Part shown: piece by piece, positions 1-36,495 of the stretch
How the letters are laid out: every line of letters begins with the position of its first letter
Numbering within the stretch: position 1 is the stretch's first letter
Assembly: GCA_022749845.1 (NCBI GenBank)
Contig: JAKIWX010000010.1
Span: 1-36,495 of the forward strand
Length of the DNA stretch: 36,495 nt
Direction: 5' to 3'
Source: Thermoplasmata archaeon
GTDB lineage: Archaea > Thermoplasmatota > Thermoplasmata > Lutacidiplasmatales > UBA184
Position numbers and translations under genes: made by a program
Notes under the pieces: generated by a model
Databases searched by the model: none
What the model was told of the DNA's origin: nothing
Seen by the model: only the letters and a program-made list of their open reading frames with translations

Positions 1-186
1 GATGTGGTTGATGTGCGACGCGAACTCGTCTTCGAGGCTCGGTTCCCCATGGCGTTGGAAGGTCAGATACACCTCGGAGGGAACGATGAGCAGGAGGAGG
101 ATGCCCGCGCAGAGCAGTCCGATAGAAAGCCGTTGCCCGAGACTCGGGAGGCGCTGGGTGCCGGATGGTGCACCTCCTGGCGCCAT
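1..186 (-). CDS. N-terminus of a membrane-anchored protein, truncated by the window edge
   Basis: Minus-strand reading from ATG at 186: MAPGGAPSGTQRLPSLGQRLSIGLLCAGILLLLIVPSEVYLTFQRHGEPSLEDEFASHINHI..., open to the window edge. Single N-terminal hydrophobic helix. Confidence 0.5.
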   Translation of the reverse strand, partial: MAPGGAPSGTQRLPSLGQRLSIGLLCAGILLLLIVPSEVYLTFQRHGEPSLEDEFASHINHI

Positions 187-572
187 CTCCCCTCGAAGCG
201 CACGGGGTTGAAGCGATTGCTGGGTGGGGCGGACAACCTCTACGGGCGACCAAGCTAGTCTTCTATGAGATCCTGCGCCCCCGCTTTGGCGGCTGGGTCT
301 CATAGCGCGTCAGGGTCACCGAGGGTGCGGCGCACCCCTCGTTCGCTGGGGACACTCCGCCGATGGCATCGCCGGAATGTTCGGATCCCTTCTCTTCGCA
401 GATGAACCGTTTCCAGACCCACTTGGCCCACGCGCCGACGTCCCAGGCTGGCCAAGAGTCCGCTCGCGACAAGCGTCCACAATTCGTTCCTTGCCGCGAT
501 GACAGTCACGCCGGACGGCTCCCTTGGGACCCAGCGCGCGGGTCCGTGACACCCCTCGGCGAAGAGGCCAGG

Positions 573-580
573 TTTATGTA
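573..580 (+). promoter_or_regulatory. TATA-like box (tttatgta) upstream of the MNT gene
   Basis: AT-rich octamer in a GC-rich context, about 34-41 nt upstream of ATG at 614. Confidence 0.4.
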
Positions 581-613
581 CAGTTATTCAACCATGTGTT
601 TGGTACAGCGAAC

Positions 614-1201
614 ATGCACTTCCGTCGCCCGCTCACCGAGCTGCTTGGGAGCCCGATTCGGATCGACCTACTGCGAGTGCTGTCACGGGCTCGGGGAGAA
701 GTCCTCAGTGGTCGCGAACTTGCCCGTCGAGTTTCCGCTTCGCCATCTCAGGTTAACGAGCATCTCCGGTCCCTCGAGGCACAGGGGCTCGTCCGATCGC
801 AAACGATTGGCCGCGTCCATGCGTGGAGCCTGTCGACCGAGCACGCCCTAGCCGGCTCGTTGCAGCACCTCTTCGAGTTGGAGCCCGCGATCTTCGATCA
901 GCTGCGAAGGAAACTCGAGGTCACTCTTCGCTCGCTTCCGATCGAACGCGCGATCCTGTTTGGGTCGGTCGCCCGCGGGGACGAAGGTCCCGGAAGCGAC
1001 ATCGACCTCTTCGTCCAAACTCAGGGCAGGGCAGAGAAGGAACTGGTGGCGGATGCGTTGGCGCGAGCTAGTCAGGAGTTTGCTCTTCTGTTCGGTAACC
1101 CGCTGTCGAATCTGATTCTGACGAACGCCGAGGTCAAGCGCGGGTCAAATCCACAGCTTCTCGAGTCGATTGAAAGGGAAGGCCTTCGCCTGCGCCCCTG
1201 A
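614..1201 (+). CDS. Winged-helix DNA-binding domain fused to MNT-type nucleotidyltransferase (antitoxin-like)
   Basis: MHFRRPLTELLGSPIRIDLLRVLSRARGEVLSGRELARRVSASPSQVNEHLRSLEAQGLV (wHTH), then ILFGSVARGDEGPGSDIDLFV (GSxARG...SDIDL nucleotidyltransferase motif). Internal ATG at 614 preferred over the upstream 524 start. Confidence 0.85.
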   Translation: MHFRRPLTELLGSPIRIDLLRVLSRARGEVLSGRELARRVSASPSQVNEHLRSLEAQGLVRSQTIGRVHAWSLSTEHALAGSLQHLFELEPAIFDQLRRKLEVTLRSLPIERAILFGSVARGDEGPGSDIDLFVQTQGRAEKELVADALARASQEFALLFGNPLSNLILTNAEVKRGSNPQLLESIEREGLRLRP

Positions 1202-1205
1202 GAAG

Positions 1206-1607
1206 ATGGCTCCACGTCGAAGTACGGATGTACCGCGCGGCCGCTGGCTGGTGTGTTTTCGCCGCCCGGAGCAACTCATGAAGGGGGTCGAGTGGGGAAT
1301 CGAACAAGGCAACGCCAACGTTGCAGCGATCAACGCGGTGCAGGCCTCCATATCTGCCGTCGACGCGTTCCTCGTGCATCACCTCGGCAAGAGGTCAAGC
1401 GGTGCCGACCATCTCGAATCGCTGAACCTTGTGGCGAGCTCGGGCTCGCCGGCCAAGCGCGAGATCGGGAAGCACCTTCAGCGGGTCCTTGACCGAAAGA
1501 ACGAGGTCGAATATCAGGACCGAGAGGTGACGATGGGCGACGCTAGGGAGCTCGCCAAGCATGCTCAAAGGTTGCTTGATGCTGTTCGGAAGCAACTTGA
1601 CGAATGA
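1206..1607 (+). CDS. HEPN-domain protein (HepT-like toxin candidate)
   Basis: All-helical sequence NANVAAINAVQASISAVDAFLVHHLGKRSSGADHLESL...RKNEVEYQDREVTMGDARELAKHAQRLLDAV. Starts 4 nt after the MNT stop. Confidence 0.75.
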   Translation: MAPRRSTDVPRGRWLVCFRRPEQLMKGVEWGIEQGNANVAAINAVQASISAVDAFLVHHLGKRSSGADHLESLNLVASSGSPAKREIGKHLQRVLDRKNEVEYQDREVTMGDARELAKHAQRLLDAVRKQLDE

Positions 1608-1742
1608 TCGGGATTCGGCTCGGAGCGAGTCGGCTTGGCGAGCGGTCCGAGCTGGCTGAACTTAGACGGTCCTTCAGGTTGCCGGTGAGATTCACGAGGC
1701 AGTTCAAGTCCTCCACGGAGCATGGCCAACGAGTTCCAATGT

Positions 1743-1816
1743 GCTCCCGCCGGGATTTGAACCCGGGTTACGGCGTCGAAGGCGCCGAATCCTTGGCCGG
1801 ACTAGACTACGGGAGC
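1743..1816 (-). tRNA. tRNA-Glu (anticodon TTC)
   Basis: Reverse complement GCTCCCG-TA-GTCTAGTCCGGCCAAGGAT-T-CGGCG-CCTTCGA-CGCCG-TAACC-CGGGTTCAAATCCCG-GCGGGAGC folds as a cloverleaf: 7-bp acceptor, 5-bp anticodon stem with loop CCTTCGA, T arm with TTCAAAT. Confidence 0.95.
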
Positions 1817-1872
1817 ACCGTTCCTCGTCGGAAAGCCCTCCCCTTTAGCATTTCGCAGGGCGGCCGGAAGGG

Positions 1873-3177
1873 CTAGCCGACACGTTCCCACCGTTCGAGC
1901 TTCTGTACCTTCCCGAGCGTGGAGCCACGCTGAATCTCCTCCCGGACCCGATTCTCGTGCTCGAGCACGTCGAGGGCGCGGTTCGCGACCTCCTGCGCGC
2001 GCTCTCGCGGCACGACGACGAGGCCGCTCGCATCTCCCACGATCCAGTCGCCGGGCCGGACCCGCTCGCCCCCCACGACGACCTCGACCCCGATCTCACC
2101 GTGACCCTTTGGTTCTCCGGCATTCGGAGAAACGTGCCGACTGAACACGGGAAAGCCGAGCGCGAGGATCGCGTCCAGATCTCGCACGGCCCCCTCGATC
2201 ACCACGCCGCTCACGCCCTTGCCGTGCGCGGACCAGCTCGCGAGCTCTCCCCAGATGGCCGTCGTCTGGCCCCCCGCGTCGATGACGAGGACGTCGCCGG
2301 GGCCGGCGCGGTCGATCGCCTCGACGGGTTTGGCCCAGTCCCCATCTCGGGTGACGACCGTCACCGCGGGCCCGACCAGCTTCGAGTCCGGTCGCGGGAG
2401 ATGGGCGTGCAGTCCGTGGAGCGCCCCGTGCCGCTGCATGGCGTCCGAGAGGTTGGGTGTCGAGACGCGTTCGAAGGCGGAACGGACCTCAGCCTCTCCG
2501 ACCCGGTGGAAATGTTCGCTCGGAAGCGCTTCGCGCGTGTCGATCGCGCGCCGCATGCGGATCGTCGCTTCCCGGATGTTCGGGGACTTGGTGATCGCTC
2601 CTCCGACGATGAGGATCTGCGCGCCGGCGCGTGTCGCCTGGGCCACGGTCTCGCTCGTGAGTCCGCCGGCGACCGCCACGGGCACCGGGGAGGCTCGCGC
2701 CACCCCCTCGAGTGTCGCGAACGGCGTGCGACCGGTCATCTGCATGTCGATCCCGATGTGGAGACAGACCGCGCCGGCCCCGAGCTTCGCGACAGCGCGG
2801 GCGCGCTCCACGGGGTCGGCAACACCGAGCAGATCCACCACCACCTCCGCGCCGTACTTCTCTCCCCCTCGCACCGCATCCGCGATCGTCTCGTCGTCGG
2901 CCGCCCCGAGGACGGTCACGAGATCCGCGCCCGCTTTGGCGGCGAGCTCCACCTCGAACGCGCCCGTATCCATCACTTTCATGTCGGCGACGACCCGCCG
3001 GCCCGGGAACGCCTTCTTGAGCTCGCGCACGGCGTCGAGTCCCTCGCTCTTGATGAGCGGCGTGCCCGCCTCGACCCAGTCCGCGCCGCCCTCGACCGCC
3101 TCCGCGGCGGCCGCCATCGCCCGGCTCAGATTCTCAAAGTCGAGCGCGACCTGCAGCACCGGCCGGTCGAGCTTCAC
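1873..3177 (-). CDS. Bifunctional 3-hexulose-6-phosphate synthase / RraA-like protein
   Basis: N-half: LQVALDFENLSRAM...EAGTPLIKSEGLDAVRELKKAFPGRRVVADMKVMDTG (HPS/KGPDC fold). C-half: STPNLSDAMQRHGAL...VEAIDRAGPGDVLVIDAGGQTTAIWGELAS...GVVIEGAVRDLDAI (RraA-like). Confidence 0.9.
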   Translation of the reverse strand: MKLDRPVLQVALDFENLSRAMAAAAEAVEGGADWVEAGTPLIKSEGLDAVRELKKAFPGRRVVADMKVMDTGAFEVELAAKAGADLVTVLGAADDETIADAVRGGEKYGAEVVVDLLGVADPVERARAVAKLGAGAVCLHIGIDMQMTGRTPFATLEGVARASPVPVAVAGGLTSETVAQATRAGAQILIVGGAITKSPNIREATIRMRRAIDTREALPSEHFHRVGEAEVRSAFERVSTPNLSDAMQRHGALHGLHAHLPRPDSKLVGPAVTVVTRDGDWAKPVEAIDRAGPGDVLVIDAGGQTTAIWGELASWSAHGKGVSGVVIEGAVRDLDAILALGFPVFSRHVSPNAGEPKGHGEIGVEVVVGGERVRPGDWIVGDASGLVVVPRERAQEVANRALDVLEHENRVREEIQRGSTLGKVQKLERWERVG

Positions 3178-3255
3178 GTCGAAGCAAGGGGCGGTGGCCT
3201 ACTTACCTGCGCCGGCGGGGCCGCGGCTTATCTGACGCGGGCGCGTGCTCGAGGC

Positions 3256-4050
3256 GTGGTTCTCCCCGGCATTGTGCGGGTCATCGAGGGAGACGCGCGG
3301 CGGCTGCCGGGAATCGAACCCGGGTCCGTGGAGCTGGTCGTCACCTCCCCTCCGTACCCGATGATCCCGCAGTGGGACGGCCTCTTTCGCACGCTCGGTG
3401 CGACGAGCTTCGCCGCGATGCACGCCCTGCTGGGCGAAGCGTGGGTCGCTGCGCACCGCGTGCTCTGCGAGGGGGGAATCCTCGCGGTCAACATCGGAGA
3501 TGCTCTTCGCACGGGCCCGGACGGGTTCCGCCTCTGGCCGAACCACGCCGAGGTCCTGGCCCGCGCCGAGGCGGCCGGCTTCCGGCCCCTCCCCTACCTC
3601 CTGTGGCAGAAGCCCACGAACCGTCCGAACGCCTACCTCGGCTCGGGGTTCCTTCCCCCCAACGCCTACGTGACGCTCGACTGCGAGTTCATCCTGCTCT
3701 TCCGCAAGGGGGCGCCCCGGCGCCTCCCGCCGAAGGACCCCCGACGGCTCGCCGCGCGCTACTCCCGGGCCGAGAGGGACCGGTGGTTCTCCCAGCTGTG
3801 GCAGGATGTCCGCGCCGCGCGCCAGCGAGCAGAGAACGGCGGCCGGACCGGTGCCTTCCCCCCCGAACTCCCGCGCCGCCTCGTTCGCATGTTCTCGCTC
3901 GAGGGGGAGACGGTGCTCGACCCGTTCGCCGGCACCGGCACGACCCTCTGGGCCGCGCGCGAGCTCGGACGGAACGCGATCGGGGTGGAGCGGGACCCGG
4001 CGCTCGCCGCCGAACTCAGAAAGAGGGCGGCGGGGGCGGCGGCTCGGTAG
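3256..4050 (+). CDS. DNA methyltransferase, TSPPY type (probably N4-cytosine)
   Basis: VELVVTSPPYPMIPQWDGLF (catalytic TSPPY) followed by ETVLDPFAGTGTTLWAARELGRNAIGVERDP (SAM-binding). GTG start at 3256; the upstream part of the 697-aa track ORF is antisense to HPS-RraA. Confidence 0.85.
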   Translation: MVLPGIVRVIEGDARRLPGIEPGSVELVVTSPPYPMIPQWDGLFRTLGATSFAAMHALLGEAWVAAHRVLCEGGILAVNIGDALRTGPDGFRLWPNHAEVLARAEAAGFRPLPYLLWQKPTNRPNAYLGSGFLPPNAYVTLDCEFILLFRKGAPRRLPPKDPRRLAARYSRAERDRWFSQLWQDVRAARQRAENGGRTGAFPPELPRRLVRMFSLEGETVLDPFAGTGTTLWAARELGRNAIGVERDPALAAELRKRAAGAAAR

Positions 4051-4510
4051 CGGCCGAGGCACGGTGCGCGAGCTCCTCGCGCACGGACGCGCGCAAGTAC
4101 TCTAGCGCCCGGTCGGAGAGCCGGTCCAGGTGGAGCAGCAGGTAGTGGAGATAGATCCGTTCGGGGCGGCGGGACGGACCGGGGGGCCGCTCCGGGTTCC
4201 TCGGAGAGAGCCCTTCGAGGGCTTCGAGCGTCTCGCGGTGATGCTCGTCGGCGGGGCCGTGCAGCTGGCGGCCGACCTCCCCCACGAGCGGGGGGTAGAC
4301 GTGGGCCACGGGGTCGAACTCCGGCTCGTCGCGCGGCTTCGACGCGGCGGCGTGGGTCGTCTTGAGGTGGACGTATGGGTGGGGCGCACGGGCCGGGTCC
4401 TGGAACGCCTCGAGCGGCTGGCCTGCGACCTCCTCCACAATCGTCCGGAGCGACCAGGAGTCACGCCGGGGCGGCGGGGTCGGCTCCCCCTCGGCCGGAG
4501 CCGTCGCCAT
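4016..4510 (-). CDS. Uncharacterised soluble protein at the 3' end of the T4SS-like cluster
   Basis: MATAPAEGEPTPPPRRDSWSLRTIVEEVAGQPLEAFQDPARAPHPYVHLKTTHAAASKPRDEPEFDPVAHVYPPLVGEVGRQLHGPADEHHRETLEALEGLS...; starts inside the end of the VirB4-like gene. Overlaps the 3' end of the convergent methyltransferase gene. Confidence 0.5.
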   Translation of the reverse strand: MATAPAEGEPTPPPRRDSWSLRTIVEEVAGQPLEAFQDPARAPHPYVHLKTTHAAASKPRDEPEFDPVAHVYPPLVGEVGRQLHGPADEHHRETLEALEGLSPRNPERPPGPSRRPERIYLHYLLLHLDRLSDRALEYLRASVREELAHRASAATEPPPPPPSF

Positions 4511-6221
4511 CGCCCTCGTCCCCCGCCGGGAACGGAGATAAACCTGCCCCTCGACCAGCACCGCCCGGGGGGTCCGCCTCCGTCGCGGGACCAACGAGAG
4601 CGGAGCTCAGCCACTCGTATTCGGGGGTGGAGGCGACGACGGCGATCGGCAGGTGGGCTGGCCCGAACCGGAGGAGCCCCTCGGAGTAGCCGGCCTCGCG
4701 AGGGAGCCGCGCCCGGGCGAGCCACTCCGCCTCCGCGGAGGAGAGGGCGTAGAACGCCCGAGCCTCGGGGGAGACCGGGTTCAGCCGGAGGAGAACGGTC
4801 GCCCTCAGGTTCCGGAGCGTCGAGCGCCCGGTGGGGGTGCGGAGGAAGTCGTCCGGGCTCTGGGAAAGGAGGAGGAGCCCCGCCGTGTCGTGGCGGACCC
4901 GGCGCACGAGCCCGTCGAGGAAGCTCGCCGTCCCTGGATGTCCGGCGAGCAGGTGGGCTTCGTCGACGATGAGAAGCTGCGGTCCGCTCCGCTCCGCGAG
5001 CCGGCTCGCGAGCGCATCCAGGGTGTAGCCCAGATGGAAGGCCCGCTGCTCGGGGGCGACCCCCGTCAGGTCGACGACCAGCGGGTTCCCCCCGAGCGAG
5101 ACCGTCGTCGGACCGTCGAGGTACCGCAGCGAGCCCGAGCGGAACGTCTCGAGGAGTCCGAGCAGTCTCGGAGCGCGCGACTCCTCCCGCTCCGCTTCCC
5201 CGATCAGCTCCGAGAAGGTCGGGGTGCCGGTTCGGTCGTAGAGCCGTTGGAGCGCCCGGTCGAGGAGCGCCGACTCCTCGTCCCGCAGGCTCGGGAACAG
5301 GGCGGCCAATAGCGCACCCGCGCGCGCCGCCTTCTCCGTCCCGCTGCCGCGCGAGCTCGCTGGGTCGAGGGGATTGAGGCGCGCGCCCGCGCCGGACCCG
5401 AGCGAAAGCACATCCCCGCCGAGGGATCGGGCCCACCCCCCGAACTCCCCGAGTGGGTCGAGGACTGCGATAGAGAGGCGGGGGTGCATCCAGCGTTCTC
5501 GGCTGGCGAGGAGCGCCGCCGCGAAGCTCTTGCCGGAGCCCGTCGTACCGAACAGACCCCAGGAATGGCTCGCTTGGGTCCATCGGTTCAACACGACCGG
5601 CGCGGCATCCTCGAGGGCGAGCCCGAGCAGGACCCCCCCGGGCTCGAGCACCGTCTCGTCCACGAACGGGAAGAACGCCGCGGCCGAGTCGCTCGGCAGG
5701 AGATGCCAGTACCCCTCGGGTCGGTGCGCGGGCAGTCCCGCCGTCGGGGGCGCCACGGCGGCCGCGCTTTCGTAGACGGGAACACGCAAGCGAAAGCCGG
5801 CGGCTTCGAGCGACCGTTCGAGACGGCCCCGCTCCCGCTCGGCGTCGGAGGAGCTCTTGCCCCGGGCGAAGAAGCAGAGGCCGAGCCGGAAGAGCCGCTG
5901 TTCCCGGGCCGCGAGGCTCCGGCCCACCTCTCGGGCGCTCTCCATCTCGCGTTCGAGCTCGGCGCGGCGACCCTCGGGAGGAGGGACGTTCGAGCTGAGC
6001 TCGGCCTCCGCGCGCGCCGCTACCTCCTCGAGCGTGCGGAGGGAAGGAATGGCGGGCTCGGGATGGAGCTCCATCCGGACGCCGAGCTCCCGGCCACCGC
6101 CGAGCAATCGCCCCAGGAACCCGAACGGCACCCGCGGCGGGAGGCGAGGCACGAGGAGCGGGGCGAGCGCACCCCGCGGTCCTCGAACCGCGCGCGGACT
6201 CGCTGGGGCTCGATCGGTCAC
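4461..6221 (-). CDS. VirB4/HerA-type conjugation ATPase
   Basis: HSWGLFGTTGSGKSFAAALLASRE (Walker A), SIAVLDPLGEFGGWA, GPQLLIVDEAHLLAGHPGTASFLDGLVRRVRHDTAGLLLLSQSPDDFL (Walker B plus motif III-like). GTG start at 6221 overlaps the upstream stop (GTGA). Confidence 0.85.
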   Translation of the reverse strand: MTDRAPASPRAVRGPRGALAPLLVPRLPPRVPFGFLGRLLGGGRELGVRMELHPEPAIPSLRTLEEVAARAEAELSSNVPPPEGRRAELEREMESAREVGRSLAAREQRLFRLGLCFFARGKSSSDAERERGRLERSLEAAGFRLRVPVYESAAAVAPPTAGLPAHRPEGYWHLLPSDSAAAFFPFVDETVLEPGGVLLGLALEDAAPVVLNRWTQASHSWGLFGTTGSGKSFAAALLASRERWMHPRLSIAVLDPLGEFGGWARSLGGDVLSLGSGAGARLNPLDPASSRGSGTEKAARAGALLAALFPSLRDEESALLDRALQRLYDRTGTPTFSELIGEAEREESRAPRLLGLLETFRSGSLRYLDGPTTVSLGGNPLVVDLTGVAPEQRAFHLGYTLDALASRLAERSGPQLLIVDEAHLLAGHPGTASFLDGLVRRVRHDTAGLLLLSQSPDDFLRTPTGRSTLRNLRATVLLRLNPVSPEARAFYALSSAEAEWLARARLPREAGYSEGLLRFGPAHLPIAVVASTPEYEWLSSALVGPATEADPPGGAGRGAGLSPFPAGDEGDGDGSGRGGADPAAPA

Positions 6222-6574
6222 GGTGTCCCCTCCGGCCGCCGAGAAGCAGGGCGGCCGAGGAGTGCCCCGAGAAGCGTCGCGGAGGCGAGGAGAGCAACGC
6301 GCCCGGGCCCAACGAGGAGAAGATACGCCCCCAACGCCGAGAGTCCCGCGCTGGCGAGGAGCGCGAGGCGGCCTCGCGATCGGACGGCGGGTGCCGCGTC
6401 GGCCCATCGAAGCAGGAGGGCGACGAACACGAGGACCGAGAGCGTCGCGGTAACCGCCGCGAATCCCGGCCACGCGACGCCGAGGAGAGCGGACACGAGG
6501 ACGCCGGCGGCGGCGAGGCCGAGCGGATCGGGGCTCTCCCCGCCGGCGGGGGCTCGCGCCGTCATTCGGCCCAT
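6218..6574 (-). CDS. Small polytopic membrane protein of the T4SS-like cluster
   Basis: 118 aa with hydrophobic segments (LGLAAAGVLVSALLGVAWPGFAAVTATLSVLVFVALLL; LALLASAGLSALGAYLLLV; VALLASATLLGALLG). Overlaps both neighbouring genes. Confidence 0.65.
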   Translation of the reverse strand: MGRMTARAPAGGESPDPLGLAAAGVLVSALLGVAWPGFAAVTATLSVLVFVALLLRWADAAPAVRSRGRLALLASAGLSALGAYLLLVGPGRVALLASATLLGALLGRPASRRPEGTP

Positions 6575-7323
6575 CCTCCGCCTGATCCAGCGAGCCGGGC
6601 TAGCTCGCTTCCCTGCAGGCGTTCCGCCGGGAGCTCAAGCCGCTCGAGAGATGCACGGAGCGACTCAACCCGTGCGGAGAGGCGGCCGAGGGAGACCGCG
6701 CCCGTGCCGGGTTCCACGAGGAGGATTCTCACGACGCGCCGACGCCGCCGGCGAAGGAGGAGGGTGAGGAACTCCCGGTACGAGCGTTGGGCCGCCGCGT
6801 CCGACGTGGCGGTATCTCCCGCGCCCGAGTCCCGGGGGAGAAACGGAGCGGTAGGAAGCGCGCTCGTGTCCACCTCCATCCAGAGAGATCCCGCCAGAGC
6901 GTCGAGCAGGGCGCGGTAGGCCCGAAACCTCGCCTCCTGCTCGGCCACTGGGAGGAAGGCGAGCGGGAGGCCACCCGCCCGGACCCCGGCCGCGAATCCC
7001 CCTTCGCAGCGGTAGACGGTCCGCGTGGACCCGACGTTCGCCGTCGGTGCACCGTGCCTCGGGCGAAATCTCCACCGCAGGTAGTCGCCGCAGCGCTCGT
7101 CCACGGACTTGCCGTCGGTCCGGTAGACCGCGAGCAGGAAGCCGCCGCCGACGAACGGCAGCCAGAAGAGCGGCCCCGCGAGCGCGGCCACGACGGCACC
7201 GAGGGCGAGCGCGAGCAGAAACTTGAGGGCGTCCGTCACGCTCGGGAAAGGACCGAACCTTGGCTTGCCGAGGAGAGCCTCGGGCAACCTGAGCTCCAGC
7301 GTTGCGGCGCTGGAGGAGCTCAT
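6562..7323 (-). CDS. PrgI/VirB3-like membrane protein with a possible VirB4-N-terminal-like cytoplasmic region
   Basis: N-terminal pair of adjacent TM helices (ALKFLLALALGAVVAALAGPLFWLPFVGGGFLLAVY), then a soluble domain ending in RVESLRASLERLELPAERLQGSELARLAG. Start overlaps the upstream stop (ATGA at 7320-7323). Confidence 0.55.
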   Translation of the reverse strand: MSSSSAATLELRLPEALLGKPRFGPFPSVTDALKFLLALALGAVVAALAGPLFWLPFVGGGFLLAVYRTDGKSVDERCGDYLRWRFRPRHGAPTANVGSTRTVYRCEGGFAAGVRAGGLPLAFLPVAEQEARFRAYRALLDALAGSLWMEVDTSALPTAPFLPRDSGAGDTATSDAAAQRSYREFLTLLLRRRRRRVVRILLVEPGTGAVSLGRLSARVESLRASLERLELPAERLQGSELARLAGSGGGWAE

Positions 7324-8438
7324 CGGCTCGGCCCGCGCATTGGTGGAATCCGCGGGCGACGCGCTGCCCCGGCCGGTCGGTGCGGAAGATGGGCGAGGAG
7401 CCGCGCGCCGCCGCTGCCGATGAGAGAGGCGGTGAGGACGGGGAGGGCCAGGGCGGGCGCAACGGAGGAGGCGCCGCGGACGGCGCCGGCCAGGGGGGCG
7501 CTCCAGCCTCCCCGGCGCGCTAGGCCGCCCACGGGACGCAGCAGGCTCTCAAGGCCCGTGCCCGCGCTGGCGAGCCCGCGCTGGATCCCCCCCGCCAGCA
7601 CGCCGCTCGCGCTCGGGAGTCCGACCGCACCGAGCGACTGGCCGGCGACCGACAGCAGCGCAGGGGCCCCCAGCGCCGCCACGAGGTAGCCGAGGAGAAG
7701 CAGGATGGAGGAGGATCCGACCGCGAGCTCGAGAGGAATCACGACGACCGCGGGAAGGAACGCGAGCTCGCCGAACCAGAGCCATCCGCGACGGGCGAGC
7801 GGGGCGAGCGTCGGGATCGGCCATAGGAGCGTGAACACCGGCAGGAGCACGAGCAGCACACCCAGGAGCGCGTTCCGGACGGCGATCGCGGCGCAGAGGA
7901 GCAGGACGACGCTCAGCAGGACGAAGGCGACGGCGAACGCGAGGATCCCGTTGTCCCAACTGAAGCTACCGAACCCCACGCCTCCGAGGTTCACCCAAGA
8001 TTGCCACGCCCCCCCGTCGAACCCGGCCACGACGGGATAGGTCCACGCGGCGAGCCCGAACAGTGCCCCCGCGACCGGTAGGGTGAAGTTCGCGAGCAGC
8101 GCGCCGACGACCAGGCGGGGGAACAACTCGCGGAGCCGAGGGGCGAGCGAGGGAAGAAGGGCCCGGAGCAGGTAGAGCAGCCCTACCCCGAGCACGACAA
8201 GGACGAGGGCGGGGTCCACGAGGTTCGCCACCAGGTACTCGGAGAATCGCGCGGCCACCGAGAGGAAGCCGCCCGCGCCGGAAGGATCCGGGGGAAGCGA
8301 GGGGTAGAGGGCCGCCGTCTGCATCTCGGGAACGAACAGGTGGTCGTACGTCGGGCCAAGGACCGCGGCGAGCGCCGCGGTGAGGAGCGCGAAGATGGCG
8401 AAGAGGATCGCCTGGACGCTCGTCGAAACCGGATCCAT
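7320..8438 (-). CDS. Polytopic VirB6/TrbL-like membrane channel protein
   Basis: 372 aa with many hydrophobic segments, a long extracellular-type N-terminal loop and a Gly/Ala-rich tail. Called VirB6/TrbL-like from topology and operon context. Confidence 0.55.
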   Translation of the reverse strand: MDPVSTSVQAILFAIFALLTAALAAVLGPTYDHLFVPEMQTAALYPSLPPDPSGAGGFLSVAARFSEYLVANLVDPALVLVVLGVGLLYLLRALLPSLAPRLRELFPRLVVGALLANFTLPVAGALFGLAAWTYPVVAGFDGGAWQSWVNLGGVGFGSFSWDNGILAFAVAFVLLSVVLLLCAAIAVRNALLGVLLVLLPVFTLLWPIPTLAPLARRGWLWFGELAFLPAVVVIPLELAVGSSSILLLLGYLVAALGAPALLSVAGQSLGAVGLPSASGVLAGGIQRGLASAGTGLESLLRPVGGLARRGGWSAPLAGAVRGASSVAPALALPVLTASLIGSGGARLLAHLPHRPAGAARRPRIPPMRGPSR

Positions 8439-8456
8439 CCGGGCCTCCGTTCCGGC

Positions 8457-8843
8457 TCAAGCGCCGGTCACGACCCACTGCGCGAGACCCCAGACGAGCC
8501 CGGTGACCGCCGCCGTGAAGACGAGGGTTCCGATGAGCGCGTCCCGGGCTCGCTCGCGTGCCTGCACCTTCTTGCTCAGGTCGTGCGAGAACCAGCTCAC
8601 GGCGACGCGCGCCCAGACGAGCGCGAGGAGCCCGCCGCCGGCCGCGGCCACGAGCGTGACGAGCCTACCGATCGCCGCAGTGAAGTTCCCTTCCGGCGAA
8701 GCGGCACCTCGGTGGTCCCGGGGGTCTCGGCCCGCCGAGGCGGGGGCGATCGGCCCGACCGAGAATGGTGGGAGCACGAGGAGCAGGGTGACCATCAGGA
8801 ACAGGACACAGGAGAACAGCCCCGTCCCCCCACGGGGATTCAT
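8457..8843 (-). CDS. Two-helix VirB2/TrbC-like (pilin-like) membrane protein
   Basis: MNPRGGTGLFSCVLFLMVTLLLVLPPFSVGPIAPASAG (signal-like), then helix AIGRLVTLVAAAGGGLLALVWARVAVSWF, basic loop SHDLSKKVQARERARD, helix ALIGTLVFTAAVTGLVWGLAQWVV. ATG overlaps the upstream stop (ATGA at 8840-8843). Confidence 0.5.
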   Translation of the reverse strand: MNPRGGTGLFSCVLFLMVTLLLVLPPFSVGPIAPASAGRDPRDHRGAASPEGNFTAAIGRLVTLVAAAGGGLLALVWARVAVSWFSHDLSKKVQARERARDALIGTLVFTAAVTGLVWGLAQWVVTGA

Positions 8844-11119
8844 GCTCGCTCCTCGTGCCCACGCGCGGCGCGCGGGGACGGACGCTCCTGATTCGAAGCT
8901 CCGGTCCAGCGGTAGAGCGCGGGCTCGTCGCCCTCCTCGATGCCTTCCGCCCGGCCGAGCGCGACCCATCGTCGGAGCGCCCTCCGGGTCGACTCGGGCT
9001 CGATCCCCTCCTCCTCGGCGAGCAGGAGCAGCGACTCCTCGTCGAGACCGTCGCTTTCCCGGAGCAACCGCCGGACCGTCGGGAGCGCCCCCGTCGATTC
9101 CGGGCGAGAGGGGGAAGGTCGCCGTGGGAGACGTCCTCGGAACAACCAGGCTAGCCCGAGCAGCAGCGCGATGGGGAGCGAGACCCAGGGAACCCAACCG
9201 GCCGCCCCTCCCACCGATCCCGCACTCCCGATGGAACCGTTCGGGCCACCCCCTCTCGGGGACGCCGAAGGACCGGCCACTCCGGGCGCCACCGCCACGG
9301 TGAGGTTCGCGTCGCCTCGGAACCCGAGCGAATCGGAGACCGCGAGTCGGACCGCGAGGTACCCCGCGACGCGTGGTAGGGCGCTCCAGTCCGCGGGTCC
9401 CGGCGCCGAGAGGTTACCCTGCGCCGTCTCTCCGTCGGAGAGGCTCAACGCGTACCGGTACGGCGGAGCACCGCCGCCCACCGTGAAGCTGAGCGAGAGG
9501 GGCTCGCCCGCCGAGGGAGCGACGGAAGCGAGCAGGAGCGAGCTTGCGACCGGCTCGAGCACCCGGAGCGTCAGGTTCGAGCTCACCGCGGCGCCCGAGG
9601 CGTCCACGAGCGTCACGACGAACAGCCCCACGCCCGGAGCCGCGAGCTTCCCCTCCCAGCTGAAGAGACCGGCGGAGGAGACGCTCCCGAAGCGGGGGGA
9701 GCTGGCGCTCAGGGCGGCGGTGGTCGCGATCGACCAGTTGAGCGGAGGCGTACCTCCCCCGCTCAGCCCCACCACCTCGACCGACCCGCCTACCTCCGAC
9801 AGGCTGGGAGTCAGGTTCGCGAGGAGGAACGGGCTAGAGTGCACGGGCGCGAGCGGGACCGAGAGCGAGCTCGATACGCCGAGGGCGTCGGTGACCGAGA
9901 GCGAGGCCCACAGCGGAGCCGCAAGCAACGGGACGAGGGCTTCGGTCCAGTTGCCCGCGGTGGGTGCCGTGAAACCGAAGGAGGAGCCGGAAGGCACGGA
10001 GCTCCCGGTGACGGTGAACGGCCCTACGCCGCCCGCCACCGACAGGACAAACGGCATCGGGCGGCCGACGTCCCCACCCGAGGCCAGCACGAGCGTGTGG
10101 AGCGAGACCGTCGGGGCGACGGGGAAGGTGCGCTCGACTCGGACCGCGTCGCCGAGCCGGTCCGTCACGAGAAGCCCGACGAGGAGAGTTCGCGCGACCG
10201 TCGGCGGGACCGACCACGCCGCGCCGGTGCCGGCGTCCCCCGAGCTGTCGTTCCAGAGAAAGCTGTACGGAGGGAATCCGCCTTCGACCAACGCCGCGAG
10301 AGGGAATCCCACGCCGACCTCAGGTCCCAGCGCGCCGGGGACTACTTGCGCCGCAAGCGAGCTTGCGACGAGCACCGAGGAGCTCGCGCTCCCTACGACG
10401 CGCTCGCCGAGCGGATCGGTCACGCTCACGGTGGGGAGGTAGGTTCCGAGCGCGAACTGGTGGGTGACGGAGAAGGGACCCGTGGTGGAAAGGGTGAACG
10501 AGGAGCTGTTCCCGTCCCCGAACTCGACCGACACCGAGTAGGGCGGCTCTCCCCCCGAGAGAGCACCGCGGCAGATTACGGGGGTACCGGGTTGCACGGG
10601 GCCGATCCCGGCCGACCAGCCCGAGAGGAGGAGCGAGGGCACGGTGAAGACCCTCGCGTACGCCTCGGTCCCGAAGGAGACGTTGTTCGTCGAGCAGAGG
10701 ATTGCCCCCTCGACGGTCGCGCTCAGCACGACCGAACCCGAGACCCCGGGGAAGGCGGTGAACTGCACGGTGGTTCCCGTGGGGCTGACGAGAGCGCCGA
10801 GGGGGAGCGCCCCGGCGGCGAGCTCCCAGACCACCACCGGTGTGACCACGGCGCACCCAGGAGATGCCGAGGTCACGGACAACACGAAACTCGCATTCTC
10901 CCCGTCCGCGACCGTGGCGGCCGCGGGCACGATCTGCACGGCGGCGAACCCCTCGAAGGAGGCTGCCGGAGGGGACGCGAACAACGGCGCTGGGCGGGTC
11001 GATAGGTGCGCACCGCCTCCGCCCGAGAGGACGGAGGCGAGGAAAATCACTCCGGCCACGACGCCGATCCCGAGCTCTGCCGCCTTCCCACTGTTGCGCC
11101 TCGGCGCCACTGCCACCAC
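8840..11119 (-). CDS. Secreted multi-Ig/PKD-like surface protein with C-terminal TM anchor and cytoplasmic winged-helix-like tail
   Basis: N-terminal signal helix; repeated SGGEPPYSVSVEFGDGNSS..., EGGFPPYSFLWNDSSGDAG, GGGAPPYRYALSLSDG motifs; TM WVPWVSLPIALLLGLAWLFRGRLPRR; tail DEESLLLLAEEEGIEPESTRRALRRWVALGRAEGIEEGDEPALYRW. Confidence 0.8.
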   Translation of the reverse strand: MVAVAPRRNSGKAAELGIGVVAGVIFLASVLSGGGGAHLSTRPAPLFASPPAASFEGFAAVQIVPAAATVADGENASFVLSVTSASPGCAVVTPVVVWELAAGALPLGALVSPTGTTVQFTAFPGVSGSVVLSATVEGAILCSTNNVSFGTEAYARVFTVPSLLLSGWSAGIGPVQPGTPVICRGALSGGEPPYSVSVEFGDGNSSSFTLSTTGPFSVTHQFALGTYLPTVSVTDPLGERVVGSASSSVLVASSLAAQVVPGALGPEVGVGFPLAALVEGGFPPYSFLWNDSSGDAGTGAAWSVPPTVARTLLVGLLVTDRLGDAVRVERTFPVAPTVSLHTLVLASGGDVGRPMPFVLSVAGGVGPFTVTGSSVPSGSSFGFTAPTAGNWTEALVPLLAAPLWASLSVTDALGVSSSLSVPLAPVHSSPFLLANLTPSLSEVGGSVEVVGLSGGGTPPLNWSIATTAALSASSPRFGSVSSAGLFSWEGKLAAPGVGLFVVTLVDASGAAVSSNLTLRVLEPVASSLLLASVAPSAGEPLSLSFTVGGGAPPYRYALSLSDGETAQGNLSAPGPADWSALPRVAGYLAVRLAVSDSLGFRGDANLTVAVAPGVAGPSASPRGGGPNGSIGSAGSVGGAAGWVPWVSLPIALLLGLAWLFRGRLPRRPSPSRPESTGALPTVRRLLRESDGLDEESLLLLAEEEGIEPESTRRALRRWVALGRAEGIEEGDEPALYRWTGASNQERPSPRAARGHEERA

Positions 11120-11184
11120 CGATACGGGGAGCGGCCGGACCGGTACTTGCCCCCGCTCGCGGGGACGAACGCTGAACGCTGGCG

Positions 11185-11841
11185 CTACCCTTCGATGCCG
11201 ATCGCCGCGTGGTCGCGGGAATAGGGGGCGAGGTCGACCGCGGGCCGGGGAGCGAGGCCTGCGCGCTCGAGCTCCGCCCTCGCTTCCTGGATGACGGTCC
11301 GGGGGGAGCGGCGCTGGGTGACACTACGGACCTTGAGCATCAGCAGGCCGCGAGCTCCGGATGCGAGCGTGGCCGCGGCGTTCTCCGCGAAGATCCGGGT
11401 CTGGTCTCGCTGGGCGAGGTCTTGGTAGAGGAAGTCGATCGGCGCGACGTCGGCGCGATACCTCTCGGGTAGCTGCGCGTCCGCGAGGAGCGGCAGGAGG
11501 TTCTCGCGTTCGCGGGAGAGGGCGAGAAGATGCGAGAAGGCGCTCGCGCTCTTCTCGACGACGTACAGCTCGGCACGCGGCAGGAGGTCCGAAAGGTGGC
11601 TCGCGGTCGTCCCGTGGGCCGCCCCGAGGTAGAGGAGCCGCTGCACGCGGGAAAGGTCGAGGGACGCCCCCGGGGTCCGTAGGTAGGCGGCGAGCTTGCT
11701 GCGCCAGGGGTCCCAGCGGCGGTACTCGGCCCCCTCCTCGGCCCGCAGCTCCTCGCCGTACACCGAGCGTCCAGGAACTAGGTTCGGTGTGTAGAGCTCC
11801 GCGCCGGCGCGGACCACGCCGGGAAACCTCGTCGACTCCAA
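11185..11841 (-). CDS. flpA: Fibrillarin-like rRNA/tRNA 2'-O-methyltransferase
   Basis: LYTPNLVPGRSVYGEE...YRRWDPWRSKLAAYL...VQRLLYLGAAHGTTASHLSDLLPRAELYVVEKSASAF matches the archaeal fibrillarin layout. Confidence 0.9.
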   Translation of the reverse strand: MESTRFPGVVRAGAELYTPNLVPGRSVYGEELRAEEGAEYRRWDPWRSKLAAYLRTPGASLDLSRVQRLLYLGAAHGTTASHLSDLLPRAELYVVEKSASAFSHLLALSRERENLLPLLADAQLPERYRADVAPIDFLYQDLAQRDQTRIFAENAAATLASGARGLLMLKVRSVTQRRSPRTVIQEARAELERAGLAPRPAVDLAPYSRDHAAIGIEG

Positions 11842-11847
11842 CGTAGC

Positions 11848-12312
11848 TCACTCCACGAGGAGGAGCATCTCCACCTCTACCGGGAAGTCGAGCGGGAGGG
11901 ACGTGACGCCGAGGGAGACGCGCGCCGGCCGGCCCTCCTCCCCTAGGAGCGCGAGGAGGAGCTCGGTCGCTCCGTTGCCCACCTCGTGTTGGCGGGTGAA
12001 CCCGGGGGAGGAGGCGACGTACACCGCGACGCGCAGCGCCCGGCGGATCTTGTCGACCGAGCCAACCAGGGCGCCCACCGCGGAAAGTCCCTGGAGCGTG
12101 GCGAGGCGCGCCGCCTCTTGCGCCTGCGCGAGACTCACGTCCGCCTCGACGCGACCACGGTACAGGGGCTTACCGTCTCGCATGGCCCCCTGGCCCGACA
12201 CGAACACCTGGTCGCCGACCCGCACGGCGGGGGCGTACGATCCTTGGGGAACGGGCGGGGAAGGTAGGGCGAGTCCCAGCTTGCGAAGGCCCTCGGTCGC
12301 TCGCCCTTCCAT
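11848..12312 (-). CDS. RidA/YjgF/YER057c family protein
   Basis: GSYAPAVRVGDQVFVSGQGAM...GRVEADVSLAQAQEAARLATLQGLSAV...DKIRRALRVAVYVAS...ARVSLGVTSLPLDFPVEVEMLLLVE. Confidence 0.9.
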   Translation of the reverse strand: MEGRATEGLRKLGLALPSPPVPQGSYAPAVRVGDQVFVSGQGAMRDGKPLYRGRVEADVSLAQAQEAARLATLQGLSAVGALVGSVDKIRRALRVAVYVASSPGFTRQHEVGNGATELLLALLGEEGRPARVSLGVTSLPLDFPVEVEMLLLVE

Positions 12313-12405
12313 GCTCTCCGGGGAGGGACCGCGCCTGATACGAATGTCGGTTCGGGCGGGAACGGCCCGCTCAGTTCTTTACCCCGGGGCCGCTAGCTTG
12401 CCCCG

Positions 12406-12888
12406 ATGGTCACGCTTTTCCGACGATTCCGCCGGGACCGGCCGCGCGAAGAGGAGAGCGAGACCCCACCCGACGCCGAGGAGGGGACGGTTCCCGACGG
12501 CGAAACCCCGATGGAGGAGCTGGCGGAGCCCGCCGAAGAAGGCCCGAGCGGTCCGCCGGTCCTCGAGGGTGAGCCCGTCGCCGACCCTGGGGAGCCCGCG
12601 CCGCCCGAGGAGGAGGGCGCCGAGCAGGTCCTACCTCTCAGCGAGCCCTCCGAGACTCCGGCTTCCCCGGAGTTCGAACCGCCGGAGTCCGCGCCGCTCC
12701 CCGTCCCCGCCGCTTCTCCGGCGGGGCCGAGTTCCCCGAATCCCCCGCCGCTACCCGCCGAGGATCTCTCGGTCGTAGCTACGAGCGAGCGTCGAGGACT
12801 CGCCGACGCGCCCTCCGCTTGCTTCCTCTGCGGTAGCCGGCTCGAGCAGGGTCGGTGCCCGAAATGTCGTATGACCTGGGTCGAGTGA
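12406..12888 (+). CDS. Acidic Pro/Glu-rich disordered protein with C-terminal CxxC...CxxC zinc-ribbon-like module
   Basis: Long EEP-rich region, then ACFLCGSRLEQGRCPKCRMTWVE at the C-terminus. TTTA element about 25 nt upstream of ATG. Confidence 0.75.
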   Translation: MVTLFRRFRRDRPREEESETPPDAEEGTVPDGETPMEELAEPAEEGPSGPPVLEGEPVADPGEPAPPEEEGAEQVLPLSEPSETPASPEFEPPESAPLPVPAASPAGPSSPNPPPLPAEDLSVVATSERRGLADAPSACFLCGSRLEQGRCPKCRMTWVE

Positions 12889-12920
12889 TCGGTCGACTCC
12901 CTCCCCTCGCCGGGACGGAC

Positions 12921-12934
12921 CTTTAAGCGCCGGG
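12921..12934 (+). promoter_or_regulatory. TATA/BRE-like core promoter (CTTTAAGCGCCGGG)
   Basis: TTTAA in a GC-rich intergenic gap, about 29 nt upstream of ATG at 12950; spacing fits a leaderless archaeal transcript. Confidence 0.5.
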
Positions 12935-12949
12935 CCGCTCGGGGCCTCT

Positions 12950-14602
12950 ATGCCAGCACCCTCCTCGGACGCGATGGCGGAGCTCGCCGCGATCGAGGAA
13001 CGGGCGGTCGCCCACACCTTTGAGTTGAGTCCGGGGTACGCCGTCGCCGCCGGCCGGCACGACTACGACGGACGCCTCCCCTCGCTGTCCCACGCAGCGA
13101 CCGCGGTCTGGGTGACGGAGGCCGACCGACTGCTGGGTGGGCTTCGTGCGCTCGAAGGGCGCCCGCTACCGCCGGAACGCGCGATCGATAGGCTCCTCCT
13201 CGAGCTCCTGCTCGAGGGATCCCGGTTCGACCTCGTGGACGCAAAGTTGTACGACTGCAATCCGATGCTCTACCTCTGGTCGATCTCGCTCACGGCCTAC
13301 ACCGTCCGGCCCTACGCTCCGATGCAAGCGCGGGGCGAGGCCATGCTCCGCCTCGTGGAAGCCGTTCCCCGGTTCCTGGAAGAGGCGATCCAGCGGCTCG
13401 ACCCGGTCCTTCCCGCGCCCTTCCTTCTCCTCTCCACCTCGATGGGGACCGGGCTACCGGGCCACTACGCCGAGTGCGAAGGCGCGATTCGACGGGAACT
13501 CCCGGCGCTCGCCGACCGGTTCCGAGACGCGCGGATCCGGGCGGAGGAGTCGCTCCAACGCTTCCTGGACAAGATCGAGACGGAGTACCGACCGAAGCAG
13601 ACCCCCGAGTTCGCGCTCGGCCACGAACGGTTCCAGCAACTGCTCTGGGTGCGGGAGGGACTGCGCATGAGCATCGCCGAGCTCAAGGCTGCCGGACTCG
13701 AGGACCTGCACAGGAACCAGCGACGGCTCGCCGCGTTGGCCGCGGCCGGCAAGCCCTCGGGGACGACGGCCGAGCTCCTCGCCTCCGCGAGCGAGGACCA
13801 CGCCAGCGCCGAACGCCTCCTCCCGGAAGTTCGCGAGTTTCTGGAGGAGACGCGTCGGTGGCTTGCCGAGCGGGATATCGTCTCGCTCCCCGAGCCGGCG
13901 GCGTGCCGGGTCGAGGAGACGCCCGTGTACGGCCGCTCGCTCAGCACCGCGAGCATGGACTCGCCGGGGCCGTTCGAAGAGGGCGGGACGGAGGGAGTCT
14001 ACTACGTCACGCCCGTCGACCCGAGCTGGAGCGCCGAGCGCCAGGAGGAGTGGCTCCGGGCGATGTGCCGGCCGATACTCCGCAACATCACCGTGCACGA
14101 GGTGTACCCTGGCCACTACCTACAGTTCCTCCACCTGCGCCGCTCTCCCTCCTCGCTGGCGCGCAAGACGTACCTCTCCCCCTCCTTCGTCGAGGGGTGG
14201 GCGCACTACTGCGAGCAGCTCGCGGTGGAGCAGGGGATCGGCGGGGGCAAGCCGATCGCGGAGGCGGTGCAGCTCCAGGACGCGCTGCTGCGAAACTGCC
14301 GACTGCTCGTCTCGATCGGACTCCACACCGAGGGGATGTCGCTCGACGAGGGAACCGCGTTCTTCCGCCGCGAAGGCCACATGGAAGCGCTGCCCGCCGA
14401 GCGCGAAGCGATCCGCGGGAGCTTCAACCCCGAGTACTTCTGCTACACCCTCGGTAAGCTCATGATCCTGCGTGCCCGCGCGAAGCACGCGGGTACCGAC
14501 CGGAGCTCCCTCAAGCGGTTCCACGATCGGATCCTCTCCTTCGGATGCCCACCGGTGGGGCTTCTCGACGCCCTGCTCGCGGCCCCTCCCGCCGCAGGCT
14601 AG
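12950..14602 (+). CDS. DUF885 family metallopeptidase-like protein
   Basis: NITVHEVYPGHYLQFLHLRR (HExYPGH motif) and SPSFVEGWAHYCEQLAVEQG, the paired motifs characteristic of DUF885. Confidence 0.9.
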   Translation: MPAPSSDAMAELAAIEERAVAHTFELSPGYAVAAGRHDYDGRLPSLSHAATAVWVTEADRLLGGLRALEGRPLPPERAIDRLLLELLLEGSRFDLVDAKLYDCNPMLYLWSISLTAYTVRPYAPMQARGEAMLRLVEAVPRFLEEAIQRLDPVLPAPFLLLSTSMGTGLPGHYAECEGAIRRELPALADRFRDARIRAEESLQRFLDKIETEYRPKQTPEFALGHERFQQLLWVREGLRMSIAELKAAGLEDLHRNQRRLAALAAAGKPSGTTAELLASASEDHASAERLLPEVREFLEETRRWLAERDIVSLPEPAACRVEETPVYGRSLSTASMDSPGPFEEGGTEGVYYVTPVDPSWSAERQEEWLRAMCRPILRNITVHEVYPGHYLQFLHLRRSPSSLARKTYLSPSFVEGWAHYCEQLAVEQGIGGGKPIAEAVQLQDALLRNCRLLVSIGLHTEGMSLDEGTAFFRREGHMEALPAEREAIRGSFNPEYFCYTLGKLMILRARAKHAGTDRSSLKRFHDRILSFGCPPVGLLDALLAAPPAAG

Positions 14603-14664
14603 CTGCCGGGCCGTTCCACAACGACTTTGAGGCCGGCGACCGCCTTTGCCCTCGACGAGACCCT

Positions 14665-15954
14665 ATGGCAACTCCCCCCGAGACTTCTTCGATGCCTTCG
14701 AGCCCGACCCCTTCTCCCGGGGCTGGAGCAGCACCCCCGCCCCGTCGAGGTGCGCTCCTTGCCGTCGTCGCTGTCGTGGTCGTCGCAGGGGTGGTCCTTG
14801 CCGGTGTGCTCTTCGCCGGCGTGGGACCGTTCGCCCACCACCCGGGAGCCGCATCGCCCGTGAGCTTCACCTCGGCACGGCAGACCGCGAACTCGACGGC
14901 CTCCTCCCGTGCGGGTGGGTACAACACCCTGCTGCTCTCGGTGGGAATCAACTCCCGATCGACGCTGACGCTCCCGGTCTTCGATCTGTTCGGCCCCACC
15001 GGCTGCATCATCAACGACCTGGCGGGAAACACAACGACGGTCCCGGGCACGGCCGCCGGAGCGGGTACCGGATCCGCGGCGTTCTGGGCGTTTCTCTACC
15101 GAAACAGCACGGGTGCCGGCCTCCTCGTGACCGTCACGAACGGAGTCGCCGCGGCCGTAGGGAGCCTTCCCGCGGGGCAGAACTGCGCGTTCCTCGGGAA
15201 CCACTTCGGCTCGATCCCGGCGCGGGTCGTCGATTCCGTGGTCGCCGCGAACGCGGCGGACCACGAGGGCGGGACCGCGTTCGTGAACGCTCACCCCAAC
15301 GCGACCGGCGTCTACGTCCTGCTCGGGGGGTCCACGTCGATCGGCACGGGTGGGGCGACGGAGTGGCTCGTCGAGTACACGCTCTGCTCCCCGGCCTCGA
15401 CGAGCGCGGCGGTCGAGCCCCAGTTCTCTGCGGTGCTGAACGGGCTCTCGGGGGAAGTGCTCACGGCCGCTTCGGCCAACGCCACCTGCTCCGGCACGGG
15501 AGGCATGTCGCCGTCGCTAGCTAGCGATCTCGCTTTGGGCAATCCCAGCCGTGTCGCGAACGGCGTCGGTCAGCCCGGGTGCGCCGGAGCGGGGACGAGC
15601 GACTGGTGCTACCTCATCTCCATCGAGGCGGCGGGTGGAGGCCTGCGCGCCGAGGAACTCGCGTTCCAGGTCGAGACGAGCACGGGCGCCCCTGTCGTGT
15701 TCGCAGGCGCCGGCGCGTTGCCGACGGTCGTGATAGAGTCGATCACCGGCTCGCTCGTAGCCGAGTACTCCCTCGCGAGCTCGAGCTGGGTCCTCGGAGG
15801 CTCGCTGCTCCTGAGCACGACGCAGACGATGGTCCTCGACCTCGGCTGCACGGTCTCCGGGACGCACGCCTGCAATCCGACCCCGACGGGCCTCGATCTC
15901 GTGGTCGTGGGGGTGGGCGCGATCTCCGGCTCGGTGACGGTCACGCTCCCCTGA
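14665..15954 (+). CDS. N-terminally anchored, Ser/Thr/Gly-rich secreted protein of unknown function
   Basis: MATPPETSSMPSSPTPSPGAGAAPPPRRGALLAVVAVVVVAGVVLAGVLF (TM anchor), then a long extracellular region with NxS/T sites and Cys residues. Confidence 0.75.
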   Translation: MATPPETSSMPSSPTPSPGAGAAPPPRRGALLAVVAVVVVAGVVLAGVLFAGVGPFAHHPGAASPVSFTSARQTANSTASSRAGGYNTLLLSVGINSRSTLTLPVFDLFGPTGCIINDLAGNTTTVPGTAAGAGTGSAAFWAFLYRNSTGAGLLVTVTNGVAAAVGSLPAGQNCAFLGNHFGSIPARVVDSVVAANAADHEGGTAFVNAHPNATGVYVLLGGSTSIGTGGATEWLVEYTLCSPASTSAAVEPQFSAVLNGLSGEVLTAASANATCSGTGGMSPSLASDLALGNPSRVANGVGQPGCAGAGTSDWCYLISIEAAGGGLRAEELAFQVETSTGAPVVFAGAGALPTVVIESITGSLVAEYSLASSSWVLGGSLLLSTTQTMVLDLGCTVSGTHACNPTPTGLDLVVVGVGAISGSVTVTLP

Positions 15955-16103
15955 GCGGGGTGCCGCCGGGCCGACCGCTCCTCGTAGGTTCCGCGGGTCA
16001 CCTGACTAGGACACTCGAGCCCGTTCGAACGACGACGGGGCCGGCGCCGTGACGTTCGCTTCGGGGGTCAGGCTTTTCGGGCCGCGCGCTTCGGGAGCGC
16101 TCC

Positions 16104-17021
16104 ATGGCCGTCTTGGAGGCGACGGGGGTTTCGAAGGTCTACCACGGGAGGCGCGGCACGGTCCACGCGCTCGATGGGGTCGACCTGTCGATCCCGAAAG
16201 GGCAGCTGTTCGCCTTCCTGGGGCGCAACGGCGCCGGCAAGACCACCTTCATCAAGGTCGCCGCGACGCTCCTCCTCCCGACCTCCGGGGAGGTGCGTCT
16301 GTTCGGCGAGGATGTCGTGGCGCATCCCGAGGCGGTCCGCCCGTACATCGCGCTCGTCCCCCAGGAGGGCCGGCCGTTCTTCCACATGACGCCCCGGGAG
16401 CACATCTACGAGTACCTTCGGGTCCGCGGCGCTAGCGGAGAGAGCGCGAAAGCGCGCACCGAGGAGATCCTCGAGGCGATGGGCCTACGGCCGTTCGAGC
16501 AGGAGCCCGCCTACCGGCTCTCGGGCGGCGTCCAGCAGCGCACGCTCGTCGCCATGATCCTCGCCACCGAAGCGCCGTTTCTGTTCCTCGACGAGCCGAC
16601 GCTCGGGATGGACCCGTTCGGCCGTCGGCAGGTCTGGGAGGTGATTCGGCGGGCGACCCGCAAGGGTTCCACCGTGCTCCTCACGACCCACTACCTCGAC
16701 GAGGCCGAGCAGCTCGCGGAGGAGCTCGCCGTGATCGAGGGCGGGAAGATTCTCTACCGAGGCGCCCCCGAGGCGCTCAAGTCCACGGTGAAGCGGGAGG
16801 TCCGCCTGCAGTTCTCCGGAGGGTTCACGCGCTCGGAGCTCGGCGAGTACGGTGAGGTGATCGAGGACCGGAAACGGCTCGTGCTTCTCACGACCCGCTC
16901 CCGCGTGCGGGAGATCACCGAGCGCGCGCTCGAGCGGGGCAGCGAGATCACGGTCGGCCCCGTCACGCTCGAGGAGGCGTTCCTCGAGCTCGTCGGCCGG
17001 GGGATCGAGGAGGAGGAATGA
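16104..17021 (+). CDS. ABC transporter ATP-binding protein (ABC-2 type export family)
   Basis: FLGRNGAGKTTFIKV (Walker A), YRLSGGVQQRTLVAMILATEAPFLFLDEPTLGMDP (signature and Walker B). Confidence 0.95.
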   Translation: MAVLEATGVSKVYHGRRGTVHALDGVDLSIPKGQLFAFLGRNGAGKTTFIKVAATLLLPTSGEVRLFGEDVVAHPEAVRPYIALVPQEGRPFFHMTPREHIYEYLRVRGASGESAKARTEEILEAMGLRPFEQEPAYRLSGGVQQRTLVAMILATEAPFLFLDEPTLGMDPFGRRQVWEVIRRATRKGSTVLLTTHYLDEAEQLAEELAVIEGGKILYRGAPEALKSTVKREVRLQFSGGFTRSELGEYGEVIEDRKRLVLLTTRSRVREITERALERGSEITVGPVTLEEAFLELVGRGIEEEE

Positions 17022-17782
17022 GCTTCCGTTCGCAGGCGTACGCGGCGCTGCGCATCTGCTACTTCAACGGCATCATGCCGCTCTGGCGCTCGCCGCTGCT
17101 CATCGGGGCGGTGTTCCTCACGCCGTTCAGCTTCCTGTTCTTCCTCTACGTCATCGCCCCGCGCGCGCTGTTTCCGTTCGGGGTCGTGGGGGGCGTGCTG
17201 TTCACGGCGCTCTTCACGGGGAACGGCATGCTGAACGACTGCGCCTACCTCCGGCTCGAGCGCCAGCTGCAACAGGTGTACGTCGCGAGCCCCGTACGGT
17301 CGCTCACCTACATCCTCGGGATGGCGCTCAGCGAGCTCGCCTTCGCGCTCCCCGCGATGGTGCTCTTCCTCGGGATCCTCCTTGTCGTCCACCCGTTCGG
17401 GGCGCTCGCGTTCGCGGCGCTGGTGGGTGTGGTGCTCCTCACCTGGCTGATGGCCTGCACGCTCGGCTTCTTCGTCTCGACCCTCTTCCAGCAGCTCCGG
17501 GAGATCTGGCCGCTCGGCACGCTCATCTTCTCGACCCTCTCCGTCCTCCCCCCCATCTTCTACCCGGCGACGGTCATTCCGAAGCAGTGGCAGTGGGTCG
17601 CCTACCTCGCCCCCTCCACCTACGCGGGGCAGCTCGCCGACGGGGTCGTCGGACTCGGGGGCGGCATCACGACGAGCGTGGCGTTCCTCAACACGCCGCT
17701 CTTCGACCTAGTGGGACTCGGCGCGATTACCCTCCTCCTCGCCGCGGCCGCCACCTACTTCGCCCGCTGGCGAGAGCGGTAA
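17018..17782 (+). CDS. ABC-2 type transporter permease
   Basis: Polytopic 254-aa protein; ATG overlaps the ATPase stop (ATGA at 17018-17021). Confidence 0.9.
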   Translation: MSFRSQAYAALRICYFNGIMPLWRSPLLIGAVFLTPFSFLFFLYVIAPRALFPFGVVGGVLFTALFTGNGMLNDCAYLRLERQLQQVYVASPVRSLTYILGMALSELAFALPAMVLFLGILLVVHPFGALAFAALVGVVLLTWLMACTLGFFVSTLFQQLREIWPLGTLIFSTLSVLPPIFYPATVIPKQWQWVAYLAPSTYAGQLADGVVGLGGGITTSVAFLNTPLFDLVGLGAITLLLAAAATYFARWRER

Positions 17783-17834
17783 GCGCCTCCCGCCTTCTCT
17801 CGCGGGGCGTGAGCTTCAAGGCCCGGCGCCCCCT

Positions 17835-19274
17835 GTGTCCAGTGTACCCTTGGGGGGGATCCAACTGAAGCGCGAACTCGTCGCCGTGCTTGTCGTGCTG
17901 TTGCTGCTCCTCGCCGGCCTTTCCTTTTACCTCCTGCTCCGAGTGGTCCCGAGTAACCCCGGCGGAAGCCCCTCTCCCGTCGCCAGTTGTAGCGGGTCCC
18001 GCTACACGCCCTCACCCAGGGGTGGTCCCCTGGCGAACTGGACAACCTACCACGGGGACAACGTGCGCTCGGGCGCCGAGCCCGGGGTGAACGTGAGCGC
18101 GGTCCACCCCGGCTGGGCCGCCCCCACCGCGGTGGACGCCGACGTGTACGCGGAGCCGCTCCTCTGCGGGGGCACCGTCTACGTCGCTACCGAGAACAAC
18201 TCGGTGTACGCGCTCAACGCTTACACCGGCGCCCTCGAGTGGCGAACGAACCTGGGCACACCCGTCGACGGTTCGACCCTCTCGTGCGGGGATATCAACC
18301 CGACAGGGATCACCGGCACCCCCGTCATCGACCCTGGGACGCTCACGCTCTACGTCGTCGCGTTCCTCCCACCCGACCGGCACGTCTTGTTTGGCCTGTC
18401 GCTCGCGAACGGCAGCGTCCTCTCCCACTACGCGGCCGACCCGCCAGGTGCCAACCCCACCGTCGAGCAGGAGCGCGGGGCGCTCGCGCTCTCGAACGGG
18501 ATCGTCTACATCCCGTACGGCGGGCTCGCGGGGGACTGCGGCGCCTACCACGGCTGGGTGGTGGGGGTCCAGCCGAGCGCCCTCGGCACGATGACGAGCT
18601 TCGAGGTCCCCACCGGCCGTGCGGGGGGTATCTGGACCCCCTCGGGAATCACCGTCGCGCCGAACGGCGATCTGTACGTGAGCACGGGCAACAGCGATGC
18701 GGACGTGGCCTTCGACTACGGCGAGAGCGTCCTCGAACTCTCGCCGACGCTCCAGCTCCTCGGCTACTTCGCGCCCTCGAACTGGGCCCAGCTCAACCGC
18801 GGCGACACCGACGTCGGCTCCCTCGCGCCCACCCTGCTCCCGGACGGGGATGTCGTGCAGGTGGGCAAGGCCGGCGTCGGCTACCTGCTCTCCGGTAGCC
18901 ACCTCGGGGGGGTGGGAGGGGAGCTCTACAACGGGAGTGTCTGCGGCGGGGCCTACGGAGGCACCGCCCATGTCGGCGGAACGGTGCTCGTGCCGTGCGT
19001 GGACGGGCTCGTCGAGCTTGCGGTCGGCCCGAACTCCTTTTCCGTCCTCTGGCGCACCGCGAGTTTTGACGCCGGACCGCCCATCGTGACGGGCTCGGTC
19101 GTGTGGTCCATCAACATCCACGCGGGGCAACTCCTCGGATTCAACCTGACCACGGGCCACCCGCTGTACTCCTTCCCCCTCGGGTCCGTCGACCACTTCT
19201 GCACCCCGTCGGCCTCTCCCGTGGCGGTGTACGTGGCCACGAGCAGCCAGGTGGACGCCTTCGCTCTCACCTGA
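17835..19274 (+). CDS. Membrane-anchored PQQ-like beta-propeller repeat protein
   Basis: N-terminal TM (VAVLVVLLLLLAGLSFYLLL); blade motifs VYVATENNSVYALNAYTGALEWRTNLG, LYVSTGNSDADVAFDYGESVLELSPTLQLLG, VAVYVATSSQVDAFAL. GTG start. Confidence 0.85.
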   Translation: MSSVPLGGIQLKRELVAVLVVLLLLLAGLSFYLLLRVVPSNPGGSPSPVASCSGSRYTPSPRGGPLANWTTYHGDNVRSGAEPGVNVSAVHPGWAAPTAVDADVYAEPLLCGGTVYVATENNSVYALNAYTGALEWRTNLGTPVDGSTLSCGDINPTGITGTPVIDPGTLTLYVVAFLPPDRHVLFGLSLANGSVLSHYAADPPGANPTVEQERGALALSNGIVYIPYGGLAGDCGAYHGWVVGVQPSALGTMTSFEVPTGRAGGIWTPSGITVAPNGDLYVSTGNSDADVAFDYGESVLELSPTLQLLGYFAPSNWAQLNRGDTDVGSLAPTLLPDGDVVQVGKAGVGYLLSGSHLGGVGGELYNGSVCGGAYGGTAHVGGTVLVPCVDGLVELAVGPNSFSVLWRTASFDAGPPIVTGSVVWSINIHAGQLLGFNLTTGHPLYSFPLGSVDHFCTPSASPVAVYVATSSQVDAFALT

Positions 19275-19310
19275 GACAGGTTCTCTCGCGGTTACGCAAC
19301 GTCGCTCCGG

Positions 19311-20912
19311 CTACTCCGCTAGCGGAGGGACCGGAGAGGGAACGGGGGAGGGCGCTGTCGCGGACCGTCCACCGAGCCGGCCCGCGAGCTGGGGAAGATG
19401 GGCGAATTTCGGATGCCGCCGGGGCCCGAGAACCTCTTCGCCGAAGAATACGGCGATCGCGCCGACGAGGGTGATGGCCGCCGCGATCCAGAAGGCGTAC
19501 TGAAAGGCGAGGAGACTGGGGAGGTTCGTGCCCGCGAGCGGGCCGCTCGGGACGATCACTCCGGTCACGTAGGCGGCGAGGAGCGAACCCACGATGGGAG
19601 CGCCCACGCTCCCGCCGAGGTTCCGGAAGACGTTGTTCATAGCCGTCGCCTGGCCCATGTCCTTCGGGTCGACGCTCAGGACGAGCATGTTGATGATCGA
19701 CGCGTTGAGGAGCGCCATGCCGGCCCCCGTCACCGTCTCGTACAGCAGGCTCTGCTCGAGCGTCTGCGCCGCCGCTAGGAGCACGAAACCGACGGCGGTG
19801 AGCCCCGCCCCGGCGAGGGCGAGCGGCTTTACCCCGACCTTCGAGACGGCAACGCTCGCGAGGATCGCCACCCCCATCATCGAGAGCGCGAGCGGGACGA
19901 TGTCGATGCCGGCCTGGAGGATGTTCTGCGAGAACCCCCCCGAGACGGGCGGGAACTCGAACCGATAGATGAGAGCGAACAGCGCCATGTACATCCCGAG
20001 CCCCGCGACGGTGAGAACGGCGTTCGTGACGGCCACGTTCCGTTCCCGCAGGAGTCTCGGGTCGACGATCGGCTCGTGCCCCGCGCGGGTCCACCGCAGC
20101 TCCCACAGCACGAACGGGACGAGGAGGGCGAGCCCCACGCCCGCGAACCCGAGGGTGAGCGGAGAGCGCCAGCCCCAGGACTGCCCCTCCGAGAGGGCGG
20201 CGACGATGCCGGCGAGCGCACCCCCGAGGAGCGCCGCACCCCCGTAGTCGACGCGCGTGTTCGGTCGACGGTAGGTCGACTCCCGCACGAGGAGGAACAC
20301 GGCGACCGTGAGGAGGAGGACGACGGGGATCGCCGAGTGGTAGGTGTCGCGCCACCCGTAGCTCTGCGAGACGGCCGAGCCGACGGGCAGGCTGATCGCG
20401 AAGCCGATGCCGAACATGGCGCTCAGGATCCCCTGCGCCCGCGGCACGAGCTCCCGTGGGAACTCCTCGCGCACGAGGGACATGCCGAGGGGGAGGATCG
20501 TGAGGCCCACTCCCTGGACCGTCCGGGCCGCGAGCATGAACTCGAAGTTCGGCGAGAACCCCGTGACCGACACGGCGGAGGCGTAGGCGAGCATGACGCC
20601 CATCAACACCTTGCGCTTGCCGTAGATGTCGCCGAGCTTGCCGACGACGGGCGAGAGCGCCACCCCCGAGATCGCGTACGCCGAGATGACGAGGCTCACC
20701 TGCGCCGTGTCCACGTGGAAGTCGCTCTGGATCGTCGGGAGCGAGGGCGTGAGCATCCCCTCGACGTAGAGGACGACCATCACGATGCCGGCGAGGACGA
20801 GCATCACCCGGTTCGCGTACGCCCGGTCGAACGTCGCCATCGTCTTCGGGACCGGCGTGCCGGGGAGCGCGCCGCCCGTCGTGGTGTCGGGGAGGCGGCC
20901 GGTCTCGGGCAC
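19311..20912 (-). CDS. MFS drug-exporter family transporter (DHA2/EmrB-like)
   Basis: 533-aa polytopic protein; LPTIQSDFHVDTAQVSLVISAYAISGVALSPVVGKLGDIYGKRKVLMGVM, the typical MFS loop motif. Confidence 0.92.
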   Translation of the reverse strand: MPETGRLPDTTTGGALPGTPVPKTMATFDRAYANRVMLVLAGIVMVVLYVEGMLTPSLPTIQSDFHVDTAQVSLVISAYAISGVALSPVVGKLGDIYGKRKVLMGVMLAYASAVSVTGFSPNFEFMLAARTVQGVGLTILPLGMSLVREEFPRELVPRAQGILSAMFGIGFAISLPVGSAVSQSYGWRDTYHSAIPVVLLLTVAVFLLVRESTYRRPNTRVDYGGAALLGGALAGIVAALSEGQSWGWRSPLTLGFAGVGLALLVPFVLWELRWTRAGHEPIVDPRLLRERNVAVTNAVLTVAGLGMYMALFALIYRFEFPPVSGGFSQNILQAGIDIVPLALSMMGVAILASVAVSKVGVKPLALAGAGLTAVGFVLLAAAQTLEQSLLYETVTGAGMALLNASIINMLVLSVDPKDMGQATAMNNVFRNLGGSVGAPIVGSLLAAYVTGVIVPSGPLAGTNLPSLLAFQYAFWIAAAITLVGAIAVFFGEEVLGPRRHPKFAHLPQLAGRLGGRSATAPSPVPSPVPPLAE

Positions 20913-20936
20913 GGAAGGGACCCTCTGCGGGAGTGC

Positions 20937-21836
20937 CTAGCTGAACTCCTCGCGCTCGAACGAGAGGAGCCCGAGGATGGCGGTGATGACGAAGTAGGCG
21001 ATCATGATCCCCACCCCTTCGGGGATGGTAGCGTTCGTCACGGTTTGGGTGATCTCCCCGCCCGGACCCGGTTGGGTGCAGGTGTGGGTGCCCGGCGCGC
21101 TCGCGCAGGAGGCGTTGAACACCCCGCCGATGATCGAGTCCGCGTAGGTGAGGATGTACCAGGGCGTGGTGTGCGCGAGGCCCTGGATCAGGGCCTGCAG
21201 GATCATGAACCCGAACAGGAACAGCACGGCGACGACGAGGGTCGCGTACGTGCTCGTCTTGAACAGCGAGCTGAACAGGAAGGTCGCCCCGAGGAGCGCG
21301 AGCAAGTAGACGACGGCGAGGACGAACGAGGCGCCGAAGTTGGCCGTGAACGCGCCGGCGCCGAAGTAGTAGGAGCCGTTCGCGAGGAGCACCAGCGCGA
21401 ACAGGACGACCGCGGTGAGCGCCGCGACGAAGGCGGCGATGTACTTCCCGACGTAGACGGTCGCGCGGCGGATCGGCTGGCCCATCAGGAAGTAGCCGGT
21501 CCGGTTCTGGAACTCCCCGGCGATCGCGTCCCCGCCGAAGATCACGCCGGCGAAGACGATCACGACCGTCACGCCGCTCCCCCACAGGGTCGAGTAGAAC
21601 GCGTCGGACCCCGAGAGGAAGGCGGCGGGTCGGTAGTAGCCGACGACCGCGGTGAGGATCGCCCCGATGATGGCCACGATGCTCATCATCAGGATGAACC
21701 GCCGCGAGAACAGGTAGTCGCGGAGCTGGTAGCGGGTGAGCTTGAGGGCCTGCTGCCAGCTGCGGAGCGGAGTGCGCTCGTGCTTGGCGGTGGGCGCGGG
21801 GACGGTCGTGGTGGCCGGGATCGCAGCTGCCGACAC
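20937..21836 (-). CDS. ABC-2 type transporter permease
   Basis: LRDYLFSRRFILMMSIVAIIGAILTAVVGYY...VVIVFAGVIFGGDAIAGEFQNRTGYFLMGQPIRR; polytopic. Confidence 0.9.
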   Translation of the reverse strand: MSAAAIPATTTVPAPTAKHERTPLRSWQQALKLTRYQLRDYLFSRRFILMMSIVAIIGAILTAVVGYYRPAAFLSGSDAFYSTLWGSGVTVVIVFAGVIFGGDAIAGEFQNRTGYFLMGQPIRRATVYVGKYIAAFVAALTAVVLFALVLLANGSYYFGAGAFTANFGASFVLAVVYLLALLGATFLFSSLFKTSTYATLVVAVLFLFGFMILQALIQGLAHTTPWYILTYADSIIGGVFNASCASAPGTHTCTQPGPGGEITQTVTNATIPEGVGIMIAYFVITAILGLLSFEREEFS

Positions 21837-21838
21837 CC

Positions 21839-22786
21839 TCAGTCCCCCTTCTCGATCTGGCTCAAGTAGACCTCTTCGAGGGCGCTCTTCGACTCGGTGA
21901 AGCTCACGAGCTCAAGCGCCTCGTCCGAGAGCTTCCGAAGGAGCCGTGCCTGGACCGCGGGGCCTCCCTTGAACTGGAGGCGGTAGCGCCGGGGATCGAG
22001 CTGCTCGACCTTCAGGAGGTCCGATTCCGCGGCGAGGCGGTCCGCAACGGTCCGCTCGGGCACGGGGCGCGCGAAGCTCGCGTCCACCGAGGAGTGCCCG
22101 GCCGAGAACTTGGCGGTGACGTTCTCGAGGGTGTCGTAGAAGAGCAGCTTCCCGTGGTTGATGAGGGCGACTTCGTCGCAGACGTCGGTGACCTCGGCGA
22201 GGATGTGGCTGCTCATGAAAATGAGGCGGTCGTGCTTCTTGAGGTCCCGCACGATGGAGCGCACCTCGGACATCCCCCGGGGGTCGAGCCCGGTCGCCGG
22301 TTCGTCGAGCACGACGATCTCGGGGTCGTGGACGAGCGCGGCCGCGATGTTGATCCGCTGTTTCATCCCTTTCGAGAACTTACCGACCTTCACGTGAGCC
22401 CACTCCGACATCTTTACCTCCGCGAGCACTGCAGGGATCCGTTCCTCCCGCTCGGTGCGGGACATGCCCCGCAGGTCGGCCACCATTTCGAGGGCCTGGG
22501 TCGGGCTGAGGGAGGGATAGACCTCCGGCGACTCGATGAGCACGCCCGCGGCCTCGAGCGCGCGCATGCGCTCGCGCTGCACCGAGATCCCGTTCAAGAA
22601 GCACTCCCCTTCCGTCGGGAAGATCATGTCGGTGAGGAGCTTGAGCGCCGTCGTCTTTCCCGCGCCGTTCGGGCCGAGGAAGCCGACGCACTTGCCCCCT
22701 TCGAGCTTGAGGTCGAGGCGGTCGAGCGCGGTGAAACTCCCGAAGCGCTTCGTGAGCGAGGTGAGCACGATGGAGGGTGCGGTCAT
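21839..22786 (-). CDS. ABC transporter ATP-binding protein
   Basis: GFLGPNGAGKTTALKLL (Walker A), KFSKGMKQRINIAAALVHDPEIVVLDEPATGLDPRG (signature and Walker B). Confidence 0.95.
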   Translation of the reverse strand: MTAPSIVLTSLTKRFGSFTALDRLDLKLEGGKCVGFLGPNGAGKTTALKLLTDMIFPTEGECFLNGISVQRERMRALEAAGVLIESPEVYPSLSPTQALEMVADLRGMSRTEREERIPAVLAEVKMSEWAHVKVGKFSKGMKQRINIAAALVHDPEIVVLDEPATGLDPRGMSEVRSIVRDLKKHDRLIFMSSHILAEVTDVCDEVALINHGKLLFYDTLENVTAKFSAGHSSVDASFARPVPERTVADRLAAESDLLKVEQLDPRRYRLQFKGGPAVQARLLRKLSDEALELVSFTESKSALEEVYLSQIEKGD

Positions 22787-22857
22787 TTACGTCCTACCTG
22801 ATAGTCAGCAGGCACGAAGAATGTATTTAGCGTATGCGGCGGACCCGGGTGCGTGCG

Positions 22858-23358
22858 TCAGCTTCGCTTGGATCTCGGTGCCTTCCTACGCTCCAAGTCA
22901 CGAAGGAGCGCCGCGGTCGCGACACGAAGCACCTGCGCGGAGGTCCGGAGCGCGGAGGACGTTGCCTCCGCGACCGCCCGGTCCATCCTCTCGAAAAAAG
23001 CTGCGCGGAAGGAGGCCAGGAGTCGCTTCCCCCGCGGGGTCAGCACGAGGAGGGATTCCCGCCGGTCCTCGAGCGAGCGAGTCCTCCGCAGCCAACCCGA
23101 AGCCTCCAGGGCATCGACGATCGGGGTCACGGTCTGAGGGCGGACCCCCAGGAGACCTGCGAGCGTCGACATGTTGGCCGCGGGATCCTTCGAAAGCCAC
23201 CGTAGGACGAAGAATTGAATGGGGGTGATCTTTAGGTCCCGGAACAGGCCCCGCTGCTCCTTCTGGAAGCAGTCGGAGAGCCCTTCGAGGGCAGCGACGA
23301 ACTCGCGGCTCGAGGAAGTCATTGAAGGGGCCGGACGAACTTCGTCTTCCCTGAACAT
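22858..23358 (-). CDS. MarR family transcriptional regulator
   Basis: LKITPIQFFVLRWLSKDPAANMSTLAGLLGVRPQTVTPIVDALEASGWLRRTRSLEDRRESLLVLTPRGKRLLASF. Confidence 0.92.
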   Translation of the reverse strand: MFREDEVRPAPSMTSSSREFVAALEGLSDCFQKEQRGLFRDLKITPIQFFVLRWLSKDPAANMSTLAGLLGVRPQTVTPIVDALEASGWLRRTRSLEDRRESLLVLTPRGKRLLASFRAAFFERMDRAVAEATSSALRTSAQVLRVATAALLRDLERRKAPRSKRS

Positions 23359-23726
23359 CAGCAGCCTCAGCGCAGATATGAGAGCATCGCGACGCCGTCC
23401 TTCCGCCGGTAGTAGATTCGAGCCTGCTCAAGCCATGAAGGCCTTCCCCTCGCAAGTTCCTCAGAGGTTTCGCACGGGATTGACTCGGCCACGAGGGACC
23501 GATCCGCAAACGCGGCAATCCGCTGCGGGACTCAGCACGCCGGCCCAGCTTCGTCCTATGCCCGTGTCGGGGGGGGCACCGCCCCACCGCGCCTGGCCGC
23601 GGCTCGGAGATTGCAGGGGAGGGTTGGCGGAGCACGTCAGCCGGGCCGTCGCAGAGCGCCGTGGGCCGACCAGGTGGGCGGGTGCGCCGCAAGAACCATG
23701 ACCCCCCCAATCCCGTCTCCCCGGCC

Positions 23727-24218
23727 ATGGGAGTTCTGACGGAGGAGATCCAACGATTCGTCCGCGAACAACGACTCGGCTACGTCGCGACGGTATCCGA
23801 GGATGGCTCGCCTAACGTCTCCCCGAAAGGCTCGCTCACGGTCCTCGACGAGAACAACCTCGTGTTCGCCGACATCGAGTCCCCGCACACCGTGCTCAAC
23901 CTCACGCAGAATCCCCGGACCGAGATCAACGTAGTCGACCCGCTCAGCCGGAGGGGGTATCGGTTCCGGGGCAAGGCGACGGTCCTGCACACGGGAACCA
24001 CCTACTGGAAGGTGCTCGAAATGTACCGCAGCGAGGGGGCCGATATCCGAAGGCTCCGCTCGGTCGTTCTGGTAGAGGTGGACCGGGTCGCCCCGCTCGT
24101 CTCCCCCGTCTACGTCCTCGACCTCGACGAGGAGGAGATTCGCGCGCTCTGGCAAGAGTACTACGCGAAGAGCCGCACGCGCACCGTCCTCGACCTCGTC
24201 CCGCCGCGGGATTTCTGA
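23727..24218 (+). CDS. Pyridoxamine 5'-phosphate oxidase-like FMN-binding family protein
   Basis: VREQRLGYVATVSEDGSPNVSPKGSLTVLDENNLVFADIESPHTVLNLTQNPRTEINVVDP. Confidence 0.88.
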   Translation: MGVLTEEIQRFVREQRLGYVATVSEDGSPNVSPKGSLTVLDENNLVFADIESPHTVLNLTQNPRTEINVVDPLSRRGYRFRGKATVLHTGTTYWKVLEMYRSEGADIRRLRSVVLVEVDRVAPLVSPVYVLDLDEEEIRALWQEYYAKSRTRTVLDLVPPRDF

Positions 24219-24301
24219 GCGTACGGCGGGCCCTGCGTCCCAGTGTCCAGCGAGCCTGAAGACCCCCGCCGCACTGGGTGCCTCGGGACCGTGCGCGAGC
24301 G

Positions 24302-24745
24302 ATGGGCGGGCTGATCGGGACCGGGGCGCCTTCGCTCTCGGATATCGTCCTCCTCTTCGAACTTACGATCGCCGCGCTTCTCCTCGCGGGGATCTTCGTC
24401 GTCCGTCGGGGCCACGTTCGGGCCCACATGTACCTGCAGAGCTCGGTCGTCCTCGTGAACCTCCCGGTCGTCCTCCTCTGGATGCTCCCGCAGTACCTCT
24501 CTCTCGTCCTGCCGGACCTCCTGAGCGAGTTCTCGAGCCCGAACTACTACGTACCTACCGCCATGCTGATCGCCGGGCTGCTCGCCGAGTCCCTGGGCGT
24601 GTTCATTCTGCTCGTGGCGGGGACGAACCTGATCCCCGAACGGTTCCGGTTCCGCCGCTACAAGCTGTGGATGCGGACCGAAGTGGCCCTCTGGTGGGGG
24701 GTCCTCCTCCTCGGGCTCTCGACCTACTACATCTGGTACGCCTAG
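24302..24745 (+). CDS. DUF420-like polytopic membrane protein
   Basis: FVVRRGHVRAHMYLQSSVVLVNLPVVLLWMLPQYL...RRYKLWMRTEVALWWGVLLLGLSTYYIWY; about four TM helices. The start could also be 24278. Confidence 0.7.
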   Translation: MGGLIGTGAPSLSDIVLLFELTIAALLLAGIFVVRRGHVRAHMYLQSSVVLVNLPVVLLWMLPQYLSLVLPDLLSEFSSPNYYVPTAMLIAGLLAESLGVFILLVAGTNLIPERFRFRRYKLWMRTEVALWWGVLLLGLSTYYIWYA

Positions 24746-24776
24746 GTTCCCCACCGGTTCCGAGGGGGGCGGCGGC

Positions 24777-25397
24777 TTAGTTCTTTGCGGATACGCCCAC
24801 GTTGCGGAGCAGGCGTAGGGATTCGGTCTTCGTGACCCACGTCACGCGCAGATACTCCCGCAGGTAACTGTCGGGCACGCCCAGTCTCCGGGCCTCGGCG
24901 ACGGAGAAGGCGTACGCCTCGATCTCGGTAGGCCGGTCGACGTACGGGACCTTGGGCCCGAGCCAGAGTGCCCGCCCCTGCCTTCGCTGCAGAATGTGCA
25001 GGAACTCGTGGATGACGTCCAGGTAGACGTCCATCGAAGGGCTGTTCACGAGATGGGCCCGTGCGACGACGATCTCGTCGTCGGTGCTCTCCACCATACG
25101 GAAGCCCGCGGCTCGGACCTCCGGCGGGGTCGTCGGTGGAGCTACGTACATCCAGCCCGGCCCGTCCACCAGATGGGCCCAGGTGCGCCGCGCGATCCTC
25201 AAGATCGCGGCATCGTCCCCGGGATATTTGCGGAACGGGACCGTTCTCTCGAGTCCGCGGAATACGGTGAGCAGAGGGAATCGCCCCGCCGGGGTGTCGC
25301 GCACGGGGCGGAACTCCCGCGGAGTGGGGTACTTGTCCTTCTTCCGTCGAGCGGAGACCACCGGCGGCAAGGTGCGCCTCGACCGTTCCTTGCTCAT
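24777..25397 (-). CDS. Putative small zinc metallopeptidase-like protein
   Basis: MDVYLDVIHEFLHILQRRQGRALWLGPKVPYVDRPTEIEAYAFSVAEARRLG: HExxH motif followed by a downstream E (TEIEAYAF). Confidence 0.65.
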   Translation of the reverse strand: MSKERSRRTLPPVVSARRKKDKYPTPREFRPVRDTPAGRFPLLTVFRGLERTVPFRKYPGDDAAILRIARRTWAHLVDGPGWMYVAPPTTPPEVRAAGFRMVESTDDEIVVARAHLVNSPSMDVYLDVIHEFLHILQRRQGRALWLGPKVPYVDRPTEIEAYAFSVAEARRLGVPDSYLREYLRVTWVTKTESLRLLRNVGVSAKN

Positions 25398-25475
25398 CGA
25401 GCTACCTTGTCCGCGCGAGACGAGCGCTCGTTCATGAAGTATTCTCGAGCTCTGCGAAGCGCACCCGCGGATTCC

Positions 25476-26414
25476 CTACGGCCACGCCTCGTCGAATCTC
25501 CTCTCCCGCCAATCGATCGCTTCCGGGGCCGGAAGGTCGCGGTCGAGTGTGGGGAGGTTGGCGAGGCGCTTCCCTTCCCAACCGAGGAGGTGGTTCGCGA
25601 GGGCTGATTCCCGGAACTCACGGTCGGGCGAGACCCTTACCTCGAGCTTTCCGTCGAACGTCCAGGCGAACCGGTCGAACAGAGCGTGATGATTCTTGCA
25701 GAGCAGCATGCCGTTTCGGAGGTCGGAGATGACGCCGCCGTCCTGGACCGGAATGATATGGGCGGCCTCGACGCCGACGACCTGACCCTTGACCCGGTAG
25801 CCGACCTGGCACAACGCGCACCGCTCGTGGTAGACGCGGCGGAGGGCCACCGAGAACCTCGAATCTCGCGCGATCCGCAGGGACTCCACCATGCTCGGCC
25901 CGTCCACCTGGAACGGGGAGAAGGTGGGAACGACTTCCTCCGGAATCGGCGCGCTGGTCCAGTCGATGGGCTCTCCCCTGAGCACGAAGTGCTCCCCGTC
26001 GTACGCCTCGACACGGGCTAACCCCAACACATCGTACGCTGTCCGTCCCAGAACGTCGGTGGTCTGGCGGAACACCCCGACGGGGGAACCCGTAGACTTG
26101 CAGGTGAGCAACGCCCGATTGGTGTCGAGAGTAAGATCCGTTTGTCCGTCGCGTCCTTCCGGCGCGTAGAGGAATGTCCAGGACCCGTCAGGTTGGAGGG
26201 ACAGCTCTTTGTCCGGATAGATGCCCCGACGAGTCTGGCGCACCCAGAGAGCCTGCTCGGCTCCTGCGGGCTTGTAGATCCCCTTCTGCCCTTGGAAGCC
26301 CTTGATCTGCCGCTGGAGATCCTCGCTCGTCAATACCTGCCCGTAGAGGTTGCGAATCAGTTGGAGTTGCTCCCGGAGCTTCGGGTCGGAAACCCGCTCG
26401 AGGGCATCTGCCAT
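25476..26414 (-). CDS. HNH endonuclease with N-terminal accessory (possible DNA-recognition) domain
   Basis: VYHERCALCQVGYRVKGQVVGVEAAHIIPVQDGGVISDLRNGMLLCKNHHALFD is a classic HNH. N-terminal IYKPAGAEQALWVRQTRRGIYPDK...NRALLTCKSTGSPVGVFRQ domain is of unverified type. Confidence 0.85.
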   Translation of the reverse strand: MADALERVSDPKLREQLQLIRNLYGQVLTSEDLQRQIKGFQGQKGIYKPAGAEQALWVRQTRRGIYPDKELSLQPDGSWTFLYAPEGRDGQTDLTLDTNRALLTCKSTGSPVGVFRQTTDVLGRTAYDVLGLARVEAYDGEHFVLRGEPIDWTSAPIPEEVVPTFSPFQVDGPSMVESLRIARDSRFSVALRRVYHERCALCQVGYRVKGQVVGVEAAHIIPVQDGGVISDLRNGMLLCKNHHALFDRFAWTFDGKLEVRVSPDREFRESALANHLLGWEGKRLANLPTLDRDLPAPEAIDWRERRFDEAWP

Positions 26415-26627
26415 CGACGCAGGATGGAAAGTTCCGAGATGAACGTATCGTGATGGTACCACCGGTAGCGCTCGCGGCGGGGTCGGAGCTGGCCCCAGGC
26501 GCCCCCAGAGCGTCCGATGGACGTCCTTGCTTCGAGCTACCCAACCCGCCCCTAACCCTGTTGGGCCGCGAGAGCGTGCCTGACCGATTCGACCCGAGAC
26601 GGGACCGCAGTCACCGTTCACTCGCCG

Positions 26628-28697
26628 CTAGGCGTACTCGTGGTTCGCCTCGGGACCCATCAAGCCGAACGCCTCGAACCGGAACGACTGCTTGAGCACG
26701 CTCGCCACGGGAAAGAACGGGATCCAGACGAGCATGTCCCAGCGTCCCATCTTCCCCAGGAAGTAGGCGAGCGGAACCGCCCGGATCGCGAGGGCGAGCA
26801 GCAGCAGGAAGGCGACGTCGATGAGGGCGTGCACGCCGAGCAGGAGGAGCAGCAGCACCAGGAAGACGTAGACGAGGCTGCGCACCCCGGACCTCGCGAA
26901 CGTGAGGAACCAGAGCAGCACGCCGAGCCCGGCGAACTCGGGGGCGTCGCTCACGAGGGACGGGTAGTGCTGGCCGTTCGCCATGAGCATCCCGCGGGCC
27001 CAGCGCACCCGTTGCCGTCGGAGCGCCTCGTAGTCTTCGGGGACGTCCTCGTAGGCGCGCGCGCCGAACTCCATACGCACGCGGTAGCCGAGGCGTTGGA
27101 TGCGCATCGAGAGCTCCGTGTCCTCCCCGTTCCAGGGCACCCATCCGCCGAGGCCGACGAGGTCCTTGCGCCGGAACGCCGAGAAGAGGCCGTCGATCAC
27201 CTCGCCGGAGCGGGCGCCCATGACGGCCGGGCGCTGGAAGTAGTGCCCCCAGGCGATCTCGAGGGCGCGGAGCTTCCGGGTCCAGCCCTTCTTCTGCCGC
27301 GGGTGGATCGACCCTTGCACGCCACCCACCTCCGGGTCCGCGAAGTGCGGGATGATGGCGGCGAAGCCGAGCCGCTCGGAAACGAACGTGTCGGCGTCGA
27401 GGCGGATCACGATCTCCCCCGTGGCGAACGCGAGCGCTCCGTTGAGGCCGTTCGACTTCCCCGCGTGCGGGAGGTCGACGACCATCCCCGTCGCGTGCTG
27501 CAGGCCCTTGATCGCCCGGCGCGCCCGTTCGGAGGTCCGGTCGGTGGAGCCGTCGTTCCCCACGATGATCTCGACCGGACCCGGGTACTTGCCGGCGGCG
27601 AGGTCGGCGTACCGGATCGCCTCGGCGATCCATCGCTCCTCGTTGAACGCGGGCATCAAGATGGAGACCGCGGGGTGGTACTGCGCTACGGAAGGGAGCG
27701 GACGGCGGCGCAGTTGGCGGAAGTACAGGGGACGGTTGAGCGCGATAAACGTCTCGAGCGTGACGAGCGGCAACAGGAGTAGGAGCGTGAACGGTAACAG
27801 GATCGACTCGCTCCCGAGAAAGCTGTCGATGAGCGGGATAGACGCGCCGGCGAGAGCGAGGGCGAGCACCCCCGTCCCGAAGAACTGCGCGAGGGCGCCC
27901 GTGTCCCGGGGGAACCTCGCCTTCACTCGGAGCGGAGTGGGGAGGCTGAGGGTGCAGAAGATGAGTCCCGCCAGGAACACACCCCCGGTCATCGTGCGTA
28001 CCACGATGGCGAGGTTGCGGACGTTCTGGCCCGGGACCGTGAAGAAGACGGCGTCGAGGACCACCTCCACCCCCACGTAGATCAGGATGAGCGCCAGCGC
28101 CCAGGCTCGGCGACCGGCCGGAAGCGGGACGCGCCGGTAGACGAGCCCTCCGGCGATCGCGAGGGCTGCCATGGCGGCGAGGTACATCGGGAAGATGTAA
28201 TCCGGAACGAGCTGCGAGACCGAGTTGACCGCGTACACCCCCGGCCACGGCCCCGGCCAGAACAGCGCCGTCCCGGCGTAGCCGACCAGGTGGTCGTAGG
28301 GGAGGAACAGCTTGGAGAAGAAGGCGAGCTCGAAGGCGGAGAGCACGACGAACGAGAAGCCGAGCACGGCCACGAACCGTCGCGCCCTCGGCAGAGGAGC
28401 GTTGGGGGCAGACCATGCACCGCGCAGCAGGACGGTACGGCTGCCCTCGGCCGAGGAGACCGTGACCGACTCTACCGTCCGGGAATCGCCCGACGTCGGG
28501 TCGGGCAACGTGCTCCCGGGACCGGGCACGTCGTGGACCACCTGAAGTCGAGAGGTGCCCGCCACGGAATTCGAGGGCCGGCGGTGAAGCCAGTCGACCG
28601 TCGCGAAGAGGCCGACCCCCACCGCGAGACCGACGAGCACCCCGCCTAGGGGAATGCCCAGCGTCCTGAGGAGGCTCACCAACGGGTCGAACAGCAT
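26628..28697 (-). CDS. Membrane GT2 family glycosyltransferase (cellulose/hyaluronan synthase-like)
   Basis: PAVSILMPAFNEERWIAEAIRYADL...EIIVGNDGSTDRTSE...GEIVIRLDADTFV...WNGEDTELSMRIQRLGYRV...LRRQRVRWARGM, plus flanking TM helices. Confidence 0.92.
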   Translation of the reverse strand: MLFDPLVSLLRTLGIPLGGVLVGLAVGVGLFATVDWLHRRPSNSVAGTSRLQVVHDVPGPGSTLPDPTSGDSRTVESVTVSSAEGSRTVLLRGAWSAPNAPLPRARRFVAVLGFSFVVLSAFELAFFSKLFLPYDHLVGYAGTALFWPGPWPGVYAVNSVSQLVPDYIFPMYLAAMAALAIAGGLVYRRVPLPAGRRAWALALILIYVGVEVVLDAVFFTVPGQNVRNLAIVVRTMTGGVFLAGLIFCTLSLPTPLRVKARFPRDTGALAQFFGTGVLALALAGASIPLIDSFLGSESILLPFTLLLLLPLVTLETFIALNRPLYFRQLRRRPLPSVAQYHPAVSILMPAFNEERWIAEAIRYADLAAGKYPGPVEIIVGNDGSTDRTSERARRAIKGLQHATGMVVDLPHAGKSNGLNGALAFATGEIVIRLDADTFVSERLGFAAIIPHFADPEVGGVQGSIHPRQKKGWTRKLRALEIAWGHYFQRPAVMGARSGEVIDGLFSAFRRKDLVGLGGWVPWNGEDTELSMRIQRLGYRVRMEFGARAYEDVPEDYEALRRQRVRWARGMLMANGQHYPSLVSDAPEFAGLGVLLWFLTFARSGVRSLVYVFLVLLLLLLGVHALIDVAFLLLLALAIRAVPLAYFLGKMGRWDMLVWIPFFPVASVLKQSFRFEAFGLMGPEANHEYA

Positions 28698-28765
28698 GTC
28701 GGGCTCTCACCCCACCAAAGGACGGCGCTCGCGCGGTGCGCGCCGGCACCCCGGCATCGTAAGCG

Positions 28766-31700
28766 TCAGCCGTCCCGGTTTCGGAGGAACCGGAACGTGG
28801 CGAATCCGGCGAAGATCGACGCCCCGATCCAGATCGAAGTTCCCAGCGCACCCGACATCAAGGCGGCTACCAACGCGGCCGAGGGCCGGTCGGAGGAGAG
28901 GTCGAATTGGATCATGGTGGGGGAGGCCGGGCCCGCGACGGTCAGCGTGCCGTGGGAAGGGGAGGCAAAGTACCCCGGCGGCGCGTGCACATCGAACGTG
29001 TAGGAACCGTTCGCGGCCAGAAACGACGTGCCGTTCACCGAGGCCATTTCCGTGACATTCCCGAAGCGCACGGACCAGATGGCCGAGGCCCCAGGACCCG
29101 TCGCCTCGAACCAGGCACGGAACTCCTGGAGATTGAAGTAGAGCGGGATCGTCGTCGCCAAACCCCCGACCACGAACCCCCCCGTCCTCGGACTCGCGGA
29201 GAAGTTGGCCGGCAGCGCGATCGAGTAGGAGTACGAGCCGTTGGGGAGCGGCGTCCATACCCACGCCGAGGTCGCCAGGATCGACTGTCCGTTGACCTGC
29301 ACGCTCCAATTCAACCCGTCGCGGGTACCGTTCGCAAGCCACGTCACGCGGTACATCGTCTGCACGAACGGAATGTCGATCGTGAGCGGCCCGCCCCGAA
29401 CGAGGAACGTCTTCACCGGCACGTTCGGGTGGTAGCCGGCGACGTACGCGACCCGATAGGCGTAGGTCCCGTTGATGAGGACGAACATGGGGGAGGAGCC
29501 TACGGCCTGCGAATTGTTCCGGACCGTGACCGACACGGCGAGCGACGCCGGGAGCCCCGAGACGACGAAGGTCACGGGGAACGCGGGCGGAGGAGGAGTG
29601 ATGAGGTCGTAGCGGACCCGAACGACGTTGGACCCGTTGGTGACCGTGAAGCCCCCGTTCCGGGGGATGTTCCGGTACCCAGGGACCGAGCTCAGCGAGA
29701 AGCCGTACGTCCCCGGGGTCTCGTAGACCGTGAGATTGGTGCTGCTCGAGTTGGTGGTAAAGTCGCGGACCGTGACCGACCAGGGAAGGCCGGGCGCCAA
29801 CCCGGACTCGACGACGAGCACCTGCTTTCCGACGACGAACCGTGCCTTCTCGACGATCCGTCCGGTGGGTACGACCGTGATCGTGCGTTCCGCCCCGCTC
29901 TGGTTGCCGGGCCCCCACCCGCTCCATCCGACGAACGCGAACCCTAGCGCGGGAGTGGCGGTGAGGTTGAGCGAGGTGTTGGCGTCCCACCAGCCCACGT
30001 TGGGCAGGACCGTGCCCCCATCGCCCGGCGAGGGAGTGACGTTGACGCGCCACTGGGTCACGAAGTCGATCGTGACGTTCGTGTACGGCCCGCCGATGTA
30101 GGTCGGCGAGGCGACATGGGGCCCGAGCTGCTCGGAGGGGAGGGACTCGTTGCCGCCGATCGGTAACGGGATCCCCGTCGAACCCACGGCGTACCATCCC
30201 GTCGGGAGAAGCAGGGAGATGTTCCCCGCCGTGGTGGTGTAGAAGGTCGGCCCCACGCTCGCGTACCACGGCGTCGGAGCGGGAACACCGCTCTCGAGCA
30301 CCCGCACGTAGACCGCTCCCGACGGGTAGCCCTCGAACAGGACCATGCTCTGCGGCGGGAGGATGTAGGTGCTGGGCAGCCCGCCGGAGAATTCGTGCGG
30401 GACGGGGTTCGGCGTGAACGGCTCGACCCAGGTGGTGCTGTTGAACTGCGTATCGTGGATCGAACCGTTCCAGCTCCACGCCTCGACAGGCGAGCTGTGC
30501 GAACTCCCCGCGAACTGCGGGGCGAAGGAGACGGCGTGCGTGATGTTGTCGTTCACGACGAGGAGGTCCTGTCGTCCCTGATCCTTGGGGGCGAGCGTCG
30601 CGATCGCGTACAGGGTCTTGTCCAAGCCAGGAACGTTGACCGAGAACGCCTGGGGGCCGAGATGGTTCAGGATGCCCGTGTAGAGCGTGTAGTCGACGCG
30701 CGCGTGGCCCGTCGTGTCGAACCACGAGTTCTTGGTCGCGAGCTCGGTCGCGAAGAGGTCGACGTTCGTAACGTTGAGGCTCATCGACTGGGTGAGCAGC
30801 GAGGCAAGGCTCAGCGCCCCGGAGAACCCGATGGCGTACTGCCCGTACGCGGACCACGAAAGCGCGGAGCCGAGTTCACTGATGAACACGGAGACGTTGC
30901 AAGCGTGGCAAGAGGATTGGACGGCCTGGCGCGCGCCGGCGATGCGCAGCGGAATGCCGGCGTCGCTTTGGATGGTCCCGTAGAAGTCGTGGAGGCTACC
31001 GTCGCCGGTCCCGAGCCACCCCGCCGGATACTCGTGGAAGGCCACGGCCTGGATCTTCGGGCCGGTCACGTTGAGGACGCCCGAGATCCACTGCTCGAAG
31101 GTCCAGAATCCGCACGTGCATCCCGAGGCGGGTAGTCCCAGGATCGGGGTCGTGTTGTCGACGGCGCGAATCGCCTTCACGTACGCCAGCACCTCGTGCC
31201 CGAACTGTGTCGGGTCGGGGCCCGGGGTGGACTGGTTTGGCCAGTCCCTCCAGGGGACCTGCCAGTGCGACCAGAGCTCGGGTTCGTTCCCGATCATCCA
31301 GTACGTGGGCACGAAGCTCAGGTTGACTTCGGTGTAGTTCACGATCTGCTCGGCGAGGCCCGGGTTGTCGACCTCCGCGGGGACCTGCACGATGGCGATG
31401 CAGTGGGTCGCCTTGCACATCCGGACGAACTGGACCTCGCTCGTTAGGGCGTGGATGGGGGCCCCGGAGTACGTGTCGTAATGGGTGTCGGTGAGCGGAT
31501 TGTAATCCTCCCCCGCCATCGCGCCGGGCCAGACCAGCACGCGGGCCGGGGTGGCGTTCACCGCGTTCGTTTCCCCCCGGAACATGCGAACCTCGTTGTT
31601 CACCGTCGTGCCCCAGAACTGGTTCGACAGGTTCACCGACGAGGTGTTGACGCCGAGCGTGGTACCGACGGGCGTGAAGGGGGTGGCCCCGGTCAGCTTC

Positions 31701-31921
31701 GCCAGCGCAGGAGGCGAGAAGTCCGAGCTCATCCGAGCGGCGGAACTGGAAGGAGCCGTTAGGGAACTGGGAACCCCAGAGAGAACCATGAGGACGACCA
31801 GTCCGGTAGGGACCCAGCCGATTCCCCGAAGTCTCCGAGAGAGTCCTAGCCTCGAACCCCCTCCTGGCTCAAGGGTCCGAGGAGCCACCCGAAGGCGCTT
31901 CGACCGGCTGGACCTGGCCAT
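28766..31921 (-). CDS. Large secreted/TM-anchored protein: glycoside hydrolase-like (GH-A clan-like) domain followed by tandem Ig-like repeats
   Basis: VPTYWMIGNEPELWSHW (acid/base Glu context), AVAFHEYPAGW, NVSVFISELGSALSW (nucleophile Glu context); then several ~80-aa repeats containing ESGLAPGLPWSVTV / SGLPASLAVSVTV / GLNWSVQVNG; C-terminal TM SGALGTSIWIGASIFAGFATFRFLRNR. Confidence 0.8.
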   Translation of the reverse strand: MARSSRSKRLRVAPRTLEPGGGSRLGLSRRLRGIGWVPTGLVVLMVLSGVPSSLTAPSSSAARMSSDFSPPALAKLTGATPFTPVGTTLGVNTSSVNLSNQFWGTTVNNEVRMFRGETNAVNATPARVLVWPGAMAGEDYNPLTDTHYDTYSGAPIHALTSEVQFVRMCKATHCIAIVQVPAEVDNPGLAEQIVNYTEVNLSFVPTYWMIGNEPELWSHWQVPWRDWPNQSTPGPDPTQFGHEVLAYVKAIRAVDNTTPILGLPASGCTCGFWTFEQWISGVLNVTGPKIQAVAFHEYPAGWLGTGDGSLHDFYGTIQSDAGIPLRIAGARQAVQSSCHACNVSVFISELGSALSWSAYGQYAIGFSGALSLASLLTQSMSLNVTNVDLFATELATKNSWFDTTGHARVDYTLYTGILNHLGPQAFSVNVPGLDKTLYAIATLAPKDQGRQDLLVVNDNITHAVSFAPQFAGSSHSSPVEAWSWNGSIHDTQFNSTTWVEPFTPNPVPHEFSGGLPSTYILPPQSMVLFEGYPSGAVYVRVLESGVPAPTPWYASVGPTFYTTTAGNISLLLPTGWYAVGSTGIPLPIGGNESLPSEQLGPHVASPTYIGGPYTNVTIDFVTQWRVNVTPSPGDGGTVLPNVGWWDANTSLNLTATPALGFAFVGWSGWGPGNQSGAERTITVVPTGRIVEKARFVVGKQVLVVESGLAPGLPWSVTVRDFTTNSSSTNLTVYETPGTYGFSLSSVPGYRNIPRNGGFTVTNGSNVVRVRYDLITPPPPAFPVTFVVSGLPASLAVSVTVRNNSQAVGSSPMFVLINGTYAYRVAYVAGYHPNVPVKTFLVRGGPLTIDIPFVQTMYRVTWLANGTRDGLNWSVQVNGQSILATSAWVWTPLPNGSYSYSIALPANFSASPRTGGFVVGGLATTIPLYFNLQEFRAWFEATGPGASAIWSVRFGNVTEMASVNGTSFLAANGSYTFDVHAPPGYFASPSHGTLTVAGPASPTMIQFDLSSDRPSAALVAALMSGALGTSIWIGASIFAGFATFRFLRNRDG

Positions 31922-32148
31922 GGCGTCGGCGCACGAACCAGCCCCACATCAGCCTTGGCGGCGGGGCTGTTTCCGTAGCGTATCGATGGCCGAAGCTTGT
32001 CCCGTCGGAATCGGGGTCCTCCGTGCCGTGTGGGACGGGGACGGCGGTGAGGGGCGAAGGACCGCGTAGATCGCCCGCAGACCAGGGTTCTCACCCCTTG
32101 GTCCGGTGCCGGGGGGACGAGGTTAGGGATACTTCGCGTCCGCGTCCG

Positions 32149-34653
<2,505 letters not shown>

Positions 34654-34764
34654 CGTCTCTCCCTCGGTACCAACCCGTCCCTTCGCAGGAGTTCGGCCCG
34701 GGATTTGAACGGTAGGGTTGGGCTCAGCGGAGAGTGGGACAACTGGATTCAGATCCGTTGATGG

Positions 34765-35020
34765 TCAACACGAAACAGCCACCATTCTGCGGCAGTTCTG
34801 ACAAAGAGTGTCGGGAGGTGCATCGACGAAATGTTCGAATCCTCGACAGCTCGCCTGATTCGGATCCGGCGCGCTCTCCAAGACCGGATCCTAAAGGATT
34901 CTCCGGGGAGTCAAAGGGACCCCCGTAGGTCTTGCCAAGACCCACCAGGAACCGATCGAAATCTAGCATCATATCATTCGGTCCGCGCAGTTCAGCCAAT
35001 GCCCAGTCTATAGGACTCAC
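34765..35020 (-). pseudogene. Frame-disrupted continuation of the HTH regulator at 35017-35562
   Basis: A GTG-initiated frame overlaps the regulator stop (GTGA) and reads MSPIDWALAELRGPNDMMLDFDRFLVGLGKTYGG. In the next frame LARPTGVPLTPRRIL*DPVLESAPDPNQASCRGFEHFVDAPPDTLCQNCRRMV reads like an interrupted HTH plus following strand. Confidence 0.35.
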
Positions 35021-35562
35021 CGTCTACAACCGAGAACGGGTTGGAGGGATCCTCTCGGCTCCGCTAGATCACTCGGGCCGTCGGTCCGGGCCGGCCGCAC
35101 GTGCGGTCCTTCAAGACGGAGCGCGACATCCTTGCGGCAGTGACGAAGCGTCAGAATTCTCCCCATCAACTCGGTGGCTTGCGCACCGGTTTCGGCGACG
35201 AACCGCAGAAGGACCTGCGGAACCGCGGCACCCTCCGACGAGTCGCCGGAATGGAGGGTGGCTCCGGTGATCCCATCGATCCTATCCAGTGCTTCGAGAA
35301 ACCCCCATGCTTCGGGGAGGCCCGGGGCCGGCACCTCCGCCCGGAAGAGCCCGGCTCCGAAGATCGCCGGGTTGGGAACTGCTACCGTCCCGCCGCAAAA
35401 TCCCACCCGCTCCCAATGTCGCCTCCTCGCCCAAACCGCCCTGCGGCTCAGGTCGACGCGCCGAGCGATCGCGTCGTTCGTAATCCTTGGATCGATCCCC
35501 CAGACCGTGTGAACTCCCCCTGGGAACATCCATCGAAAGATCTCGAGGTCGATCGCGTCCAC
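35017..35562 (-). CDS. HTH transcriptional regulator (AsnC/wHTH-like), possibly truncated
   Basis: MDAIDLEIFRWMFPGGVHTVWGIDPRITNDAIARRVDLSRRAVWARRRHWERVGFCGGTVAVPNPAIFGAGLF. Confidence 0.65.
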   Translation of the reverse strand: MDAIDLEIFRWMFPGGVHTVWGIDPRITNDAIARRVDLSRRAVWARRRHWERVGFCGGTVAVPNPAIFGAGLFRAEVPAPGLPEAWGFLEALDRIDGITGATLHSGDSSEGAAVPQVLLRFVAETGAQATELMGRILTLRHCRKDVALRLEGPHVRPARTDGPSDLAEPRGSLQPVLGCRR

Positions 35563-35704
35563 CTGCGGTCATCGCCTCCGGAGAGTAAGAATTGAACCGG
35601 TGCGCCTAAGCCCCGAACTACCGCGATCTCTGGAAGGTCGGACTCACGACGTGCCCGTGCGCAGGACCCCAACACACTGGCTGAACCATCGCGCCGACCC
35701 GAAT

Positions 35705-35772
35705 CGGCCGACGAGGGTCGAACTCCCGATTTGTTCGCATCCCGCAGCCCCGCTGGCTGCGCGTGTCGGCCG
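35705..35772 (-). repeat. tRNA-like inverted-repeat structure (8-bp closing stem, inner hairpins); possible tRNA remnant
   Basis: Perfect 8-bp inverted repeat CGGCCGAC(35705-35712)/GTCGGCCG(35765-35772) encloses a 6-bp hairpin GCAGCC-CCGCT-GGCTGC (35744-35760) and, on the minus strand, a T-arm-like GAG-TTCGACC-CTC. Confidence 0.3.
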
Positions 35773-35869
35773 CGGCGAGGTGGCCAAGAGGGCCCTGGGA
35801 CCGGCTCAGGGATTGCCCCTACTTGGTGCCAGCATGTTGTTATAGTTTGGAGAGTGTAGGGGCAAGAAG

Positions 35870-36495
35870 ATGGATGTGCAAGCGCGGCGCCGGGGTCGCT
35901 TCACCTACTACTACCTCACCCACTCGTATCGGGACGGGCGAAAGGTCCGGAAGATCGAGCGGTACCTTGGTCGAAAGCCTCCCGAGGCACTAGCGCAGCT
36001 CACAGAGGAGCTCGGGCAGGAGGTCGTTACCAGGCAATGGGGACCGGAGCTCGAGAGAATTCGAGCGGAGTACAACTCAAATCTGGAGCAGATGCCTCGG
36101 GTGATTCGAGGGAAGGAACTCGATACCTTCGCGATCCAATTCACCTACGATAGCAACCGAATCGAAGGGTCGAGTTTAACGCTTCGAGAAACGGCGTCCC
36201 TTCTGGATCGTGGAATCACCCCAACGAACCGCCCCTTGTCGGACGTTCAGGAGGCGCTCGCCCACCGGAAGGCATTCCTAGCCGCGCTCGCGCCGCGCGA
36301 GCGCCTGGATCGGGCCAGCTTCCTCGCTTGGCACAAGGAGCTCTTCGAGGAGACCAAACCAGAAATCGCGGGCCGGGTTCGCCGCCATCAGGTGCGGATT
36401 GCTGGGAGCACCTTCCTGCCCCCTCCACCGTTCGAACTCGATCGGCTTCTCGACGAGTTCTTCGCCTGGCTTCGCGCGGCGTGGAGTTCCCTTCA
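35870..36495 (+). CDS. Fic family protein, N-terminal part, truncated by the window edge
   Basis: Own translation from ATG at 35870: MDVQARRRGRFTYYYLTHSYRDGRKVRKIERYLGRKPPEAL...IQFTYDSNRIEGSSLTLRETASLLDRGITP...AGRVRRHQVRIAGSTFLPPPPFELDRLLDEFFAWL... Open at the window edge, so absent from the track. SNRIEG fits the (S/T)xxxE(G/N) inhibitory motif. Confidence 0.85.
   Translation, partial: MDVQARRRGRFTYYYLTHSYRDGRKVRKIERYLGRKPPEALAQLTEELGQEVVTRQWGPELERIRAEYNSNLEQMPRVIRGKELDTFAIQFTYDSNRIEGSSLTLRETASLLDRGITPTNRPLSDVQEALAHRKAFLAALAPRERLDRASFLAWHKELFEETKPEIAGRVRRHQVRIAGSTFLPPPPFELDRLLDEFFAWLRAAWSSL

What the first reader, a model, noticed from the sequence alone, without database searches (positions are those of the whole stretch)
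4016..11119. Seven-gene coupled cluster encoding a conjugation-derived (T4SS/Ced-Ted-like) machine without a visible relaxase
Seen directly: at least six consecutive minus-strand genes, most sharing 4-13 nt overlaps (ATGA at 8840-8843, ATGA at 7320-7323, 6562-6574, GTGA at 6218-6221), so they are translationally coupled. Products in order: Ig-repeat surface protein, two-helix small protein, polytopic protein, PrgI/VirB3-like protein, small membrane protein, VirB4/HerA ATPase, unknown soluble protein. Established: VirB4 + VirB6 + VirB2 (+VirB3) is the minimal inner-membrane core of type IV secretion, and in Sulfolobales/Thermoproteales the Ced/Ted systems use such domesticated parts to import DNA. 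Inference: with no relaxase, VirD4, integrase or replication gene in view and housekeeping genes on both sides (flpA, ridA, tRNA-Glu, HPS-RraA), this looks like a chromosomal, domesticated DNA-exchange or secretion system of new composition.
Basis: partly seen in the sequence, partly recalled or inferred. Interest (0 to 1): 0.87.

Follow-up and report, generated by a model that had tools for sequence, protein, structure and literature searches.

The report
Archaeal chromosomal DNA-exchange machine candidate
This archaeon carries in its own chromosome a stripped-down relative of the machine that bacterial plasmids use to pass DNA between cells, and the same machine is inherited across much of the Thermoplasmata, so these archaea probably use it to exchange DNA, although nobody has tested this.

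Summary
The seven-gene minus-strand block is real. Gene by gene it is a minimal type IV secretion (T4SS) core: VirB2-like pilin (g2), VirB6-like channel (g3; top five PDB fold hits are all VirB6), VirB4 ATPase (best PDB sequence hit VirB4, E=1.5e-34; HerA only 2e-7), two membrane proteins (g4, g5), an Ig-repeat surface protein with a winged-helix-like tail (g1), and a conserved soluble protein (g7). New here: g4 also appears to carry the first half of the VirB4 N-terminal domain; two Thermoplasmata genomes encode g4 and VirB4 as one fused protein, so VirB4 is split here. The block sits at one chromosomal address in most of the family, and its core recurs in further Thermoplasmata families. VirB4 and VirB6 trees agree family by family. 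No PF03432 relaxase was found in 61 genomes and no PF02534 VirD4 in this one, but a TrwB/HerA-like ATPase lies elsewhere and adjoins the block in four relatives. Best reading: a domesticated T4SS for DNA exchange, working like Ced/Ted, which are described only in Thermoproteota. A probably homologous Cuniculiplasma cluster was noted in 2016 as 'type IV secretion components'. Function is untested.

The parts
8840..11119 (-). g1: membrane-anchored surface protein; Ig/PKD-like ectodomain, transmembrane helix, cytoplasmic winged-helix-like tail (about 8954-9079)
   Evidence: PKD/PKD_4 weak (E about 0.01-0.02) and DUF5817_CT weak (E 0.037) at residues 681-722; tail conserved across the family and in an Aciduliprofundum-size genome; two genomes keep only the tail
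8457..8843 (-). g2: VirB2-like pilin (N-terminal hydrophobic segment, then helix - basic loop - helix)
   Evidence: PF18895 T4SS_pilin hits 17 of 34 orthologues, best E 1e-4; homologue in L100 passes the gathering score, 34.3 vs 26.6 bits
7320..8438 (-). g3: VirB6/CedA-like polytopic channel protein
   Evidence: AlphaFold mean pLDDT 80.7, core mostly above 90; Foldseek PDB ranks 1-5 all TrwI/VirB6, prob 0.98-1.00, E 4e-3 to 2e-2
6562..7323 (-). g4: VirB3/PrgI-like membrane hairpin (about 7066-7239) followed by the first half of a VirB4 N-terminal domain (about 6580-7014)
   Evidence: PrgI weak hits in 7 of 34, best E 0.011; fused to VirB4 in L115/L116; AlphaFold pLDDT 85, best query-normalised TM among listed rows is TrwK/VirB4
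6218..6574 (-). g5: small multi-helix membrane protein between g4 and VirB4
   Evidence: 113-154-aa hydrophobic ORF in the same position in all family loci examined, and an ORF of similar kind in L100/L105; fast-evolving
4461..6221 (-). VirB4-type ATPase: second half of the N-terminal domain plus motor domain
   Evidence: Profile vs PDB: VirB4 4ag5 E 1.5e-34, HerA-type 2e-7 or weaker; DUF87, AAA_10, P-loop_TraG
5526..5549 (-). VirB4 Walker A (GTTGSGKS)
   Evidence: Core residues invariant in 33 orthologues; sequence
4959..4964 (-). VirB4 Walker B acidic pair (DE)
   Evidence: Invariant in 33 orthologues
4016..4510 (-). g7: soluble protein with conserved C-terminal motif (RPERIYLHYLLLHLDRLSDxALxYL), family-specific accessory
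   Evidence: 32-member alignment; no Pfam family; found in 36 of 41 loci, in some genera displaced from VirB4

Best explanation
The block encodes a chromosomally domesticated, relaxase-less T4SS. g2 polymerises into a conjugation-type pilus on a VirB6-like channel (g3). VirB4, split into g4 (membrane hairpin plus first N-terminal half) and the ATPase (second half plus motor), docks on the channel through g4/g5 and powers pilus assembly and/or DNA movement. g1 is an Ig-repeat surface protein that contacts the partner cell, and its cytoplasmic tail reports to or binds the machine. The likely cargo is cellular (chromosomal) DNA exchanged between related cells, as in Ced/Ted. Shown here by computation: gene content, resemblance of g2, g3, g4 and VirB4 to T4SS parts, synteny, co-inheritance, absence of the main relaxase family. 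Inferred: pilus formation, DNA as cargo, direction, roles of g1, g5 and g7.
For: VirB4 identity. VirB6 fold: nine of the top ten PDB hits are chains of the R388 stalk/IMC entries holding VirB6, the top five named TrwI/VirB6 complexes. T4SS pilin family. g4 as VirB3 plus VirB4-N: natural fusions L115/L116, of which L116 matches the g4 profile at E 1.3e-5 and L115 is placed by alignment; fold similarity. Fixed locus between flpA/ridA and HPS/methylase in about 30 family genomes, single copy in 69 of 71. Apparent absences that were checked go with missing flanking genes or contig ends, not with a clean empty site. Core g2-g3-g4-VirB4 in the same order in other families. VirB4 and VirB6 trees: each of four families monophyletic, support at least 0.975, distance correlation 0.92. 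No PF03432 relaxase in 61 genomes. Ced and Ted use the same minimal set, VirB2/VirB6/VirB4 (PMC9905601), and CedB/CedD together make up one VirB4 N-terminal domain (PMC11868833), a parallel to the split here.
Against: No functional data. Foldseek E-values for g4 (0.16) and g3 (0.004) are weak in isolation. g4 was not matched above any Pfam gathering score. NurA, proposed to make ssDNA for Ced/Ted, was not found in this genome (88.5% complete). Not every Thermoplasmata family has g3: 40 of 392 phylum genomes. The correlated trees partly reflect shared species history. A secretion or adhesion role is not excluded.
Confidence: 0.62

Rival explanations
1. A T4SS retained for protein or effector delivery or contact-dependent interaction with other cells, as suggested for relaxase-less T4SS of Patescibacteria.
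For: No PF03432 relaxase; VirD4 of the PF02534 type absent from this genome. Patescibacteria keep relaxase-less T4SS with pilin arrays (PMC12102498); the Aciduliprofundum-size genome also has a pilin array.
Against: No effector-like gene is evident in the block; a TrwB-like ATPase, of a kind that pumps DNA in conjugation, adjoins the block in four relatives.
Confidence: 0.17
2. A pilus or adhesion apparatus only: g2 fibres and the g1 surface protein serve attachment, and VirB4 serves only pilus assembly.
For: g1 has a large, variable ectodomain in proteins of up to about 1800 aa; pilin domains in L100 carry big N-terminal ectodomains.
Against: Two genomes lost the g1 ectodomain but kept the machine; a VirB6-type channel is conserved throughout.
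Confidence: 0.13
3. A remnant or resident integrative conjugative element.
For: All core parts derive from conjugation systems; archaeal conjugative plasmids also lack recognisable relaxases (PMC9905601).
Against: Same address across genera, housekeeping flanks, single copy, vertical-looking trees, and no clean empty site seen.
Confidence: 0.05
4. A generic HerA-type DNA-repair helicase cluster.
For: VirB4 scores to DUF87.
Against: VirB4 structure match 27 orders of magnitude better than HerA-type proteins; a separate, stronger HerA-type gene is on contig C81; no nurA found.
Confidence: 0.02

Closest known systems
Ted system (Thermoproteales; TedA/TedB/TedC), PMC9905601
   Same: Chromosomal, relaxase-less minimal set of VirB2-like pilin, VirB6-like channel and VirB4-like ATPase.
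   Different: Different phylum; VirB4 split with a VirB3-like hairpin in g4; linked g1, g5, g7; no linked HerA, Rad50 or ParA seen.
Ced system (Sulfolobales/Desulfurococcales; CedA, CedA1, CedB, CedD, CedE), PMC9905601 and PMC11868833
   Same: Domesticated T4SS; VirB4 N-terminal domain divided between two proteins (CedB, CedD).
   Different: CedB and CedD each keep an ATPase domain; here one half (g4) has none. Link to Ups-type pili and DNA-damage induction not tested here.
Type IV secretion gene cluster of Cuniculiplasma (CSP5_1185-1189; arCOG05340, arCOG04034 VirB4, arCOG05369), PMC5155288
   Same: Very probably the same system in Thermoplasmatales: VirB4, multipass protein and membrane proteins in one cluster. 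The match was made from the published description, not from sequence.
   Different: Reported as a list of components in a genome description; no split-VirB4 analysis and no Ced-like DNA-exchange hypothesis for this cluster in the passages read.
Relaxase-less T4SS of Patescibacteria, PMC12102498
   Same: Widespread T4SS mostly without relaxase, with VirB2-like pilins often in arrays.
   Different: Bacterial MPF_FATA-related set; no VirB3-VirB4 fusions found in that dataset.

Membership tests
T4SS (inner-membrane core) | VirB4 ATPase | tested here: met
   PDB 4ag5 VirB4 E 1.5e-34; catalytic motifs invariant
T4SS (inner-membrane core) | VirB6-like polytopic protein | tested here: met
   Foldseek ranks 1-5 are VirB6, prob 0.98-1.00; sequence-only search found nothing
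T4SS (inner-membrane core) | VirB3/PrgI-like hairpin | tested here: inconclusive
   7 of 34 members hit PrgI, best E 0.011, below gathering; hairpin in the model
T4SS (inner-membrane core) | VirB2-like pilin | tested here: met
   PF18895 in 17 of 34 (below gathering for the window protein); homologue in L100 above gathering
T4SS (inner-membrane core) | VirB8 homologue | not tested
   g5 not compared with VirB8; reported absent from archaea (PMC11868833)
Ced/Ted DNA-exchange systems | Chromosomal, vertically kept VirB2/VirB6/VirB4 set without relaxase | tested here: met
Ced/Ted DNA-exchange systems | Sequence or profile homology of the proteins to CedA/CedA1/CedB or TedA/TedB/TedC | not testable with these tools
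   No way found to fetch Ced/Ted sequences; the g2 profile matched no PDB chain, a set that should include the CedA1/TedC pili
Ced/Ted DNA-exchange systems | Import of cellular DNA | not testable with these tools
   Needs an experiment
Conjugative element (ICE/plasmid) | Relaxase | tested here: not met
   PF03432 0 of 61 genomes; other relaxase families not searched
Conjugative element (ICE/plasmid) | Coupling protein VirD4 | tested here: inconclusive
   PF02534 absent in own genome but a TrwB_AAD_bind-positive ATPase on C72
Conjugative element (ICE/plasmid) | Variable insertion site | tested here: not met
   One address in 30 of 40 fetched loci of the family
HerA-NurA repair | HerA-type ATPase beside NurA | tested here: not met

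The most novel reading that the evidence does not exclude
A third, independently elaborated domesticated conjugation system (beside Ced and Ted), inherited by much of the class Thermoplasmata. It moves chromosomal DNA between cells with a VirB4 split between a VirB3-like membrane protein and the motor, a winged-helix-tailed Ig surface protein as partner sensor, and a TrwB-like ATPase with a C-terminal nuclease-like domain standing in for relaxase and coupling protein.
Probability: 0.3. Interest if true: 0.85.

Novelty: new variant of a known kind. Interest (0 to 1): 0.66.

Why it matters
Ced and Ted, both in Thermoproteota, are the domesticated conjugation machines described so far; [quoted passage not shown] A Thermoplasmata-wide counterpart would make a DNA-exchange machine a more general archaeal trait. 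It would offer a mechanism for the heavy recombination seen in Ferroplasma populations (reviewed in PMC2704941) and give cultured organisms in which to test it. The split VirB4 and its natural fusions show how the VirB3-VirB4 unit can be cut and rejoined.

Tried and rejected
Generic HerA/NurA cluster: rejected. ICE: rejected on synteny and absence of relaxase. Clean loss in relatives lacking g4: not supported; the assemblies checked also lack flanking genes or end within the block, e.g. G004 keeps VirB4 and g7. Homology between g2 and the g3 N-terminus, as reported for CedA1/CedA: not seen here, 4.5% probability. Sequence searches of the g2, g3 and g4 profiles against PDB gave nothing useful. 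MCR-alpha search to identify families: negative. Pfam on the C-terminal domain of the second ATPase: no hit.
Full report
Origin. The window is contig C2 of a 1.83-Mb, 159-contig assembly, 88.5% complete. The nearest named relative is 'Thermoplasmata archaeon isolate AcS5-34'. High G+C and a name that suggests acid soil point to Ca. Lutacidiplasmatales; that placement is inference. Families are called f1, f15 and so on as the tool numbers them; f1 is the window's family.

Observation. Each protein except g5 aligns with orthologues from 30-40 fetched family loci, with many invariant residues. g5 evolves fast, but a 113-154-aa hydrophobic ORF lies between g4 and VirB4 in all family loci examined, and a similar one in L100 and L105.

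Identity of the parts. VirB4: the alignment profile hits the VirB4 crystal structure 4ag5 at E 1.5e-34, against 2e-7 or weaker for HerA-type proteins; Pfam gives DUF87, AAA_10 and P-loop_TraG. g3: no meaningful sequence hit, but the AlphaFold model (mean pLDDT 80.7, core mostly above 90) finds TrwI/VirB6 of the R388 T4SS at PDB ranks 1-5 with probability 0.98-1.00, and chains of the same R388 entries fill nine of the top ten rows. The E-values (4e-3 to 2e-2) are modest; the unanimity is the argument. g2: helix - basic loop - helix with 21 invariant residues, T4SS_pilin PF18895 in 17 of 34 members, and a homologue above the curated cut-off.

g4 and the split VirB4. The first part of g4 resembles PrgI/VirB3, but weakly (7 of 34, best E 0.011). 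In the f19 genomes L115 and L116, g4 and VirB4 form a single ORF of about 650-680 aa. A profile of the separate f19 g4 proteins hits the fused L116 protein at E 1.3e-5, with its main stretches at the N-terminus, and bridges to the L100 g4 (3.3e-7); L115 falls below detection and is placed by alignment only. The g4 model (pLDDT 85) shows a hairpin followed by an alpha/beta domain. Its best query-normalised TM-scores among the listed PDB rows are TrwK/VirB4 (0.39, 0.36, 0.35; prob 0.84-0.90), though the E-value is only 0.16. I conclude that g4 plus the ATPase equals a VirB3-VirB4 unit cut inside the VirB4 N-terminal domain. CedB and CedD of Sulfolobales likewise share out the VirB4 N-terminal domain (PMC11868833), except that both keep a motor domain.

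g1 and g7. The g1 protein varies from about 1800 aa to under 120 aa, while a winged-helix-like cytoplasmic tail is kept; L033 and L035 encode only the tail. An inside role for the tail is therefore more constant than the outside one. g7 is unknown to Pfam and was found only in f1 loci.

Domestication. In 30 of 40 fetched family loci the block lies beside flpA/ridA, and in 28 beside the HPS-RraA gene and a DNA methylase. g4 is single copy in 69 of 71 positive genomes. Genomes that seemed to lack it and were checked also lack the flanking genes or end within the block, so family-wide presence is likely. In genera g2, g3, g4 and g7 the core order persists at other addresses. In the phylum sample 40 of 392 genomes have g3, 20 of them outside f1 in families f11, f15, f19, f26 and f29. 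Where the locus was intact, g2-g3-g4-VirB4 occur in the same order; g4 is not detected by profile in f29, f11 and some f19 loci, where an ORF of fitting size or the VirB4 fusion fills its place. G234 is 1,564,906 bp and G105 1,486,778 bp, the lengths I recall for T. acidophilum DSM 1728 and A. boonei T469; that identification rests on length and memory only. VirB4 and g3 trees recover f1, f15, f19 and f29 as clades with support at least 0.975, and their distances correlate at r = 0.92. This is what vertical co-inheritance predicts.

DNA-processing genes. PF03432 relaxase is absent from 61 family genomes; other relaxase families were not searched. PF02534 is absent from this genome and from 57 of 61 family genomes. 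However, contig C72 encodes a HerA/TrwB-like ATPase above the PF10412 cut-off (25.5 vs 20.5 bits). Orthologues occur in most f1 genomes and lie about 2.6 kb from g4, on the g7 side, in four of them. The f29 clusters have another TrwB-like ATPase directly after VirB4. The claim 'no VirD4' is therefore true for the window but not secure for the genome. NurA was not found.

Mechanism. Established for Ced/Ted (PMC9905601): VirB2-like pilus, VirB6-like pore and VirB4-like ATPase encoded on the chromosome, with DNA import shown for Ced. By analogy, I propose the present block builds a pilus and moves cellular DNA between cells, with g1 for partner contact. The machine's identity I hold at about 0.9; DNA as cargo at about 0.6; direction is open.

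Prior knowledge. The Cuniculiplasma genome paper (PMC5155288) lists a VirB4 / multipass / membrane-protein cluster as type IV secretion components. No paper found in the searched library links Thermoplasmata to a Ced-like system; that library holds open-licence papers only.

Noticed in passing
window 3199-4050 (+): N6_N4 DNA methylase gene, convergent with g7 and overlapping its end by about 35 nt, kept beside the block in 28 family loci. Possibly marks self DNA.
   Followed up: partly
L128 6779-9664 (own genome contig C72): HerA/TrwB-like ATPase; orthologue L027 also shows a weak winged-helix hit, and the C-terminal region has PDG...EAEVS residues that resemble a PD-(D/E)XK nuclease by eye only. 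Orthologues adjoin the block in four relatives. A PKD-repeat protein gene (L128 3325-6204) sits next to it.
   Followed up: partly
L100 10829-15703: In the Aciduliprofundum-size genome, an array of about five genes ending in a T4SS-pilin-like hairpin, most with large N-terminal ectodomains.
   Followed up: partly
L101 11924-14035, L102 12332-14362: In family f29 a TrwB-like ATPase gene directly follows VirB4, with the reading frames overlapping.
   Followed up: partly
window 11185-11841 (-): Two kinds of fibrillarin-like gene occur in the family: the block neighbour (about 60% identical between genera) and a second, about 40% identical one; G049 has both.
   Followed up: no
window 1873-3177 (-): Fused HUMPS/HPS-type and RraA-like protein, about 80% identical across the family, far more conserved than the T4SS genes.
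   Followed up: no
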